Positions 1 to 64,000 of a stretch of DNA of 64,000 nucleotides are shown one piece after another. The notes beneath the pieces are model-generated. The model was not told the DNA's origin. It worked only from the letters and a program-made list of their open reading frames with translations, and did not search any database. The first letter of the stretch is position 1. Each line of letters begins with the position of its first letter. The stretch spans positions 62,001-126,000 of the forward strand of contig JACRPA010000006.1 in NCBI GenBank assembly GCA_016214145.1, read 5' to 3'. Position numbers and translations under genes: made by a program. The DNA is from Rhodocyclales bacterium. Lineage in GTDB: Bacteria; Pseudomonadota; Gammaproteobacteria; Burkholderiales; Rhodocyclaceae.

Positions 1-4
1 GGAC

Positions 5-646
5 TCAGGCGGCTTTTTTATCTTCCTCGGACTCGCCACCCTCTTCCTGCTGTAGCGGGTGGGCCAGGGTTTCGGCCGCATTCGCCATGGCTTCGGTGAA
101 GGTGCGGGCGGCAAGAAACTGCGACTTCAGCGCCAGGTCGAACAGGCCGACGCGGTCGTCGAGAAATTCCTCCGTATAGCTCACCGGATCGCCCGGCGGC
201 ACGTGCAGGTGGGCCTCCGCCTCGGCGGCGTCCAGCACGATCTCCATGCCGGCCTTGCGGGCGATGTGCATCATCGCCGCGTTTTCCTTCAGGCAATGCA
301 CGAACAGCGTGGTGATGCGGTGATTGCGCGAATATTCATAGGCGCGCCGGTAGAGCGCGGTGCCGATGCCTTCGTCGCGGTGGCCGGGCGCCACGCTGAC
401 GCCGAACTCGGCGGTTTCGCCGCGCAGGCCCAGATGCGCCACGCCGGCCAGTTCGAGCTTGTCGTCGAAGACCCCGAACACCGCATCGCGCTCGAAGTCG
501 ATCGCGTCGACGTACTTGAGCAGGGTCGCCTCGCAGATGACATGCTCGAAGCGCAACCGCAAGTCCTCGGCATCGAGCGCGAGGAAATGGCGTTTCATCG
601 CTTCGCGGTTGGCATCGGACAGCTGCAGAACGGGAACGGTTTTCAC
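5..646 (-). CDS. GNAT-family N-acetyltransferase
   Basis: A 213-residue protein of the GNAT acetyltransferase superfamily. The acetyl-CoA binding motif A is seen around residues 85-100 as APGHRDEGIGTAL, matching the family pattern R/Q-x-x-G-x-G/A. It is followed by a helix and a strand typical of the fold, then HCLKENAAMMHIARKAGM, which matches motif B. A C-terminal extension of about 60 residues ends in an acidic and lysine-rich tail (EEGGESEEDKKAA). The start is GTG at 646; the ATG a few bases upstream is out of frame. It is transcribed away from the hemL operon and separated from it by about 80 bases. The acceptor substrate cannot be told from sequence; a small molecule or a protein amine are both possible. 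Confidence 0.82.
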   Translation of the reverse strand: MKTVPVLQLSDANREAMKRHFLALDAEDLRLRFEHVICEATLLKYVDAIDFERDAVFGVFDDKLELAGVAHLGLRGETAEFGVSVAPGHRDEGIGTALYRRAYEYSRNHRITTLFVHCLKENAAMMHIARKAGMEIVLDAAEAEAHLHVPPGDPVSYTEEFLDDRVGLFDLALKSQFLAARTFTEAMANAAETLAHPLQQEEGGESEEDKKAA

Positions 647-725
647 GGTGCGATTCTCATGGTTCCTATGGGGCGAGCGCCTTGGCGCAGGTCAAGACTA
701 CACCTCCTTGTTTCGGCACTTCAAC

Positions 726-2003
726 CTAGAATCTTGAGAAGATTTCCCCGGCGGCCGCGCAGGTCGCGGCGAGGTCTGCCTCGGTGTGGGCCGCCGAAAC
801 GAAGCCGGCCTCGAAGGCGGAGGGGGCGAAATACACGCCCTTCTCCAGCATGGCGTGGAAGTAGCGGTTGAAGGCTTCCTTGTCGCATTCCATCACTTCG
901 GCGTAGCTGGTGGGCGGCACGGCGCGGAAATACAGGCCGAACATGCCGCCGATCGCCTGGGCGCTGAAGGTCACGCCGTGTTTTTTTGCGGCCTCCTGCA
1001 GGCCGTCCGTCAGACGCTTCGTCTTTACGGACAGCTGTTCGTAGAAGCCCGGCTGCGAAACCAGCTTGAGGGTGGCGAGACCCGCCGCCACCGCCACCGG
1101 ACTACCGGAAAGCGTGCCGGCCTGGTAGACCGGGCCGAGCGGCGCGATCTTCTCCATGATGTCGCGCCGTCCGCCGAAGGCGCCGACGGGCATGCCGCCG
1201 CCGATCACCTTGCCCAGTGTGGTCAGGTCGGGCCGGATGCCGTAATGCCCCTGCGCGCCGGTCAGGCCGACGCGGAAACCGGTCATCACCTCGTCGAAAA
1301 TCAGTACCGCGCCATGTTGCGTGCACAGCCGGCGCATGGCCTGAAGGAACTCGGGCTTCGGTGCGATCAGGTTCATGTTGCCGACGACCGGCTCGACGAT
1401 GACGGCGGCGATGCGGTTGCCGGCCCTGGCGAAGGCGTCTTCGAGTTGCTGCGCGTCGTTGTAGTCGAGCACCAGGGTGTGCCTGGCGAAATCCGCCGGC
1501 ACGCCGCCGGAAGAAGGGTTGCCGAAGGTGAGCGCGCCCGATCCGGCCTTGACCAGCAGGCTGTCGGCGTGGCCGTGATAGCAGCCTTCGAACTTGACGA
1601 TGTCGTCGCGGCCGGTGAAGCCGCGCGCGAGGCGGATGGCGCTCATCGTCGCCTCGGTGCCGGAGGAAACCAGGCGCACCATGTCGAGGCCGGGCAGCAG
1701 TTGCGTCAGCAACTCGGCCATCTCGACTTCGGCTTCCGTCGGCGCGCCGAAAGTCAGTCCCCGCAATACGGCGTCTTGCACCGCCTTGATCACTTCGGGA
1801 TGGGCATGGCCGAGCACCAGCGGCCCCCAGGAGCTGACGTAATCGATGTAGCGCCGGCCGTCGGCGTCCCAGGCGTAAGGACCCTCCCCGCGCGTGAAGA
1901 AACGCGGCGTGCCGCCGACCGAGCGGAAGGCGCGCACCGGGGAATTGACGCCGCCGGGAATGGTTTTCTGGGCGCGGGTGAAGAGATCTTCGTTCTTGCT
2001 CAT
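726..2003 (-). CDS. hemL: Glutamate-1-semialdehyde 2,1-aminomutase
   Basis: Converts glutamate-1-semialdehyde to 5-aminolevulinate in the C5 route to heme; a cytoplasmic PLP enzyme. At 425 residues it has the normal family length. Visible motifs are [16 protein letters not shown] (cofactor phosphate binding), FDEVMTGFR (PLP aspartate) and [12 protein letters not shown], where Lys265 should form the Schiff base. The start codon overlaps the thiE stop by four bases (ATGA), so it is the last gene of thiD-thiE-hemL and is translationally coupled to thiE. The same hemL-thiE-thiD-rubredoxin order occurs in many betaproteobacteria. Confidence 0.97.
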
Positions 2004-2629
2004 GACATGACTCGCTCTGAAAGCAGTTGGGTATAGGAAGCGGCCCGGGCCTGGATGTCCGGCGCCTCGAAAAGATCGGTAATCACCGCCAGCAAGTCGG
2101 CGCCGGCGGCGATCAGTTGCGGGGCATTCTGCAGGGTGATGCCGCCGATGGCCGCCACCGGCAGGCCGGTTTCGCGCCGGGCCTCGGCCAGCAGGGCCAG
2201 CGGCGCGCGCACGGCCCGGGGTTTGGTCGGCGAGGCAAAGAAGCTGCCGAAGGCGAGGTAATCGGCGCCGATCCGTTTCGCATTCCGCGCCCGTTCCATG
2301 TCGTCGTAGCAGGAGGCGCCGAGGAGCTTCCCTGGTCCGAGCGCGGCGCGGGCAGCGGCCAGGTCGCCGTCATCCCCGCCGAGATGGACGCCATCCGCAT
2401 CGAGGGCGAGCGCCAGCGAAAGGTCGTCGTTGACGACAAGCCGGGCGCCATGCTCACGACTTAATCGCAGCAGCGCGGCAGCCTGCTTTCTTCGCAGCGC
2501 GGCGTCCGCCGTCTTGTTGCGGTATTGCAGCAGCCGGACGCCGCCCAGGAGGGCCAGTCTTGTGCGCCGGACCAGTTCCCCGGTGTCGGCGAAATCCGGC
2601 GTGACGGCGTAAAGACCCTTAAGCGCCAT
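2000..2629 (-). CDS. thiE: Thiamine-phosphate synthase
   Basis: Joins the pyrimidine pyrophosphate made by ThiD to the thiazole phosphate, giving thiamine phosphate. This is a 209-residue TIM-barrel protein starting [12 protein letters not shown]. Family motifs seen are LLQYRNK near residue 38, DGVHLGGDD (substrate phosphate and metal binding), [21 protein letters not shown] and AAIGGIT. The frame stays open 71 codons further upstream, but that stretch lies over thiD and has no family character, so ATG 2629 is chosen. It overlaps the thiD end by 11 bases and the hemL start by 4, a tightly coupled operon. Confidence 0.95.
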
Positions 2630-3452
2630 CCACAGGCTCGGATTCGCGCGCCCAGAAAAATCGGTCGGGCAGGTACTGTCCCATGCCGGGCCGGAAGCCG
2701 TTGGCCAGCGCCTGCCAGGTGTAGTCCTGGGCATCGCGCACCGCCTCGGCGATGTCAAGGCCGTTGGCCAGATTGGCGGCAATGGCCGAGGCCAGGGTGC
2801 AGCCCGAGCCGTGGTAGCTGCCGGGCAGTCGCTCCCAGGCATCGGCGCGGATCAGGCCGTTCTCCCCGTAGAGGGAATTGACGACCTGGGCGCTGTGCTC
2901 GTGGGTGCCGGTGATCAGCACGAACTCGGTGCCGGCGCCCACCAGGCGCCGGGCGCACTCGGCGAGATCCGGATCGTCCTCTTCGTTGGTTTCGTCGAGG
3001 GCGAGCCGGCGCGCTTCGAGGCTGTTCGGCGTGAGCAGCGTGGTCTGCGGCAGCAGCAGTTCGCGCATGGCGGCGATCATGTCCTCGCTGGCCAGCTCGT
3101 CGCCGCGGCCGGACGCCAGCACCGGGTCCAGGACAAGGGGAATCTCGGGGTAGTCGGAAATGATCTCGGCGATGGCGGCGATGTTCTCGATGCTGCCCAG
3201 CATGCCGATCTTGAAGGCCGCCACGGACATGTCCTCGAGCAGCGCCCGCGCCTGGTCGGCCACCCAGTCGGCATCGATCGCCAGGGCGTCCTCGACGCCG
3301 GCAGAGTCCTGCACGGTCAGCGCGGTGAGCACCGAGAGCGGATGGCAACCCATGCTGGAGAGCGTCATGATGTCGGCCTGGAGGCCGGCGCCGCCGGAAG
3401 GATCGGAAGCGGCGAACACCATCACGATGGGAGGCAGCAGGTCCTGGGTCAT
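2619..3452 (-). CDS. thiD: Hydroxymethylpyrimidine/phosphomethylpyrimidine kinase
   Basis: Phosphorylates 4-amino-5-hydroxymethyl-2-methylpyrimidine twice to give the pyrophosphate used by ThiE. The 277-residue protein has the ribokinase-like fold. The N-terminal motif ASDPSGGAGLQADI is diagnostic; further on are KIGMLGS, LDPVLASGRGDEL, LLTPN and the catalytic region GSYHGSGCTLASAIAA, containing the G-C-T/G anion hole. It is the first gene of the thiD-thiE-hemL operon and diverges from rubredoxin across an 81-base gap that must hold promoters for both. No TPP riboswitch was recognised upstream. Confidence 0.95.
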   Translation of the reverse strand: MTQDLLPPIVMVFAASDPSGGAGLQADIMTLSSMGCHPLSVLTALTVQDSAGVEDALAIDADWVADQARALLEDMSVAAFKIGMLGSIENIAAIAEIISDYPEIPLVLDPVLASGRGDELASEDMIAAMRELLLPQTTLLTPNSLEARRLALDETNEEDDPDLAECARRLVGAGTEFVLITGTHEHSAQVVNSLYGENGLIRADAWERLPGSYHGSGCTLASAIAANLANGLDIAEAVRDAQDYTWQALANGFRPGMGQYLPDRFFWARESEPVDGA

Positions 3453-3533
3453 TGAGACAGGTTCTAGGGTATCGGCTGGCGTGGCCGGAAGCGAATGGGG
3501 TAGACTGGCCCGATTCTAACCGAGAATGTTCGA

Positions 3534-3716
3534 ATGACGGCCCCGGTTCCCTATCGTACCTGGATGTGCCTGATCTGCGGCTTCATCTATGACGAGGCGA
3601 CCGGCCTGCCCGACGAAGGCATTCCGCCGGGCACCCGCTGGGATGACGTGCCGCCCAACTGGGCCTGCCCGGAGTGCGGCGCGCGCAAGGGGGATTTCGA
3701 GTTGGTTGAAATCTGA
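3534..3716 (+). CDS. Rubredoxin
   Basis: A 60-residue one-iron electron carrier. It has both CxxCG knuckles, MCLICGFIYDE and ACPECGARK, with the aromatic residues usual in this family between them (W at positions 36 and 43, plus the YDE turn). Rubredoxins pass single electrons to partners such as oxygenases or peroxide-reducing enzymes, and no such partner is adjacent. It is divergent from thiD and lies 119 bases upstream of pilG. In related genomes it often sits at this position, which may be conserved synteny rather than a functional link to the pilus genes. Confidence 0.95.
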   Translation: MTAPVPYRTWMCLICGFIYDEATGLPDEGIPPGTRWDDVPPNWACPECGARKGDFELVEI

Positions 3717-3731
3717 ACCAGTGTGTCAAAG

Positions 3732-3748
3732 TTGGCATGGAAATCGCT
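3732..3748 (+). promoter_or_regulatory. Sigma-54 (RpoN)-type promoter upstream of pilG
   Basis: The sequence TTGGCATGGAAATCGCT matches the RpoN consensus YTGGCACGrNNNTTGCW at all but two fixed positions. The -24 GG (3734-3735) and -12 GC (3746-3747) are separated by the required 10 bases. Predicted transcription would start near 3760, about 75 bases before the pilG GTG. No enhancer site was identified. The match is seen; RpoN control of this operon is inferred. Confidence 0.6.
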
Positions 3749-3835
3749 GTTTTTTAGGGTATAGTTACATCGCTTGACCGCGAAGTCCTATATCTGAAGC
3801 AGTATCAGCGGTTTCGCGAGAGGAGGCAGAGGAGC

Positions 3836-4234
3836 GTGACGGAAGCAGTCAATCTCAACGGCGTCAAGGTGATGGTGATCGACGACAGCAACACCATCCG
3901 CCGCAGCGCCGAAATTTTCCTGGTGCAGGCCGGCTGCCAAGTCGTGTTGGCGGAAGACGGCTTCGATGCGCTGGCGAAGATTGCCGACCATCATCCCGAA
4001 ATCATCTTTTGCGACATCATGATGCCGCGGCTGGACGGGTACCAGACCTGCGCCCTCATCAAGAAGAACCCGCGCCTTGGCGTGACACCGGTCATCATGC
4101 TGTCGTCCAAGGACGGCCTGTTCGACCGGGCGCGCGGCCGCATGGTCGGCTCCGACGAATACCTGACAAAACCATTCACCAAGGACAGCCTGCTCAAGGC
4201 TGTCGCTGCGCATGTGCCGCAGCGCGTATCCTAG
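3836..4234 (+). CDS. pilG: Response regulator PilG (twitching motility)
   Basis: A 132-residue single-domain CheY-like receiver. Visible features are the acidic pair VMVIDDS at residues 12-18, the phosphoacceptor aspartate in IIFCDIMMPRLDGYQ, the switch serine in VIMLSSKDG and the conserved lysine in YLTKPF. In type IV pilus Chp systems PilG is phosphorylated by ChpA and promotes extension and cAMP signalling. The start is GTG at 3836, with AGGAGG nine bases upstream. It is the first gene of pilG-pilH-pilI-pilJ-chpA and is preceded by a sigma-54-type promoter. Confidence 0.93.
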   Translation: MTEAVNLNGVKVMVIDDSNTIRRSAEIFLVQAGCQVVLAEDGFDALAKIADHHPEIIFCDIMMPRLDGYQTCALIKKNPRLGVTPVIMLSSKDGLFDRARGRMVGSDEYLTKPFTKDSLLKAVAAHVPQRVS

Positions 4235-4258
4235 ATTGCATCCGTAGCGAGGTAAGAA

Positions 4259-4624
4259 ATGCCCATCAAGAAAATTCTCATCGTCGACGATTCTCCCACC
4301 GAGCGCCACGCGCTGAGCGAACTGCTCGCCAAGAACGGCTACACCGTGGTCACTGCCGAGAGCGGCGAGGAAGCCATCGCCAAGTCAAAAGCCGAGATGC
4401 CGGACCTCATCCTCATGGATGTCGTCATGCCGGGCATGAACGGTTACCAGGCCACGCGCACCATCACGCGCGAGGAGGAGACCAAGCACATTCCTGTTGT
4501 CATGTGCACCAGCAAGGGGCAGGAGACCGACAAGATCTGGGGCATGCGCCAGGGCGCCAACGATTACCTGGTCAAGCCGATCGATCCGAAAGTGCTGCTG
4601 GAGAAGATAGCCGCGTTGGGCTGA
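4259..4624 (+). CDS. pilH: Response regulator PilH
   Basis: A second stand-alone CheY-like receiver, 121 residues. It has the acidic pair in ILIVDDSPTERHAL, the phosphorylation aspartate in LILMDVVMPGMNGYQ, the switch threonine in VVMCTSKGQ and the lysine in YLVKPID. PilH in the Chp pathway is thought to oppose or tune PilG by taking phosphate from ChpA. It follows pilG after 24 bases and precedes pilI by 13, clearly one transcript. Confidence 0.93.
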   Translation: MPIKKILIVDDSPTERHALSELLAKNGYTVVTAESGEEAIAKSKAEMPDLILMDVVMPGMNGYQATRTITREEETKHIPVVMCTSKGQETDKIWGMRQGANDYLVKPIDPKVLLEKIAALG

Positions 4625-4637
4625 AGCGTCGCAAACG

Positions 4638-5156
4638 ATGGCCAAGAAGAAGATCAGCCTGCGGGAGTTCCAGGAAAGCCTGGTCCAGCGCCTGACCAGC
4701 GCCCGCGCCGGCCGGACATCGCGCGCCCTGCTGGGCGTCAAGGCGGGCCGGGATTTCTGGCTGCTCGACCTGGCCGATTCCGGCGAGATCGTGCCGCTGC
4801 CGCCATTGACTGGTGTTCCGCTTACCAAGCCGTGGTTCTGCGGCATGGCCAATATCCGCGGCACGCTGTACAGCGTGGTTGATTTTTCCGCCTTCCAGGG
4901 GGGCGAGCCCACGCCGCAGAACGCAGACAGCCGCCTGCTCATCGTCGGCAGCCGTTTCAGCATCAACAGTGCGCTGCTGGTCAATCGCACGCTTGGCTTG
5001 CGCAACATTGAACAGATGGAGCCGCGCGAAGTCGATGCCGATCCGCGGCCGTGGGTGGGCGAGCATTATGCCGACCCGCAGGGCAACGTATGGAAGCTGC
5101 TGAATTTGAGGAACCTGCTCGGACAGCCGGATTTTCTTGAAATTGGACTGGCGTGA
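4638..5156 (+). CDS. pilI: CheW-like coupling protein PilI
   Basis: A 172-residue CheW-domain adaptor linking the receptor PilJ to the kinase ChpA. The N-terminal 30 residues are basic; the CheW domain runs from about residue 34 (LGVKAGRDFWLLDL) to the end, with GMANIRGTLYSVVDF as the conserved central strand pair and WVGEHYADPQGNVWKLLNLRNLL near the C-terminus. It starts 13 bases after pilH and is followed by pilJ after 49 bases. Gene order alone distinguishes PilI from a general chemotaxis CheW. Confidence 0.9.
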   Translation: MAKKKISLREFQESLVQRLTSARAGRTSRALLGVKAGRDFWLLDLADSGEIVPLPPLTGVPLTKPWFCGMANIRGTLYSVVDFSAFQGGEPTPQNADSRLLIVGSRFSINSALLVNRTLGLRNIEQMEPREVDADPRPWVGEHYADPQGNVWKLLNLRNLLGQPDFLEIGLA

Positions 5157-5205
5157 CCAGGACAGTGACCGGTTTAACTAGACGCTGAACATCGGAGACA
5201 TCGGC

Positions 5206-7359
5206 ATGGCATTCAAATTCAAGCTCCCCACCATGGGCGGCACAGAGGCTACCGCGGAAACCTCGCAGAGCACGATCATGGACAACCTGCAGCAGGCGGC
5301 GGTGCGCGGCGGTCGTTTCAAGCTCCCCGGAATAGGCGACAAGACAGTCGGCACGCAGCTTCAGCTGCTGGGCGGCCTGTTCGTGTTCTTCATGTTCATC
5401 GTGGCCGTGTCGGCCTGGCTGGACAGCCGCACTGCCACGCATGGCGCCGCCTATACTTCGGCGGCGGGACAGATGCGCATGCTCTCGCAGGCCATCGCCA
5501 AGTCGGCCCAGCTGGCGCTTCAGGGCAACGCGGCGGCATTCGCCGAATTGAAAGATGGACGCAGCAACTTCGCCATGCTTCTGGAGCGCGTCACGCAAGG
5601 CGGCACGATCGACGAGATCGACGTGCCGCCCAGCCCGGACACCACCCAGCCCGCACTGCAGGCGCTGACTGCCGAATGGGAGAAAACGGAAGCCAATGCC
5701 GCCCAGGTGCTGGAGCAGGAGAAAAACCTGCAGCAACTCGGCAAATCGGTGTCGACCATCAATGCGAAGAACCCGCAGTTGCTGGAACTGGCCGAACAGG
5801 TGGCCGCGCTCAAGCTGCAGACCGGCTCCGCCGCGCGCGAGATCGCCGCCGCCAACCAGCTGGTGATGCTGACCCAGCGCCTGGCGAAGAACGCCAACGC
5901 GCTGCTGGTGGCCGACGCCATCGATCCGGAAGTCGCCTTCCTGCTGGGCAAGGACACCAATACCTTCCGCGATGTGCTGGGCGCGCTGACCAAGGGTTCG
6001 GAGGCGATGCGCATCAATCCCGCGGGGGACGCCGAAACCAAGGAAAAACTGGTCGAACTGGATGGCGCCTTCAAGGAATACCAGGAAGCCGTGGCCGGGA
6101 TTCTCGGCAACATGCAGCGCCTGGTGCAGGCCAAGCAGGCGGGCAGCCGCATCTTCCGTGACAGCGTCCCCCTGCTCAAGGCGACGACCGACTTGTCCGG
6201 CGCCTACGCCGCGGAAATCGCCGGCCGGGCCACCAATACCTGGGTCATCTCGATCTTCGCGCTGCTCGCCATCGTCACGCTGGCCCTGATGGCGAAAGTC
6301 TTCAACGACGACTCCGCCATGCGCCGCGAACAGGCCGAGCGCCAGCGCCACGAAGCGGAAACGTCGAAGAACGCCAGTCAGGAAGCCATTCTGCGGCTGA
6401 TGAACGAAATGGGCGACCTGGCCGACGGCGACCTGACGGTGCGCGCCACGGTGACAGAGGACATCACGGGCGCCATTGCCGACTCGGTGAACTACACGAT
6501 TGAGGAACTCGGCGTGCTGGTGCGGCGAATCAACGACGCTGCCGGACGCGTGGCCGCCGCTTCCGAGGCCGCCCAGAAGACCTCCAACGAACTGCTGGTC
6601 GCCACCGAGCGCCAGTCGCGCGAGATCAAACAGGCCGGCGACAACGTCCTCGACATGGCGAAATCGATGAACCAGGTGTCGAGCGAGGCCATGGAATCCG
6701 CTCAGGTGGCGCGCCACTCACTGGACGCCGCGCAAAAGGGCGCCGAAGCGGTGGAAAACTCGATCAAGGGCATGAACGAAATTCGCGAGCAGATCCAGGA
6801 AACCTCGAAGCGGATCAAACGCCTGGGCGAATCCTCGCAGGAGATCGGCGAGATCGTGGAACTGATCTCGGACATTACCGAGCAAACGAACGTGCTGGCG
6901 CTGAATGCCGCCATCCAGGCGGCCTCCGCCGGCGAAGCGGGTCGCGGCTTTACGGTGGTTGCGGAAGAGGTGCAGCGGCTGGCCGAACGTTCCGGCGAGG
7001 CGACGAAGCAGATTGCGGCGATCGTGAAGACGATTCAGACCGATACGCATGACGCCGTTTCAGCCATGGAGAACTCGACGCGGGGTGTGGTGGAGGGCGC
7101 CAAGCTGTCCGACGCCGCCGGTCAGGCGCTGCAGGAGATCTCGTCGGTGTCGACCAACCTCGCCTCGCTGATTGAATCCATCTCGTCCTCCACCCAGCAG
7201 CAAGCCGAGACCGCCACGCGCGTGGCGCAGAACATGCAGGGCATCCTGCGCGTGACCGAGCAGACAACCGTAGGCACCAAGCAGACCGCGGTATCGATCG
7301 GCCAACTCGCCGAACTGGCCGTCGAACTGAAAGGTTCGGTGTCGGGCTTCAAGGTCTAA
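5206..7359 (+). CDS. pilJ: Methyl-accepting chemotaxis protein PilJ
   Basis: A 717-residue inner-membrane chemoreceptor for the pilus Chp system. The N-terminus is cytoplasmic and contains two similar KFKLP / [10 protein letters not shown] stretches. TM1 is at about residues 47-67 ([21 protein letters not shown]). A long periplasmic PilJ-type ligand region of about 275 residues with two repeated helical modules follows, then TM2 at about residues 345-365. A HAMP-like linker ([20 protein letters not shown]) leads to a coiled-coil signalling domain whose hairpin tip [20 protein letters not shown] begins at residue 576. In pseudomonads PilJ senses pilin or surface contact; here that role is inferred from the operon. 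Confidence 0.93.
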
Positions 7360-7383
7360 GGCGGGCGGAACGCGGGCGACACG

Positions 7384-10300
7384 ATGGCTGCCACAACCGA
7401 TCTCGATCTCGGTCCGCTGTCCTGGGTCAAGGGCGAGATCGATCTCGCCCTTGGGCGCGCCCACGAGGCGCTCGGCAAGTTTGCCGGGAACCCCGGCGAT
7501 TCCGCCCAGCTCAAGTTCGCCCGCACCCACCTTCACCAGGCCCACGGAGCCCTTTCGATTGTAGGTCTGGACGGCGTCACTCAGTTTTCCGAGGCGATCG
7601 AGCAACTGTTGTCCGACGTTGAAGGCGGGCAGGTCGCCGCCACGCCGACGGTCGGCGAGCTGGCGCAAAGGGCGATCACGGCGATTCGCCATTATCTGGA
7701 TGAGGTGGCGAGCGGCGTGCCGAACCAGCCGCTCAAGTTTCTGGCGGTCTACCGCGACCTTCTTGCGGCGCGCGGCGTGGAGCGTGTCGCGTCGAGCGAT
7801 CTGTTCTTCCCCGATCTTTCCCTGCGGCCGCCCAAGCGGGCGGAAGAGCCTTCACAGATGCCCGCCGGCGAGGCGGCCCGCCGCCTGAAAGCCGAGCGCG
7901 CCCGATTCGAGCGCGGCTTCCTGCGCTGGTTGCGCAATGGCGATGATGTATCCGGCGTAACCGAAATGCGCGAGGCCGTGGTTGCCATCGAGGCTACCCA
8001 GGCGCTTCCCGCCGCACGGGCTTTCTGGTGGATCACGATCGCGCTGCTCGATGCCCTGGCGGCGCGGCAGGTGCCCGTCGACTTTCAAGTCAAGAAGCTC
8101 TGCGCCCGCATCGATCTGCAGATGCGCCGCTTGCTGGAGGGCTCCAGAACGGTGGCCGAGCGCCTGGTGCGCGATGCTTTGTATTTTGTCGCTGTCGCCA
8201 AGGGGGGCGGCGCACAGGTGCAGCAGGTCAAGGAGGTTTACCAGCTCGATTCGCTGGTGCCGGCACGAACGGCGGACATCGAGCCGCTCAAGCCGGTTTT
8301 GCTGGCGATGCGAGATGCGCTTGTTGCAGCCAAGGAGGCCTGGAACAAATTCTCCGCCGGAGCGGCAGTGGCATTGCCGCAGTTCCACGACAACGCCGTT
8401 ACGCTGGCCAGCAAGGGCGGCGGTCTGATCAACGACCATCTGGCTCGCCTTGTGGCAGGCGTCGCCGAAGTCGCCCAGTGGCTGCGCAAGGATCCGCTCA
8501 GGCAGAACGATGCGGCGGCGATGGAAATCGCCACTGCCCTGCTGCTGGCCGAAAACGCCCTGGAGAACTACGAGCAGCTGGGGGCGGATTTCCCGCAGCA
8601 GGTGGAAATCGTCATCGGACGCCTGGCTGCCCTGATGCGCGGCGAATCGCTCACCGACTGGTCGGCGCCCCTCCTTGACGAAATGTCCCGCCGCGCCCAG
8701 GAACGCCTGATGATGAGCCAAGTGGCGCGCGAGATTCTCACCAATCTGTCCCAGGTCGAGCAGGCCCTCGATGCCTTCTTCCGCGATACCAGCCGTCGCG
8801 AGGAGTTGTCGGCATTGACGGGTCCGCTGAAGCAGATCGAGGGGGCGCTGGTTATTCTGGGCCAGGACAAGGCGGTTGCGCTGCTGCGCGATTGCGAAGC
8901 ACGCATCAAGACCTTTGCCACTCCCGACGCCCTGCCGCAGCAGCGGGAATTCGAGGAGGTGGCGCACAGCCTGTCGGGGCTCGGCTTCTTTGTCGAGGCC
9001 CTGCAGCATGGCCCCGCCGATCTTGATGAAATCCTCAGGCCGGTGCAGCCAAAAGCCAAGCCAGTCGAAGAGGAAATCGTGGGAAGCGCGTCCCCCTCGG
9101 TCGAGGACGAACTGGAGCAGCAGAAGCGCGAAGCACAGGTCCTGGCCGAAGCGCTGCGGGAGAAGCCGCAGGACGAAGGGGTGCGCGAGGACCTCAAGCA
9201 GCATCTGGAAACCATTCGCCAGGACGCCAGCCTGGTGGCCGATGCCAAGCTCGAGGAAGAAGCCAAGGCGGCGCTGGCGGCGCTGGCCATCGCGCCGGCC
9301 GAAGCTGTGGCGGGCCATGTCGAGGAGGCCGTCGCGCGCGTCGCGCCCGCGGCGCCGATGGAAATGGCGGCTCCCTCGGCAGAAACATTGCGGTTGGCCG
9401 AGGCGCCGAGAGAGGAAATCGACGCCGAGCTGCTTGCCATTTTCCTTGAAGAGGCGCATGAGGTGTTGGGCACCATCGGCGAACATCTCGAATTGTCGCG
9501 CGGAGAACCGCACAACCACGAATACCTCACGACCATCCGTCGTGGCTTCCATACCCTGAAAGGCAGCGGCCGCATGGTCGGACTGACCGACCTGGGCGAA
9601 ACCGCCTGGGCGATCGAGCAGGTGCTGAACAAGTGGCTGCAGTCCGAACAGGATGCCACGCCCTCGCTGTATCGCCTGGTCGAGGAGGCGCATGCACTGT
9701 TCAGCGCCTGGGTTGCCCAGCTGGAAGCCGGCGGCGGCACGCACAAGGACGCCGCAGCCCTGGTGGCCCTGGCCGAGCGGGCCAAGGCCGGTGAAGACAT
9801 CCTTGGCCAGGCCGTCGAGGCCGCGCCGCAGATCACTGAGCCGCCTCCTGAACTCGAAATGCCCGGGACGGAAGAGGAAATAACGCTGAGCCTGCCCGAG
9901 GAGGCCGAGGCGCCGTTGATCGAGGAAGTCATCGAGATGCCCCCGGCGGAAGAGACTGTCGCGCTGGGCGACCTGATCGTTTCCCGCTCGCTCTACGACA
10001 TGTACGTCGGCGAGGCGCGCGGCCACCTTGCCGCGTTGCGCCTGGACCTGAATGCCCTCAAGCTGACACCGCAAGTGCCGCCGGAAGCGATGGTGCGCGC
10101 CGCGCACACGCTGGCCGGCATTTCCGGCACCGTCGGCGTCGACCCGGTCAATCGTCTGGCCCTGTCGCTCGAGCATGCGTTGCTGCGCCTGGCGCGCGGC
10201 AGCCAGACCTGCAATAGCGGGCAGATCGGCTTGCTCGGGACGGCGATTTCCACGCTTGACGCCATGATTGCTTCGGTCGCCGAGCAGCGCGTGCCGCATG

Positions 10301-12891
10301 GGGCGGATGGATTGGCAGCCGAACTCGATGAGGTGGCGAGGTCGACACATCCGGCTGCCGTCGAACTGAGCGTAGTGCCGCCTGCCGAACCGGAGCTCGC
10401 AATAACGGCTGAGGAGCTTGTTCTCGAGGCGCCGGCGGAGGAGCCCGCTGCGATCGAAGAAGGCATTCCGGAGGCGCCTGTCGAGCCGGTTCCTCTGGTG
10501 GAGGAAGCCCCGGCCGGGTTTGCGCCGGCGATTGATGAAGCACCGTCGCCTGTCGAGGCGCCTGCGCCCACCTCTCCCACGGAGGAGACCGCCGAAGCAG
10601 GCGAGGAGCGGCGCAAGCTGCGCTTGCGGGACGACCTCGACGAGCAATTGCTGCCGATATTCCTTGAGGAGGCGGTGGATATCATCCGCGAGATCGGCAT
10701 CGAACTGCGCAACTGGCACGCCAGCCCGCAGGACATGGAAGCGGCCGGCGCCTTTGCGAGACTGCTGCACACCCTGAAGGGCAGCGCCCGCATGGCCGGC
10801 GCCATGGGCATGGGCGAACTGGTGCACAGCATGGAAACGCGTCTGGAGAATGCTCTGGCGGCGAAGGCGATTACGCCGCAGTTCCTGGATGAACTCGACA
10901 CCTCCTTCGACCGGGCCAATTTCCTCCTCGACGGGTTGCAAAAGCGGGCAGCGGGCGTCGTCGAGGAAGAACCCGAGCCGCAGGCCGCCGCCGCGCCGGG
11001 CGTTTCGCGCCAACCCGAACGCATCGCCGTCGATGAAATCGAGATCGAGGCGGCCGCTGCGCGCGCCATGCTGCGGGTACGTGCCGACCTGGTCGATCGG
11101 CTGGTCAACGAGGCCGGCGAGATGTCCATTGCGCGTTCGCGCATCGAGGGCGAGATGCGCACCCTGCGCGGGTCGCTGCTCGACCTCACGGAAAACGTCA
11201 TTCGCCTGCGCGGCCAGTTGCGCGAGATCGAAATCCAGGCCGAGTCCCAGATGCAGTCCCGACTGGCCCAGGCCCACGAGGTGCATGTCGAATTCGATCC
11301 CCTCGAGTTCGACCGGTTTACGCGCTTCCAGGAAATCACCCGCATGATGGCCGAGAGCGTGAATGACGTTACCACCGTGCAGCACGCCCTGCTGCGCAAT
11401 CTTGACCACGCCGATGCCGCCATCGTCAGCCAGGCGAGACAAAACAGGGAATTGTCGCAGTCGCTGATGGGCGTGCGCATGATTCCCTTCAATTCCGTGG
11501 CCGATCGTCTGTATCGCGTCGTGCGGCAGACGGCGAAGGAACTGGGCAAGAAGGCGAACCTCGACATCCGCGGCGGGCAGGTCGAACTGGACCGTTCCGT
11601 GCTCGACAAGATGACCGGCCCGATCGAACACCTGCTGCGCAACGCCATTACCCACGGCCTCGAAGAGGGCGCGCATCGACAAGCTGTTGGCAAGACGGAA
11701 ATCGGGGAAATCGGCCTGACGCTTTCCCAGGAGGGCAACGAGGTCGTCATCGACATGGTCGATGACGGCGCCGGACTGAATTTCGAACGAATTCGCAGCA
11801 AAGCCATTGAGCAGGGATTGCTCGCGGCCGACCAGCATCCGGATGAAGCCATCCTGACGGATTTTATTTTCCACCCCGGTTTCTCGACCGCCAGGGAACT
11901 CACCGAGCTTGCCGGACGTGGCGTCGGCATGGATGTGGTGAAGTCGGAAACCGCCCAGCTCGGCGGCCGCATCGAGGTCAGTTCGACGCCCGGCAAGGGG
12001 GCCCGATTCCGCATTTACCTGCCGCTGACCCTGGCGGTGACGCAGGCCCTGCTGGTGCGGGTGGGCGGCCGCACCTACGCCATCCCCTCGGTGATGGTCG
12101 AGCAAGTCATGGAACTGAAGGAAGAGGCGGTCGGGAAAATCCGCGCCGAGGGAGCCGCCGAGTGGCTGGGCAACCGCTATCCGTACCACTTCCTGCCGCG
12201 CCTGCTGGGCGATGACCATACCTTGCCCGAGCAGCAGCGCCGCTATTCCCTGCTCCTGCTGAGGGCAGGTGCGCAGCGTGTCGCGATACAGGTGGATGAG
12301 CTGCGCGGCAACCAGGAAGTGGTCATCAAGAACATCGGGCCGCAGCTGGCACGCGTGATCGGCATCGCCGGCGCAACCGTGCTGGGCGATGGCGAGGTGG
12401 TGCTGATCCTGAATCCCATCGCGCTCGCCAGCCGCGAGTTCAAGGCGGCGGCACACGAAGCGGCAGCACCCGCCGCCCCGAAGGTGGCGGCCCCGGCGGC
12501 CCCGCGACTGCCGATGGTGATGGTCGTCGACGACTCGCTGACGGTGCGCAAGATCGCCGGACGGCTCCTCTCGCGCGAGGGCTATCACGTTGTCACTGCC
12601 AAGGATGGCGTCGACGCCCTCGAGCAGCTGCTCGACGTCGTGCCGGATGTCATGCTGGTCGACATCGAAATGCCGCGCATGGATGGCTTCGACTTGACGC
12701 GCAATGTGCGGGCCGATGCGCGCCTGAAGGACATACCGATCATCATGATCACCTCCCGCATGGCGGACAAGCACCGCAACTACGCCAAGGAAATCGGCGT
12801 CAACCATTACCTCGGCAAACCCTATCAGGAAGACGAGCTGCTTGGCCTGATTGCCGGCTATACCCGCCAGGCGACCGCAACCGCCGCGTGA
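7384..12891 (+). CDS. chpA: Chemotaxis histidine kinase ChpA (multi-Hpt CheA with receiver)
   Basis: An 1835-residue hybrid kinase. A FimL-like N-terminus contains an Hpt-like [12 protein letters not shown] (His54). Further Hpt motifs are [12 protein letters not shown] (His723), [13 protein letters not shown] (His908, atypical) and [13 protein letters not shown] (His1129), joined by acidic, Ala/Pro/Glu-rich linkers. The CheA core follows: dimerisation helices, HATPase N box ([14 protein letters not shown]), G1 (DDGAG) and G2 ([10 protein letters not shown]), a CheW-like domain, and a C-terminal receiver with VVDDS, Asp1760 in [11 protein letters not shown] and the lysine in YLGKPY. It would phosphorylate PilG and PilH. 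Pseudomonas ChpA is larger with more phosphotransfer sites. It is the last gene of the pil-chp run. Confidence 0.94.
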
Positions 12892-12938
12892 CGCGCGCCG
12901 GCTTGGACGCCGGCGGTTGGGCGGATTACAATGCCGTC

Positions 12939-13505
12939 GTGGTCCAGCAAGACGTCAACCTCACGCACCATTTCCTGATCGCCATGCCCGCCATGGTCGA
13001 TCCGAATTTTGCCCGCACCCTGACCTACATCTGCGAGCACAACGAGCAGGGGGCGCTCGGCATCGTCATCAATCGCCCGCTCGACATGACCCTGGAAGCG
13101 CTGTTCGAGCGCATCGACATCCCGCTCGAGGCCAAGCGCTTTGCCGCGTTGCCGGTGATGTTCGGCGGTCCTGTCCAGACCGACCGTGGCTTCGTGCTGC
13201 ACCGGCCCGTCGGCAAATGGCAGGCCACCCTGCCGGTCAAGGAGGAGTTGGGCCTGACCAGTTCGCGCGATATTCTCCAGTCGGTCGGCAGCGCCGGGGA
13301 ACCGGAAGAATTCATTGTTTCCCTGGGTTATGCCGGCTGGGCCGCCGGTCAGTTGGAATACGAACTGGCGCAAAACGCCTGGCTCACCGTGGCGGCCGAC
13401 GCCCAGGTCATCTTCGGACTGCCGCCCGAGGAGCGCCTGCCGGCAGCCATGCAGTTGCTCGGCTTCGAGCTGGCCAACCTGTCGGATGTTGCGGGGCATG
13501 CCTGA
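12939..13505 (+). CDS. yqgE: YqgE/AlgH family protein
   Basis: A 188-residue DUF179 protein. The hallmark N-terminus [34 protein letters not shown] is fully present, as are [14 protein letters not shown] and a C-terminal [15 protein letters not shown]. The biochemical role is not settled; AlgH affects alginate expression in Pseudomonas. The frame is also open from GTG 12888, which overlaps the chpA stop (GTGA) and would add 17 residues. GTG 12939 gives the usual family length, so it is preferred but not certain. In proteobacteria yqgE is normally followed by ruvX, as here. Confidence 0.9.
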
Positions 13506-13519
13506 AGTGGCTGACACGC

Positions 13520-13547
13520 CGGCATTCAGGAGTAGAATGCCGTTTTT
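13520..13547 (+). terminator. Hairpin with T-run between yqgE and ruvX
   Basis: CGGCATTC (13520-13527) pairs perfectly with GAATGCCG (13535-13542) across the 7-base loop AGGAGTA, followed by five T. This has the form of an intrinsic terminator closing the chp-yqgE transcript. The loop is also the best Shine-Dalgarno for ruvX and the second arm contains the ATG at 13537, so the hairpin could act on ruvX-pyr translation or readthrough. Confidence 0.6.
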
Positions 13548-14004
13548 GATGGTTTCACCTCTCCCCTCCCTCCCCGCCCGGCCTGCCGCAGGCAGCACCG
13601 TTCTGGCATTCGATTTCGGTTTGAAGCGCATTGGCGTTGCGGTGGGCGAAACGCTGCTCAAACGGGCCAATGCCCTTGCCACCATAGACGCCGAGACCAA
13701 AGAGGCACGCTTCACGGCGATTGCCAGGCTGATCCAGGAATGGCAGCCGGCCCTGCTCGTGATCGGTTTGCCGCTTTCGCTTGACGGCGCCGAACATGAG
13801 ATGACTGCGCGCTGCCGCCGTTTCGCCAACCAGCTGCAAGGCCGCTTCAGCCTGCCCGTGGAACTCATTGACGAGCGGCTCACCTCGACTGCCGCCGATG
13901 CCGAACTGCGGGAGGCCGGTCTTGACTGGAGGGCGCGCAAAGGCAAGGTCGATGCGCTGGCCGCCCAACTTATTCTTCAGGACTACTTCGATGCAGCTGC
14001 CTGA
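13537..14004 (+). CDS. ruvX: Holliday junction resolvase-like RuvX/YqgF
   Basis: A YqgF-family RNase H-fold nuclease, linked to pre-16S rRNA 5' end maturation in E. coli and also annotated as a Holliday junction resolvase. Family motifs are LAFDFGLKRIGVAVG (first catalytic Asp), LLVIGLPLSLDG, ELIDERLTST (Glu) and KGKVDALAAQLILQDYF (last Asp). Two ATGs compete: 13537 has AGGAG four bases upstream inside a hairpin loop; 13549 lacks a good ribosome site but shortens an unusual N-terminal extension. The gene overlaps pyrR by 14 bases and begins the pyr operon. Confidence 0.9.
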   Translation: MPFLMVSPLPSLPARPAAGSTVLAFDFGLKRIGVAVGETLLKRANALATIDAETKEARFTAIARLIQEWQPALLVIGLPLSLDGAEHEMTARCRRFANQLQGRFSLPVELIDERLTSTAADAELREAGLDWRARKGKVDALAAQLILQDYFDAAA

Positions 14005-14485
14005 CGCCGAACGACTGTGCGCCGCTCTGGCGGACAGCATGCGCCCGGGGCTGCACCCGGAGACGGCCCTGATCGGCATCCACACCGGGGGTGTCTGGGT
14101 GGCGGAACGCCTGCATGCCGCTCTTGGCCTGAAAATGCCGCTTGGCAGGCTTGACGTCTCTTTCTACCGCGACGACTTCAGCCGAAGCGGGCTGCATTCC
14201 CAGCTCAAATCCTCGGACATTCCCTTCGAAGTGGAAGATCGGCCCATCGTCATCGTCGATGACGTTCTCTACACCGGCCGCACCATACGAGCCGCCATGA
14301 ACGAGATATTCGACTACGGCCGCCCGGCGCGAATCGACCTCGCCGTGCTGATCGACCGGGGCGGGCGGGAATTGCCGGTCTGCCCGCGCTGGGCGGCGCA
14401 GGCACTGCAAATCGAGCCTGGCAAGAATCTCCAGCTGGAGCGCAGCAAGGCCGGCGCTCTCTCCCTGAGGCTGATCGATGCGTAA
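13991..14485 (+). CDS. pyrR: Bifunctional pyr operon regulator / uracil phosphoribosyltransferase
   Basis: A 164-residue PRTase-fold protein. The PRPP-binding motif [12 protein letters not shown] is seen near residues 86-97, and PyrR features include the ...[10 protein letters not shown] loop and [16 protein letters not shown]. In Gram-positives PyrR binds pyr mRNA in response to UMP; in proteobacteria the regulatory role is less clear, and uracil phosphoribosyltransferase activity may be minor. The start at 13991 lies inside the end of ruvX; the frame extends upstream but only as shadow. It overlaps pyrB by 8 bases. Confidence 0.93.
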
Positions 14486-15437
14486 TCCTCAACTCACCAA
14501 GAACGGGGAGCTGCAGCACCTGCTCACCATAGACGGCCTGCCGCGCGAGATACTTTCCGCCATCCTCGATACCGCCGCGCCTTTTACCGAAGTGGCCGAG
14601 CGCGAAGTGAAAAAACTGCCGCTTCTGCGCGGCAAGAGCGTGTTCAACCTGTTCTTCGAGAATTCGACGCGCACCCGCACTACCTTCGAGATAGCCGCGA
14701 AAAGGCTTTCCGCCGACGTCATCAACCTCAATATCAGCACTTCCTCGACCGCCAAGGGCGAAACCCTGCTCGATACGGTCGACAATCTCTCTGCCATGCA
14801 GGCCGACATGTTCGTCGTGCGCCACGCCACAAGCGGCGCGCCGTTCCTCATCGCCCAGCATCTGGCGGCGATGGGTCTCGAGCATATCCATGTCATCAAC
14901 GCCGGCGACGGACGTCATGCCCATCCGACGCAGGGACTGCTCGACATGTACACCATTCGCCACTACAAGAAGGACTTCACCAGGCTGGTGGTGGCCATCG
15001 TCGGCGATGTGCTGCACTCGCGCGTGGCGCGTTCGCAGATTCATGCCCTGACCACGCTGGGCGTACCCGAAGTTCGCGTGATCGGTCCGAAAACGCTGAT
15101 TCCGACCGAGGTCGACAGGCTCGGCGTGCGCGTCTTCCACGACATGCGCGCCGGACTCAAGGACGTCGATGTGGTGATGATGCTGCGCCTGCAGAACGAG
15201 CGCATGCAGGGCGCGCTTCTGCCCAGCCCGCAGGAATTCTTCAAGTACTATGGCCTTACCGCCGACAAGCTTGCCTGCGCCCGGCCCGACGCCATCGTGA
15301 TGCACCCGGGCCCGATGAACCGCGGCGTGGAGATCGACTCCGCCGTGGCCGACGGCCCGCATGCGGTGATCCTGCCCCAGGTCACTTTCGGCATCGCAGT
15401 GCGCATGGCGGTGATGAGCATGCTGGCGGGGGCGTGA
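14478..15437 (+). CDS. pyrB: Aspartate carbamoyltransferase catalytic subunit
   Basis: Makes carbamoyl-aspartate from carbamoyl phosphate and aspartate, the committed step of pyrimidine synthesis. At 319 residues it has the carbamoyl-phosphate motif [19 protein letters not shown], then [28 protein letters not shown] and HPGPMNRG. Class B ATCases of this type assemble as dodecamers with a PyrC or PyrC' partner, which is the next gene four bases away. No regulatory pyrI is present. Confidence 0.97.
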
Positions 15438-15441
15438 ACAG

Positions 15442-16722
15442 ATGAAGATCCACATCAGAGGCGGCCGTCTGATCGACCCGGCCAACGGCATCGATGCGCA
15501 GAAGGACGTTTTCGTCGCCGCCGGCAGGATCGCGGCGATCGGCGCCGCACCGGAAGGGTTCGTCGCCAACCGCGCCATCGATGCGACGGGGCTGGTGGTC
15601 TGTCCCGGCCTGATCGACCTGTCCGCCCGCCTGCGCGAGCCCGGCTTTGAATACAAGGCCACGCTGGAATCGGAAATGGCCGCGGCGGCGGCGGGCGGCG
15701 TCACCAGCCTGGCCTGTCCGCCCGACACCGATCCGCCTCTGGACGAGCCGGGGCTGGTCGAGATGCTCAAGCATCGCGCGCGCCACCCGAATTTCGCCCA
15801 CGTCTATCCCGTCGGCGCGCTGACCCTCGGCCTGGCCGGCGAGCGGCTGACGGAAATGGCGGAACTGCACGAGGCCGGCTGCATTGCCTTCGGCCAGGCG
15901 CATGTGCCGGTGGTGGATACCCAGGTGCTGATGCGTGCGCTGCAGTATGCCGCCACCTTCGATTTCCCGGTCTGGCTGCAGGCGCAGGATCCCTTTCTCG
16001 GCAAGGATGGCGTGGCGCACGATGGCGAGGTGGCGACGCGGCTGGGCCTGCCGGGCATCCCGGCGAGCGCCGAGACCATCGCGATTTCAACCATCCTGCA
16101 ACTGGCGCGGGACACCGGCGTGCGCATCCATGTCACGCGCATCTCCAGCGCCGCCGCGCTGGAGATGATCGTCGCCGCCCGCGTGAGCGGCATCGCCGTC
16201 ACCTGCGACGTGTCGATCAACCACCTGCATCTGTCCGATGCCGACATCGGCTATTTCGATCCGCATGCCCACCTCGTGCCGCCCCTGCGCGCCGGACGCG
16301 ACCGGGAGGCGCTGCGGCGCGGCCTGGCCGAGGGCGCCATCAACGCGCTCTGCTCGGACCACACCCCGGTCGACGATGACGCCAAGCAGGTTCCTTTCGG
16401 CGAGGCCGAGCCCGGCGCCACCGGCCTGGAACTGCTGTTGCCGCTGACCCTGAAATGGGCCGGGGAGATGCAATTGTCCTTGCGCACCGCTCTGGCGCGC
16501 ATCACCTGCGATGCGGCGCGCGTTCTGGGCATTCCGGCAGGCACCTTGTCGGTGGGGGCGGCGGCCGATGTCTGCCTCTTCGATCCGCACGGCCATTTCC
16601 GGGTGACGCGCGAGTCGCTGAAGAGCCAGGGCAAGAACACCCCCTTTCTAGGCCTGGAACTGCCGGGCCGCGTGCGCTGCACGCTGCTCGAGGGGCATGT
16701 CGCATTCGAGAACGGGCGCTAG
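15442..16722 (+). CDS. pyrC: Dihydroorotase homologue PyrC' lacking zinc ligands
   Basis: A 426-residue amidohydrolase-fold protein aligned throughout with class I dihydroorotase: an N-terminal composite sandwich, then the barrel. The metal-binding HxH after PGLIDL is replaced by SAR (PGLIDLSARLREPG), the later ligand region reads IHVTRISSA with Arg where His is expected, and the sheet position usually carrying His reads LQAQD. SDHTP, with the catalytic Asp, is kept. This matches the inactive PyrC' of pseudomonads, which is needed structurally for PyrB assembly. A catalytic dihydroorotase should then exist elsewhere in the genome. Confidence 0.92.
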   Translation: MKIHIRGGRLIDPANGIDAQKDVFVAAGRIAAIGAAPEGFVANRAIDATGLVVCPGLIDLSARLREPGFEYKATLESEMAAAAAGGVTSLACPPDTDPPLDEPGLVEMLKHRARHPNFAHVYPVGALTLGLAGERLTEMAELHEAGCIAFGQAHVPVVDTQVLMRALQYAATFDFPVWLQAQDPFLGKDGVAHDGEVATRLGLPGIPASAETIAISTILQLARDTGVRIHVTRISSAAALEMIVAARVSGIAVTCDVSINHLHLSDADIGYFDPHAHLVPPLRAGRDREALRRGLAEGAINALCSDHTPVDDDAKQVPFGEAEPGATGLELLLPLTLKWAGEMQLSLRTALARITCDAARVLGIPAGTLSVGAAADVCLFDPHGHFRVTRESLKSQGKNTPFLGLELPGRVRCTLLEGHVAFENGR

Positions 16723-16731
16723 GGCCCGTTC
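16710..16731 (+). terminator. Hairpin at the end of the pyr operon
   Basis: GAACGGGC (16710-16717) pairs perfectly with GCCCGTTC (16724-16731). The six-base loop holds the pyrC' stop codon TAG. The downstream bases ACAATTGTTTTA are only moderately T-rich, so an intrinsic terminator is likely but not certain. Confidence 0.45.
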
Positions 16732-16806
16732 ACAATTGTTTTATGGTTGTTCCGGGTTTTCTGTGGGCAGGAAGATTGCGGGAGCGGTTGCCCGTTACCC
16801 GCCGCT

Positions 16807-16873
16807 GATCGCGGTGTAGGAGCCAGCTTGCTGGCGATCCGGCGGTTAATCGCGGGCAAGCCCGCTCCCACAG
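16807..16873. repeat. REP-type repeat pair (GCGGGCAAGCCCGC family)
   Basis: Two short palindromes lie head to head between pyrC' and yggU. The first contains GTAGGAGCCAGCTTGCTGGC (16816-16835). The second is ATCGCGGGCAAGCCCGCTCC (16849-16868) ending in CACAGGAG. Both resemble REP elements widespread in pseudomonads. A related pair lies at 43134-43186. The rest of the 16723-16888 gap shows nothing else recognisable. Confidence 0.75.
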
Positions 16874-16888
16874 GAGTGTCTGCGTCAG

Positions 16889-17209
16889 TCAGTTCCCCTC
16901 GACGTGGTGGCGGTCCAGGAGCAGGAGCCTTGCAATCGCCTCGTCCGAGGCCCCCCTCACACGCAGTCGCTTCTGCCGTGAAGTGGCGCCGCCGATCAGT
17001 TCCACCTGCGCCCGCGGCACTTCCAGTTGCTCCGCCAGAAATTCGACCAGGCTTTCGTTGGCTTTGCCGTCCACCGGCGGGGCGGCCAGGCGGATCTTCA
17101 GGGCTTCTCCGTGCAGTCCGACGATTTCGGTCTTCTTCGCCCCCGGTTGAACGTGCAGGCTGAGAACGAGACTTCCCGAAGCCTCCCGCCTGAGCCAGCA
17201 GGCAGTCAT
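16889..17209 (-). CDS. yggU: DUF167 family protein YggU
   Basis: A 106-residue small alpha/beta protein of the DUF167/UPF0235 family. The signatures LSLHVQPGAKKTEIVGLHG and IRLAAPPVDGKANESLVEFLA are diagnostic, and GGATSRQKRLRV completes the core. Its molecular function is unknown. It overlaps the yggT end by four bases and is the last gene of yggS-proC-yggT-yggU, an arrangement common in beta- and gammaproteobacteria. Confidence 0.92.
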   Translation of the reverse strand: MTACWLRREASGSLVLSLHVQPGAKKTEIVGLHGEALKIRLAAPPVDGKANESLVEFLAEQLEVPRAQVELIGGATSRQKRLRVRGASDEAIARLLLLDRHHVEGN

Positions 17210-17781
17210 GCGATCAGCGGGATCAGCAGCACGCGCAGCCAGGCGAGCAGCATCAGGGCGATCTGCAGCGCCAGAAGCAGAACGAGCGGCGAGAGATCGA
17301 CATGGGCAATGGGTGGAATCAGGCGCTGGAAGGGCCGCAGGAAGGGGCGGGACAGGCTGTTGAACAGCGGGGCCAGCGGGGCATGGGGGTTGACCCAGGA
17401 AAGCACCGCGGATATCAGGATGATGCCGATGAGAAGGTATACCGAGAAGCGCAACAGTTCGACCACGGCTATGGCGAGGATGACGGGAATCGCGACGCCG
17501 GCGTGTGCGCCGAAGGAGAAATGCTTCAGCCAGAAGGCGATCGTCAGGTAGCCGCTGTGCAGGACGAGCGCCCCGATCAGGCTCGGCATGTCGAGCCCGA
17601 ACAGGCCGGGAATGATCCGCCGGGCGGGGCGCACCAGCCAGTCAGTGACGGCGACGACGAACTGGCCGAGCTGGTTGCGGAAGGAGACCCGCAGCCATTG
17701 CATGTAGAAGCGGATGAGCAGAAGAAAGACGAAAAAGCCGGCGACGGCTTCGAGGATCAGCAACAGCAGATTGGTCAGCAC
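17206..17781 (-). CDS. yggT: YggT family membrane protein
   Basis: A 191-residue inner-membrane protein made of two YggT repeats, each with a hydrophobic hairpin. The first repeat is MLTNLLLLILEAVAGFFVFLLLIRFYMQW plus a hydrophobic stretch near residues 65-85. The second contains VELLRFSVYLLIGIILISAVLSWVNP and the C-terminal segment VLLLALQIALMLLAWLRVLLI. The motif FLRPFQRLIPP is typical. The family has been linked to osmotic tolerance and to division or Sec-related functions without a settled role. The start is GTG at 17781, just after proC. Confidence 0.9.
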   Translation of the reverse strand: MLTNLLLLILEAVAGFFVFLLLIRFYMQWLRVSFRNQLGQFVVAVTDWLVRPARRIIPGLFGLDMPSLIGALVLHSGYLTIAFWLKHFSFGAHAGVAIPVILAIAVVELLRFSVYLLIGIILISAVLSWVNPHAPLAPLFNSLSRPFLRPFQRLIPPIAHVDLSPLVLLLALQIALMLLAWLRVLLIPLIA

Positions 17782-17784
17782 GGC

Positions 17785-18603
17785 TCAGTCCTTCCCCAGC
17801 ATCTCGCCCAATTCGCCGCCGCGCGCGTTGGCGGCCCTGACGGCCCGAATGATGGCTGCCTTGACGCCGTCGGCGTCGAGCGAGTTCAACGCCGCCTCGG
17901 TGGTGCCCCCTTTCGAGGTGACGCGCTGCCTCAGGAGGGCGACATCCTCCTGGCTGCCCGCCGCCAGCGCGGCGGCGCCAACGACAGTCTCGATGGCCAG
18001 CAATCGCGCCTGTTCTTCCGAAAAGCCCAGTGCGCGTGCAGCGTCGCGCAGCGACTCGATGAAATAGAACACGTAGGCCGGGCCGCTGCCGGACACGGCG
18101 GTGACGGCATCCATCATGGCCTCTTCGGCGATCCACAGCGTCTTGCCGACGGCGCCGAGCACTTGCTCGGCCTGGCGCCGCCCCTCGGCATCCACGGAAG
18201 GGTCGGCGTACAGGCCGGTGATGCCGGCGCCGATCAAGGCCGGGGTGTTGGGCATGCTTCGCACCAGCTTTCCGTGCCCGCCCAGCCAGCGGGAAATATC
18301 GACCAGCCTTGTGCCGGCGGCGATGCTGATGACAAGCTGACGGCCCAGCTTTTCCGAGAAAGGCGCCAGCGCCTCGCGCATCTGCTGCGGCTTGACCGAC
18401 AGCACCAGCGCCTCGCAGTCCAGGGTCGTGGCGTCCGCTGCGGGCAGGCAGGCAATGCCGAAGGCGGCGGTGAGCCGTTCGCGGTTGTCCGCAAGCGGCT
18501 CGATGACCTTGATGTCGACGGCGGGGAAACCCTGCTTGAGCAGGCCGCCGATGAGGGCATTGGCCATGTTGCCGCCGCCGATGAAGGTGATCCTCATGCT
18601 CAT
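17785..18603 (-). CDS. proC: Pyrroline-5-carboxylate reductase
   Basis: Reduces 1-pyrroline-5-carboxylate to proline with NAD(P)H, the last step of proline synthesis. The 272-residue protein starts MSMRITFIGGGNMANALIGG, a Rossmann nucleotide site. The C-terminal dimerisation and substrate domain carries SMPNTPALIGAGITGL, AVSGSGPAYVFYFIESL and the signature LRQRVTSKGGTTEAAL. The ATG at 18603 overlaps the yggS stop by four bases. The open frame continues far upstream but that part is shadow of yggS. Confidence 0.96.
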   Translation of the reverse strand: MSMRITFIGGGNMANALIGGLLKQGFPAVDIKVIEPLADNRERLTAAFGIACLPAADATTLDCEALVLSVKPQQMREALAPFSEKLGRQLVISIAAGTRLVDISRWLGGHGKLVRSMPNTPALIGAGITGLYADPSVDAEGRRQAEQVLGAVGKTLWIAEEAMMDAVTAVSGSGPAYVFYFIESLRDAARALGFSEEQARLLAIETVVGAAALAAGSQEDVALLRQRVTSKGGTTEAALNSLDADGVKAAIIRAVRAANARGGELGEMLGKD

Positions 18604-19289
18604 ATTCTTGCTCTTTCGCCAAAGATTGCCGTGCCCACCCGCACGATGGTGGCGCCCTCGAGGATGGCTGCTTCCAGGTCGTGCGACATGCCCATCGACA
18701 GCGTATCTAGCGCCAGCCCCGTCCTTTTGAGCGCGTCGCGCAGTTCGCGCAGCGTGGCGAAGCGGCGCCGCGCCAGTGCCATGTCGCCGGTCGGCTCGGG
18801 AATCGCCATCAGGCCGCGCAGTTTCAGGTTCGGCAATTCGGACACGGCCAGCGCCAGCGCCGCCGTGTCCTGGGGACTGACTCCGCTCTTGCTGGCCTCG
18901 CCGCTGACATTCACCTGAATGCAAACCTGCAGGGGCGGCCTTTCTTCGCCTCGCGCAACGGACAGCCGCTCGGCGATCTTCAACCGTTCGATGCCATGCA
19001 CCCAGGCGAAATGCTCGGCGACCGGGCGGGTCTTGTTGCTCTGCAAGGGGCCTATGAAATGCCATTCCAGCCCGGGATCCGCCAGCGAGGCGATTTTCGC
19101 CAGGCCCTCCTGCACGTAGTTTTCGCCGAAAGCGAGCTGACCGGCCCGGGCGGCCTCGCGTACCCGCTCCGGCGGGAAGGTCTTGCTGACGGCCAGCAAA
19201 CGAATGTCTTCGACCGCTCGTCCCGCCAATTCCGCCGCTGCGGCGATGCGCGCCCTGACAGCTTGCAAGTTGGTGGAAATTGTTGTCAT
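18600..19289 (-). CDS. yggS: PLP homeostasis protein YggS (PLPBP)
   Basis: A 229-residue single-domain PLP-binding protein with an alanine-racemase-like barrel and no known enzymatic activity; it buffers free pyridoxal phosphate and affects amino acid metabolism. Key motifs are LLAVSKTFPPE (PLP lysine in AVSK), AFGENYVQEG, WHFIGPLQSNKTR, QVNVSGEASKSG and LSMGMSHDLEAAI (phosphate binding). It is the first gene of the operon and divergent from pilT, with 133 bases between them. Confidence 0.95.
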   Translation of the reverse strand: MTTISTNLQAVRARIAAAAELAGRAVEDIRLLAVSKTFPPERVREAARAGQLAFGENYVQEGLAKIASLADPGLEWHFIGPLQSNKTRPVAEHFAWVHGIERLKIAERLSVARGEERPPLQVCIQVNVSGEASKSGVSPQDTAALALAVSELPNLKLRGLMAIPEPTGDMALARRRFATLRELRDALKRTGLALDTLSMGMSHDLEAAILEGATIVRVGTAIFGERARI

Positions 19290-19422
19290 AATGCCCTGAA
19301 AAATCGGGGCAAGTATATCATCGCGCCGCCGCCCCTTTTTAGTTCGGCATAACGTCCGCTCGTGCGGGCATTGGCCTTTGCTGAAACTTCGTTTTCAATT
19401 TCAGGCGCCACGGAAACGCATA

Positions 19423-20466
19423 ATGGACATCACCGAACTGCTGGCTTTCTCAGTCAAGAACAAGGCCTCCGACCTGCACCTTTCGGCGGGATTGCCGCCG
19501 ATGATCCGCGTGCATGGCGATGTGCGGCGCATCAACCTGCCGCCGATGGAGCACAAGGACGTGCACAGCATGGTGTACGACATCATGAACGACGGCCAGC
19601 GCAAGCACTACGAGGAGAACCTGGAATGCGACTTCTCCTTCGCCATCCCCAACCTGGCGCGCTTCCGTGTCAACGCCTTCGTCCAGCATCGCGGCGCCGG
19701 CGCCGTGTTCCGCACCATTCCCTCGAAGGTGCTGTCGCTGGAGGAACTCAACTGCCCGAAGATATTCCAGGAGATTTCCGAATATCCGCGCGGCGTCGTG
19801 CTGGTGACCGGCCCGACCGGCTCGGGCAAGTCGACCACCCTGGCGGCGATGGTCAACTACATCAACGAGAACGAGCACGGCCATATCCTCACCGTCGAGG
19901 ATCCGATCGAATTCGTGCATGAATCGAAGAAATGCCTGATCAACCAGCGCGAGGTCGGCCCGCATACGCTGTCCTTCAACAACGCCCTGCGCAGCGCCCT
20001 GCGCGAGGATCCGGACGTCATCCTCGTGGGCGAGATGCGCGACCTGGAGACCATCCGCCTGGCGCTGACCGCGGCGGAAACCGGCCACCTGGTGTTCGGC
20101 ACCCTGCATACCAGCTCCGCCGCCAAGACCATCGACCGGGTCATCGACGTTTTCCCGGCGGCGGAAAAGGAAATGGTGCGCGCGATGCTGTCCGAATCGC
20201 TGCGCGCCGTCATATCGCAGACCCTGCTCAAGACCAAGGACGGCCAGGGTCGCGTGGCGGCGCACGAGATCATGATCGGCACGCCGGCCATCCGCAACCT
20301 GATCCGCGAAGCCAAGATCGCCCAGATGTACTCGGCCATCCAGACCGGCCAGGCCCTCGGCATGCAGACCCTGGACCAGAACCTCGCCGACCTCGTCCGC
20401 CGCAACATCGTGTCTGCGGCCGAGGCGAGAACCAAAGCCGCGAACAAGGACAACTTTGCCGGCTGA
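19423..20466 (+). CDS. pilT: Type IV pilus retraction ATPase PilT
   Basis: The 347-residue hexameric ATPase that powers pilus retraction and twitching. The N-terminal PAS-like domain starts MDITELLAFSVKNKASDLHLS. Walker A is GPTGSGKSTT with Lys136, the Asp box ILTVEDPIEFVH follows, Walker B is DVILVGEMRD, and the His box is GHLVFGTLHT. The C-terminal AIRNLIREAKIAQMYSAIQ matches the PilT AIRNLIRE motif needed for retraction. The ATG at 19423 matches the conserved start; upstream codons are not family-like. pilU follows after 35 bases. Confidence 0.97.
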   Translation: MDITELLAFSVKNKASDLHLSAGLPPMIRVHGDVRRINLPPMEHKDVHSMVYDIMNDGQRKHYEENLECDFSFAIPNLARFRVNAFVQHRGAGAVFRTIPSKVLSLEELNCPKIFQEISEYPRGVVLVTGPTGSGKSTTLAAMVNYINENEHGHILTVEDPIEFVHESKKCLINQREVGPHTLSFNNALRSALREDPDVILVGEMRDLETIRLALTAAETGHLVFGTLHTSSAAKTIDRVIDVFPAAEKEMVRAMLSESLRAVISQTLLKTKDGQGRVAAHEIMIGTPAIRNLIREAKIAQMYSAIQTGQALGMQTLDQNLADLVRRNIVSAAEARTKAANKDNFAG

Positions 20467-20501
20467 GCCGGCAAGGGCATCCAACCCAACGGAGGCCAGA
20501 A

Positions 20502-21638
20502 ATGGAAAGAGACCAGGCACTCAAGTTCATGTACGACCTCTTGCGCCTCATGGCGCAGAAGAGGGGTTCCGACCTGTTCATCACCGCCGGCTTTCCGCCC
20601 GCCATCAAGGTCGACGGCAAGATCACCCCGCAGTCGAACCAGAGCCTGACGCCGCAGCACACCGCCGATTTGGCGCGCTCCATCATGAACGACCGGCAGG
20701 CGGCCGAATTCGAAGCCACCAAGGAGTGCAACTTCGCCATCAGCCCCGCCGGCATCGGCCGTTTCCGCGTGAATGCCTTCGTGCAGCAGGCGCGCATCGG
20801 CGTGGTCCTGCGCACCATCGCCACGACCATTCCGACCTTCGAAAGCCTGCAGCTGCCGCCGGTGCTCAAGGACATCTCCATGACCAAGCGCGGCCTGGTC
20901 ATCCTCGTCGGCGGCACCGGCACGGGCAAGTCGACCTCCCTGGCGGCGATGGTGGACTACCGCAACGAGAACAGCTACGGGCATATCATCACCGTCGAAG
21001 ACCCGATCGAATACGTGCACGAGCACAAGAAATGCATCGTCACGCAGCGGGAAGTCGGCATCGACACCGATTCCTGGGAGGCGGCGCTGAAGAACACCCT
21101 GCGCCAGGCGCCGGACGTCATCCTGATGGGCGAGATCCGCGACCGCGACACGATGGACCACGCCATCGCCTTCGCCGAGACCGGCCACCTGTGCATGGCG
21201 ACGCTGCACGCCAACAGCACCAACCAGGCGCTCGACCGCATCATCAACTTCTTCCCCGAGGAGCGGCGCCAGCAGCTGCTCATGGACCTCTCGCTCAACG
21301 TGCGCGCGTTCGTTTCGCAGCGGCTGATTCCGATGAAGGACGGCAAGGGGCGCGCCGCGGCGTTCGAAGTCATGCTCAACTCGCCGCTGATTTCCGACCT
21401 CATCTTCAAGGGCGAGGTGCATGAGATCAAGGAGATCATGAAGAAGTCGCGCGAACTGGGCATGCAGACTTTCGACCAGTCCCTCTTCGACCTCTACGAG
21501 GCAGGCAAGATCAGCTACGAGGATGCGCTGCGCAATGCCGACTCGGTGAACGACCTGCGCCTGACCATCAAGCTGCACGGCAAGGAATCGAAGGACCGCG
21601 ACCTGGCCGCCGGCATCCAGCACCTCGACATCGTGTAG
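20502..21638 (+). CDS. pilU: PilT-dependent retraction ATPase PilU
   Basis: A 378-residue PilT paralogue, an accessory retraction motor that acts with PilT. It starts MERDQALKFMYDLLRLMAQKRGSDLFIT after GGAGG six bases upstream. Walker A is GGTGTGKSTS with Lys143, Walker B DVILMGEIRDRDT, and the His box HLCMATLHANS. The C-terminal tail is longer than PilT's, as usual for PilU. Its stop codon TAG is the second to fourth base of a REP element (GTAGG...), so the final codons abut a repeat insertion. Confidence 0.95.
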   Translation: MERDQALKFMYDLLRLMAQKRGSDLFITAGFPPAIKVDGKITPQSNQSLTPQHTADLARSIMNDRQAAEFEATKECNFAISPAGIGRFRVNAFVQQARIGVVLRTIATTIPTFESLQLPPVLKDISMTKRGLVILVGGTGTGKSTSLAAMVDYRNENSYGHIITVEDPIEYVHEHKKCIVTQREVGIDTDSWEAALKNTLRQAPDVILMGEIRDRDTMDHAIAFAETGHLCMATLHANSTNQALDRIINFFPEERRQQLLMDLSLNVRAFVSQRLIPMKDGKGRAAAFEVMLNSPLISDLIFKGEVHEIKEIMKKSRELGMQTFDQSLFDLYEAGKISYEDALRNADSVNDLRLTIKLHGKESKDRDLAAGIQHLDIV

Positions 21639-21702
21639 GTCGGGCTTCAGCCCGACAGCAGCAGCTGATCAACCGCCCAAGTCGGCCTGAAGGCCGACCT
21701 AC
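21635..21702. repeat. REP-type inverted pair (GTAGGTCGG family), copy 1
   Basis: Two palindromic units in opposite orientation: 21635-21656, beginning GTAGGTCGGGCTTCAGCCC, and 21681-21702, ending AAGGCCGACCTAC, with a 24-base spacer. Related copies lie at 49153-49208 and 53041-53098. Here the TAG inside each outer GTAGG serves as stop codon for pilU on one strand and for the methyltransferase gene on the other. Confidence 0.88.
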
Positions 21703-22847
21703 GAAGGCTTCCGCCGCATCGAGCCGGCGATGATCCTGTATTCCAGCAGGCGGCACTCCAGCGCGCCGTTGAAGAGCGGCGTGCGCCGCGAGGCCTTCAG
21801 CCCGATCAGCTTGGGCAACTGGGGATCGGCGGAGATGAAATAGCAGCGCCAGCCGGCAAAGCGCTGTTTGAGCGCGTCCCCCAGCCGGGGATAGAAGTCC
21901 GCCAGCCATTCCGCTTCCTCCAGCCGCACCCCGTAGGGCGGGTTGGCAACCAGCACGCCTTCCGGCGCCGGCGGACTGCGCAGCAGCAAGTCGGCGCAGT
22001 CAAGCTGCACGCACTCGTGCATTCCCGCCGCGGCGAGATTCTGCCGCGCCCGTTCGACCTGGTCCTGGCTGATATCGCTGCCGAAAATCGGCTGCGGCGC
22101 AACAGGCAGCTTGCGCCCCTCCGCTTCGTTGAGCAGTTTTTGCCAGAGCGCCGCATCGAAATTGTCCAGGCGGAGAAAACCGAACTTGCGCGCCAGCCCC
22201 GGCGCGATGTCGTGGGCCATCAGGGCCGCTTCGAGCAGGAAGGTGCCGGAGCCGCACATCGGATCGAGCAGCGGCGTGCCCGGCTGCCAGCCCGCCAGCT
22301 GCAGGATGCCGGCGGCCAGGTTTTCCTTCAGCGGCGCCTCGACCGAAGCGTACTTGTACCCGCGCTTGTAGAGCGGCTCGCCCGAAGTGTCGAGATAGAG
22401 CGTCGCCTCGCGGTCGCTGAGGAAAGCGTGGATGCGCACGTTCGGGTCGGCGGTGTCCACGCTGGGCCGCTCGCCGGTTTCGGCGCGGAAGCGGTCGCAC
22501 ACCGCATCCTTGATGCGCAGGGTGATGAAGTCCAGGCTCTTCAGCGGGCAGCGGATGGCCGTCATGTAGACGCGCAGCGTGCGGCGCACGGCGAAGCGCT
22601 CGTGCCAGGGCACGTCGTAGGCCAGCCGGTAAACATCCTCCTCGCGACTGTAGGGACCGTGGGCGACGCGCCAGAGAATGCGCGTGGCGATGCGGCTCCA
22701 CAGGTTGGCGCGATAGCAGGCCTCCCAGTTGCCGGCGAAGCCGACGCCGCCGGGGACGGCTTGGGTTTGCGTTGCGCCGGCCGCGGCCAATTCCCCGGCC
22801 AGCTGATTTTCCAGCCCGCGCGGGCAGGTGGCGAAGAAGTGTTCCAT
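21699..22847 (-). CDS. rlmL: THUMP-domain rRNA guanine-N2 methyltransferase (RlmL-type)
   Basis: A 382-residue RNA methyltransferase corresponding to the N-terminal half (RlmL) of E. coli RlmKL, which makes m2G2445 in 23S rRNA. A THUMP domain occupies about residues 40-150. The SAM-dependent domain shows LLDPMCGSGTFLLEAAL (SAM site) and the catalytic VLVANPPYGVRLEE. The start ATG 22847 overlaps the hemJ stop (ATGA); nine more codons upstream are open but less likely. The stop codon comes from the adjoining REP element. There is no RlmK domain, as is usual outside gammaproteobacteria. Confidence 0.88.
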   Translation of the reverse strand: MEHFFATCPRGLENQLAGELAAAGATQTQAVPGGVGFAGNWEACYRANLWSRIATRILWRVAHGPYSREEDVYRLAYDVPWHERFAVRRTLRVYMTAIRCPLKSLDFITLRIKDAVCDRFRAETGERPSVDTADPNVRIHAFLSDREATLYLDTSGEPLYKRGYKYASVEAPLKENLAAGILQLAGWQPGTPLLDPMCGSGTFLLEAALMAHDIAPGLARKFGFLRLDNFDAALWQKLLNEAEGRKLPVAPQPIFGSDISQDQVERARQNLAAAGMHECVQLDCADLLLRSPPAPEGVLVANPPYGVRLEEAEWLADFYPRLGDALKQRFAGWRCYFISADPQLPKLIGLKASRRTPLFNGALECRLLEYRIIAGSMRRKPS

Positions 22848-23260
22848 CAAAATGGCTTGAACAGCACCAGCCACACCGTGGCGAAAAGGATCAGCACCGG
22901 AAATTCATTGAACCAGCGGAACCAGACATGGGATTTCGTATTGCGGTCCTGCGCGAAATCCTTGAGCAGCTTGCCGCACCACAAGTGATAGATGACCAGC
23001 ACCGCCACCAGCAGCAGCTTGGCGTGTATCCAGTAGCCCCACGGGCCGTAGCCGAGCCACAGCCAGACGCCGAAGATCACGGTCAGGACGGCGCCCGGCG
23101 CCATGATGCCGTAGTAGAGCTTGCGTTCCATGACCTTGAAGCGCTCGCGGCTCGGCGTGTCCTCGCTCGAGGCGTGATAGACGAACAGCCGCGGCAGGTA
23201 GAACAGGCCGGCGAACCAGGTCACCATGAAAACGATATGCAGCCACTTGATCCACAGCAT
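22847..23260 (-). CDS. hemJ: Protoporphyrinogen oxidase HemJ
   Basis: A 137-residue integral membrane protein of the HemJ (UPF0093) family, which oxidises protoporphyrinogen IX to protoporphyrin IX. It starts MLWIKWLHIVFMVTWFAGLFYLPRLFVYHA, with the conserved N-terminal His. Further hydrophobic segments are at about residues 48-70, 75-95 and 115-137, and the conserved WIHAKLLLV Lys/His pair is present. Upstream codons before ATG 23260 are open but overlap the SDR gene and are not family-like. It works downstream of hemL, which is elsewhere in this window. Confidence 0.88.
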   Translation of the reverse strand: MLWIKWLHIVFMVTWFAGLFYLPRLFVYHASSEDTPSRERFKVMERKLYYGIMAPGAVLTVIFGVWLWLGYGPWGYWIHAKLLLVAVLVIYHLWCGKLLKDFAQDRNTKSHVWFRWFNEFPVLILFATVWLVLFKPF

Positions 23261-23261
23261 T

Positions 23262-24140
23262 TCAGGTTCCCTCCGGCAGCATGCCGCCCAGCGTGGTGGC
23301 GACATCTGGATATTTCAGCCTGACGCCCAGTTCGTGCTTGATGCGCCGGTTCGTCAGCCGGCGCGATTCCCCCATGAAGGACAGCATCGCGGGGGAGAGG
23401 CGCTGCTCGACTTCCGCCCGCGGCAGCCGCGGCGCGCGCGACAGGCCGAAGCGGTCGGCAAGCAGGTCGAAGTAGTCGCCCATTCTCAGCGCCGAGTCGT
23501 CCGAGGCATTGTAAATCCGGCCCGCCCGGCCGCGCGTGAGCGCGGACAGGGCAATGGCGGCCAGATCGTCGGCGTGGATGTGATTGGTGTAAATGTCGTC
23601 TTTTTCCTGCAGCAGCGGCAGACCGTGCTCGAGCCGCGCCAGCGGCAGGCGGTCGCCGGCGTAGATCCCCGGCGCGCGCAGGATGGGAACAGCGACGCGA
23701 CGACTGCGGCCGAAGCGGCGCAGCAGCGCTTCCGCGTCGCCGCGCCGCCGCGCCCGCCCCGTCTGCGGACGCAGCGGACGCTCCTCCGATACCCAGGCCC
23801 CGCCGCAATCCCCATAGACCCCGCTGGTGCTGATGTAGACGAGGCGGCGTGGTAGAATTTTTCCGGTCGACAACGCCGCCAGCAGCGCCTTGGTCCGCTT
23901 GTCCACCAGGCCGGTTTCCTGCGGCGGCGCGAAGTGCAGGATCAGGTTGCCGATGCCGGCCAGCCGCCTCAACGTGTTCGGTTTGTCCAGGTCGGCGCGC
24001 AACGGCGTGACGCCCAGGGCGCGCAATTCGCGATGGCGCGCATCCGAGCGAACCGCGGCATACACGCGGTAATGCTTGACCAGCCAGGGGAGGGCGCGCC
24101 GCGCGACGTCGCCGCAGCCAATGATGAGCAATCGTTGCAC
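23262..24140 (-). CDS. NAD-dependent epimerase/dehydratase (SDR) family protein
   Basis: A 292-residue Rossmann-fold protein. The N-terminal MQRLLIIGCGDVARRALPWL is a dinucleotide site variant, YISTSGVYGDCGG corresponds to the substrate strand of extended SDRs, and ILRAPGIYAGDRLPL and IYNASDDSAL are characteristic. The usual YxxxK pair is not clearly formed: the residue four after the GVYGD tyrosine is not Lys. It may therefore be an atypical SDR related to YeeZ. It is followed by hemJ after one base. The substrate is unknown. Confidence 0.75.
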   Translation of the reverse strand: MQRLLIIGCGDVARRALPWLVKHYRVYAAVRSDARHRELRALGVTPLRADLDKPNTLRRLAGIGNLILHFAPPQETGLVDKRTKALLAALSTGKILPRRLVYISTSGVYGDCGGAWVSEERPLRPQTGRARRRGDAEALLRRFGRSRRVAVPILRAPGIYAGDRLPLARLEHGLPLLQEKDDIYTNHIHADDLAAIALSALTRGRAGRIYNASDDSALRMGDYFDLLADRFGLSRAPRLPRAEVEQRLSPAMLSFMGESRRLTNRRIKHELGVRLKYPDVATTLGGMLPEGT

Positions 24141-24184
24141 CCGCGCATTTTAACAGCCAGCCAACGGATTCCTGCGTCAGCGCC

Positions 24185-25213
24185 ATGCCCCATCGCATCA
24201 CCATCGAGCCGAGCGGTCACCAGTTCGACGTCGAGCCGGGCAATACCCTGCTGCGCGCCGCGCTGGAGGCCGGCGTCAACCTGCCCTATGGCTGCCGCAA
24301 CGGCGCCTGCGGCGTCTGCAAGGGGCGCGTGGTATCCGGGCAGGTCGACCGCGGCCCCTATTCGGAAGGCGCATTGAGCGAAGCGGAAGTGGCCAGGGGC
24401 TACGCCCTGTTTTGCTGCGCGCGGCCGCTTTCCGACCTCGTCATCGCGTGTCGCGAGGCGAGCGTCGGGCGCGACATCCCCGTGAAAATCCTGCCCTGCC
24501 GGGTGCAGAAGCTGGCGCGCCTGGCGCCCGACGTGATGCTGCTGCAGCTCAAGCTGCCCGCCAGCGAGCGCCTGCAGTTTCTGGCCGGCCAGTACATCGA
24601 CATCCTGCTCAAAGACGGCCGCCGGCGCAGCTTTTCCATCGCCAATGCGCCGCATGCGGACGAGTGCCTGGAGTTGCACGTGCGCCAGGTGCCGGGCGGG
24701 CATTTCACCTCCCGCGTTTTCGAGGCGATGAAGGAGCGCGACATCCTGCGCCTCGAAGGTCCGCATGGCGACTTTTTCCTGCGCGAGGACAGCGCCAAGC
24801 CGGTCGTCCTGCTGGCGGGCGGCACCGGCTTCGCGCCGGTCAAGGCTATGGTCGAACATGCCTTTCACCAGAAATCGATGCGGCCGATGGCGCTTTACTG
24901 GGGCGCCCGCGACCGGGCCGGCCTCTACCTGCACGAACTGGCGCAAGGCTGGGCGGCAAGCCACGCCGGCTTCAAGTATGTCCCGGTGCTGTCCGAACCT
25001 TTGGCTGCCGACGGCTGGCGGGGCCGCGGCGGATTGGTCCATCGGGCGGTCATGGCCGATTTTCCCGACCTGTCCGGCCATCAGGTTTATGCCTGCGGCG
25101 CGCCGGGCCTGATCGAGGCGGCGCGGCAGGACCTGATTTCCCTCTGCGGCCTAAAGGTTGAGGATTTTTTTGCCGATGCCTTCACTTTCGCCGCTGAATC
25201 CGTCAATCCATGA
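24185..25213 (+). CDS. 2Fe-2S ferredoxin-type NAD(P)H flavin reductase
   Basis: A 342-residue electron-transfer protein with three domains in order. The first is a plant-type 2Fe-2S ferredoxin (CRNGACGVCKG plus a downstream Cys in LFCCARPL, residues 1-90). The second is an FAD-binding barrel (GQYIDILLKDGRRRSFSIANAP). The third is an NAD(P)H domain (VVLLAGGTGFAPVKAMV and YACGAPGLIEAA). Betaproteobacterial homologues are usually named CDP-6-deoxy-delta-3,4-glucoseen reductase-like, but no sugar genes are near. It probably feeds electrons to an unidentified oxygenase or reductase. Its stop overlaps the next gene (ATGA). Confidence 0.85.
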   Translation: MPHRITIEPSGHQFDVEPGNTLLRAALEAGVNLPYGCRNGACGVCKGRVVSGQVDRGPYSEGALSEAEVARGYALFCCARPLSDLVIACREASVGRDIPVKILPCRVQKLARLAPDVMLLQLKLPASERLQFLAGQYIDILLKDGRRRSFSIANAPHADECLELHVRQVPGGHFTSRVFEAMKERDILRLEGPHGDFFLREDSAKPVVLLAGGTGFAPVKAMVEHAFHQKSMRPMALYWGARDRAGLYLHELAQGWAASHAGFKYVPVLSEPLAADGWRGRGGLVHRAVMADFPDLSGHQVYACGAPGLIEAARQDLISLCGLKVEDFFADAFTFAAESVNP

Positions 25214-26355
25214 GCAGGAACGTCCTCATCAGCCGCGAGCCGGTGCTCAACCGCAGCCGCGCCATCACCGCGACCCGGCTCGTCGTCCATGCCCCGCCGG
25301 GGCCTGCGGCCTGTGCCCACATCGCCGCCGAGCTGAACCGGCTGGCCGAGGCGTGGCCGGCGGTACGTACGGTGTTCGTCAGCCTGGACGGCGTGGCGCC
25401 GAATGCCGGCCTGCTGGATTGGCAGATGCCGCAGAACGCCATGATCGAGATCCCCGCCGCCGCGCTGGACAATCCGGCGACCCTGGAATTGATGCAGCGA
25501 CTGCAGCAGGCCGGCGTGTCGATGTGCCTGGACGGCTTCAGCGCCGGCATGGGGCTGCCGGCCGGCGCCGATTTCCGCTTCATCCTGGCCGATGCCGCGG
25601 CGGACATCGCGGGTGCGCCCGGATTGCTCCTCGCCAAGGGGCTTGCGGACAACGCCCAGTTCGATGCCTGCATCGACAAGGGCTTCGGTGGCGCAGCCGG
25701 CTGGTTTTTCCTGAAAGGGGTGACGCCGGCGAAGAAGCTCAACCCCGGCCAGGCGCAAACCATCCGCCTGCTCAACCTGGTGCGCGCCAACGCCGACATC
25801 AAGGAGATCGAGGCCGCGCTGAAGCAGGACGTGGCCCTCTCGGTGAAGCTCCTGCGCTACATCAATTCCGCCGGCTTCGGCCTCACCGTGGAAATCCAGT
25901 CCTTCCGCCACGCCGTCACCATGCTCGGCTACGACAAGCTGAACAAGTGGCTTTCATTGCTGCTGGTCACCTCCAGCAAGGATGTGGCGGCGCCGGCCCT
26001 GATGCAGGCGGCCATCGCGCGCGGCCGCTTCATGGAGTTGACGGCGCAGGGCTACGTGGACAGGAACGAGCTGGACAACCTGTTCATCGCCGGCGCCTTC
26101 TCGCTGCTCGACATCCTGCTCGGCGTGCTCATGGAAACCGCGCTGGCCGACATGCATCTTCCCGACACCATCAACGATGCGCTGATTTCGGGCAGCGGAC
26201 CCTACGCGCCCTTCCTGGCGTTGGCGCAGGCGGGCGAGCAGGCCGATTACGCCACATTCTCCGCCCGGGCCGCCGAACTGCAACTGGACGCGGAAACAGT
26301 CAATCGCGCGCAGTTCGAGGCACTCAGCTTCGCCGACAGCCTGCAGATGAATTAG
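25210..26355 (+). CDS. Degenerate EAL plus HDOD signalling protein
   Basis: A 381-residue protein of the EAL-HDOD (YuxH-like) type. The N-terminal half has the EAL domain fold pattern (AMIEIPAAALDNPATLELMQRLQQAG then CLDGFSAG) but not the EAL, metal or catalytic residues, so c-di-GMP hydrolysis is not expected. The C-terminal half is an HDOD domain (QTIRLLNLVRANADIKEIEAAL, SVKLLRYINSAGFG, ...RHAVTMLGYDKLNKWL). Such proteins act as scaffolds in motility or stress signalling. It is translationally coupled to the flavin reductase by ATGA and converges on the next gene with a 4-base overlap. Confidence 0.85.
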   Translation: MSRNVLISREPVLNRSRAITATRLVVHAPPGPAACAHIAAELNRLAEAWPAVRTVFVSLDGVAPNAGLLDWQMPQNAMIEIPAAALDNPATLELMQRLQQAGVSMCLDGFSAGMGLPAGADFRFILADAAADIAGAPGLLLAKGLADNAQFDACIDKGFGGAAGWFFLKGVTPAKKLNPGQAQTIRLLNLVRANADIKEIEAALKQDVALSVKLLRYINSAGFGLTVEIQSFRHAVTMLGYDKLNKWLSLLLVTSSKDVAAPALMQAAIARGRFMELTAQGYVDRNELDNLFIAGAFSLLDILLGVLMETALADMHLPDTINDALISGSGPYAPFLALAQAGEQADYATFSARAAELQLDAETVNRAQFEALSFADSLQMN

Positions 26356-27416
26356 GTTTTCAGTTTGCCGCGTATCACCGCGGCGATGGTGTTCAGAATG
26401 AAGGTGGCGAGCGCCAGCGCATTGAGTGCGCCGCCCATGCTGCGCCAGTCCGCCAGCCCGGCCAGATCGCCTGTCAGGCGCACCGCCAGCGACAGGTGCA
26501 GCAGCGCCAGCGGCGCGTAGAACACCGCATGGTAGGGCACTGCCACGCGCAGCACGGCGGGAAAGATCACCGGGGCGTGGCCGAACACCATCGAGAAGAC
26601 GAAACCCAGCATCAGGGCGTGCAGCGCCGCGTCGTAGGCTGCGCTGCCCGGCGCGAGTCCCGCCGCCAGCATGATCGCGCCGGACAGCAAAAGCCAGGCA
26701 TAGCCAGAGAGCAGGCAGACGGCGATGAAGCGCGTCAGCCCCGTGTCCTTCACCGTGCGCCGCGCGATGTCCTGCCTGAACAGCCATAGCGCCAGCGCCA
26801 GCAGCGCCGCGCCGAAAACCTGCGCATGCAACGCCATGCCAAAAGTCAGTCCCCACAATACGGCGATGAAGACGCGCCGCGCGCCCGGCGAGGGCGGCAG
26901 GAAGCGCGACAGCTCCAGCCGCTCGCCGGCGATGGTCAGCACCAGAAAGCCGGCCCACCACGGCACCACCGCGAACACGGATTGCCCTGCCAGCCAGAGC
27001 AGATTGCCGGCGAGCCAGCTCGCTGCGCCGGCGGCCAGCGTGAAGGTGAACAGGGCGCGCTGGCGCAGGAACACCGAGAGCGAGGCGATGAGCAGGACGG
27101 CGCTGCCCAAGGCGAGCAGCATCTGCGCTATGGCAAGGGGCGCACCGAGAATCAGGCAGAGGCCGCCCGCTCCGCTGGCGAGCGGAGCGAGATAGGCCCA
27201 GCGCCGCGCCAGCGCCACGGCGCGCTCGAGGCCGATCACCGTACCGAAGAAGCCGCACACCATGAGCGGGCCGTGGAAGGCGGCGAGGTCCGCGGCGGGT
27301 CGCGGCACGGCCCAGCCCAGCCGCAGCAGCCCGGCGCCGACGCCGAGGATGAGGCTGGCGAAGGCGAGGATCAGCAGCGGCAGGCGCAGGGCCGGCGGAA
27401 TGTCGCGCGCTACCAT
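26352..27416 (-). CDS. NnrS-like multi-pass membrane protein
   Basis: A 354-residue, almost entirely hydrophobic protein with about ten to twelve predicted membrane segments. Conserved-looking elements are AFHGPLMVCGFFGTVIGLERAVALARR near the N-terminus and HALMLGFVFSMVFGHAPVIFPAVL near the C-terminus. Both resemble the histidine-bearing segments of the NnrS family (heme and copper membrane proteins linked to NO stress). The assignment is by pattern, and the family could be a relative rather than NnrS itself. It starts ATG 27416, overlapping the MIP18 gene by 7 bases, and is the last gene of the liv run. No denitrification genes are nearby. Confidence 0.6.
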   Translation of the reverse strand: MVARDIPPALRLPLLILAFASLILGVGAGLLRLGWAVPRPAADLAAFHGPLMVCGFFGTVIGLERAVALARRWAYLAPLASGAGGLCLILGAPLAIAQMLLALGSAVLLIASLSVFLRQRALFTFTLAAGAASWLAGNLLWLAGQSVFAVVPWWAGFLVLTIAGERLELSRFLPPSPGARRVFIAVLWGLTFGMALHAQVFGAALLALALWLFRQDIARRTVKDTGLTRFIAVCLLSGYAWLLLSGAIMLAAGLAPGSAAYDAALHALMLGFVFSMVFGHAPVIFPAVLRVAVPYHAVFYAPLALLHLSLAVRLTGDLAGLADWRSMGGALNALALATFILNTIAAVIRGKLKT

Positions 27417-27709
27417 CCGAAATGCTGCTTCGCCCGCTCGGACATCATGGCCGCGCTCCAGGGCGGCTCCCACACCAGTTCCACCGTCACCATGCAGTCG
27501 GTCGGAACGACGGTGCGGATGGCGTCCTGCGCCTGCTCGACGAGCATCGGCCCGACCGGGCAGGCCGGCGTGGTCATGGTCATCGCCACCTGCACGCGGT
27601 CTTCCGTGGCGTCGATGCGATAGATGAGGCCGAGGTCGACGATGTTCATTCCCGCTTCCGGGTCGATGACGCTGCGCAGCGCCTCGCGCACTTGTTCTTC
27701 GCTCGGCAT
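27410..27709 (-). CDS. MIP18/DUF59 family Fe-S assembly protein
   Basis: A 99-residue protein with the DUF59 core: LRSVIDPEAGMNIVDLGLIYRI and MTMTTPACPVGPMLVEQAQDAI, including the conserved Cys in TPACP. The C-terminal VELVWEPPWSAAMMSERAKQHFGW is characteristic of the PaaD/SufT-like group, which help load or mature Fe-S proteins. It starts two bases after livF ends and overlaps the NnrS-like gene, so it is probably cotranscribed with the liv transporter. Its client is not evident; an Fe-S or metal protein is expected. Confidence 0.85.
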   Translation of the reverse strand: MPSEEQVREALRSVIDPEAGMNIVDLGLIYRIDATEDRVQVAMTMTTPACPVGPMLVEQAQDAIRTVVPTDCMVTVELVWEPPWSAAMMSERAKQHFGW

Positions 27710-27711
27710 CG

Positions 27712-28405
<694 letters not shown>

Positions 28406-28413
<8 letters not shown>

Positions 28414-29176
28414 CGGCGCCTCCGAGGTAGGCCTCGATCACCTTCGCGTCGCGCTGCACCTCGGCCGGCACGCCTTCGGCGATCTTCTCGCCGTAGTCGA
28501 GCACGGCGACGCGGTCGCACAGGCCCATCACCAGCTTCACGTCGTGTTCGATGAGCAGGAGGGTGAGGCCGTCGGCGCGCAGGGCCTCGATCAGCTTTTT
28601 CAGCGCCCCGGTTTCCGTCGCGTTCATGCCGGCGGCCGGCTCGTCCAGCGCCAGCAGCTTCGGCTCGGTGGCGAGCGCCCGCGCGATTTCCAGCCGGCGC
28701 TGGTCGCCATAGGCAAGGTGGCGGGCGAGGACGTTCCCATGCCGGTGGATGCCGACATACTGGAGCAGCTCCTGGGCGCGCTGCGCGATGGCGGCCTCCT
28801 CCTCGCGCGTGGCGTGGTTGCGCAGCACGGCGCCGATGACGCCGGCGCCGGTGCGCAGGTGGCGGCCGACCATGACGTTCTCCAGCGCCGTCATGTTGGC
28901 GAAGAGGCGGATGTTCTGGAAGGTGCGGGCGATGCCCTGGGCGGCCACCTTGTGCGGCGCGGAAATGTCCAGCGGCGCGCCGTCGAAGGCGAACTGCCCG
29001 CGGTCCGCCGTGTACAGGCCGGTGAGGACGTTGAAGAACGTCGTCTTGCCGGCGCCGTTGGGGCCGATCAGGCCGTAGATCTCGCCGCGGCGGATGGAGA
29101 GCGAGACGTCGTGCAGGGCACGCACGCCACCGAAGCTTTTGCCGATTGATCGGGCGTCGAGCAGGATTTCGCTCAC
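28406..29176 (-). CDS. livG: Branched-chain amino acid ABC transporter ATP-binding protein LivG
   Basis: A 256-residue ABC ATPase with Walker A GPNGAGKTTF, the LivG-specific Q-loop region ARTFQNIRLFANMTALENVMVGRH, the signature HLAYGDQRRLEIARAL, Walker B LLALDEPAAGMN and the switch His in LLLIEHDVKLVMGLCD. The start codon is GTG at 29176. A palindromic repeat lies in the gap to livM upstream. It works with LivF as the ATPase heterodimer of the transporter. Confidence 0.95.
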
Positions 29177-29195
29177 GGGACAAAACCCTTATTAG

Positions 29196-29274
29196 CCGCG
29201 GATTTCGCGGATGAACGCGGATGAGGGATGGGAATTACAGAGAATAATCCGCGTCCATCCGCGTCCATCCGCGG
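29196..29274. repeat. Palindrome of tandem CGCGGATG units (livM-livG gap)
   Basis: The arm at 29196-29223 is made of imperfect repeats of CGCGGATGAA, and the arm at 29246-29274 is its inverse (units ATCCGCGTCC). The arms can pair over roughly 28 bases with a few mismatches across a 22-base loop. It fills the 109-base space between livM and livG. See also 30353-30435, 47451-47580 and 58900-58990, which share the layout but not the sequence. Confidence 0.85.
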
Positions 29275-29285
29275 CAAAAGCCTTT

Positions 29286-30347
29286 TCATGACGCCTTACC
29301 CGCAGTGAACTCGCGCTTCCTGCGCGCCTCGGGCCACAGGCCGGCGGGGCGATACAGCATGACGGCGATCAGCGCCAGGCCGAACAGCAGCATGCGCAGG
29401 GACTCCGGATCGAGCAGCACCTTGCCGAAGGCCGCCTGCTGCATCGGCACGGCGCCATGGCGCAGGGCCTCGGGCAGGATGGCCAGCAGCAGGCCGCCGA
29501 GGATGACGCCGGGGATGTGCCCCATGCCGCCCAGCACCACCATGCACAGCACCATCACCGATTCCATCAGGCCGAAGCTCTCCGGGCTGACGAACTCCTG
29601 GAAGCCGGCGAAGAGGCCGCCGGCGACGCCGCCGAAGGTGGCGCCCATGGCGAAGGCGAGCAGCTTGACGTTGCGCGTGTCGATGCCGCAGGCCTTGGCG
29701 GCGATCTCGTCCTCGCGGATGGCCACCCAGGCGCGGCCGATGCGCGAATCCTCCAGGCGGATGGAGACGAAGACGATGAGCAGGGTCAGCGCCAGGAACA
29801 GGTAGTAGTAGAGATGGACGGAGGGAAAGCTCAGGCCGAACACCTCGAGCGTCTTCGATAAGGGCGTGCCGGCGATGCGCACCGGGTCGATCTGGCTGAT
29901 GCCCTGCGGGCCGTTGGTGATGTTCACCGGCGCGTTGAGGTTGTTGATGAAGATGCGGACGATCTCGCCGAAGCCGAGCGTGACGATGGCCAGATAGTCG
30001 CCGCGCAATCTGAGCGTCGGCGCGCCGAGCAGCACGCCGAAGAGGCCCGCCACCAGCGCCCCGAGCGGCAGCACGGCCCAAATCGGCCAGTGCAGGCCGA
30101 AGTGCGGCGAGGCGAGCAGCGCATACAGGTAGGCGCCGACGGCATAGAAGGCGATGTAGCCGAGGTCGAGCAGGCCGGCGAAGCCGACGACGATGTTCAG
30201 CCCCAGCGCCAGCATGACGTAGAGCAGGGCGAAGTCGAGCACGCGCACCCAGGAGTTGCCCAGGCCTTTGCCGATCAGGAAGGGCAGCAGGGCCAGCGCC
30301 ACGCCGATCAGGAGCATGCCGAGCCAGGGTTTGCGCAGGCTAGGCAT
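29286..30347 (-). CDS. livM: Branched-chain amino acid ABC transporter permease LivM
   Basis: A 353-residue permease with about ten hydrophobic segments. LivM features are LALGLNIVVGFAGLLDLGYIAFYAVGAY, the cytoplasmic coupling loop GDYLAIVTLGFGEIVRIFINN, RIGRAWVAIREDEIAAKACGID (EAA-like loop) and VLGGMGHIPGVILGG. The start is ATG 30347; 15 further upstream codons are open but lie in a repeat. Forms the transmembrane pore with LivH. Confidence 0.94.
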   Translation of the reverse strand: MPSLRKPWLGMLLIGVALALLPFLIGKGLGNSWVRVLDFALLYVMLALGLNIVVGFAGLLDLGYIAFYAVGAYLYALLASPHFGLHWPIWAVLPLGALVAGLFGVLLGAPTLRLRGDYLAIVTLGFGEIVRIFINNLNAPVNITNGPQGISQIDPVRIAGTPLSKTLEVFGLSFPSVHLYYYLFLALTLLIVFVSIRLEDSRIGRAWVAIREDEIAAKACGIDTRNVKLLAFAMGATFGGVAGGLFAGFQEFVSPESFGLMESVMVLCMVVLGGMGHIPGVILGGLLLAILPEALRHGAVPMQQAAFGKVLLDPESLRMLLFGLALIAVMLYRPAGLWPEARRKREFTAGKAS

Positions 30348-30352
30348 GGGAA

Positions 30353-30435
30353 AACCCACCACCAAGACACCAAGGGCACCAAGATGCACCAAGGAAATTC
30401 TTGGTGTGCCTTGGTGTCTTGGTGCCTTGGTGGTT
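30353..30435. repeat. Palindrome of tandem CACCAAG units (livH-livM gap)
   Basis: The left arm consists of repeated CACCAAG(A/G) units (for example CCACCAAGACACCAAGG from 30360). The right arm is the inverse, with units CTTGGTGC and CTTGGTGT, meeting at the centre GGAAATTCTTGG. The whole fills nearly all of the 96-base gap between two coupled permease genes. It would form a long imperfect hairpin in the mRNA. Confidence 0.88.
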
Positions 30436-30443
30436 CATCTTTT

Positions 30444-31367
30444 TCAAGCTCTTTCCGCCAGCTTCTCGCCCATCAGTCCGGAGGGCCGGAAAACGAGCAC
30501 CAGGATCAGCACGAAGAAGGCGAACACGTCCTGGTAGTGGCTGCCGAGGAAGCCGCCGGTGAGATCGCCAATGTAGCCGGCGCCGAGCGACTCGATGAGC
30601 CCCAGCAGCACGCCGCCCAGCATGGCGCCGGGCAGGTTGCCGATGCCGCCCAGCACCGCGGCGGTGAACGCCTTCAGGCCGAGAATGAAGCCCATGTGGT
30701 AATGCGCGATGGAATAGTTGGCGCTGACCATCACGCCTGCCACCGCCGCCAGCGCCGAGCCGATGAGGAAGGTGGCGGAGATGATGACGTTGATGTTGAC
30801 GCCCATCAGCCCGGCGATCTGCGGGTTTTCCGCCGTGGCGCGCATGGCGCGGCCGAGGCGCGTGCGATTCACCAGCAGCATCAGTCCGGCCATGATCGCC
30901 ACGGCGAGCAGGACGATGACGATCTGCACGTCGGTGATGTGGGCGCCGCCGATGTCGCGCCCGCTGGTCGGCAGGATCGGCGGGAAGGCGTGGTAGTTGC
31001 GGCCCCAGAAGATCATCGCCAGCTGCTGCAGCACGATGGAGACGCCGATGGCGGTGATGAGCGGGGCGAGGCGCGGTGCGTTCCTCAGCGGACGGTAGGC
31101 GATGCGCTCGATGGTGAAGCCGAGCGCCATGCAGACCGGGATCGCCGCCAGCAGGCCGATCAGCACCACCACGATGCCGGGCAGGCCGCTGCTGGCCAGC
31201 AGCTTGATGACGGTGAGCGCGGTGAGCGCGCCGATCATCACCACCTCGCCGTGGGCGAAATTGATCAGGCCGAGGATGCCATAGACCATCGTGTAGCCGA
31301 GTGCGACGAGGGCGTAGATGCTGCCCAGGACGAGGCCGTTGATGATCTGCTGGATGAAGGTGTCCAT
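30444..31367 (-). CDS. livH: Branched-chain amino acid ABC transporter permease LivH
   Basis: A 307-residue permease with about eight hydrophobic segments. It starts MDTFIQQIINGLVLGSIYALVALGYTMVYGILGLINFAHGEV, a strongly conserved LivH N-terminus. The coupling loop LGRAMRATAENPQIAGLMGVNIN and the GLKAFTAAVLGGIGNLPGAMLGG segment are also typical. Extra upstream codons (to 31418) overlap the terminator hairpin and are not used. Partner of LivM. Confidence 0.95.
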   Translation of the reverse strand: MDTFIQQIINGLVLGSIYALVALGYTMVYGILGLINFAHGEVVMIGALTALTVIKLLASSGLPGIVVVLIGLLAAIPVCMALGFTIERIAYRPLRNAPRLAPLITAIGVSIVLQQLAMIFWGRNYHAFPPILPTSGRDIGGAHITDVQIVIVLLAVAIMAGLMLLVNRTRLGRAMRATAENPQIAGLMGVNINVIISATFLIGSALAAVAGVMVSANYSIAHYHMGFILGLKAFTAAVLGGIGNLPGAMLGGVLLGLIESLGAGYIGDLTGGFLGSHYQDVFAFFVLILVLVFRPSGLMGEKLAERA

Positions 31368-31384
31368 TCGATTCAGTCTACAAA

Positions 31385-31410
31385 CAAACGGCACCCGAAG
31401 GTGCCGTTTG
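31385..31410 (-). terminator. Intrinsic terminator/attenuator between livK and livH
   Basis: A perfect 11-base stem: CAAACGGCACC (31385-31395) pairs with GGTGCCGTTTG (31400-31410). On the transcribed (minus) strand the loop is TTCG and the stem is followed by TTTG. Placed right after livK, it probably protects the livK mRNA end and limits readthrough into livHMGF. Confidence 0.8.
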
Positions 31411-31427
31411 TCGGACAAAGATGCTGC

Positions 31428-32783
31428 TTACTTCTTCTCGGCCGGGGCGGCCGGTGCTGCAGCGGGTGCCGCAGCCGGCGTCGGCGCCGCAGTCATGCCG
31501 GACATGCCGCCCATCGCAGCAGGCTGGGCCGGTGCGGCCGTCATGGCGCCCATGCCCGACATTGCGGCAGGCTGGGCCGGCGCCGGCGCGGCGCCGCCGA
31601 TGGTCTCCAGCGTTTCCCATTTGCCGCCCTTGGCCTGGTAGAGCGTGATGGCGCCGTCCTTGACGTCGCCCCGCTCGTCGAAGGTGATCTTGGCGGTGAC
31701 ACCGTCGAAGGCGGTCTTCGGCAGCTCGGCGAGGTATTTGGCCGGTTCCACCGAATTGGCGCGCTTCATGGCGTCGATCATGACGTTGGCGGCGTCGTAG
31801 GCGTAGGGCGCGTAGAGCTGGATGTCGACGTTGAACTTCGCCTTGTACTTCTCCATGAAGACTTTGCCGCCCGGCATCTTGTCGAGCGGATAGCCGGGCA
31901 GCGAGCAGTAGTGGCCTTCCGCCGCGTCGCCCGCCAGCTTGTGGAACTCGGTGGTGCAGCCGCCGTCGGCGAAGATCATCTTCGACTTCACGCCGAGCTT
32001 CTTCAACTGCTGCGCCATCGGGCCAGCCTGGGCGTCCATGCCGCCGTACATGACCAGATCCGGCTTCTTCGACTTGATCTTGGTGAGGATGGCGGCGAAG
32101 TCGGTCGCCTTGTCATTGGTGAATTCGCGCGCGACGATGGCCGCGCCGCCGGCCTTGGCGGCCTTCTCGAACTCGTCGGCGACGCCCTGGCCGTAGGCCG
32201 TGCGGTCGTCGACGATGGCGATTTTCTTGCCGGCGAGCTGTTTCGTGGCGTAGTCGCCGAGCACCTTGCCCTGCTGCTCGTCGTTGGCCATCACCCGGAA
32301 GGCGGTCTTGAAGCCCTGCTGGGTGTATTTCGGATTGGTCGCCGAGGGAGAAATCTGCGGAATGCCGGCGTCGGAATACAGCTTGGAGGCCGGGATGGTG
32401 GTGCCGGAGTTGAGGTGGCCGACGACGCCGCTCACCTTGGCATCGATCAGCTTCTGCGCCACCGTCGTGCCCTGCTTCGGATCGGCCTGGTCGTCCTCGG
32501 GGATCATCTCGAAGGTCACCATGGCGCCGCCGATTTCCAGTTTCTTCGCGTTGGCTTCCTCGATGGCCAGGCGCGCGCCGTTCTCGTTGTCCTTGCCCAA
32601 ATGCGCCTGCGGGCCGGTGAGCGGGGCGGAATGACCGATCTTCACCGTCAGCGTCGGCTTGGGCGGCGGCGCGGGGGGCTGCTCGGCCTTCGGCGGCGGG
32701 GGCGGCGGCGCTTCCTTGCCGCAGCCGAACACAACTAACGCTGAGGCAACGGCGAGGCTGAGGGTCTTGGCAGGGAATCGCAT
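31428..32783 (-). CDS. livK: Branched-chain amino acid ABC transporter substrate-binding lipoprotein LivK
   Basis: A 451-residue periplasmic binding protein. The N-terminus MRFPAKTLSLAVASALVVFGC is a lipoprotein signal (lipobox VFGC). A proline-rich linker (PPPPPP, PPAPPPKP) follows, then a type I binding fold: VKIGHSAPLTGPQAHLGKDNENGARLAIEEAN, VSGVVGHLNSGTTIPASKLY and VDDRTAYGQGVADEF. The mature domain ends near ...WETLETIGG. It continues into an unusual tail of about 55 residues, Ala/Pro/Met-rich with repeated APAQPAAM and GM units, ending in Lys. Two ATGs compete; 32783 has GGAG nine bases upstream, 32789 only three. Binds the transporter's ligand. Confidence 0.92.
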   Translation of the reverse strand: MRFPAKTLSLAVASALVVFGCGKEAPPPPPPKAEQPPAPPPKPTLTVKIGHSAPLTGPQAHLGKDNENGARLAIEEANAKKLEIGGAMVTFEMIPEDDQADPKQGTTVAQKLIDAKVSGVVGHLNSGTTIPASKLYSDAGIPQISPSATNPKYTQQGFKTAFRVMANDEQQGKVLGDYATKQLAGKKIAIVDDRTAYGQGVADEFEKAAKAGGAAIVAREFTNDKATDFAAILTKIKSKKPDLVMYGGMDAQAGPMAQQLKKLGVKSKMIFADGGCTTEFHKLAGDAAEGHYCSLPGYPLDKMPGGKVFMEKYKAKFNVDIQLYAPYAYDAANVMIDAMKRANSVEPAKYLAELPKTAFDGVTAKITFDERGDVKDGAITLYQAKGGKWETLETIGGAAPAPAQPAAMSGMGAMTAAPAQPAAMGGMSGMTAAPTPAAAPAAAPAAPAEKK

Positions 32784-32863
32784 GATCATCGTCTCCAGGT
32801 TAAGTGTGTTTTTGGTATGCGAATGCGCGGGGATTGTGCTGCCCGCATGCTTCGCTGTCAATA

Positions 32864-32893
32864 AAAAAGCCAGCCCTTCCGGGCTGGCTTTTT
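32864..32893 (-). terminator. Intrinsic terminator downstream of the cytochrome c gene
   Basis: GCCAGCCC (32869-32876) pairs perfectly with GGGCTGGC (32881-32888) across a four-base loop, flanked by A5 and T5 that extend the stem. On the minus strand the hairpin is followed by a T-run (TTTTTTAT). It lies 19 bases after the cytochrome stop codon and ahead of livK. Confidence 0.88.
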
Positions 32894-32911
32894 CGCGCGA
32901 ATCGGCCTCGC

Positions 32912-33223
32912 TTACTTGGTGGCGAGAACCCAGGCGACCAGCTTCTTGAGGTCGGCGTCGCTGACGGCGGGGTTCGGCGGCATCGGCACGGTGCCCCAGG
33001 TGCCCGAGCCACCCTTCTTGACCTTGGCTTCCAGCATGGCGGCTGCGCCCGCATTGCCGGCGTATTTCTTGGCGACGTCCTTGTAGGACGGGCCGACGAC
33101 TTTCTTGTCGATGGCATGGCAGCTCATGCAGTTCTTGGCTTTCGCCAGGGCTTCGTCGGCGGAGGCCTGGCCGGCGATGAGCAGGCCGGCAGCGGCCAGC
33201 AGCAGGGTTTTCAGCAGTTTCAT
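32912..33223 (-). CDS. Periplasmic cytochrome c (c8/c551 type)
   Basis: A 103-residue monoheme class I cytochrome c. The signal peptide is MKLLKTLLLAAAGLLIAGQASA with cleavage after ASA. The heme site is AKNCMSCHAID, and the axial methionine is in WGTVPMPPNPAVSD. The C-terminal LKKLVAWVLATK helix is standard. Members carry electrons from the bc1 complex to terminal oxidases or nitrite reductase. The gene is monocistronic, with its own terminator; 28 further upstream codons are open but not family-like. Confidence 0.94.
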   Translation of the reverse strand: MKLLKTLLLAAAGLLIAGQASADEALAKAKNCMSCHAIDKKVVGPSYKDVAKKYAGNAGAAAMLEAKVKKGGSGTWGTVPMPPNPAVSDADLKKLVAWVLATK

Positions 33224-33267
33224 TTCTTGAATTCCTCTTAGGCGTGGTTGGTAAAAGCGCCGATACT

Positions 33268-35310
<2,043 letters not shown>

Positions 35311-35382
35311 GTCCGGGATTGAATTCCGAGTAATTTAGTCGGAATTATGGTCTGCAGCAGGCAGAAGAGCAAGAAGCCGGGG

Positions 35383-35805
35383 TCAGCTGCCGAACAGGGC
35401 TTGCCACCAGCGCTTGCGGCTTTCCGGCAAGGGTCCTGCGCGCTGCAACTCCACCGGGGGCACGCGGCTCATGACCCAGCCGGGCGGCGGCGGGTTTTTG
35501 CTGAAGCCGCAGGAGACGCCGAGGTTGTTGGGGTCATAGATCTTGACCATGCGCGGCGCCTGCACGTCGTCGGCGTAAACAATGCCGCAGTAGTCGTGGG
35601 GGTGCTCCCTGCGCAGCAGTTCGTCGATGCGGGCGATGAAGGTTTCGACCTCTTCGGCGCTGGCCGGCGCATCCGGCAGTGCATCGCCGACAGGGTAGAG
35701 ATACCAGCCGCCGCCGCGGTCGATGCGCGTCCAGAAGTCGGTGAGCTGCTGCCAGGACAGCAGGCTCCACAGCCGGCCGACGTAGAGTTGCTCGAATTCG
35801 CTCAC
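35383..35805 (-). CDS. Conserved hypothetical protein coupled to DyP peroxidase
   Basis: A 140-residue soluble protein that I do not recognise as a named family. It starts at GTG 35805, overlapping the peroxidase stop codon as GTGA, so it is translationally coupled. The N-terminus is LYVGRLWSLLSWQQLTDFWT; the middle reads VETFIARIDELLRREHPHDYCGIVYADD, then MVKIYDPNNLGVSCGFSKNPPPPGW. The single-domain appearance, two cysteines and lack of a signal peptide suggest a cytoplasmic partner of the peroxidase. The frame runs on upstream opposite the peroxidase but only as shadow. Confidence 0.7.
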   Translation of the reverse strand: MSEFEQLYVGRLWSLLSWQQLTDFWTRIDRGGGWYLYPVGDALPDAPASAEEVETFIARIDELLRREHPHDYCGIVYADDVQAPRMVKIYDPNNLGVSCGFSKNPPPPGWVMSRVPPVELQRAGPLPESRKRWWQALFGS

Positions 35806-36671
35806 GGCAGGATCAGCGACAGGTCGAGGCGCCCCGCCTTGACCGGCGGGCACCAGTAGTAGCCGCCCGTGAGCGGCCGCGAAAATGTGAACAGCGCGTC
35901 GCCGCCGCCGTCCTCCTGCCCGGCCATGCGGCGCATGACCTGCTCGAAGGCGTCGGGCGAATGACCGAAGGCGATGAATTCCAGTCCCTGCTCGTGCGCC
36001 GTGGCCCAGGGCATGGAACGGCGCAGCATGAAGGCCGGCGGTTCGAAGCTTTCCTGGGCGCTGCGCTTGACGTGGGCCGAAGCCGGCGCATCGTCGAGCT
36101 CCTTGTTGTCGGCGCGGCGGCGGCCGATCATGGCGTCGCGTTCGGCGGGCGAATGGGCGTTGAAATGCGCGAGGTCGTGCACCCAGCGCTGCACGGCGAC
36201 GAAACTTGCACCGTCGGCAGCCAGCGCAGCCTCGATCGCCGCGGCGTCCTTGGGGTTCTCGGTGCCGTCCTCGTAGCCGGTCAGGTCGCGGCCGCCGTCG
36301 TAGAGAAAGGTGTCCATCGCATCTTCCAGCACGAAGGCCGGGACGAGCAGCGCCTTGAGGCGTTCGCCGGCATCGAACAGCGCGCCGCGCGCTTCCCCGC
36401 GCAGCAGCAGCCACAGCGCCGCCTGGGTTGACGGCACGCTGCAGGCCGGCCCGGACAGGGACGGAAAAACACGCAGGCCGGGCACCGTGGCGCCGAGCGC
36501 GCGCACCAGCGGCTCGCCGAAGCCGATGACGCCCCTTTCGGGATCGAAACCCTCGCGCAGGCGGGCCAGCGCCGGGCGCGGATCGGCTTCCAGGGCGAGG
36601 CGGAAAGTGAGCGACAGGCCGCAGGGCGGCACGGCGGCAAGGATGCCGGGCTGCGAGGCAGGGGCCGTCAT
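35802..36671 (-). CDS. Dye-decolourising (DyP-type) heme peroxidase
   Basis: A 289-residue heme peroxidase. The GxxDG motif appears as GYEDGTENP with the catalytic Asp. The proximal heme histidine is probably in the VQRWVHDLAHFNAHS region, and a conserved arginine lies in the later FMLRRSMPW segment. No signal peptide or Tat motif is present, so it acts in the cytoplasm or in a compartment. The start ATG 36671 has AAGGA nine bases upstream; a TTG 3 codons earlier is less likely. It lies 13 bases after ilvD. The natural substrate is unknown, and no encapsulin gene is adjacent. Confidence 0.9.
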   Translation of the reverse strand: MTAPASQPGILAAVPPCGLSLTFRLALEADPRPALARLREGFDPERGVIGFGEPLVRALGATVPGLRVFPSLSGPACSVPSTQAALWLLLRGEARGALFDAGERLKALLVPAFVLEDAMDTFLYDGGRDLTGYEDGTENPKDAAAIEAALAADGASFVAVQRWVHDLAHFNAHSPAERDAMIGRRRADNKELDDAPASAHVKRSAQESFEPPAFMLRRSMPWATAHEQGLEFIAFGHSPDAFEQVMRRMAGQEDGGGDALFTFSRPLTGGYYWCPPVKAGRLDLSLILP

Positions 36672-36684
36672 GTAAAGCAATCCT

Positions 36685-38535
36685 TCAGCGTTTCAACTGC
36701 GCCACGTCGCGCACCGCGCCGGTGTCGGCGCTGGTGGTCATGGCGGCGTAGGCCTGCAGCGCGGCGGAGACCGTGCGCTGGCGCTTGACCGGCTTCCAGG
36801 CGGCGGCGCCCCTCGCTTCCATGGCCTTTCGCCGTGCCGCGAGGACTGACTTTTCCACGGCGAGGTGGATGCGGCGATGGGGAATGTCGATCTCGATGGT
36901 GTCGCCTTCCTCGATCAGGCCGATCGCGCCGCCGGACGCCGCCTCGGGCGAGGCGTGGCCGATGGACAGGCCCGAGGTGCCGCCGGAGAAGCGGCCGTCG
37001 GTGAGGAGCGCGCATTCCTTGCCGAGGCCCTTCGACTTGATGTACGAGGTCGGGTAGAGCATCTCCTGCATGCCGGGGCCGCCCTTCGGCCCTTCGTAGC
37101 GCACGACGACAATGTCGCCGGCGACGATCCGATCGGCGAGGATCTTCTCCACCGCCTCCTCCTGCGATTCGCAGACGCGGGCGCGGCCGGTGAACTTCAG
37201 GATGGAGTCGTCCACCCCCGCCGTCTTGACGATGCAGCCCTTCTCGGCGATGTTGCCGAACAGCACGGCCAGCCCGCCGTCCTGCGAGTAGGCGTGGGCC
37301 TTGTCGCGGATGCAGCCGTTGGCGCGGTCGAGGTCGAGCCTCGGATAGCGGCGGTTCTGCGAGAAGGCCGTCTGCGTCGGCACGCCGCCGGGCGCGGCGC
37401 GGTAGAAATCGTGCACGCCCTTGTCCTGGTTGCGCACCACGTCGCAGCAGTCGAGCGCCTCGCCCAGCGTCGAATAGAGCACCGTCGGAGAGTCGCGGTT
37501 GATAAGGCCGGCGCGGTCGAGCTCGCCGAGGATGGCCATGATGCCGCCGGCGCGATGCACGTCTTCCATGTGGTACTTCTGCGTCGCCGGCGCCACCTTG
37601 GCCAGGCAGGGCACCCGGCGCGACATGCGGTCGATGTCGGCCATGGTGAAGTCGACGCCGGCTTCCTGCGCCGCGGCGAGGAGATGCAGCACGGTGTTGG
37701 TCGAGCCGCCCATGGCAATGTCGAGGGCGATGGCGTTCTCGAAGGCCTGAAAACCGGCAATCGAACGCGGCAGCACCGAGGCGTCGTTCTTTTCGTACCA
37801 GCGCTTGGCCAGCCCGACGATCAGCCGGCCGGCCTTGACGAAGAGTTTCTCGCGGTCGGCGTGGGTGGCCAGCAGCGAACCGTTGCCGGGCAGGGCCAGG
37901 CCGAGCGCCTCGGTCAGGCAGTTCATCGAGTTGGCGGTGAACATGCCCGAGCAGGAGCCGCAGGTCGGGCAGGCCGAGCGCTCCATGGCGTTCACGTCGG
38001 CGTCGGAGTTCTTCGCGTCGGCCGACTCGATCATGGCGTCGATCAGGTCGACCATGCGGTATTCGCCGTGCCATTTCACCTTGCCGGCTTCCATCGGCCC
38101 GCCGGAGACGAACACCGCCGGGATGTTCAGGCGCATCGCCGCCATCAGCATGCCGGGCGTGATCTTGTCGCAATTGGAGATGCACACCATGGCATCGGCG
38201 CAGTGGCCGTTGACCATGTATTCGACCGAATCGGCGATCAGCTCGCGCGAGGGCAGCGAGTAGAGCATGCCGCCGTGGCCCATGGCGATGCCGTCGTCGA
38301 TGGCGATGGTGTTGAATTCCTTGGCGACGCCGCCGGCCGCCTCGATCTCGCGCGCCACCATCTGGCCGAGGTCCTTCAGGTGCACGTGGCCCGGCACGAA
38401 CTGGGTGAAGGAATTCACCACAGCGATGATCGGCTTGCCGAAGTCGCCGTCCTTCATGCCGGTGGCGCGCCACAGCGCGCGCGCGCCGGCCATGTTGCGG
38501 CCGTGGGTGGAAGTGCGGGAACGGTATTCGGGCAT
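36685..38535 (-). CDS. ilvD: Dihydroxy-acid dehydratase
   Basis: A 616-residue Fe-S dehydratase that makes the 2-keto acids for valine and isoleucine. It starts [27 protein letters not shown]. Cluster cysteines lie in CDKITPGM and [18 protein letters not shown]; the C-terminal [19 protein letters not shown] is a family signature. Upstream codons to 38700 are open but overlap the divergent lysE promoter region. The DyP peroxidase and its partner follow on the same strand. In relatives ilvD often sits near lgt, which is 1.5 kb away here with lysE and a toxin-antitoxin pair between. Confidence 0.97.
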
Positions 38536-38698
38536 GGCGGAACTCCGGGGTCGGCGAATGGCGAAGAGCAACATTGTAGCGCTTCGGCCCCGGCTCGCCG
38601 GCTGATGCTCCTGCGATGTCCCGGCGGAATGGCCCTTTGTTTGACAGGGGCGGCAACGCCCAAGATACTGCGACTTTTGCGCTCCAGCCCGTCCATCC

Positions 38699-39346
38699 AT
38701 GGTCTACGGCATCACCGATATAACCACTTTTGTGCTGGGCACGATTTTCATCGTCCTGCTGCCGGGGCCCAACTCGCTCTACGTCATGTCGGTGGCTTCG
38801 CGCTGGGGCGTCGGCGCCGGCTATCGCGGCGCCTGCGGGATTTTCCTCGGCGACGCGATCCTCATGGTGCTCTCGGCGACCGGCGTGGCGTCGCTGCTCC
38901 AGGCCACCCCCGCCTTGTTCGCGGTGCTCAAATATGCCGGCGCGGCGTACCTGGCCTGGATGGGCCTGGGCCTGCTGCGCGCGGCCCGGACGATCTGGCG
39001 CGAGGGCGTCGCGGACAGCGGCGGGCAGCCTCCGCCCGATGCGGCGCGCCCCTTCCGTACCGCCCTGCTCATCAGCCTGATGAACCCGAAGGCGATCCTG
39101 TTTTTCGTTTCCTTCTTCATCCAGTTCGTCGATCCGGGCTACGCCTTCCCGGCGCTGTCCTTCGCCATCCTCGGCGCCATCGTCCAGCTCGTCAGCGCGC
39201 TCTATCTGTCGGCGCTGATCTTCGGCGGCGCCCGCCTGGCGCAGCAGTTCCGGCAGCGGCGCCGGCTCTCGGCCGGCGCCACCGGCGGGGTGGGCGCCCT
39301 GTTCATCGGCTTCAGCGCCAAACTTGCCGGCGCGACCCTGAATTGA
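38699..39346 (+). CDS. LysE/RhtB family amino acid exporter (LeuE-like)
   Basis: A 215-residue inner-membrane exporter with about six hydrophobic segments. The family signature is seen as [39 protein letters not shown] near the N-terminus and [22 protein letters not shown] in the middle. Similarity is closest to leucine exporters (LeuE/YeaS), which would fit the adjacent divergent ilvD, but the substrate is inferred. The promoters must lie in the 163 bases shared with ilvD. Confidence 0.87.
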
Positions 39347-39388
39347 AATCCTCGACACACCGGGCATGAGGACGACCAGCCGACCGTC

Positions 39389-39679
39389 CTACTCGTAGCC
39401 GCCCTCGCGCTGATGCCGGATGGCCAGGATCAGCGCCGTGTTCGCGGCGACATCGTAGCGGTAGAGGGCGACGTAGCCGCTGCGCCCGCGCGAGATGACC
39501 AGTTCGCGCAAGCCGGATTCTGCCTCGCGGCCGATCAGGGGGTGTTGCCTGAGGATGGCGAGGCCTTCGATAAGTATGCGCGCGGTAGCGGCCGCGGCGT
39601 GCGCATCCTGTTCGATCAGGAAATCGGCCAGGCGCTCGATGTCGCGCAGCGCGCCGGGCGCGAGGACAAGGCGGGTCAA
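39389..39679 (-). CDS. ParE/RelE-family toxin
   Basis: A 96-residue ParE-like protein: LAPGALRDIERLADFLIEQDAHAAAATARILIEGLAILRQHP, then GREAESGLRELVISRGRSGYVALYRYD and a C-terminal LILAIRHQREGGY, the typical ParE strand. ParE toxins poison gyrase and RelE toxins cut mRNA; sequence favours ParE. The antitoxin gene lies 8 bases upstream on the same strand, the usual antitoxin-first order. Confidence 0.88.
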   Translation of the reverse strand: MTRLVLAPGALRDIERLADFLIEQDAHAAAATARILIEGLAILRQHPLIGREAESGLRELVISRGRSGYVALYRYDVAANTALILAIRHQREGGYE

Positions 39680-39687
39680 GATGACAC

Positions 39688-39969
39688 TTACCGCTTGCGG
39701 GGTTTCGGCTTGCTCGCGCGCCGGCCCTCGGCCTTCGCCAGGATGTAGCTGAATACCTCGTCGGCGTCGAAGACCAGTCCGTACTGAGCCACTTCCTGTT
39801 CGGCCTTCAGCGCCGAGGCGACGAAAGCCTGCCGCCGCTGGGCCAGCGCGGCCTGGGCCTCGATGGCCTCTACCATCCAGGCATGGGGTGTCTTGCCTGC
39901 CGCTGCCGCTGCGGATACGACACGATCTTTCAGCTCATCCGGCAGTTTGATGGTCGTCGTGATGGTCAT
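39688..39969 (-). CDS. Ribbon-helix-helix antitoxin
   Basis: A 93-residue protein. The N-terminus [39 protein letters not shown] is a CopG/ParD-type ribbon-helix-helix DNA-binding domain. The middle ([26 protein letters not shown]) would wrap the toxin, and the C-terminus is basic. It precedes the ParE-like toxin gene and should repress the pair by binding the palindrome at 39989-40006. Confidence 0.88.
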
Positions 39970-39988
39970 GGTGGCTCCGGTGGAAGCG

Positions 39989-40025
39989 GTAATACGAAAG
40001 TATCACCTCGTCAGTCTTGCGTCAA
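39989..40025 (-). promoter_or_regulatory. Promoter and operator of the ParE-type toxin-antitoxin pair
   Basis: On the minus strand TTGACG (40025-40020) is followed after exactly 17 bases by TACTTT (40002-39997). The near-perfect palindrome GTGATACTTTCGTATTAC (40006-39989) covers the -10 element, as expected for an RHH antitoxin operator. It ends 20 bases before the antitoxin start. Confidence 0.6.
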
Positions 40026-40048
40026 TTTGCCCGTATTATCCGGCCACC

Positions 40049-40834
40049 ATGCTGACCTATCCCCACATCGATCCCATCGCCTTTTCGCTCGGCCCGCTCT
40101 CGGTGCGCTGGTACGGGCTGATGTACCTGGCCGGCTTCGTTGCTTTCGTCGCGCTGGCCCGCTGGCGCCTCGCGCGCCGGCCCGATCTTCCCTGGACGGC
40201 GAAGGACATCGACGACCTGCTGTTCTACGGCGTGCTGGGCGTGGTGATCGGCGGGCGGCTGGGGCAGGTGCTGTTCTACGAGCCGGCGCACTATCTGGCG
40301 AACCCGCTGGAAATCCTCGCCGTCTGGAAGGGCGGCATGGCCTTTCACGGCGGCTTCCTCGGCGTGCTGGCGGCACTGACTTTGTATGCGCGCAAGCGCA
40401 ATCTGTCCTGGCTGGCGGTGATGGACTTCATCGCGCCGCTGGTGCCGCCGGGGCTGGGCTTCGGCCGCATCGGCAACTTCATCAACGGTGAGCTGTGGGG
40501 GCGTGCCGCCGATCCCTCGCTGCCCTGGGCCATGGTGTTTCCGCATGTCGACGCCATTGCGCGCCACCCTTCCCAGCTCTACCAGGCCTTCCTCGAAGGC
40601 ATCGTGCTGTTTGCCGTGCTGTGGGCGTTCTCGGCGAAGCCGCGCGCCACCGGCGCGGTGTCGGGGCTGTTCCTCATCGGCTACGGCGTCGTGCGCTTCA
40701 TCGCCGAATTCTTCCGCGAGCCGGACGCCGGCATCTTCGGGCTCAGCTACACGGTGAGCATGGGACAGTGGCTGAGCCTGCCGATGATCGTCGCCGGCGT
40801 GGCGATGATGATCTGGGCGAAACGTCAGCGGTAG
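40049..40834 (+). CDS. lgt: Prolipoprotein diacylglyceryl transferase
   Basis: A 261-residue inner-membrane enzyme that adds diacylglycerol from phosphatidylglycerol to the lipobox cysteine of prolipoproteins. Seven or so membrane segments are visible. The Lgt signature [16 protein letters not shown] is present, as are MYLAGF near the N-terminus, [11 protein letters not shown] with the essential His, and [13 protein letters not shown]. The start ATG 40049 matches the family start [17 protein letters not shown]. It would act on LivK and the lipoprotein at 43204. It converges on pyrF with a 10-base overlap. Confidence 0.96.
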
Positions 40835-41637
40835 CGGTTGATGGCGTCGCGCGTCTCCAGCGCCGCCTGCCGTGCCGAATGCGCGAAATCCTCGCCTGAT
40901 CCGGCATAGAGAATGGCGCGCGAGGAGTTGATCATCAGTCCCGTCCCGGCCGCCGTCCTGCCGGCGCTGACTGTCGCCGCGACGTCGCCGCCCTGGGCGC
41001 CGATGCCCGGCACCAGCAGCGGCATGTCGCCGACGATGCGGCGCACCTCGGCCAGCTCGGCCGGGAAGGTGGCGCCGACCACCAGGGCGCATTGCCCGCC
41101 GGCGTTCCATTTCGTCGCCACCAGTTCGGCGACGTGCTGGTAAAGCTTGCGTCCGCCCGTGTCGAGGAACTGCAGGTCGGAGCCGCCGGCGTTGGAGGTG
41201 CGGCAGAGGACGATGACGCCGCGCCCCTGCCAGGCGAAATAGGGCTCGACCGAATCGAAGCCCATGTAGGGATTCACCGTCAGCGCGTCGGCGTTATAGC
41301 GATCGAAGGCCTCGCGCGCGTACTGCTCGGCGGTGGCGCCGATGTCGCCGCGCTTGGCATCGAGGATCACCGGGATGCCGGGGTGCTTTTCGTGGATGTG
41401 GCGGATCAGCGCTTCGAGCTGGTCCTCGGCGCGGTGGGCGGCGAAGTAGGCGATCTGCGGCTTGAAGGCGCAGACGAGATCGGCCGTGGCGTCGGCGATG
41501 GCGCGGCAGAATTCGAAGATGGCGTCGCCGCGGCCCTTGAGAACCGCCGGGAATTTCGCCGGGTCGGGATCGAGGCCGACGCAGAGGAGAGAGTCGTTGC
41601 GCGCCCAGGCGGCGGCGAGTGAGTCGGTGAAGGTCAT
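40825..41637 (-). CDS. pyrF: Orotidine-5'-phosphate decarboxylase (subfamily 2)
   Basis: The last step of UMP synthesis. The 270-residue protein belongs to the longer, mycobacterial-type subfamily: [22 protein letters not shown], the catalytic [18 protein letters not shown] (Lys and Asp network), [13 protein letters not shown] and [13 protein letters not shown]. It is separated from pyrRBC' by 24 kb, as pyr genes commonly are in these bacteria. Confidence 0.95.
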
Positions 41638-41667
41638 GGCAGTCGCTGAATTGGCGTAGCCGCCATT

Positions 41668-42564
41668 TTACTGCGACAGCAGGTAACGGTTCTTGCCCAG
41701 GCGCTTGGCGTTGTACATGGCGGCATCGGCATGACGCATCAGACTGTCGGCGTCTTCGCCATGGCGGGGATAGAGCACGATGCCGATGCTGCAGCCGATC
41801 AACTGGGTGCAGCCGTCGATGGGCAGCGGGCGCGTCAGCGTGGCAATGGTTTTTTCCGCCACGGTGATGGCGGCGGCCTCATCCAGGGTGTCGTTGACCA
41901 GCAGAATGAATTCGTCGCCGCCCAGCCTCGCCACGGTGTCGCTCTCGCGCACGCAGTCGCGCAGCCGCTCCGCCACCGAACGCAGGGCGAGGTCGCCTGC
42001 CTCGTGGCCGAAGGTGTCGTTGATCGGCTTGAAGTCGTCGAGATCCAGGTAGAGCAGGCTGAAGGCGCCCTCCTTTCGGCGGGCGGCGACAATGGCGCTG
42101 TTGAGGCGGTCGAAGAACAGCACGCGGTTGGCCAGGCCGGTAAGAGCGTCGTGCAGGGCGAGGTATTGCACGCGCGCCTCGGCGCGCTTGCGCTCGGTGT
42201 TGTCCACCATGACCACCAGCACGCCAGGCCGTCCGTCCGTCGAAATCGGCGAGGCGGTGATTTCGACCTCGCGCCGAGCGCCCGACTTCGTAATGATGGC
42301 GATGTCGTAGCGGTTGGGGAGCTGCTCGCCTTTCAACCGGCGCTGGTGGTTCTGCGCGACCCGCTCGCGATCCACGGGATGAGCCAGCTCCAGGTAGGAC
42401 GGCAGGGCTTTCATCTCCTCCATGGTATAGCCGAAGAGCCGGCACATCGCTTCGTTGGTGAAGACGACCCGTCCTTCCTCGATGATGAAAAGACCGATGT
42501 CCGCCCGGGACTGGGCATCGAGCAGGATTTCAGGGGGGAAGGGCAGCTTCAGCGGGGCAGTCAT
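41668..42564 (-). CDS. PAS-GGDEF diguanylate cyclase
   Basis: A 298-residue protein: a PAS domain at about residues 15-130 (DIGLFIIEEGRVVFTNEAMCRLFGYTMEEM and a PAC tail ending in VVMVDNTERKRAEARV), then a GGDEF domain (ALTGLANRVLFFDRL, LLYLDLDDFKPINDTFGHEAGD, VARLGGDEFILLV, MYNAKRLGKNRY). The active-site GGDEF is intact, so c-di-GMP synthesis is predicted. The inhibitory RxxD site is not clearly present. No membrane segment is seen, so it is probably cytoplasmic. The ligand of the PAS domain is unknown. Confidence 0.92.
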   Translation of the reverse strand: MTAPLKLPFPPEILLDAQSRADIGLFIIEEGRVVFTNEAMCRLFGYTMEEMKALPSYLELAHPVDRERVAQNHQRRLKGEQLPNRYDIAIITKSGARREVEITASPISTDGRPGVLVVMVDNTERKRAEARVQYLALHDALTGLANRVLFFDRLNSAIVAARRKEGAFSLLYLDLDDFKPINDTFGHEAGDLALRSVAERLRDCVRESDTVARLGGDEFILLVNDTLDEAAAITVAEKTIATLTRPLPIDGCTQLIGCSIGIVLYPRHGEDADSLMRHADAAMYNAKRLGKNRYLLSQ

Positions 42565-42646
42565 TTTGCGAGTATAGGGGAATCACGTGATAAGGTTATT
42601 TCTCCGGTAACGGCAGCGCAGTAAAATCCTTTATTTTGGAGCGGCA

Positions 42647-43120
<474 letters not shown>

Positions 43121-43133
43121 TAGAGGGGGCCTG

Positions 43134-43186
43134 CAGGAGCGGGCTTGCCCGCGAAATGGCCTTGATCGCGGGCAAGCCCGCGCCTG
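43134..43186. repeat. REP-type repeat pair (GCGGGCAAGCCCGC family), copy 2
   Basis: CAGGAGCGGGCTTGCCCGCG (from 43134) and its near-perfect inverse ending at 43186 differ at one base, with an 11-base spacer. Each arm is itself palindromic. The element ends in CACAGGAG, which provides the AGGAG ribosome site (43192-43196) for the downstream lipoprotein gene. The related copy is at 16807-16873. Confidence 0.82.
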
Positions 43187-43203
43187 CCCCACAGGAGAAC
43201 GAC

Positions 43204-43605
43204 ATGAGAAGGAGAGCGTTTCTGTCAATGCTGGCGGGCGCCGGCGCACTGGCGGCCGGCGGCTGCTCGTCCGTGCGCGATCCCCACGCCGACCGCGGCG
43301 AGGGCGTAATAGTCAATTACGTCGCACCCTTCGACAGGATGTGGGCGACGCTGCCGTCGGTCCTGAACGAGCTGGGCCTGAAGGTGGCCGGGGACAACAT
43401 GGCCGAAGGCATACTGCGGGTTGAGCAAGGCGCCTCGGGCATCGGTTGGGGCGAGAGCGTCGTCATCTTCGTCGAACGCATCGGCACCAGGGGGTATACA
43501 CGCGTCGAAGTGGTGACCAGGGGCGCGCTCGGCGTCAATCTCTCGCTTTCCGACTGGGCGAAGCAGATCCACGACAAGCTCGCTCTGCACTTCAAGCGGC
43601 TCTAA
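43204..43605 (+). CDS. Predicted lipoprotein of unknown function
   Basis: A 133-residue exported protein. The signal is MRRRAFLSMLAGAGALAAGGC, with an Arg-rich start and the lipobox AAGGC. The mature part has a mixed alpha/beta pattern (VIVNYVAPFDRMWATLPSVLNELGLKVAGDNMAEGILRVE and RGYTRVEVVTRGAL) resembling small DUF3568-like or BamC-like lipoprotein domains, but I cannot name the family. It starts seven bases after an AGGAG at the REP boundary and converges on the next gene with a four-base overlap. Confidence 0.75.
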   Translation: MRRRAFLSMLAGAGALAAGGCSSVRDPHADRGEGVIVNYVAPFDRMWATLPSVLNELGLKVAGDNMAEGILRVEQGASGIGWGESVVIFVERIGTRGYTRVEVVTRGALGVNLSLSDWAKQIHDKLALHFKRL

Positions 43606-44252
43606 TCGATCTCGCGCAGTCCCGCCGGGGTCTTGATGCAGGCCAGCAGGCAGGGCATCTCTTCCGCTTCGGTCGGAAAGATCGCCAGCGTATCGGTCAG
43701 GCCGATATCGGCCAGCGCGCTGCGGATGCGCGCCGGTTCGGGGTGGAACCCTTCCAGCTTCATCAGAGTGCAGCCGCGCTCCGGCAGGCGGTCGGCGGGA
43801 TGCGCGGGCGATCGCCACTCGATCAGGCTCGGCGCCAGACCGTCGCCGGGCAGATGGCCGTCGGCGGGCACGGTGATGCGCCAGCGGAAATCGCCGCGCG
43901 CAAGATCGAGGATGTCGACCAGTTGCCCGGCAGAGGCGGCCGAGGCGGCTGAAATGTCGTTGCAGCGCGCTACCCAGTGGATCAGCCGCGGGCGGCCGGC
44001 GATTTTTTCCCGCAAGGCCGGATCGTCGAGGCCGAACCAGCGCAGCCTTGTGGGCGCCGGAGCGGCGGGATCAACGGCAATCAGCTCGAGGTACAGCCGC
44101 GGGCCGAGTTTCAGGAGCCGGTTGTGCGTGCCCATGGCGGCATGCCGGCCGCCCGGCGCGAGCGTCACGCCGAGCCGTTCTTCAAGCCATGCGGCGCCGG
44201 CGTCCAGTTCCGAAGCGGCGACGACGAGATGATCGAGGGCGGCCTCGGCCAT
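43602..44252 (-). CDS. Glyoxalase-like (VOC) domain protein
   Basis: A 216-residue protein with an N-terminal glyoxalase-like domain: ALDHLVVAASELDAGAAWLEERLGVTLAPGGRHAAMGTHNRLLKLGPRLYLELIAVDP, matching the Glyoxalase_3 pattern (His, HN, LELI). The C-terminal part reads APSLIEWRSPAHPADRLPERGCTL. No exact substrate is known for this group. It lies one base after the aminotransferase gene, so the two are probably cotranscribed. The frame extends upstream but is not family-like. Confidence 0.82.
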   Translation of the reverse strand: MAEAALDHLVVAASELDAGAAWLEERLGVTLAPGGRHAAMGTHNRLLKLGPRLYLELIAVDPAAPAPTRLRWFGLDDPALREKIAGRPRLIHWVARCNDISAASAASAGQLVDILDLARGDFRWRITVPADGHLPGDGLAPSLIEWRSPAHPADRLPERGCTLMKLEGFHPEPARIRSALADIGLTDTLAIFPTEAEEMPCLLACIKTPAGLREID

Positions 44253-44253
44253 T

Positions 44254-45381
44254 TCAGCCGATACGCTTAAGCGCATCCTCGAGGCGCTGGACGGTGCGAT
44301 CGATGTTCTGCAGCTTGTCCAGGCCGAACAGGCCGATGCGGAAGCTGCGGAAATCGGCCGGCTCGTCGCAGACCAGCGGCACGCCCGCCGCGGTCTGCAG
44401 GCCCTGCGCGATGAATTTCCTGCCCGACTGGATGTCCGGGTCGTCGGTGTAGCTGACGACCACGCCCGGCGCCTGGAAGCCTTCCGCGGCGACACTCCTG
44501 AAACCCCAGCCGGCGAGCAGGGCGCGCACCTTGCCGCCCAGTTCGTTCTGCGCGGCGCGCGCCCGATCGAAGCCCCAGTCGCGCGTTTCCCGCATCGCCC
44601 GGGCGACCGCCGCCAGGGCGTCTGTCGGCGGCGTGGCGTGATAGGCGTGGCCGCCGCCCTCGTAGGTTTCCATGATCTGCAGCCATTTGCGCAGGTCGGC
44701 CGCGAAACTGCTGCTTGTCGTGGATTCGATTCGGGTCCGGGCCCGCTCGTTCAGCATCACCAGCGCACCGCAGGGCGGCGCGCTCCAGCCCTTCTGCGGT
44801 GCGCTGATCAGGATGTCCACGCCCTGGGCGGCCATGTCCACCCACATTGCGCCGGAGGCGATGCAGTCGAGGACGAACAGGCCGTCTGCGGCGCGCACCG
44901 CTTCGGCCACCGCTTGCAGGTAGCCGTCGGGCAGGATCATGCCGGAAGCGGTCTCCACATGCGGCGCGAACACCAGCTCCGGCTTCTGCTCGCGAATGGC
45001 CGCCACCACTTCCCCGATCGGCGGCGGCGCAAAGGCCGACTGTCCTTCCATGCCGAGCGGCCGTGCCTTGAAAACGACGGTCTCCGAGGGGATGCGCCCC
45101 ATCTCGAATATCTGGCTCCAGCGGTAGCTGAACCAGCCGTTGCGGATGACCAGGCACTTGCGGCCGGTCGCGAACTGCCGCGCCACCGCCTCCATGCCGA
45201 AGGTGCCGCTGCCGGGCACGATGATGGCGGAATGCGCCCGATACGCTTCCTTGAGAATCGCGGAGATGTCCCGCATGACAGCCTGGAAGGCGGGCGACAT
45301 GTGGTTGAGCGCCCGATCCGTATAGACGACCGAGTACTCGAGCAGCCCCCTGGAAGGCGCATCCGTCGGCAAGCTGGGCAC
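44254..45381 (-). CDS. Class V PLP aminotransferase (alanine/serine-glyoxylate type)
   Basis: A 375-residue fold-type I enzyme. Features are IIVPGSGTFGMEAVARQF (PLP phosphate), VFAPHVETASGMI, LFVLDCIASGAMWVDMAAQGVDILISAPQKGWSAPPCGALVML (Asp for the pyridine nitrogen and Lys for the Schiff base in PQKGW), and RSFRIGLFG at the C-terminus. Likely acts on glyoxylate with alanine or serine as donor; other small amino acids are possible. The start is GTG 45381 with AGGAG six bases upstream. Next is the glyoxalase-like gene. Confidence 0.88.
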   Translation of the reverse strand: MPSLPTDAPSRGLLEYSVVYTDRALNHMSPAFQAVMRDISAILKEAYRAHSAIIVPGSGTFGMEAVARQFATGRKCLVIRNGWFSYRWSQIFEMGRIPSETVVFKARPLGMEGQSAFAPPPIGEVVAAIREQKPELVFAPHVETASGMILPDGYLQAVAEAVRAADGLFVLDCIASGAMWVDMAAQGVDILISAPQKGWSAPPCGALVMLNERARTRIESTTSSSFAADLRKWLQIMETYEGGGHAYHATPPTDALAAVARAMRETRDWGFDRARAAQNELGGKVRALLAGWGFRSVAAEGFQAPGVVVSYTDDPDIQSGRKFIAQGLQTAAGVPLVCDEPADFRSFRIGLFGLDKLQNIDRTVQRLEDALKRIG

Positions 45382-45452
45382 GGCGAACTCCTGAAATTTT
45401 CCAGCGTGCAGCTTAGCAAAAATGCCGCGGCGCGGCGCGGCGGATGCCCCGA

Positions 45453-47438
45453 TCAGGCGAAGCGCACGATCGGCTGGTCGACGGCCAGGCTGTCGCCTTT
45501 CTTCGCCAGCACCTCGGCCACCACGCAGTCCTGGTCGGCCTTGAGGATGTTTTCCATCTTCATGGCCTCGATGGCGGCGAGCTTCTCGCCGGCCTTCACC
45601 TCCTGGCCCGGCTTGAGCGGCATGTCGGTGAGCAGCCCCGGCATGGGCGAGAGCAGGAATTTCGAGAGATCCGGCTTCGGCTTGTCCGGCATCAGCGCCA
45701 GCAGGCTCGCGGCATGCGCCGTCATGACCATCATGTCGGCCTGGGTGCCCCAGTGGCTGACGCGATAGCGCAGGCCGAGGCGCTCCACCTGCAGGCAGAC
45801 CGGCTCGCCGTTCCAGGTGCCGCGGAAGAGCAGTTCGCCCAGCCGCCAGGTCGAGCGCAGCTCGCAGGTCTGGCCGTCATGCGTGACCGCGTAGCCGCCG
45901 CCGATGGGGGCGAGAGAGAGCGTGTATTTCCGCTCGCCCATCAGCACCGTCCACTCGTTGCCGACCTTGCGTTCGTGGCCGCGCAGCTGGCCGCTGGTGC
46001 GCACGGCGCGGTCGATGTAGCGGCGGCGGGCGTAGGCGGCGACGGCTGCCAGCAGCAGCGGGTCGGCGTGCACCAGGCTTTCCGCGCTGAAGCCCCTGGG
46101 GAATTCCTCGGCGATGAAGCCGGTGTTGAAGTTGCCCGACTGGAAGCGCGGATGCTGCATCAGCGCCGCCTGGAAGGCGATGTTCGACGACACGCCGCGG
46201 ATGACGAAGGCGTTGAGCGCGTCGCGCATCTTGGCGATGGCCTGGTCGCGGCTGGCCGCATGCACGATCAGCTTGGCGATCATCGAGTCGTAGAACATCG
46301 AGATCTCGCCGCCTTCATAGACGCCGGTGTCCACGCGCACGCCGTCGGATTCCGCCGGCGGCAGGTAGCGCGTCAGCCGGCCGGTGGACGGCAGGAAGTT
46401 GCGGAACGGATCCTCGGCGTTGATGCGGCATTCCATCGCCCAGCCGCCCAGCTTGACGTCCTTCTGCGCGAAGGGCAGCTTTTCGCCGGCGGCGACGCGG
46501 ATCATCAGTTCGACCAGGTCGACGCCCGTGATCAGCTCGGTGACGGGATGCTCCACCTGCAGCCGGGTGTTCATCTCGAGGAAGTAGAACGACTTGTCCT
46601 TGCCGACGACGAACTCCACCGTGCCGGCCGACTGGTACTTCACCGCCTTGGCCAGCGCCACGGCCTGCTCGCCCATCGCCTTCCTCGTCTTCTCGTCGAG
46701 GAAGGGGCTGGGCGCCTCCTCGATGACCTTCTGGTGGCGGCGCTGGATCGAGCACTCGCGTTCCTGCAGGTAGAGGCAGTTGCCGTGGGCGTCGCCGATC
46801 AGCTGGATCTCGATGTGGCGCGGCTCCTCGACATACTTCTCGATGAAGACGCGGTCGTCGCCGAAGGCATTCTTCGCCTCGGTGCGGCAGGAGCTGAAGC
46901 CCTCGTGCGCCTCCTGGTCGTTGAAGGCCACGCGCAGGCCCTTGCCGCCGCCGCCGGCGGAGGCCTTGATCATCACCGGGTAGCCGATGCCCTTGGCGAT
47001 CCTGACTGCCTGCTCCGGCGTGTCGATGGCTTCGTTGAAGCCGGGAATGGTGTTGACCTTGGCCTCCAGCGCCAGCTTTTTCGAGGCGATCTTGTCGCCC
47101 ATGGCGGCGATGGAATAGTGCTTCGGCCCGATGAAGACGATGCCTTCCTCCTCCAGCCGCTTGGAGAACGCCGCGTTCTCGGAGAGAAAGCCGTAGCCCG
47201 GATGCACGGCTTCCGCCTTGGTCTGCTTGCAGGCGGCGATGATCTTGTCGGCGACGAGGTAGGATTCCTTCGAGGGCGGCGGGCCGATGCAGACGGCCTC
47301 GTCGGCCAGCTCGACATGGCGCGCGTCCTTGTCGGCCTCCGAATACACGGCGACGGTCTTGATGCCCATCTTGCGGGCGGTCTTGATGACGCGGCAGGCG
47401 ATCTCGCCGCGGTTTGCAATGAGAATTTTTTTGAACAT
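45453..47438 (-). CDS. pccA: Propionyl-CoA (acyl-CoA) carboxylase biotin-containing alpha subunit
   Basis: A 661-residue protein: biotin carboxylase (residues 1-450), a short BT-like linker, and a C-terminal biotinyl domain. Motifs are FKKILIANRGEIACRVIKTA, the ATP-grasp loop VMIKASAGGGGKGLR, FIEKYVEEPRHIEIQL and FLEMNTRLQVEHPVTE. The biotin lysine is Lys627 in AIEAMKMENIL. With pccB it carboxylates propionyl-CoA to methylmalonyl-CoA. The downstream gene order (mcm, meaB) supports propionyl over methylcrotonyl or acetyl specificity. It is separated from pccB by a 155-base palindromic gap. Confidence 0.95.
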   Translation of the reverse strand: MFKKILIANRGEIACRVIKTARKMGIKTVAVYSEADKDARHVELADEAVCIGPPPSKESYLVADKIIAACKQTKAEAVHPGYGFLSENAAFSKRLEEEGIVFIGPKHYSIAAMGDKIASKKLALEAKVNTIPGFNEAIDTPEQAVRIAKGIGYPVMIKASAGGGGKGLRVAFNDQEAHEGFSSCRTEAKNAFGDDRVFIEKYVEEPRHIEIQLIGDAHGNCLYLQERECSIQRRHQKVIEEAPSPFLDEKTRKAMGEQAVALAKAVKYQSAGTVEFVVGKDKSFYFLEMNTRLQVEHPVTELITGVDLVELMIRVAAGEKLPFAQKDVKLGGWAMECRINAEDPFRNFLPSTGRLTRYLPPAESDGVRVDTGVYEGGEISMFYDSMIAKLIVHAASRDQAIAKMRDALNAFVIRGVSSNIAFQAALMQHPRFQSGNFNTGFIAEEFPRGFSAESLVHADPLLLAAVAAYARRRYIDRAVRTSGQLRGHERKVGNEWTVLMGERKYTLSLAPIGGGYAVTHDGQTCELRSTWRLGELLFRGTWNGEPVCLQVERLGLRYRVSHWGTQADMMVMTAHAASLLALMPDKPKPDLSKFLLSPMPGLLTDMPLKPGQEVKAGEKLAAIEAMKMENILKADQDCVVAEVLAKKGDSLAVDQPIVRFA

Positions 47439-47450
47439 GTCTGAGCCCCA

Positions 47451-47580
47451 GTGAGGAGTGAGGAGTGAGGAGTGAGGGGGAAACCCTTCAGCTCAACGCT
47501 CTTCCACTCTGGTTAATCTCTTCACGGGGTGGTGGTAAGGGGATGGCGGTGCTCCTCACCCCTCACTCCTCACCCCTCAC
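47451..47580. repeat. Palindrome of tandem GTGAGGA units (pccB-pccA gap)
   Basis: The left arm (47451-47480) is four tandem GTGAGGA/GTGAGGG units; the right arm (47553-47580) is the inverse, with TCACCCC and TCACTCC units. A 72-base spacer lies between. It occupies most of the 155-base pccB-pccA gap, with no other gene or promoter recognised. It shares layout but not sequence with the repeats in the liv and mat regions. Confidence 0.85.
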
Positions 47581-47593
47581 CGAAACATCCCGC

Positions 47594-49126
47594 CTACAGC
47601 GGGATGTTTCCATGCTTGCGCCACGGATTTTCCAGCTTCTTTTCCTTCAGCATCGCCAGCGAGCGGCAGATCCGGCGTCGCGTCTCGTGCGGCATGATGA
47701 CGTCGTCGATGAAGCCGCGGTGGCCGGCGACGAAGGGGTTGGCGAACTTCTCCTTGTATTCCTGCTCGCGCGCGGCGAGCTTGGCCGGGTCGCCCTTCTC
47801 CTCGCGGAAGATGATTTCCACCGCGCCCTTCGGCCCCATCACGGCGATCTCGGCCGAGGGCCAGGCGAAGTTCACGTCGCCGCGCAAATGCTTCGACGAC
47901 ATCACGTCATAGGCGCCGCCGTAGGCCTTGCGCGTGATCACCGTCACCTTCGGCACGGTGCACTCGGCGTAGGCGTAGAGGAGCTTCGCCCCGTGCTTGA
48001 TGATGCCGCCGTATTCCTGCGCCGTGCCGGGCATGAAGCCGGGCACGTCGACGAAAGTCACCACCGGGATGTTGAAGGCGTCGCAGAAACGCACGAAGCG
48101 CGCGCCCTTGATCGAGCTCTTGATGTCGAGGCAGCCGGCCAGCACCAGCGGCTGGTTGGCGACGATGCCCACGGTTTGCCCCGCCATGCGGCCGAAGCCG
48201 ATCACGATGTTCTTCGCGTAGTCCGGCTGCAGCTCGAAGAAGTCGCCCTCGTCCACCGTCTTGACGATGAGCTCCTTGATGTCGTAGGGCTTGTTCGGGT
48301 TGTCCGGCACCAGGGTGTCGAGCGACATCTCGATGCGCTCCGAGGGATCCTCGGTCGGCACCACCGGCGGCTTGTCGCGGTTGTTGGAGGGCAGGAAGGA
48401 GACCAGCCGGCGCAGCATCATCAGCGCCTCGACGTCATTCTCGAAGGCGAGGTCGGCGACGCCGGACTTGGTGTTGTGCGTGACCGCGCCGCCCAGTTCC
48501 TCGGCGGTGACTTCCTCGTGCGTCACGGTCTTAACTACCTCCGGGCCGGTGACGAACATATAGGAGGAATCCTTCACCATGAAGATGAAGTCGGTCATGG
48601 CCGGGCTGTACACCGCACCGCCGGCGCAGGGGCCCATGATCATGGAGATCTGCGGCACCACGCCGGAGGCCAGCACGTTGCGCTGGAACACGTCGGCGTA
48701 GCCGCCGAGGGAAGCGACGCCCTCCTGGATGCGCGCGCCGCCGGAGTCGTTCAGCCCGATCACCGGCGCGCCGGCCTTCATGGCGTGGTCCATCACCTTG
48801 CAGATCTTCTCGGCGTGCGCTTCCGAAAGCGCGCCGCCGAACACCGTGAAGTCCTGGCTGAAGATGAACACCAGCCGGCCGTTGATGGTGCCGTAGCCGG
48901 TCACCACGCCGTCGCCCGGCACCGTCTGCTTCTCCATGCCGAAGTCGGTGCAGCGGTGCTCCTTGAACATGTCCCATTCCTCGAAGGACTCGGGATCGAG
49001 CAGCAGCTCGATGCGCTCGCGCGCGGTCAGCTTGCCCTTGGCGTGCTGCGCCTCGATGCGCTTCTTGCCGCCGCCCAGGCGGGCCGCGGCGCGCTTCTCG
49101 TCCAGCTGTCGAATGATGTCGTGCAT
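47594..49126 (-). CDS. pccB: Propionyl-CoA carboxylase beta (carboxyltransferase) subunit
   Basis: A 510-residue carboxyltransferase with two crotonase-fold halves. Motifs are [53 protein letters not shown] and, in the second half, [26 protein letters not shown] and the C-terminal [15 protein letters not shown]. It transfers CO2 from biotin on PccA to propionyl-CoA. Upstream on the same strand are meaB and a REP pair; pccA follows after the palindrome. The 510-residue length matches PccB. Confidence 0.95.
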
Positions 49127-49152
49127 AAAACCTCCCCAAAAATCTGTCTTTC

Positions 49153-49208
49153 GTAGGTCGGGCTTCAGCCCGACAACAGCGGTCGAGTCGGCCTGAAGGC
49201 CGACCTAC
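49153..49208. repeat. REP-type inverted pair (GTAGGTCGG family), copy 2
   Basis: The unit 49153-49174 is identical to the first arm at 21635, and 49187-49208 is identical to the second arm, with a 12-base spacer. It fills most of the 85-base gap between meaB and pccB and ends three bases from the meaB stop codon. Confidence 0.88.
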
Positions 49209-49211
49209 CAA

Positions 49212-50219
49212 TCAATCGTTCTTCAAATACCCGAGCAGGCGATGGGCCGCGGCCGCCGGTGTCATGCTGCCCGCCGTCACGTGGCGACTGACTTTTTCCA
49301 GAGCGTGCCTGACACCTTCGTGGTGCCTGAAACGGTTGCGCAATTCGGCGTCGATCAGGGTCCACATCCAGTCGACCGCCTGGCGTCGGCGCTTCTGCGC
49401 CAGTTCGCCGCTCTCCTGCATGACCTTGCGATGGCGCTCGATCTCGTCCCAGAAGGTCGCGATGCCCTGGCCGGTTTGCGCGGAGAGCGTCAGCACCGGC
49501 GGCCGCCAGTGCGCCGACGTGGCGCGCAGCAGGCCGAGCGCGTTCTCGAACTGGTGTTTGGCGAACTGGGCGGCCTTCGGGTCGAGGTCGGCCTTGTTGA
49601 TGGCGACGAGGTCGGCCAGTTCGACGATGCCCTTCTTGATCGCCTGCAGGTCGTCGCCGGCATTCGGCAATTGCAGCAGGGCGAAGGCGTCCACCATGCC
49701 GGCGACGGTGGTCTCGCTCTGGCCGACGCCCACCGTCTCGACGATGATGACGTCGAAGCCGGCCGTCTCGCACACCAGCATCGCCTCGCGCGTTTTTTCC
49801 GCCACGCCGCCGAGCGAACCGCCGGAAGGCGAGGGGCGGATGAAGGCATCCGGATGGGTGGACAGCTTCTCCATGCGCGTCTTGTCGCCGAGGATCGAGC
49901 CGCCGGAGAGCGTGCTGGACGGATCCACCGCCAGCACCGCGACGCGGTGGCCGCGCCCGATCAGATGCAAGCCCAATGCCTCGATGAAGGTGGACTTGCC
50001 CGCGCCCGGCGCGCCGGAAATGCCGACGCGGATCGCCTTGCCGGTGTGCGGCAGCAGCGCCGCCAGCACCTGTTCCGCCCTTGCCTGGTGGTCGCGCCGT
50101 GTCGACTCGACCAGCGTGATGGCCTTCGCCAGCGCGCGCGGCTGGCGCGAGAGCACGCCGTCGACCAGCTGCTGGTCGACGGCAGCAAGCAATTCCGAAT
50201 CGGCGACGGGTTGGTTCAT
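49212..50219 (-). CDS. meaB: Methylmalonyl-CoA mutase GTPase chaperone MeaB
   Basis: A 335-residue G3E-family GTPase that guards cobalamin loading and protects methylmalonyl-CoA mutase. Walker A is GISGAPGAGKSTFIEALG, followed by VLAVDPSSTLSGGSILGDKTRM, the Walker B strand VIIVETVGVGQSE and the specificity loop AINKADLD. The C-terminal helical segment VDWMWTLIDAELRNRF is typical. A toxin-antitoxin pair sits between this gene and mcm, which normally lie next to each other. Confidence 0.94.
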   Translation of the reverse strand: MNQPVADSELLAAVDQQLVDGVLSRQPRALAKAITLVESTRRDHQARAEQVLAALLPHTGKAIRVGISGAPGAGKSTFIEALGLHLIGRGHRVAVLAVDPSSTLSGGSILGDKTRMEKLSTHPDAFIRPSPSGGSLGGVAEKTREAMLVCETAGFDVIIVETVGVGQSETTVAGMVDAFALLQLPNAGDDLQAIKKGIVELADLVAINKADLDPKAAQFAKHQFENALGLLRATSAHWRPPVLTLSAQTGQGIATFWDEIERHRKVMQESGELAQKRRRQAVDWMWTLIDAELRNRFRHHEGVRHALEKVSRHVTAGSMTPAAAAHRLLGYLKND

Positions 50220-50240
50220 GTATCAGCGTTTGGCTCTGTC

Positions 50241-50522
50241 TTAGCTGGCAATCCCGGCAACGGCTTTTGCCAGCGCCTCTTCCGGAATGCCCTGCGCCTT
50301 CAGGTTCTCGATAAGCCGTGCGATGGGCGCGGATTCCAGCTTTTCCAAATCAGCACGCAGCCCCTGGCCGATGTAGGCGCGCATCAGCGGCTGGTAGCCG
50401 GAGAAGCCGAGCATTGGCGCGAGGCGCTTCAGGTCTTCGATGACGTCTTCCGGCATGCGCAGCGTCACCGTCGTCATGGGGCGTTCGCGCTTCAGCCGTT
50501 TCTTCAGGTCAGCCGTTTTCAT
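50241..50522 (-). CDS. CopG/BrnA-type antitoxin
   Basis: A 93-residue protein starting MKTADLKKRLKRERPMTTVTLRMPEDVIEDLKRLAPMLGFSGYQPLMRAYIGQGLRADLEKLE. The middle is a ribbon-helix-helix pattern (TTVTLRMPEDVIEDLK). It overlaps the BrnT-like toxin gene by 14 bases, as in brnTA operons where the toxin comes first. The basic N-terminus would follow BrnA, but the C-terminal half is longer than usual, so the exact subfamily is open. Frame extension upstream to 50669 is shadow. Confidence 0.8.
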   Translation of the reverse strand: MKTADLKKRLKRERPMTTVTLRMPEDVIEDLKRLAPMLGFSGYQPLMRAYIGQGLRADLEKLESAPIARLIENLKAQGIPEEALAKAVAGIAS

Positions 50523-50808
50523 ACAGGTTCCTTTCCTCTCGGGTCGCCTTGCGGGCCGAAACCAGGCGGATGCGGTCATCCTCCTGCTGGATATGGACAA
50601 CGAATAGCAGCCTCGACGCGGCGTCCATGCCGATGACGGCGTCGCGCGCTTCCTCGTTCCGATCCGCATCGACTACCCTCAGGAAGGGATCGAAGAAAGC
50701 TTGCGCCGCCTGCTCGAAGGTCACGCCCTGATGCTTGGCGGGATTCCGCCGCGCCTTGTCGCGGTTGGCGACGAAGCGGATGCCCTGAAGCTCGAACTCG
50801 ATGTCCAT
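50509..50808 (-). CDS. brnT: BrnT-family toxin
   Basis: A 99-residue RelE-like ribonuclease toxin. The family pattern is seen as ARRNPAKHQGVTFEQAAQAFFDPFLRVVDADRN, then DAVIGMDAASRLLFVVHIQQEDDRIRLVSARKATREERNLYE, with the C-terminal ISARRAT-type motif. The catalytic basic and aromatic positions near the end (SARKATREERNLY) are intact. It is the first gene of the pair, before the antitoxin. The pair is inserted between mcm and meaB. Confidence 0.87.
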   Translation of the reverse strand: MDIEFELQGIRFVANRDKARRNPAKHQGVTFEQAAQAFFDPFLRVVDADRNEEARDAVIGMDAASRLLFVVHIQQEDDRIRLVSARKATREERNLYENG

Positions 50809-50812
50809 ACTC

Positions 50813-50841
50813 AGGGTAGTTCAGTGTATTTACGTTGTCAA
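50813..50841 (-). promoter_or_regulatory. Candidate promoter of the brnT-type pair
   Basis: On the minus strand TTGACA (50841-50836) and TACCCT (50818-50813) are 17 bases apart. TACGTT occurs twice as a direct repeat across the -35 region (50831-50836 and 50842-50847). The predicted start would lie at or just within the brnT ATG at 50808, implying a leaderless message; hence low confidence. Confidence 0.4.
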
Positions 50842-50852
50842 TACGTTACCGT

Positions 50853-53009
<2,157 letters not shown>

Positions 53010-53040
53010 GGCAAGACCTTTCGTGCGGGCTATTCGCATT

Positions 53041-53098
53041 GTAGGTCGGCCTTCAGGCCGACACCGGTGCCGTATCGTCGGCCAGAAGGCCGACCTAC
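53041..53098. repeat. REP-type inverted pair (GTAGGTCGG family), copy 3
   Basis: The unit at 53041-53062 begins GTAGGTCGGCCTTCAGGCC, and its inverse at 53077-53098 ends AAGGCCGACCTAC. It is a variant of the copies at 21635 and 49153, with GGCC replacing GGGC/GCCC in the stem. It sits upstream of mcm and before the gntR promoter, within the divergent gap. Confidence 0.85.
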
Positions 53099-53111
53099 AG
53101 GGCATTCAAGC

Positions 53112-53153
53112 TTGACATCCACAGGATTGCATAATACTGTATCCATAATTATG
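53112..53153 (+). promoter_or_regulatory. Promoter and possible operator of the gntR-mat operon
   Basis: TTGACA (53112-53117) is followed after 17 bases by TACTGT (53135-53140). The perfect palindrome CATAATTATG (53144-53153) lies just after the -10, where an autoregulating GntR-family protein could bind. The divergent mcm gene starts about 100 bases away, so the same site could affect both. Confidence 0.5.
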
Positions 53154-53194
53154 AATGCAATAGATGCAAAGACAATCGCCAGGACGACAGTTCG

Positions 53195-53863
53195 ATGAAT
53201 CCAGGCAGTATTGCCCAGCCCGCCCTCTACCTGGAGGTCGCCGAGCGGCTGCGCCAGCGCATCTTCTCGCATGAACTGGCGTCGGGCGCCTGGGTCGACG
53301 AACAGACGCTGGCCGAGCAGTACGGCATCAGCCGCACGCCCTTGCGCGAGGCCCTCAAGGTGCTGGCCTCGGAAGGGCTGGTGACCCTGAAGCCGCGCCG
53401 CGGCTGCTATGTCACGGAACTCGCCGAGCGCGACCTCGACGACATCTTTCCCCTCATGGCTCTGCTCGAAGGGCGCTGCGCCTTCGAGGCGACGCAGAAG
53501 GCCACGCCCGCCGACCTGAAGCGCCTGGAAGCGCTGCACGAGAAGCTGGAACGCCAGGCGGCGAAAGGCGACATCAACGGCTTCTTCGAGGTCAACCACG
53601 ATTTCCACCAGGCGCTGCAGGAACTCTCCGGCAATCGCTGGCTTAAGCAGGTCATCGACGACCTGCGCAAGGTATTGAAACTCACCCGCCGCGATTCGCT
53701 GCGACTGGAAGGACGCCTGAAACAGTCGCTGGAGGAGCACCGCCACATCCTCGCCGCCATCCGCGAACGCGACGCCGCCAGCGCGGAAGCGCTGATGCAT
53801 GCCCACCTGCTCTCCGGGCGTGCAGCGCTGGCGAAGATGCATGCGGCAAAATCCCATGCCTGA
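53195..53863 (+). CDS. GntR-family (FCD) transcriptional regulator
   Basis: A 222-residue regulator. The N-terminal winged helix reads YLEVAERLRQRIFSHELASGAWVDEQTLAEQYGISRTPLREALKVLASEGLVTLKPRRGCYV. The C-terminal all-helical FCD ligand domain has the metal-site histidines in NHDFHQAL and EEHRHIL, plus AEALMHAHL. Its operon neighbours (MatA-type, TRAP and MatB-type genes) suggest it responds to malonate or malonyl-CoA like MatR, though the ligand is inferred. It overlaps the crotonase gene by 8 bases. The upstream palindrome is a candidate operator. Confidence 0.88.
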   Translation: MNPGSIAQPALYLEVAERLRQRIFSHELASGAWVDEQTLAEQYGISRTPLREALKVLASEGLVTLKPRRGCYVTELAERDLDDIFPLMALLEGRCAFEATQKATPADLKRLEALHEKLERQAAKGDINGFFEVNHDFHQALQELSGNRWLKQVIDDLRKVLKLTRRDSLRLEGRLKQSLEEHRHILAAIRERDAASAEALMHAHLLSGRAALAKMHAAKSHA

Positions 53864-54641
53864 TGAAATCCTGGTATCGCGCGACGGCGTCATCGCCACC
53901 GTCACGCTGAACAACCCGGCCAAGCTCAACGCCGTCAACGCCTCGATGTGGCGGCGCCTGCGCGTGGTGATGGACGAGTTGTCCGCCGACGAGGGCCTGC
54001 GCTGCGTCGTGCTGCGCGGCGCCGGCGAAAAGGCCTTTGCCGCCGGCGGCGACATCGAGGAATTCCTGACGCTGCGCGACACCCTGGAGCGGGCGCTGGT
54101 CTACCACGAGGAGTGGGTAGCCCAGGCGCTAAATGCCGTGCGCGATTGCCTGCACCCGACCGTCGCCCTGATCCACGGCGCCTGCATCGGCGGCGGGCTG
54201 GAGATCGCCGGCCAGTGCGACCTGCGCATCTGCGGCCGCTCCGCCCGCTTCGGCGCGCCGATCAACAAGCTCGGCTTCTCGATGGCGCCGGGAGAGTTGT
54301 CCGGCCTGCTGGCGCTGGCCGGCCCGGCTGCGGCGCTGGAGATGCTGCTGGAAGGCCGCATCCTCGGCGCCGACGAAGCCTATGAAAAGGGTCTCGTCAC
54401 CCGCGTCGTCGCCGACGACGAGGCGGCGGAGGAAGCCTATGCCACGGCCCGCCGCATCGCCGCCGGCGCGCCGCTGGTGGCGCGGGCGCACAAGAAACTG
54501 GTGCGGCGCCTCACCGCCGTACCGCGGGGACTGACTTTGGACGAGCTGAAGGCCGGCTTCGCCTTCCTCGATTCCGAGGACTACCGCGAGGGGCTCTCCG
54601 CCTTCTTGGAAAAGCGCAACCCCCTGTTCCGGGGCAGGTAG
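53856..54641 (+). CDS. Crotonase-family protein lacking one hydratase glutamate
   Basis: A 261-residue crotonase-fold protein. The oxyanion-hole segments are AAGGDIEEF and HGACIGGGLEIAGQCDLRI. The first catalytic Glu (GGGLEIA) is kept, but the position of the second hydratase Glu reads GAPINKLGFS instead of PE, as in decarboxylating crotonases such as YgfG (methylmalonyl-CoA decarboxylase, STFSMTPVNLG). A similar C-terminal SEDYREGLSAFLEKR is also seen. A decarboxylase or other acyl-CoA role thus fits better than enoyl-CoA hydration. The ATG lies inside the end of gntR. Confidence 0.82.
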   Translation: MPDEILVSRDGVIATVTLNNPAKLNAVNASMWRRLRVVMDELSADEGLRCVVLRGAGEKAFAAGGDIEEFLTLRDTLERALVYHEEWVAQALNAVRDCLHPTVALIHGACIGGGLEIAGQCDLRICGRSARFGAPINKLGFSMAPGELSGLLALAGPAAALEMLLEGRILGADEAYEKGLVTRVVADDEAAEEAYATARRIAAGAPLVARAHKKLVRRLTAVPRGLTLDELKAGFAFLDSEDYREGLSAFLEKRNPLFRGR

Positions 54642-54671
54642 AATCGATCCTTTGCGTGGCGGGGCGGCAAG

Positions 54672-55976
54672 ATGGCGGAAGGCATCCTTGATCGCATGAA
54701 GAGCCTGGTCGGCGGCAAGCGCGAGCGCGCGCCGCTGAAGGGAAAGGAACTTGCGCAACTGCGCCAGCAGTTGCGCGAGTGCGCCGCCGGCACCGGCGGC
54801 GAGGTCTCGGCGCGCAACCGCGCGGCGAAGCTGGGCGAGACTTACCTCGGCCTGGACGATGCCGGGCGGCACGAGTTCCTGCGCCGCATCGCCCTCGATT
54901 TCGGCCCCGAGCCGGAGAAGGTCGAGGCCGCCCACCGCGCCTACCAGGCGGCGGCCGGCACGCCCGGCCAGTGGGACGCCGAGGCCGATCTGCGCGCCGC
55001 GCTGCGCTCCTCGCGCATCCGGATACTCACCCAGTTCAACGCCTTGCCGCAGGGCGTCAAGTTCCTCGTCGACCTGCGCAGCGACCTGCTGCGCTTCCTC
55101 GACAAGGACGAGGAGCTGGCCGTGCTCGACCGCGAGCTGGAGTCGCGCCTGACGGCCTGGTTCGACGTCGGCTTCCTCGAACTGCAGCGCATCACCTGGC
55201 ATTCGCCCGCCTCGCTGCTGGAAAAGCTCATCCAGTACGAGGCGGTGCACGAGATCCGCTCCTGGAACGACCTGCGCAACCGGCTCGACTCCGACCGCCG
55301 CCTCTACGCCTTCTTCCACCCGCGCATGCCGCAGGAGCCGCTGATCTTCGTCGAGGTGGCGCTGACGAGGGAACTCTCTTCCAACATCCAGGAACTGCTC
55401 GACGAACATGCGCCGGTGTTCGATCCGGCGCGCGCCGACACGGCGATCTTCTACTCGATCTCGAACACCCAGCCGGGCCTGCGCGGCGTCAGCTTCGGCA
55501 ACTTCCTGTTGAAGCGCGTCATCGACGACCTGAAGCGCGACTTCCCGCAATTGAAGACCTTCGCCACGCTTTCGCCGCTGCCGCAGTTCGCCGCCTGGCT
55601 GAAGCGCACGCCGGAGGCGCAGGAGGGTCTCGGCCTGACGCTCGCGCAATTGCAGTCGGGCGAGTGGGCGCAGGACAAGGCGCAGGCCCGCCGCCTGCGC
55701 GATGCGCTGGAGCGCCTCGGCGCCCGCTACCTCTACGCCGTCCGCCAGAACGGCCGCCCCTACGATCCGGTGGCGCGCTTCCACCTCGGCAACGGCGCGC
55801 GCATCGAGCGGCTCAATTTCCTGGCGGACGCCTCGGCCAAGGGCTTCAAGCAGTCCTGCGGCCTGATGGTGAATTACTTGTACGATCCGGAAGAGATCGA
55901 GCAGAACGTCGAAGCGTATGTCGGCGAGGACCGCATCGCGGCCTCGGCGGCGGTGCGCCGGCTGGCAAGAACTTGA
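54672..55976 (+). CDS. matA: Malonyl-CoA decarboxylase
   Basis: Converts malonyl-CoA to acetyl-CoA and CO2. The 434-residue protein has an N-terminal helical domain and a C-terminal GNAT-like catalytic domain. The conserved block AIFYSISNTQPGLRGVSFGNFLLKRV includes the catalytic serine region, and VARFHLGNGARIERLNFLADAS the catalytic His371. WHSPASLLEKLIQYEAVHEIRSW is also family-specific. It is preceded by the crotonase and followed by a TRAP transporter, the expected set for malonate use. Confidence 0.93.
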   Translation: MAEGILDRMKSLVGGKRERAPLKGKELAQLRQQLRECAAGTGGEVSARNRAAKLGETYLGLDDAGRHEFLRRIALDFGPEPEKVEAAHRAYQAAAGTPGQWDAEADLRAALRSSRIRILTQFNALPQGVKFLVDLRSDLLRFLDKDEELAVLDRELESRLTAWFDVGFLELQRITWHSPASLLEKLIQYEAVHEIRSWNDLRNRLDSDRRLYAFFHPRMPQEPLIFVEVALTRELSSNIQELLDEHAPVFDPARADTAIFYSISNTQPGLRGVSFGNFLLKRVIDDLKRDFPQLKTFATLSPLPQFAAWLKRTPEAQEGLGLTLAQLQSGEWAQDKAQARRLRDALERLGARYLYAVRQNGRPYDPVARFHLGNGARIERLNFLADASAKGFKQSCGLMVNYLYDPEEIEQNVEAYVGEDRIAASAAVRRLART

Positions 55977-56004
55977 CACAACCACAACGAACGGAGGAGA
56001 CGAC

Positions 56005-57027
56005 ATGAACGCACGACGCACCATCCTGGCCGCTGCCCTGGCCACTGCCTGCCTGGCCCTGCTCGGGTCCCCGGCTTTTGCACAGGCGCCGAAGATCCTG
56101 AAAATCTCGCACCAGTTCCCCGGCGGCACCATCGACGAGGGCGATTTCCGCGACCGCATGGTGCGCAAATTCGCCGCCGAGGTGGAGAAGCGCACGAACG
56201 GCCAGCTCAAGTTCGAGATCTATCCGGCCGGCTCGCTGGTCAAGCCGGTGGAGCAATGGGGCGCCATGGCCAACGGCTCGCTCGACCTGTCCCTCTATCC
56301 CCTGGCCTATGCCGGCGGGCGCGTGGCGGAACTCAACATCGGCCTGATGCCGGCGCTGGTGACGAGCTACGAGCAGGGCCTGCGCTGGAAGGACGCGCCG
56401 ATCGGCAAGGAGCTCACGCGCATCGTCGAAGAGAAGGGCGTCAAGATCATCACCTGGGTGTGGCAGGCCGGCGGCATCGCTTCGCGCGGCAAGCCCATCA
56501 TCGCTCCGGACGACGTCAAGGGCCTGAAGTTCCGCGGCGGCAGCAAGGAGATGGACATGATGCTCAAGGCCGCCGGCGCCTCGCCGACGAACGTGCCCTC
56601 CAGCGAGATCTACAGCGCCATGCAGTCGGGCGTGCTCGACGCGGCGCTGACCTCCAGCACCTCGCTCATCTCCTTCCGCCTGCACGAGCACGCCAAGCAT
56701 GTCACCACGTCGCGCGACAAGACCTTCTGGTTCATGTTCGAGCCGATCATGATGTCCAAGGCCAGCTTCGACAAACTGACGCCCGAGCAGCAGAAGATCG
56801 TGCTGGAGGTGGGCGCCAGCCTGGAGAAATTCGGCATGGAGGCCGCCCGCGTCGACGACCAGAAACTGGCCACCGTCTACACCCAGGCGGGCGACGGCGT
56901 GCATGACATGAACGAGGCGGCCTTCGCCAAGTGGCGCGACATCGCCAAGGCCTCGGCGTGGAAGGATTTCGAGGAGAAGGTGCCGAACGGCAAGAAGCTG
57001 CTCGAGATGGCCGTATCTGTGAAGTGA
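56005..57027 (+). CDS. dctP: TRAP transporter substrate-binding protein DctP
   Basis: A 340-residue periplasmic binding protein. The signal is MNARRTILAAALATACLALLGSPAFA with cleavage after AFA. The mature DctP domain has KISHQFPGGTIDEGDFRDRMVRKFAAEVEKRTNGQLKFEIYPAGSL, WVWQAGGIASRGKPI, KGLKFRGGSKEMDMMLKAAGASPTNVPSSEIYSAMQSGVLDA and the conserved carboxylate-binding Arg in that GLKFR stretch. Genes around it indicate malonate or another dicarboxylate as substrate. GGAGGA precedes the ATG by six bases. Confidence 0.93.
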   Translation: MNARRTILAAALATACLALLGSPAFAQAPKILKISHQFPGGTIDEGDFRDRMVRKFAAEVEKRTNGQLKFEIYPAGSLVKPVEQWGAMANGSLDLSLYPLAYAGGRVAELNIGLMPALVTSYEQGLRWKDAPIGKELTRIVEEKGVKIITWVWQAGGIASRGKPIIAPDDVKGLKFRGGSKEMDMMLKAAGASPTNVPSSEIYSAMQSGVLDAALTSSTSLISFRLHEHAKHVTTSRDKTFWFMFEPIMMSKASFDKLTPEQQKIVLEVGASLEKFGMEAARVDDQKLATVYTQAGDGVHDMNEAAFAKWRDIAKASAWKDFEEKVPNGKKLLEMAVSVK

Positions 57028-57035
57028 GCGGCGCT

Positions 57036-57560
57036 ATGGCGGCAATCTGGCGGGCGTTCGCGCGGGCGCTTGCCGCGCTCAACTTGTGGATGGGCTACGC
57101 CGCAGGCGTGCTGGTGGCCGTCTCCGCCCTGCTGCTGACCTGGGAAGTGCTGATGCGCTACTTCCTCGGCTCCCCGAGCGACTGGGCGCTGGAGCTGTGC
57201 ATCCTCATGCTCATCGCCTCGACCTTCCTGGCGGCGGCCTATACGCTGGCGGCCAAGGGACACGTCAATATCGACATCGTCGATGCGGCATTTTCCGCCG
57301 GCGCGAATCGCTGGCGGCTGCTGCTCGCCGATGCGGGGGCGGCGGGTCTGTGCGGCTTCGTCGCCGCCAACGCCTGGCGGCTCACCGCCGTGGCCTGGAG
57401 TGAAGGCTGGGTGAGCAATTCCACCTGGGGGCCGAAGCTGTGGATCCCCTTCGGCTTCATTGCCCTGGGCATGAGCCTGCTGACCCTGCAATATCTGGTG
57501 CAGATCGTCGATGCGCGGCTGGCGCCGATCCTGGCGGGAGGTCGCAATGGGCGTGCTTGA
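57036..57560 (+). CDS. dctQ: TRAP transporter small permease DctQ
   Basis: A 174-residue membrane protein with four segments, the first MGYAAGVLVAVSALLLTWEVLMRYFLG. Family features are RYFLGSPSDWALELCILMLIASTFLAAAYTLAAKGHVNIDIVD and LWIPFGFIALGMSLLTLQYLVQI. It starts 9 bases after dctP and overlaps dctM by 14. It connects DctP delivery to the large permease DctM. Confidence 0.9.
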   Translation: MAAIWRAFARALAALNLWMGYAAGVLVAVSALLLTWEVLMRYFLGSPSDWALELCILMLIASTFLAAAYTLAAKGHVNIDIVDAAFSAGANRWRLLLADAGAAGLCGFVAANAWRLTAVAWSEGWVSNSTWGPKLWIPFGFIALGMSLLTLQYLVQIVDARLAPILAGGRNGRA

Positions 57561-58875
57561 AATCGGTTTCCTTTACATGGGCGCGGCGCTGCTGCTGCTC
57601 TTCTCCGGCATGCCCATCGCCTTCGCCCTCGGCGGCGTGGCGCTGGCCTTCATGTTCGCCTTCATGCCGGCCAACAACCTGGAGAACATCACCGAGACGC
57701 TCTACAGCGAGCTGAACAACTTCACCCTGCTGACTATTCCGCTCTTCATCCTGATGGGCGCGGCCATCGGCAAGACGCGGGCGGCGGCCGACCTCTACGA
57801 GGCGGCCCACCGCTGGCTCTACAAGGTGCCCGGCAGCCTCGGCGTGGCCAACATTTTCGGCTGTTCGGTGTTCGCCGCCATGTGCGGCTCCAGCCCGGCC
57901 ACCTGCGCCGCCATGGGCGGCATGGGCATCCCGGAAATGAGAAAGCGCGGCTACTCGGAGGAACTCGCCAGCGGGCTGATCGCCGCCGGCGGCACGCTGG
58001 GCATCCTCATCCCGCCTTCGCTGACGCTGATCATCTACGGCATCATCACCGAGCAGTCGATCGGCAAGCTGTTCATCGCCGGCGTCATCCCCGGCATCCT
58101 GCTCGCCGTGATCTTCGCCCTCTGGGTGATGCTCGCCGCCTCGCGCGAGAAGGCGGCGGCGCGCGAAGGCCGCGCGGCGAGCGAACTGCTGAAGGCCGAG
58201 TTCTTCAGCTGGAAGGAACGTCTGCAGACGCTGCCGCGCCTGCTGCCCTTCGTGGTGCTGATCGCGGTGGTGATGGTCGCCCTCTACGACGGCTGGGGCA
58301 CGCCCTCGGAGGTGGCGGGCGTGGGCGCGGCCGGCGCCCTCGTCCTGGTGGTGGGCATCTACGGCGTCTGGCGCTGGCGCGACATGAAGGAGATCCTGCT
58401 CGGCACGGCGCGCGAGTCCTGCATGATCATGATGATCATCGCCATGGCCTTCCTGTTCACCTACGTCATGAGCTACCTGCACATCACGCAGAGCATGGCG
58501 CAGTGGCTGGTCGGGCTGGGCCTGTCGAAGTGGGCCTACCTGTTCTGGGTGAACATCCTGCTGCTGGTGCTCGGCTGCTTCCTGCCGCCGGTGGCCATCA
58601 TCCTGATGGTGACGCCGGTCATCATGCCCGGGATACTCGCGGCCGGCTTCGATCCCATCTGGTTCGGCATCATCCTCACCATCAACATGGAGATGGGCCT
58701 CATCACGCCGCCGGTGGGCCTCAACCTCTTCGTCATCAACGGCATCGCGCCCGACATCACCTTCCGTCAGATCATGCGCGGCGTGATGCCCTTCATCGTC
58801 ATCATGGGGCTCTACATCGTGCTGCTGGCGCTCTTCCCGGAGATCGTCATGTGGCTGCCCCAACAAGCGAAGTAG
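57547..58875 (+). CDS. dctM: TRAP transporter large permease DctM
   Basis: A 442-residue sodium-coupled permease with about twelve segments. Family signatures are LLLLFSGMPIAFALGGVALAFMF, NIFGCSVFAAMCGSSPATCAAMGGMGIPEMRKRGYS, GTLGILIPPSLTLIIYGI and MGLITPPVGLNLFVINGIAP. It begins MGVLEIGFLYMG, 14 bases inside dctQ. It is followed by a palindromic gap and the CoA ligase gene. It would carry out symport of the dicarboxylate delivered by DctP. Confidence 0.95.
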   Translation: MGVLEIGFLYMGAALLLLFSGMPIAFALGGVALAFMFAFMPANNLENITETLYSELNNFTLLTIPLFILMGAAIGKTRAAADLYEAAHRWLYKVPGSLGVANIFGCSVFAAMCGSSPATCAAMGGMGIPEMRKRGYSEELASGLIAAGGTLGILIPPSLTLIIYGIITEQSIGKLFIAGVIPGILLAVIFALWVMLAASREKAAAREGRAASELLKAEFFSWKERLQTLPRLLPFVVLIAVVMVALYDGWGTPSEVAGVGAAGALVLVVGIYGVWRWRDMKEILLGTARESCMIMMIIAMAFLFTYVMSYLHITQSMAQWLVGLGLSKWAYLFWVNILLLVLGCFLPPVAIILMVTPVIMPGILAAGFDPIWFGIILTINMEMGLITPPVGLNLFVINGIAPDITFRQIMRGVMPFIVIMGLYIVLLALFPEIVMWLPQQAK

Positions 58876-58899
58876 AAATACACATGGGGAAAGCAGGTC

Positions 58900-58990
58900 A
58901 CCACGGCGTGCACGGCGATCACGGCGAAACAACGGCAAATAGGATGGGTTTTTTGTTGTATTTGCGCCGTGTCGCCGTGCACGCCGTGGT
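58900..58990. repeat. Palindrome of tandem CACGGCG units (dctM-matB gap)
   Basis: The left arm, from 58900, reads ACCACGGCGTGCACGGCG followed by ATCACGGCG and more; the right arm is the inverse, ending CGTGCACGCCGTGGT at 58990. The arms pair over roughly 30 bases around the loop AGGATGGGTTTTTTGTTG. It fills most of the 132-base gap ahead of the ligase start at 59008. Confidence 0.88.
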
Positions 58991-59007
58991 TCAAATGGTT
59001 TTTTCTG

Positions 59008-60525
59008 ATGAACGATAACCTCTACGCCATCCTCGCCGCGCGCTTTCCGCACAACCCCGACGCGCCCTGCCTGATCCTGCCCGACGGCCGGCGGATTTCC
59101 TACGCCGAACTGGAAAGTCAGTCTGCGCGATACGGCAATCTGCTGATCGAGGCCGGCGTCAAGCCGGGCGACCGCGTCGCCGCCCAGGTGGAGAAGTCGC
59201 CCGAGGCGTTGTATCTGTATCTCGGCTGCCTGCGCGCCGGCGGCGTCTTCCTGCCGCTGAACCCGGCCTACCAGCGCGGCGAGATCGAATACTTCCTCGG
59301 CGACGCCAAGCCGGGCCTGTTCGTCTGCCGGCCGGAAAAACTGGAAGAGGCGCAGGAACTGGCCTGGGCGACGCGGGTGCCGCTGGTGCACGACCTCGGC
59401 GAGCGCGGCGACGGCAGCCTCGTCGCGGCGGCTGCGGAAATGCCGGATCGCCTCGACACGGTCGAATCCGCCGGCAGCGACCTGGCTGCCATCCTGTACA
59501 CCTCCGGCACCACGGGCCGCTCGAAGGGGGCGATGCTGACGCACCGCAACCTGGCCGCCAACGCGCTCGTGCTGCACCAATACTGGGGCTTCCGCCCGGG
59601 CGACGTGCTGCTGCACATGCTGCCGACCTTCCATGTGCACGGCCTCTTCGTCGCCACGCACTGCGCGCTGGCGAACGGCAGCCCGATGCTGTTCGAGCCG
59701 AAGTTCGACGCGCCGCGCGCCCTGCGGCTGATGCGGGAGGCGACGGTGTTCATGGGCGTGCCGACCTACTACGTGCGGCTGCTGCAGGAGCCGGGATTGA
59801 CGCGGGAAGCCGTGGCGCACATGCGCCTGTTCGTCTCCGGCTCGGCGCCGCTGCTGCCGGAGACCTTCGCCGCCTTTCGCGAACGCACCGGCCAGACCAT
59901 TATCGAGCGCTACGGCATGACCGAGGGCGGCATGTTCACCTCCAACCCACTGGACGGCGAGCGGCGCGGCGGCACGGTCGGTTTCCCCTTGCCGGGCACG
60001 GAGGTGCGCGTAGTGGGTGAATCAGGCAAGTTGCTGCCGGCCGGGGAGATTGGCCACATCCAGGTGCGCGGCCAGAATTCCTCCAGCGTCTTCGCCGGCT
60101 ACTGGCGGATGCCGGAGAAGACGCAGGAGGAGTTCACGCCGGACGGGTACTTCCGCACCGGCGACATGGGCCGCTTCGACTCAGATGGTTACCTCGCCAT
60201 CATCGGCCGCGACAAGGACCTCATCATCAGCGGCGGGCTCAACGTCTATCCGAAGGAGATCGAGGAAGCCATCGACGCCCTGCCCGGCGTGGCGGAATCC
60301 GCCGTGATCGGCCTGCCGCATCCCGATTTCGGCGAGGCGGTGACCGCCGTGGTGGTGCGCGACCGGAATGGCGCCGGCCTCAGCGCCGAGGGCATCATTG
60401 CCGCCCTGAAGGGTCAAATCGCCGGCTTCAAGGTGCCGAAGGCCGTGCATTTCGTGGAAGACCTGCCGCGCAACACGATGGGCAAAGTGCAGAAGAACCT
60501 GCTGCGTCAACGTTTTTCCGCCTGA
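59008..60525 (+). CDS. matB: Malonyl-CoA synthetase (acyl-CoA ligase)
   Basis: A 505-residue ANL-superfamily ligase making malonyl-CoA from malonate, ATP and CoA. Motifs are ILYTSGTTGRSKGAMLTHRN (ATP phosphate loop), ERYGMTEGGMFTSNPLDGERRGGTVGFPLPG, GYFRTGDMGRFDSDGYLAIIGRDKDLIISGGLNVYPKEIEE and PRNTMGKVQKN with the catalytic lysine. The length and SNPLDGERRGGTVGFPLPG segment resemble MatB. Substrate is inferred from neighbours MatA-type decarboxylase and TRAP transporter. It is the last gene of the operon. Confidence 0.88.
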   Translation: MNDNLYAILAARFPHNPDAPCLILPDGRRISYAELESQSARYGNLLIEAGVKPGDRVAAQVEKSPEALYLYLGCLRAGGVFLPLNPAYQRGEIEYFLGDAKPGLFVCRPEKLEEAQELAWATRVPLVHDLGERGDGSLVAAAAEMPDRLDTVESAGSDLAAILYTSGTTGRSKGAMLTHRNLAANALVLHQYWGFRPGDVLLHMLPTFHVHGLFVATHCALANGSPMLFEPKFDAPRALRLMREATVFMGVPTYYVRLLQEPGLTREAVAHMRLFVSGSAPLLPETFAAFRERTGQTIIERYGMTEGGMFTSNPLDGERRGGTVGFPLPGTEVRVVGESGKLLPAGEIGHIQVRGQNSSSVFAGYWRMPEKTQEEFTPDGYFRTGDMGRFDSDGYLAIIGRDKDLIISGGLNVYPKEIEEAIDALPGVAESAVIGLPHPDFGEAVTAVVVRDRNGAGLSAEGIIAALKGQIAGFKVPKAVHFVEDLPRNTMGKVQKNLLRQRFSA

Positions 60526-60631
60526 CCCGTTTTATTTGAGTATTAAATAATTCGCTGTCCCGGCGGCGTAACGGGGCGTATCGTGTGTTTCACTGTGCCG
60601 GCGAGCACAGGTTCCAACGGAGGAGGTTGCC

Positions 60632-60775
60632 ATGCGTCATGAAATCCGGGAGAACCCGGTCAGCCCGTGGAAGCACAAGGCCAAGGTGCTCGTTGCCTTT
60701 CTGGCACTTTGCCTGGTCGCGGCATTCTCCGGCATCGGCTTCGCGGCCGAGCTGCCGAGTCAGATCTTCAGGTAA
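60632..60775 (+). CDS. Small predicted exported protein (47 residues)
   Basis: A short gene preceded by GGAGGAGG (60619-60626) five bases before its ATG. The product is 47 residues: a charged N-terminus (MRHEIRENPVSPWKHKAK), a hydrophobic stretch (VLVAFLALCLVAAFSGIGF) and a signal-peptidase-like AA-E junction that would leave only ELPSQIFR. Its 3' end overlaps the convergent anti-sigma gene by 16 bases. It may be a real small peptide, a single-pass membrane protein, or the remnant of a truncated secreted protein. I know no family for it. The 100 bases upstream show no clear promoter. Confidence 0.5.
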   Translation: MRHEIRENPVSPWKHKAKVLVAFLALCLVAAFSGIGFAAELPSQIFR

Positions 60776-61458
60776 GTCCAGCCCTGGCGCACCCGGTCGA
60801 CGATGTGCTCGACCGCGGTGCGCTCCACCCTTGCTTCCGGCACCAGCGTGACATCCAGTCCGGCACTGCGATAGCGTGCGATGGCGTTGCCGCAGGCGAC
60901 GAAGGCCAGCATTTCGTGGCGCGCGGCGAGTGCCGCGATGCGCGCCGCATGGGGCGTGGCTTCCTGGCGCAGCAGGTCGAGGCCGGAGTTATTGACCACG
61001 ACCTCCACCCGGGCATGGCTGGCCTTGGCCAGATAGGCTTCGACCATATCCAGCGCCTCTTCCATGCGTTCCGCCTGCGAACTGTCCAGATGCAGCAGCA
61101 CGCGCGTCGGCTGGGGGGCAAACAGGCTTCCCACCCAGGCCAGCGCCGGTTCGGAGGATGAGACGGTTGCGCGATGGCCCTGCCAGCCGAGCAGCACGCC
61201 GGCGACCAGCGCCAGGCTCGCCGCCAGGGCGCCGCTCCAGAAGGAAATATGGCTATCCCGCTTGCGGCGGGCAGCCGGCACCTGGCCATAGGCATGGCGC
61301 ACCAGTTCCTTGGTGGAGCGCAGCGCGCAAAGTCGCTGGCCCAGTTCGGCATCCTCGGCGATGGCGGCAAGAACTTCCTCGCGCTCCTGGGCGCCGAGCT
61401 GGTTGTCGACGAAGGCGTTCAGGCGTTCGTCGGAAAAACTGTTTCTTGCATCGTTCAT
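60760..61458 (-). CDS. Membrane anti-sigma factor with C-terminal DsrE-like domain
   Basis: A 232-residue protein. Residues 1-65 form a short anti-sigma-like helical domain (FSDERLNAFVDNQLGAQEREEVLAAIAEDAELGQRL) without the H-x3-C-x2-C zinc motif. One membrane segment spans residues 72-91. Residues 118-232 form a periplasmic domain (RVLLHLDSSQAERMEEAL, VEVVVNNSGLDLL, FVACGNAIA with Cys189, RVRQGWTYLKI) that matches the DsrE pattern of the two exported proteins 1-2 kb away. It overlaps the sigma gene by 4 bases (start ATG 61458). It should hold the ECF sigma until a periplasmic signal is sensed. Confidence 0.8.
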   Translation of the reverse strand: MNDARNSFSDERLNAFVDNQLGAQEREEVLAAIAEDAELGQRLCALRSTKELVRHAYGQVPAARRKRDSHISFWSGALAASLALVAGVLLGWQGHRATVSSSEPALAWVGSLFAPQPTRVLLHLDSSQAERMEEALDMVEAYLAKASHARVEVVVNNSGLDLLRQEATPHAARIAALAARHEMLAFVACGNAIARYRSAGLDVTLVPEARVERTAVEHIVDRVRQGWTYLKI

Positions 61459-61994
61459 TTCACGCTCCTCAGGCGCGGCTGCGCCGCCGCCGGTTCGAGC
61501 AATCCGCGCAGAGCCTCGCGCGCGCGGCACAGCCGGCTCATGACCGTGCCGATGGGAATCGCCAGCACCTCGGCGACTTCCGCGTAGGAAAACTCCTCCA
61601 GGTCGACCAGGGTGACGACCTGTCGCTGTCCGAGCGGCAGCCCCGCAATGGCGGCCCGCACGCGGCTGACCGTCTCCTGCAGTTCGGCGAGGCCTTCAGG
61701 TCCGGGCAGATCCGAGGGCAACTCGGCCAGCGCCTCCTCGTCCAGATCCTCGCGCCGGACGCGCAGATGGTCGATCCAGCAGCGGTGGAGGATCGAGAAC
61801 AGCCAGCTCGCCAGCCGCTCGGCCTGGCGCAACTGGTCGATCCGGGCCAGGCCGCGCGCCAAGGCCTCCTGCGCCAGGTCGTCGGCGAGGGTCGCGTCGT
61901 GGCACCACGAGAAGGCGACGCGATAGAGCCGGCCCCGGCTCGCCTCGATCTTCCCGGACAGTTCGCGCTGCGCCCGCGTCTGCAACCATTTCAT
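61455..61994 (-). CDS. ECF-type RNA polymerase sigma factor
   Basis: A 179-residue sigma-70 of the ECF class. Region 2 is seen as LYRVAFSWCHDATLADDLAQEALARGLARIDQLRQAERLASWLFSILHRCWIDHLRVR. Region 4 is LPLGQRQVVTLVDLEEFSYAEVAEVLAIPIGTVMSRLCRAREALRGLL, with the helix-turn-helix for the -35 element. GGGAGGA lies before the ATG. The gene is followed by a coupled anti-sigma gene. An ECF-like promoter element (62044-62019) lies just upstream, suggesting autoregulation. Confidence 0.93.
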   Translation of the reverse strand: MKWLQTRAQRELSGKIEASRGRLYRVAFSWCHDATLADDLAQEALARGLARIDQLRQAERLASWLFSILHRCWIDHLRVRREDLDEEALAELPSDLPGPEGLAELQETVSRVRAAIAGLPLGQRQVVTLVDLEEFSYAEVAEVLAIPIGTVMSRLCRAREALRGLLEPAAAQPRLRSVK

Positions 61995-62018
61995 CGGCTT
62001 TTCCTCCCGTCACATTAT

Positions 62019-62044
62019 GACGCAGCAGGCCATGGTTTTATTCC
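62019..62044 (-). promoter_or_regulatory. ECF-type promoter element for the sigma/anti-sigma pair
   Basis: Read on the minus strand, GGAATA (62044-62039) is followed after 16 bases by CGTC (62022-62019). GGAA(T/C)-type -35 and CGTC-type -10 boxes with 16-17 spacing are usual for ECF sigma factors. The start would be near 62012, with the sigma ATG at 61994. Confidence 0.65.
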
Positions 62045-62060
62045 ACGGTTGCGGGCCTCG

Positions 62061-62086
62061 GGAATAAACCGGACCCGGCCGCCGTC
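62061..62086 (+). promoter_or_regulatory. ECF-type promoter element for the exported DsrE-like genes
   Basis: GGAATA (62061-62066), a 16-base spacer, then CGTC (62083-62086): identical boxes and spacing to the element on the opposite strand at 62044-62019. The two -35 regions form an inverted repeat (GGTTTTATTCC at 62034-62044, GGAATAAACC at 62061-62070). The start would be near 62093, giving a leader of about 65 bases to the ATG at 62159. Confidence 0.65.
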
Positions 62087-62158
62087 TTACTCATTGCCGC
62101 CGCCAGATGCCATGACCAAGAGCCGGCGCCCACTTACGCCCACCAGAGAGGAGGCACC

Positions 62159-62584
62159 ATGATTCGCAGAACCTTCATCCATTTCCTTGCCGCCTGTGCG
62201 GTTTTTGCCCTGGGCGCGGCCCCGGCCTTGGCGCAGAAAGCCAAACAGGGCGTCGTCATCCAGGTCAGCGACGGCGATCCAAAGAGCTGGAACCAGGCGC
62301 TGAATGTCATCAAGAACGTCCAGACGGAATACGGCAAGGACAATGTGGCCATCGAGCTCGTCGTGTTCGGCTACGGATCGGGGATGCTCAAGTTCGACTC
62401 GCCGCTCGCCAACCGCATCGACGACACCCTGGCCGGCGGCGCGCAGGTGCTCATGTGCGAGAACACGATGAAGGGTCAGAAGCTCACCAATGCCGACATG
62501 CATCCGAAGATCGGCTACGTCAAGGCCGGCGTCATCGAGATCATCGAAAAGAGCAGACAGGGCTGGACCGTGGTGCGGCCGTAA
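62159..62584 (+). CDS. Exported DsrE-family protein 1
   Basis: A 141-residue secreted protein. The signal is MIRRTFIHFLAACAVFALGAAPALA, with cleavage after ALA. The mature domain has the DsrE order: GVVIQVSDGDPKSWNQALNVIKNV, the nucleophile strand AIELVVFGYGSGML, QVLMCENTM with Cys100, and the C-terminal KSRQGWTVVRP. GAGGAGG precedes the ATG. Its C-terminus and cysteine position match those of the anti-sigma periplasmic domain (RQGWTYLKI, Cys189). DsrE-type proteins carry persulfide sulfur in the cytoplasm; a periplasmic copy implies a redox or sulfur role there (inference). Confidence 0.85.
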   Translation: MIRRTFIHFLAACAVFALGAAPALAQKAKQGVVIQVSDGDPKSWNQALNVIKNVQTEYGKDNVAIELVVFGYGSGMLKFDSPLANRIDDTLAGGAQVLMCENTMKGQKLTNADMHPKIGYVKAGVIEIIEKSRQGWTVVRP

Positions 62585-62615
62585 TCGACAGGCACCTTGT
62601 GTGAAAGGACTCGAA

Positions 62616-63077
62616 ATGGCGCATTTCAGCGTGGCACAGCGTTCCCTGATGATCGTCCTTGCGATGTTTGCCGCTGCCGCCTGCGCCACCGGCCAGGGAG
62701 ACATGGCCGCAAAGGCGAAGGAGCCGAACAAGGTCATCTACCACATCAATGAAGGACTGGAGCAGGCCAGCAACGGCTTGCGCAACATCCGCAACCATCT
62801 TGAGGCCGACCCGACCGCCAGGATCGTCGTCGTCACCCACGCCGGTGGCATCAACTTCCTGCTGGAAGGGGCCAAGGACAAGAACGGCAATCCCTACGAT
62901 GCGGCGGTAGACGACTTGTCGATGAAGGGCGTCGAATTCCGCGTCTGCAACTTCACGCTGCAGAGCCGCAACATCGACAGGAGCAAGGTGCACTCCGAGG
63001 CGAAGATCGTGCCTTCCGGCGTGGCGGAAGTCGGCCGCCTGCAGTCCAAGGAAGGATTCGCCTATCTCAAGCCCTGA
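62616..63077 (+). CDS. Exported DsrE-like lipoprotein 2
   Basis: A 153-residue protein 31 bases after DsrE-like protein 1 on the same strand. The N-terminus MAHFSVAQRSLMIVLAMFAAAAC is a lipoprotein-type signal with Cys23 (lipobox AAAC, slightly atypical). The DsrE-like core reads KVIYHINEGLEQASNGLRNIRNHL, RIVVVTHAGGINFLLEGA, then FRVCNFTL with Cys111, and ends EGFAYLKP, matching the C-terminal WTYLKI/WTVVRP of its neighbours. Upstream open frame before ATG 62616 is shadow. Confidence 0.8.
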   Translation: MAHFSVAQRSLMIVLAMFAAAACATGQGDMAAKAKEPNKVIYHINEGLEQASNGLRNIRNHLEADPTARIVVVTHAGGINFLLEGAKDKNGNPYDAAVDDLSMKGVEFRVCNFTLQSRNIDRSKVHSEAKIVPSGVAEVGRLQSKEGFAYLKP

Positions 63078-63190
63078 GGCGGATTGAGGGCGGCCGGGAC
63101 GATCCCGCCGTCAGCATGGTCATCGCAGCCACACCGACGGCGATTGCGCGACAATACGGACGTTGCACAATCGCCGAATGGAGAACATGA

Positions 63191-63964
63191 ATGAAGTGGC
63201 TGCGTTTCGCGCATGAAGGCAAGACTGGTTTTGGCGTTCTTGACGGTGACACGGTGGTTGTCCACGACGGGGACATGTTCGGTTCAGCCACGCCAACCGG
63301 CGAGCGCATCGCGGACACGGCCATCCAATGGCTGACGCCGTGCGTGCCGGGCAAGATGATCGGCCTGTGGAACAACTTTCGCGCCGCCGCGGAGAAGAAC
63401 GGCTGGGCGATTCCTTCCGAGCCGCTGTACTTCCTCAAGGCCGCCAGTTCCTTCTGCGCTCACCACCAGCCGATCCTCGCCCCGCAATCCTGCGATGGAC
63501 GGGTCATCTACGAGGGCGAACTGGCCATCGTCATCGGCCGGACGGCCAGCCGCATCACCGAAGCGGAGGCGCCTGCCCACATCTTCGGCTACACCTGCGC
63601 CAACGATGTCACTGCCATGGAGCTGATTCAGCGCGACCCGGGCTTTCCGCAGTGGGCGCGCGCCAAGAGCTTCGATACATTCGGGGTGTTCGGGCCGGTG
63701 ATTGAAACCGGCTTCGATCCGGGGCAGGGCGAAGTCGTCGTGCTGCTGAACGGCCGCGAGCGCCAGCGCTATCCGCTGGCCGACATGATCTTCCCGCCCG
63801 CCCGGCTGGTGTCGCTGATTTCGCAGGACATGACGCTCCATCCCGGCGACGTGATCCTGTGCGGGACCTCGCTCGGCGTGCTGCCGATGAAGCCGGGCAC
63901 CGCCGTGGAAGTCGTCATCGAAGGCATCGGCAAATTGTCGAACGAGTACCGCGCCACGGTGTAG
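63191..63964 (+). CDS. Fumarylacetoacetate hydrolase family protein
   Basis: A 257-residue protein with the FAH C-terminal fold. The metal-binding acidic residues are Glu108 and Glu110 in IYEGELAIVIG and the Asp in TCANDVTAMELIQRD. AKSFDTFGVFGPVIE, ISQDMTLHPGDVILCGTSLGVLPMKPG and a C-terminal EGIGKLSN complete the signature. Members hydrolyse or decarboxylate 2-keto acids from aromatic or homoprotocatechuate catabolism, or hydrolyse acylpyruvate. The exact substrate is open. It is not clearly part of the DsrE operon; a 113-base gap separates them. Confidence 0.9.
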   Translation: MKWLRFAHEGKTGFGVLDGDTVVVHDGDMFGSATPTGERIADTAIQWLTPCVPGKMIGLWNNFRAAAEKNGWAIPSEPLYFLKAASSFCAHHQPILAPQSCDGRVIYEGELAIVIGRTASRITEAEAPAHIFGYTCANDVTAMELIQRDPGFPQWARAKSFDTFGVFGPVIETGFDPGQGEVVVLLNGRERQRYPLADMIFPPARLVSLISQDMTLHPGDVILCGTSLGVLPMKPGTAVEVVIEGIGKLSNEYRATV

Positions 63965-64000
63965 GCGGCGCGCGTCTTTTCAGCCGCGCGGGCTTGGCGC

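Follow-up and report, generated by a model that had tools for sequence, protein, structure and literature searches.

A membrane anti-sigma factor with a DsrE-like periplasmic domain as a candidate sulfur sensor of a predicted ECF26-type system

Introduction

The locus described here raises the question of why an anti-sigma factor should carry a DsrE domain, a domain of the sulfur-carrier type, on the outer side of the membrane, and what such a domain might sense there. The locus lies in the window, by which we mean the whole stretch of 64,000 nucleotides that was analysed, from the genome of a Rhodocyclales bacterium. A 2024 paper calls the sensing of external sulfur by regulators of sulfur oxidation poorly understood (PMC11582611), and the cell may use such a domain as its outside sulfur sensor. 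Specifically, our reading, to which we give a probability of roughly 0.6, is that the protein is an ECF26-type membrane anti-sigma factor whose periplasmic sensor domain was replaced by a DsrE domain, and that it acts by the steps set out in the Discussion.

Results

Layout of the locus

The anti-sigma open reading frame (60760-61458) begins with an ATG at 61458 on the minus strand and codes for 232 residues. This ATG is overlapped by the stop codon of a sigma factor reading frame at 61455-61994, which has Pfam matches to Sigma70_r2 and Sigma70_r4_2 and for which the best NCBIfam model, PRK12511, stays under its cut-off (111.7 vs 185). The sigma/anti-sigma pair is divergent from two genes coding for secreted DsrE-like proteins. 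The features of the locus, in coordinates of the window, are as follows.

60760..61458, minus strand: anti-sigma factor, 232 aa, with a cytoplasmic anti-sigma domain, one membrane helix and a periplasmic DsrE domain
61285..61434, minus strand: cytoplasmic anti-sigma domain, residues 9-58, with helices H10-17, H23-35 and H37-58 and without a zinc motif
61327..61329, minus strand: codon of Cys44, cytoplasmic
61183..61245, minus strand: membrane helix, about residues 72-92
60763..61107, minus strand: periplasmic DsrE-fold domain, residues 118-232
60892..60894, minus strand: codon of Cys189, the sole periplasmic Cys
61455..61994, minus strand: cognate ECF sigma factor, 179 aa, its coding end overlapping the anti-sigma start
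62017..62044, minus strand: predicted ECF26-type promoter of the sigma/anti-sigma operon, GGAATAA-N15-CGTCAT
62061..62088, plus strand: predicted ECF26-type promoter of the secreted-DsrE operon, GGAATAA-N15-CGTCTT
62159..62584, plus strand: DsrE-like protein of 141 aa, secreted as judged by a signal sequence seen by eye at the N-terminus; predicted target
62616..63077, plus strand: second DsrE-like protein, of 153 aa, likewise with an N-terminal signal sequence seen by eye; predicted target

Genes at 55918-60525, which flank the anti-sigma gene on the side away from the sigma gene, by eye resemble those of a TRAP-type transporter and an acyl-CoA ligase; these are common to some close relatives only and are probably outside the system. 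No Rfam family reaches its gathering threshold between 58000 and 64000 of the window.

The N-terminal half and the membrane helix

An earlier note, made from the letters of this DNA, had described the protein as having an anti-sigma-like N-terminus that lacks the usual zinc motif, followed by one membrane segment at residues 72-91, and this description holds. When the family was compared by hhalign with eight anti-sigmas of other ECF loci (alignment A2; six from elsewhere in the phylum and two from the order itself), homology was found with E=1.4e-19, and a sigma gene sits directly upstream in 116 of 117 cases, the window's own included, the one exception being located at a contig edge. The predicted anti-sigma identity is thus supported by homology of the N-terminus and membrane helix together with the sigma gene pairing. 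Solved anti-sigma domains match weakly when the profile is searched against the PDB (RseA E=0.11, MucA E=0.15), RseA_N matches one of 30 relatives (E 0.0059), and zf-HC2 gives a weak match to residues 11-34 (E 0.031, 14.8 vs 22.2 bits) that stops short of the cysteine part. In the two structure comparisons, each made with a query other than the N-terminal half alone, no anti-sigma domain is among the matches listed.

The ZAS motif HxxxCxxC is missing in that G40 and R47 occupy the positions of the His and the second Cys, with the first Cys, Cys44, alone retained. This is not unusual, since about 44% of class I anti-sigma domains are reported to be without the motif (PMC7406223). Note that Cys44, on the cytoplasmic side, is near-invariant (115/117) among the DsrE-type proteins and is missing in all eight non-DsrE anti-sigmas of alignment A2.

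In regards to the membrane segment, the best 19-residue hydropathy windows extend from 71-89 to 73-91 and the AF2 model has a helix at residues 73-99. The basic stretch RRKR stands before this segment, which by the positive-inside rule makes the N-terminus cytoplasmic and residues 118-232 periplasmic.

The periplasmic domain has a DsrE fold

When residues 118-232 are scanned alone they match Pfam DsrE (PF02635) with E=6.7e-5 and 23.5 bits, over the cut-off of 22.7, whereas the whole protein scores 20.8 bits and falls under it; at E 0.01, six of 30 relatives pass this model. A phmmer search of the PDB finds MTH1491 with E=2.4e-7, the family profile finds the same protein with E=1.5e-14, and comparison of the AF2 model with known structures gives a clear match of residues 118-232 to the DsrE/TusD/YchN fold. 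The claim that this region is DsrE-like is therefore favoured by profile search and structure comparison alike, and a chance resemblance to DsrE is ruled out, as fold, profile and conservation concur. A DsrE fold is by itself no proof of sulfur binding. The solved relatives of this fold include hetero-oligomers, among them DsrEFH and TusBCD entries.

The position of Cys189 is that of the DsrE-family cysteine: in the AF2 model it closes the strand formed by residues 184-189, ahead of a helix, and its counterpart in the alignments is a Cys in MTH1491 as well as in the two secreted DsrE proteins. Features in common with MTH1491 are this conserved-Cys position and a C-terminal GW-Y strand. The earlier note had also asserted a likeness to both neighbouring DsrE proteins, which stood for the one encoded at 62159 (BLASTP 2e-6, 23% over 115 positions including RQGWT) and failed for the one at 62616 when judged by pairwise BLAST, which finds no similarity (E=9.0); the latter is nevertheless a Pfam DsrE protein (E=8.1e-9) with its Cys aligned to Cys189.

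Distribution and conservation

A survey of the order covered 399 genomes, of which 58 match at E 1e-5, six of these being partial or weak. In a survey of the phylum (398 genomes), 31 match the profile at 1e-8; full-length matches are limited to three genomes (G000, G020 and G043) and the remaining matches cover the N-terminal half only or the C-terminal half only. Genome contigs were also scanned with one N-terminal pattern and the best 80 of 230 relatives were taken. Of these best 80, in which a few bins give two loci, 36 carry one of the genus names Thiobacillus, Sulfuritalea, Sulfuriferula, Parasulfuritortus, Thiogranum, Halothiobacillus, Guyparkeria, Thioalkalivibrio or Thiohalobacter, all of which we take to be sulfur oxidisers, and the remaining entries are Rhodocyclaceae, Hydrogenophilales and further beta- or gammaproteobacterial bins. 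Isolates that carry the system include Thiobacillus denitrificans RG, Sulfuriferula multivorans TTN, Parasulfuritortus cantonensis LSR1 and Guyparkeria hydrothermalis R3.

Conservation was counted over 117 distinct full-length proteins, including that of the window, with six partial matches set aside. Cys189, Asp18 and Gly91 are invariant (117/117), while Tyr229 and L21 (116/117 each) and Cys44 and Trp227 (115/117 each) are near-invariant; Arg164 is kept in 113 and His123 in 107 of the 117 proteins. The estimated start of the anti-sigma gene lies no more than 20 nt before the end of the sigma gene in 109/117. A tree was built from few alignment columns with 46 rows for fused and 33 for secreted DsrE domains, thinned from 118 and 90, respectively. 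In it the fused domains group together as a single clade apart from the secreted DsrE proteins (100/100), which is consistent with a single fusion. An accident of gene calling or assembly that joined two genes is ruled out by the existence of 128 full-length fusions (117 distinct) in 126 loci, and is also countered by this single clade.

Gene neighbourhoods were drawn with a codon-usage caller, which merges or misses some genes (for example the anti-sigma gene of L115), and neighbours were labelled by eye, with representatives of SoxY, SoxZ, SoxA, SoxX, SoxB, YeeE, DUF255 and DsrE confirmed by Pfam/NCBIfam. The locus sets overlap (L110 and L114, for example, show the same region) and the motif and neighbour counts given below are not independent. 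Several variants of the locus were observed. Two loci, L054 and L084, contain tandem duplicates in the order dsrE, sigma, anti-sigma, sigma, anti-sigma, dsrE. Seven others (L058, L062, L063, L070, L087, L101 and L109) adjoin a large glnE-like gene, and also a groEL-like gene where the contig extends that far (names by eye), and are without a divergent gene for a secreted DsrE protein. A conserved, secreted-looking protein of about 455 aa that is porin-like to the eye occurs in 27 loci (e.g. L057:2736-4103) and often adjoins a DsrE gene; the one member that was scanned has no Pfam or NCBIfam match, and the porin label is a guess. A gene for a DUF255 thioredoxin-like protein is found near the system in 24 loci, for example in the Thiobacillus-type loci L073 and L055.

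The sensor half differs from that of related anti-sigmas

The hhalign alignment with the eight A2 anti-sigmas is confined to the N-terminus and membrane helix: it ends after the helix, and no homology of the C-terminal halves was found. Since those anti-sigmas have another periplasmic half, the sensor half appears to have been exchanged at the membrane boundary. Two of the loci compared are informative as to their type. The L185 anti-sigma gene sits between a sigma gene and the gene for SorT sulfite dehydrogenase (NF052247, 654 bits vs 570), with GGAAT/CGTC ahead of sorT; its product matches the profile of the DsrE-type family at 9e-14 over positions 9-106 only, and a single-sequence BLAST between this SorT-linked anti-sigma and the window protein is not significant (best E 0.18). 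The L190 anti-sigma gene comes after DUF305 and beta-propeller genes, an arrangement that has been described for S. novella RpoE1 (PMC6527743). From their make-up and motif, L185 and L190 are probably ECF26 loci. The comparison suggests that an ECF anti-sigma factor can change its sensor half at the membrane boundary and yet keep its promoter type and metabolic theme.

L190 belongs to a group that lacks the DsrE domain (L182-L187, L190, L128 and L129), and is the one member modelled; its C-terminal half consists of six beta strands flanked by helices and weakly resembles RseB (best E 1.1e-3).

Promoter motif and predicted regulon

The pattern GGAATA-N16-CGTC occurs twice in the 3.42-Mb genome, and both copies stand back-to-back in the 164-bp gap between the sigma gene and the first dsrE gene. 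A reversed control in the same genome gave two sites for this pattern, the looser one, and none for a stricter pattern. As the reversed control also reaches two, the number of sites is unremarkable, and it is the placement of both in a single 164-bp gap that counts. The motif in this gap fits the experimentally derived ECF26 promoter consensus, with GGAAT at -35 and CGTC at -10 (PMC6527743). The sigma system is probably of ECF26 type, as judged by its promoter motif and by the N-terminal homology of the anti-sigma factor.

The motif recurs in relatives. Among 93 sigma upstream regions, some of which come from the same or related genomes, GGAAT-N15-19-CGTC is directed toward the sigma gene in 60 (mean after dinucleotide shuffling, 0.8) and in the reverse direction in 62 (shuffle mean 0.97), and a spacing of 17 is found in 114 of the 123 sites of these regions. 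Both directions are present in 37 of the 57 regions that have a divergent gene of the secreted-dsrE cluster. The 57 other carrier genomes together contain 94 strict sites vs 19 for the reversed pattern, with a strict site being absent from 13 of them. Forty-four of the strict sites (33 genomes) are at the sigma locus. With respect to the 50 sites away from it, 14 precede sox, DsrE, porin-like, DUF255 or sigma cluster genes, the gene start being uncertain for two of these (L213 and L249), and 36 have no expected gene clearly downstream.

One placement outside the sigma locus is seen in G248, a genome of the window's family, which has the motif 25 nt before soxY in a sox cluster located about 120 kb from the sigma locus, and a second motif 53 nt before an unlinked gene for a secreted DsrE protein; the identities of SoxY, SoxZ and DsrE were confirmed. 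In the window genome, by contrast, the motif is absent from the sox cluster, and near-copies are no more frequent there than expected (8 matches with at most two mismatches, 10.9 expected), so the direct regulon in this organism may consist of only the two divergent operons.

Two further placements were observed. At L240 and L242 (genomes G043 and G261) an unlinked DUF255 gene has the motif 28 and 53 nt upstream, and at L230/L231 (G344:C19, near 98.8 kb) a back-to-back motif pair lies between genes for a porin-like and a secreted DsrE-type protein, on a different contig from the sigma locus.

Linkage to sulfur oxidation genes

soxB (model TIGR04486, E 1e-50) is found in 56 of the 58 carrier genomes vs 132 of the 341 others, counts that come from related genomes, are not independent and are not corrected for lineage. 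When the six partial or weak carriers are moved to the other side the figures become 50/52 vs 138/347. The two carriers that lack soxB have completeness values of 91% and 66%, and in 132 genomes soxB occurs where there is no gene for a DsrE-type anti-sigma. At least 14 of the 58 carriers have soxB no more than 5 kb from the anti-sigma gene. The arrangement varies: the sigma/anti-sigma pair is inside the sox cluster at L112, L113 and L115, heads soxYZ..B at L116-L119, and is divergent from the sox cluster at L120-L124, with the sox gene identities confirmed on L112. In the window genome, soxYZAXB (named by similarity to the sox clusters of relatives) is on another contig, and a dsrA that scores over its cut-off is present with DsrE-family genes behind it. 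The predicted role as periplasmic sensor is supported by this genomic context, that is by the sox genes, the promoter motif and the hosts.

Discussion

A proposed sulfur-responsive switch

The fold, the invariant Cys, the sigma pairing, the promoters, the secreted DsrE targets and the sox linkage make a sulfur-responsive periplasmic switch the best reading of this system. Its anatomy, fold, conservation, synteny and promoter motif are established by computation; how it would bind the sigma factor, what its ligand would be, what chemistry Cys189 would undergo and how the sigma factor would be released are inferred. The three-helix N-terminal domain very probably holds the co-encoded sigma factor at the membrane, as judged by homology and gene pairing. 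The periplasmic DsrE domain would then sense reduced or intermediate sulfur species by way of Cys189, with His123 and Arg164 as candidate anion-binding residues, a step that we consider probable. How Cys189 would do so is a more tentative matter. It might be covalently loaded with sulfane sulfur or a thiosulfonate derived from polysulfide, tetrathionate or thiosulfate-derived sulfur, by analogy with DsrE3A, in which the Cys takes a thiosulfate group from tetrathionate (PMC4175335). Direct loading of this kind is favoured by the DsrE3A precedent together with the ECF26 sigma factor SnRpoE1 of S. novella, which is active during growth on tetrathionate (PMC6527743). Loading of Cys189 would release the sigma factor, either through a conformational change or through proteolysis. 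The freed sigma factor is predicted, with good confidence, to fire both promoters of the back-to-back pair, the one for its own operon and the one for the secreted DsrE operon, and in relatives it likely also fires sox, porin-like and further dsrE genes.

An extended form of this scheme, which we regard as unlikely, would make the secreted DsrE proteins carriers in a sulfur relay. These would hand periplasmic sulfane sulfur or thiosulfonate to Cys189, the carried sulfur atom would itself be the signal, and the sigma factor would then raise the supply of carriers and, in many relatives, bring about synthesis of the Sox machinery, while Cys44 would check the sulfur or redox state of the cytoplasm.

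Alternative readings

The same secreted proteins could have a different role if the DsrE domain were a docking platform that forms mixed oligomers with them and reads their loading or abundance, as RseA reads RseB. For 57 of 94 sigma genes (from partly overlapping loci) the closest gene on the divergent side belongs to the secreted DsrE cluster, a dsrE-directed motif is present in 50 of these 57 regions, the window's secreted DsrE proteins carry the aligned Cys, and the DsrEFH and TusBCD complexes give a structural precedent. Against this, Cys189 is invariant even though some lineages (L058, L062, L063 and L070) have no divergent dsrE gene, and the secreted DsrE proteins resemble targets more than inputs; docking is on balance a rather unlikely account. 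A further possibility is that the signal is sulfite, as it is for ECF26 RpoE4 and SigE, and that the DsrE pocket binds or reacts with it. This agrees with the promoter consensus and N-terminal homology that the system has in common with the SorT-linked locus, which is of the sulfite-responsive type. The sensor half is, however, precisely the part that differs from such loci, the neighbours of DsrE-type loci are sox, yeeE and dsrE genes, and a second ECF26 sigma factor, SnRpoE1, responds to tetrathionate instead (PMC6527743). Sulfite is for these reasons also an unlikely signal.

A third reading takes the DsrE domain for a structural relic without a sensing function, with the switch reading general envelope stress through proteolysis of the anti-sigma factor. 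DegS-like proteases act on RseA-type anti-sigmas, and a gene that by eye is HtrA-like is nearby in 26 loci. This protease-like gene adjoins petABC-like genes in Thiobacillus-type loci (by eye) and probably has nothing to do with the system, the genes identified downstream of the motif are of the dsrE, sox, porin-like and DUF255 kinds, and retention of Cys189 in 117/117 proteins is hardly to be expected of a relic, which makes this reading highly improbable.

What is new, and comparison with known systems

ECF26 has been tentatively tied to thiosulfate oxidation and shown to be sulfite-responsive, with RpoE1 and RpoE4 of S. meliloti as the examples (PMC3511301). The claim of the earlier note that the system has a novel input module thus needs to be narrowed: a DsrE domain as periplasmic half appears to be new, as does its link to sox and secreted DsrE genes, whereas the tie of such sigma factors to sulfite and thiosulfate metabolism (PMC3511301, PMC6527743), the promoter type and the kind of anti-sigma domain were already known. 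No description of a DsrE-domain anti-sigma factor was found in the titles, abstracts and some passages of the open-access PMC literature. What the locus provides is a concrete candidate sensor, composed of one membrane protein with one invariant periplasmic Cys, together with a sigma factor and a promoter motif, both of them defined, and a small number of targets, and with it a candidate regulator for sox-linked pathways in beta- and gammaproteobacteria.

Compared with the ECF26 systems of S. meliloti (RpoE1/RpoE4) and Starkeya novella (SigE, RpoE1), the DsrE-type system shares the GGAAT/CGTC consensus, a co-encoded membrane anti-sigma factor and a tie to the oxidation of sulfur compounds. Its N-terminal half is homologous to that of anti-sigmas from like-built loci in the phylum, which stand here for the S. 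meliloti and S. novella proteins themselves. The anti-sigmas of these ECF26-like loci have another periplasmic half (in L190 beta-rich and weakly RseB-like) and are without Cys44 and DsrE; the published ECF26 targets are sorT/sorAB, whereas those predicted here are dsrE and sox genes.

Among PF02635 members, MTH1491, ST0148, YchN, DsrE of DsrEFH and TusD have the same fold. The solved chains of this family are single-domain, in contrast to the window protein, in which the domain is predicted to be periplasmic, tethered to the membrane and fused to an anti-sigma domain. RseA and MucA likewise have a non-zinc helical cytoplasmic domain, a single membrane helix and a periplasmic tail, with weak profile similarity to the window protein. 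Their tails bind a separate sensor protein (RseB or MucB), whereas the tail of the window protein is itself a folded DsrE domain. Finally, SoxR/SoxT1B of Hyphomicrobium denitrificans likewise regulates sulfur oxidation in response to sulfur compounds, and some DsrE-type anti-sigma loci also have YeeE-like genes beside them. SoxR, however, is a transcriptional repressor served by a transporter-like membrane protein (PMC11582611), whereas the system described here is predicted to sense in the periplasm and to act through a sigma factor.
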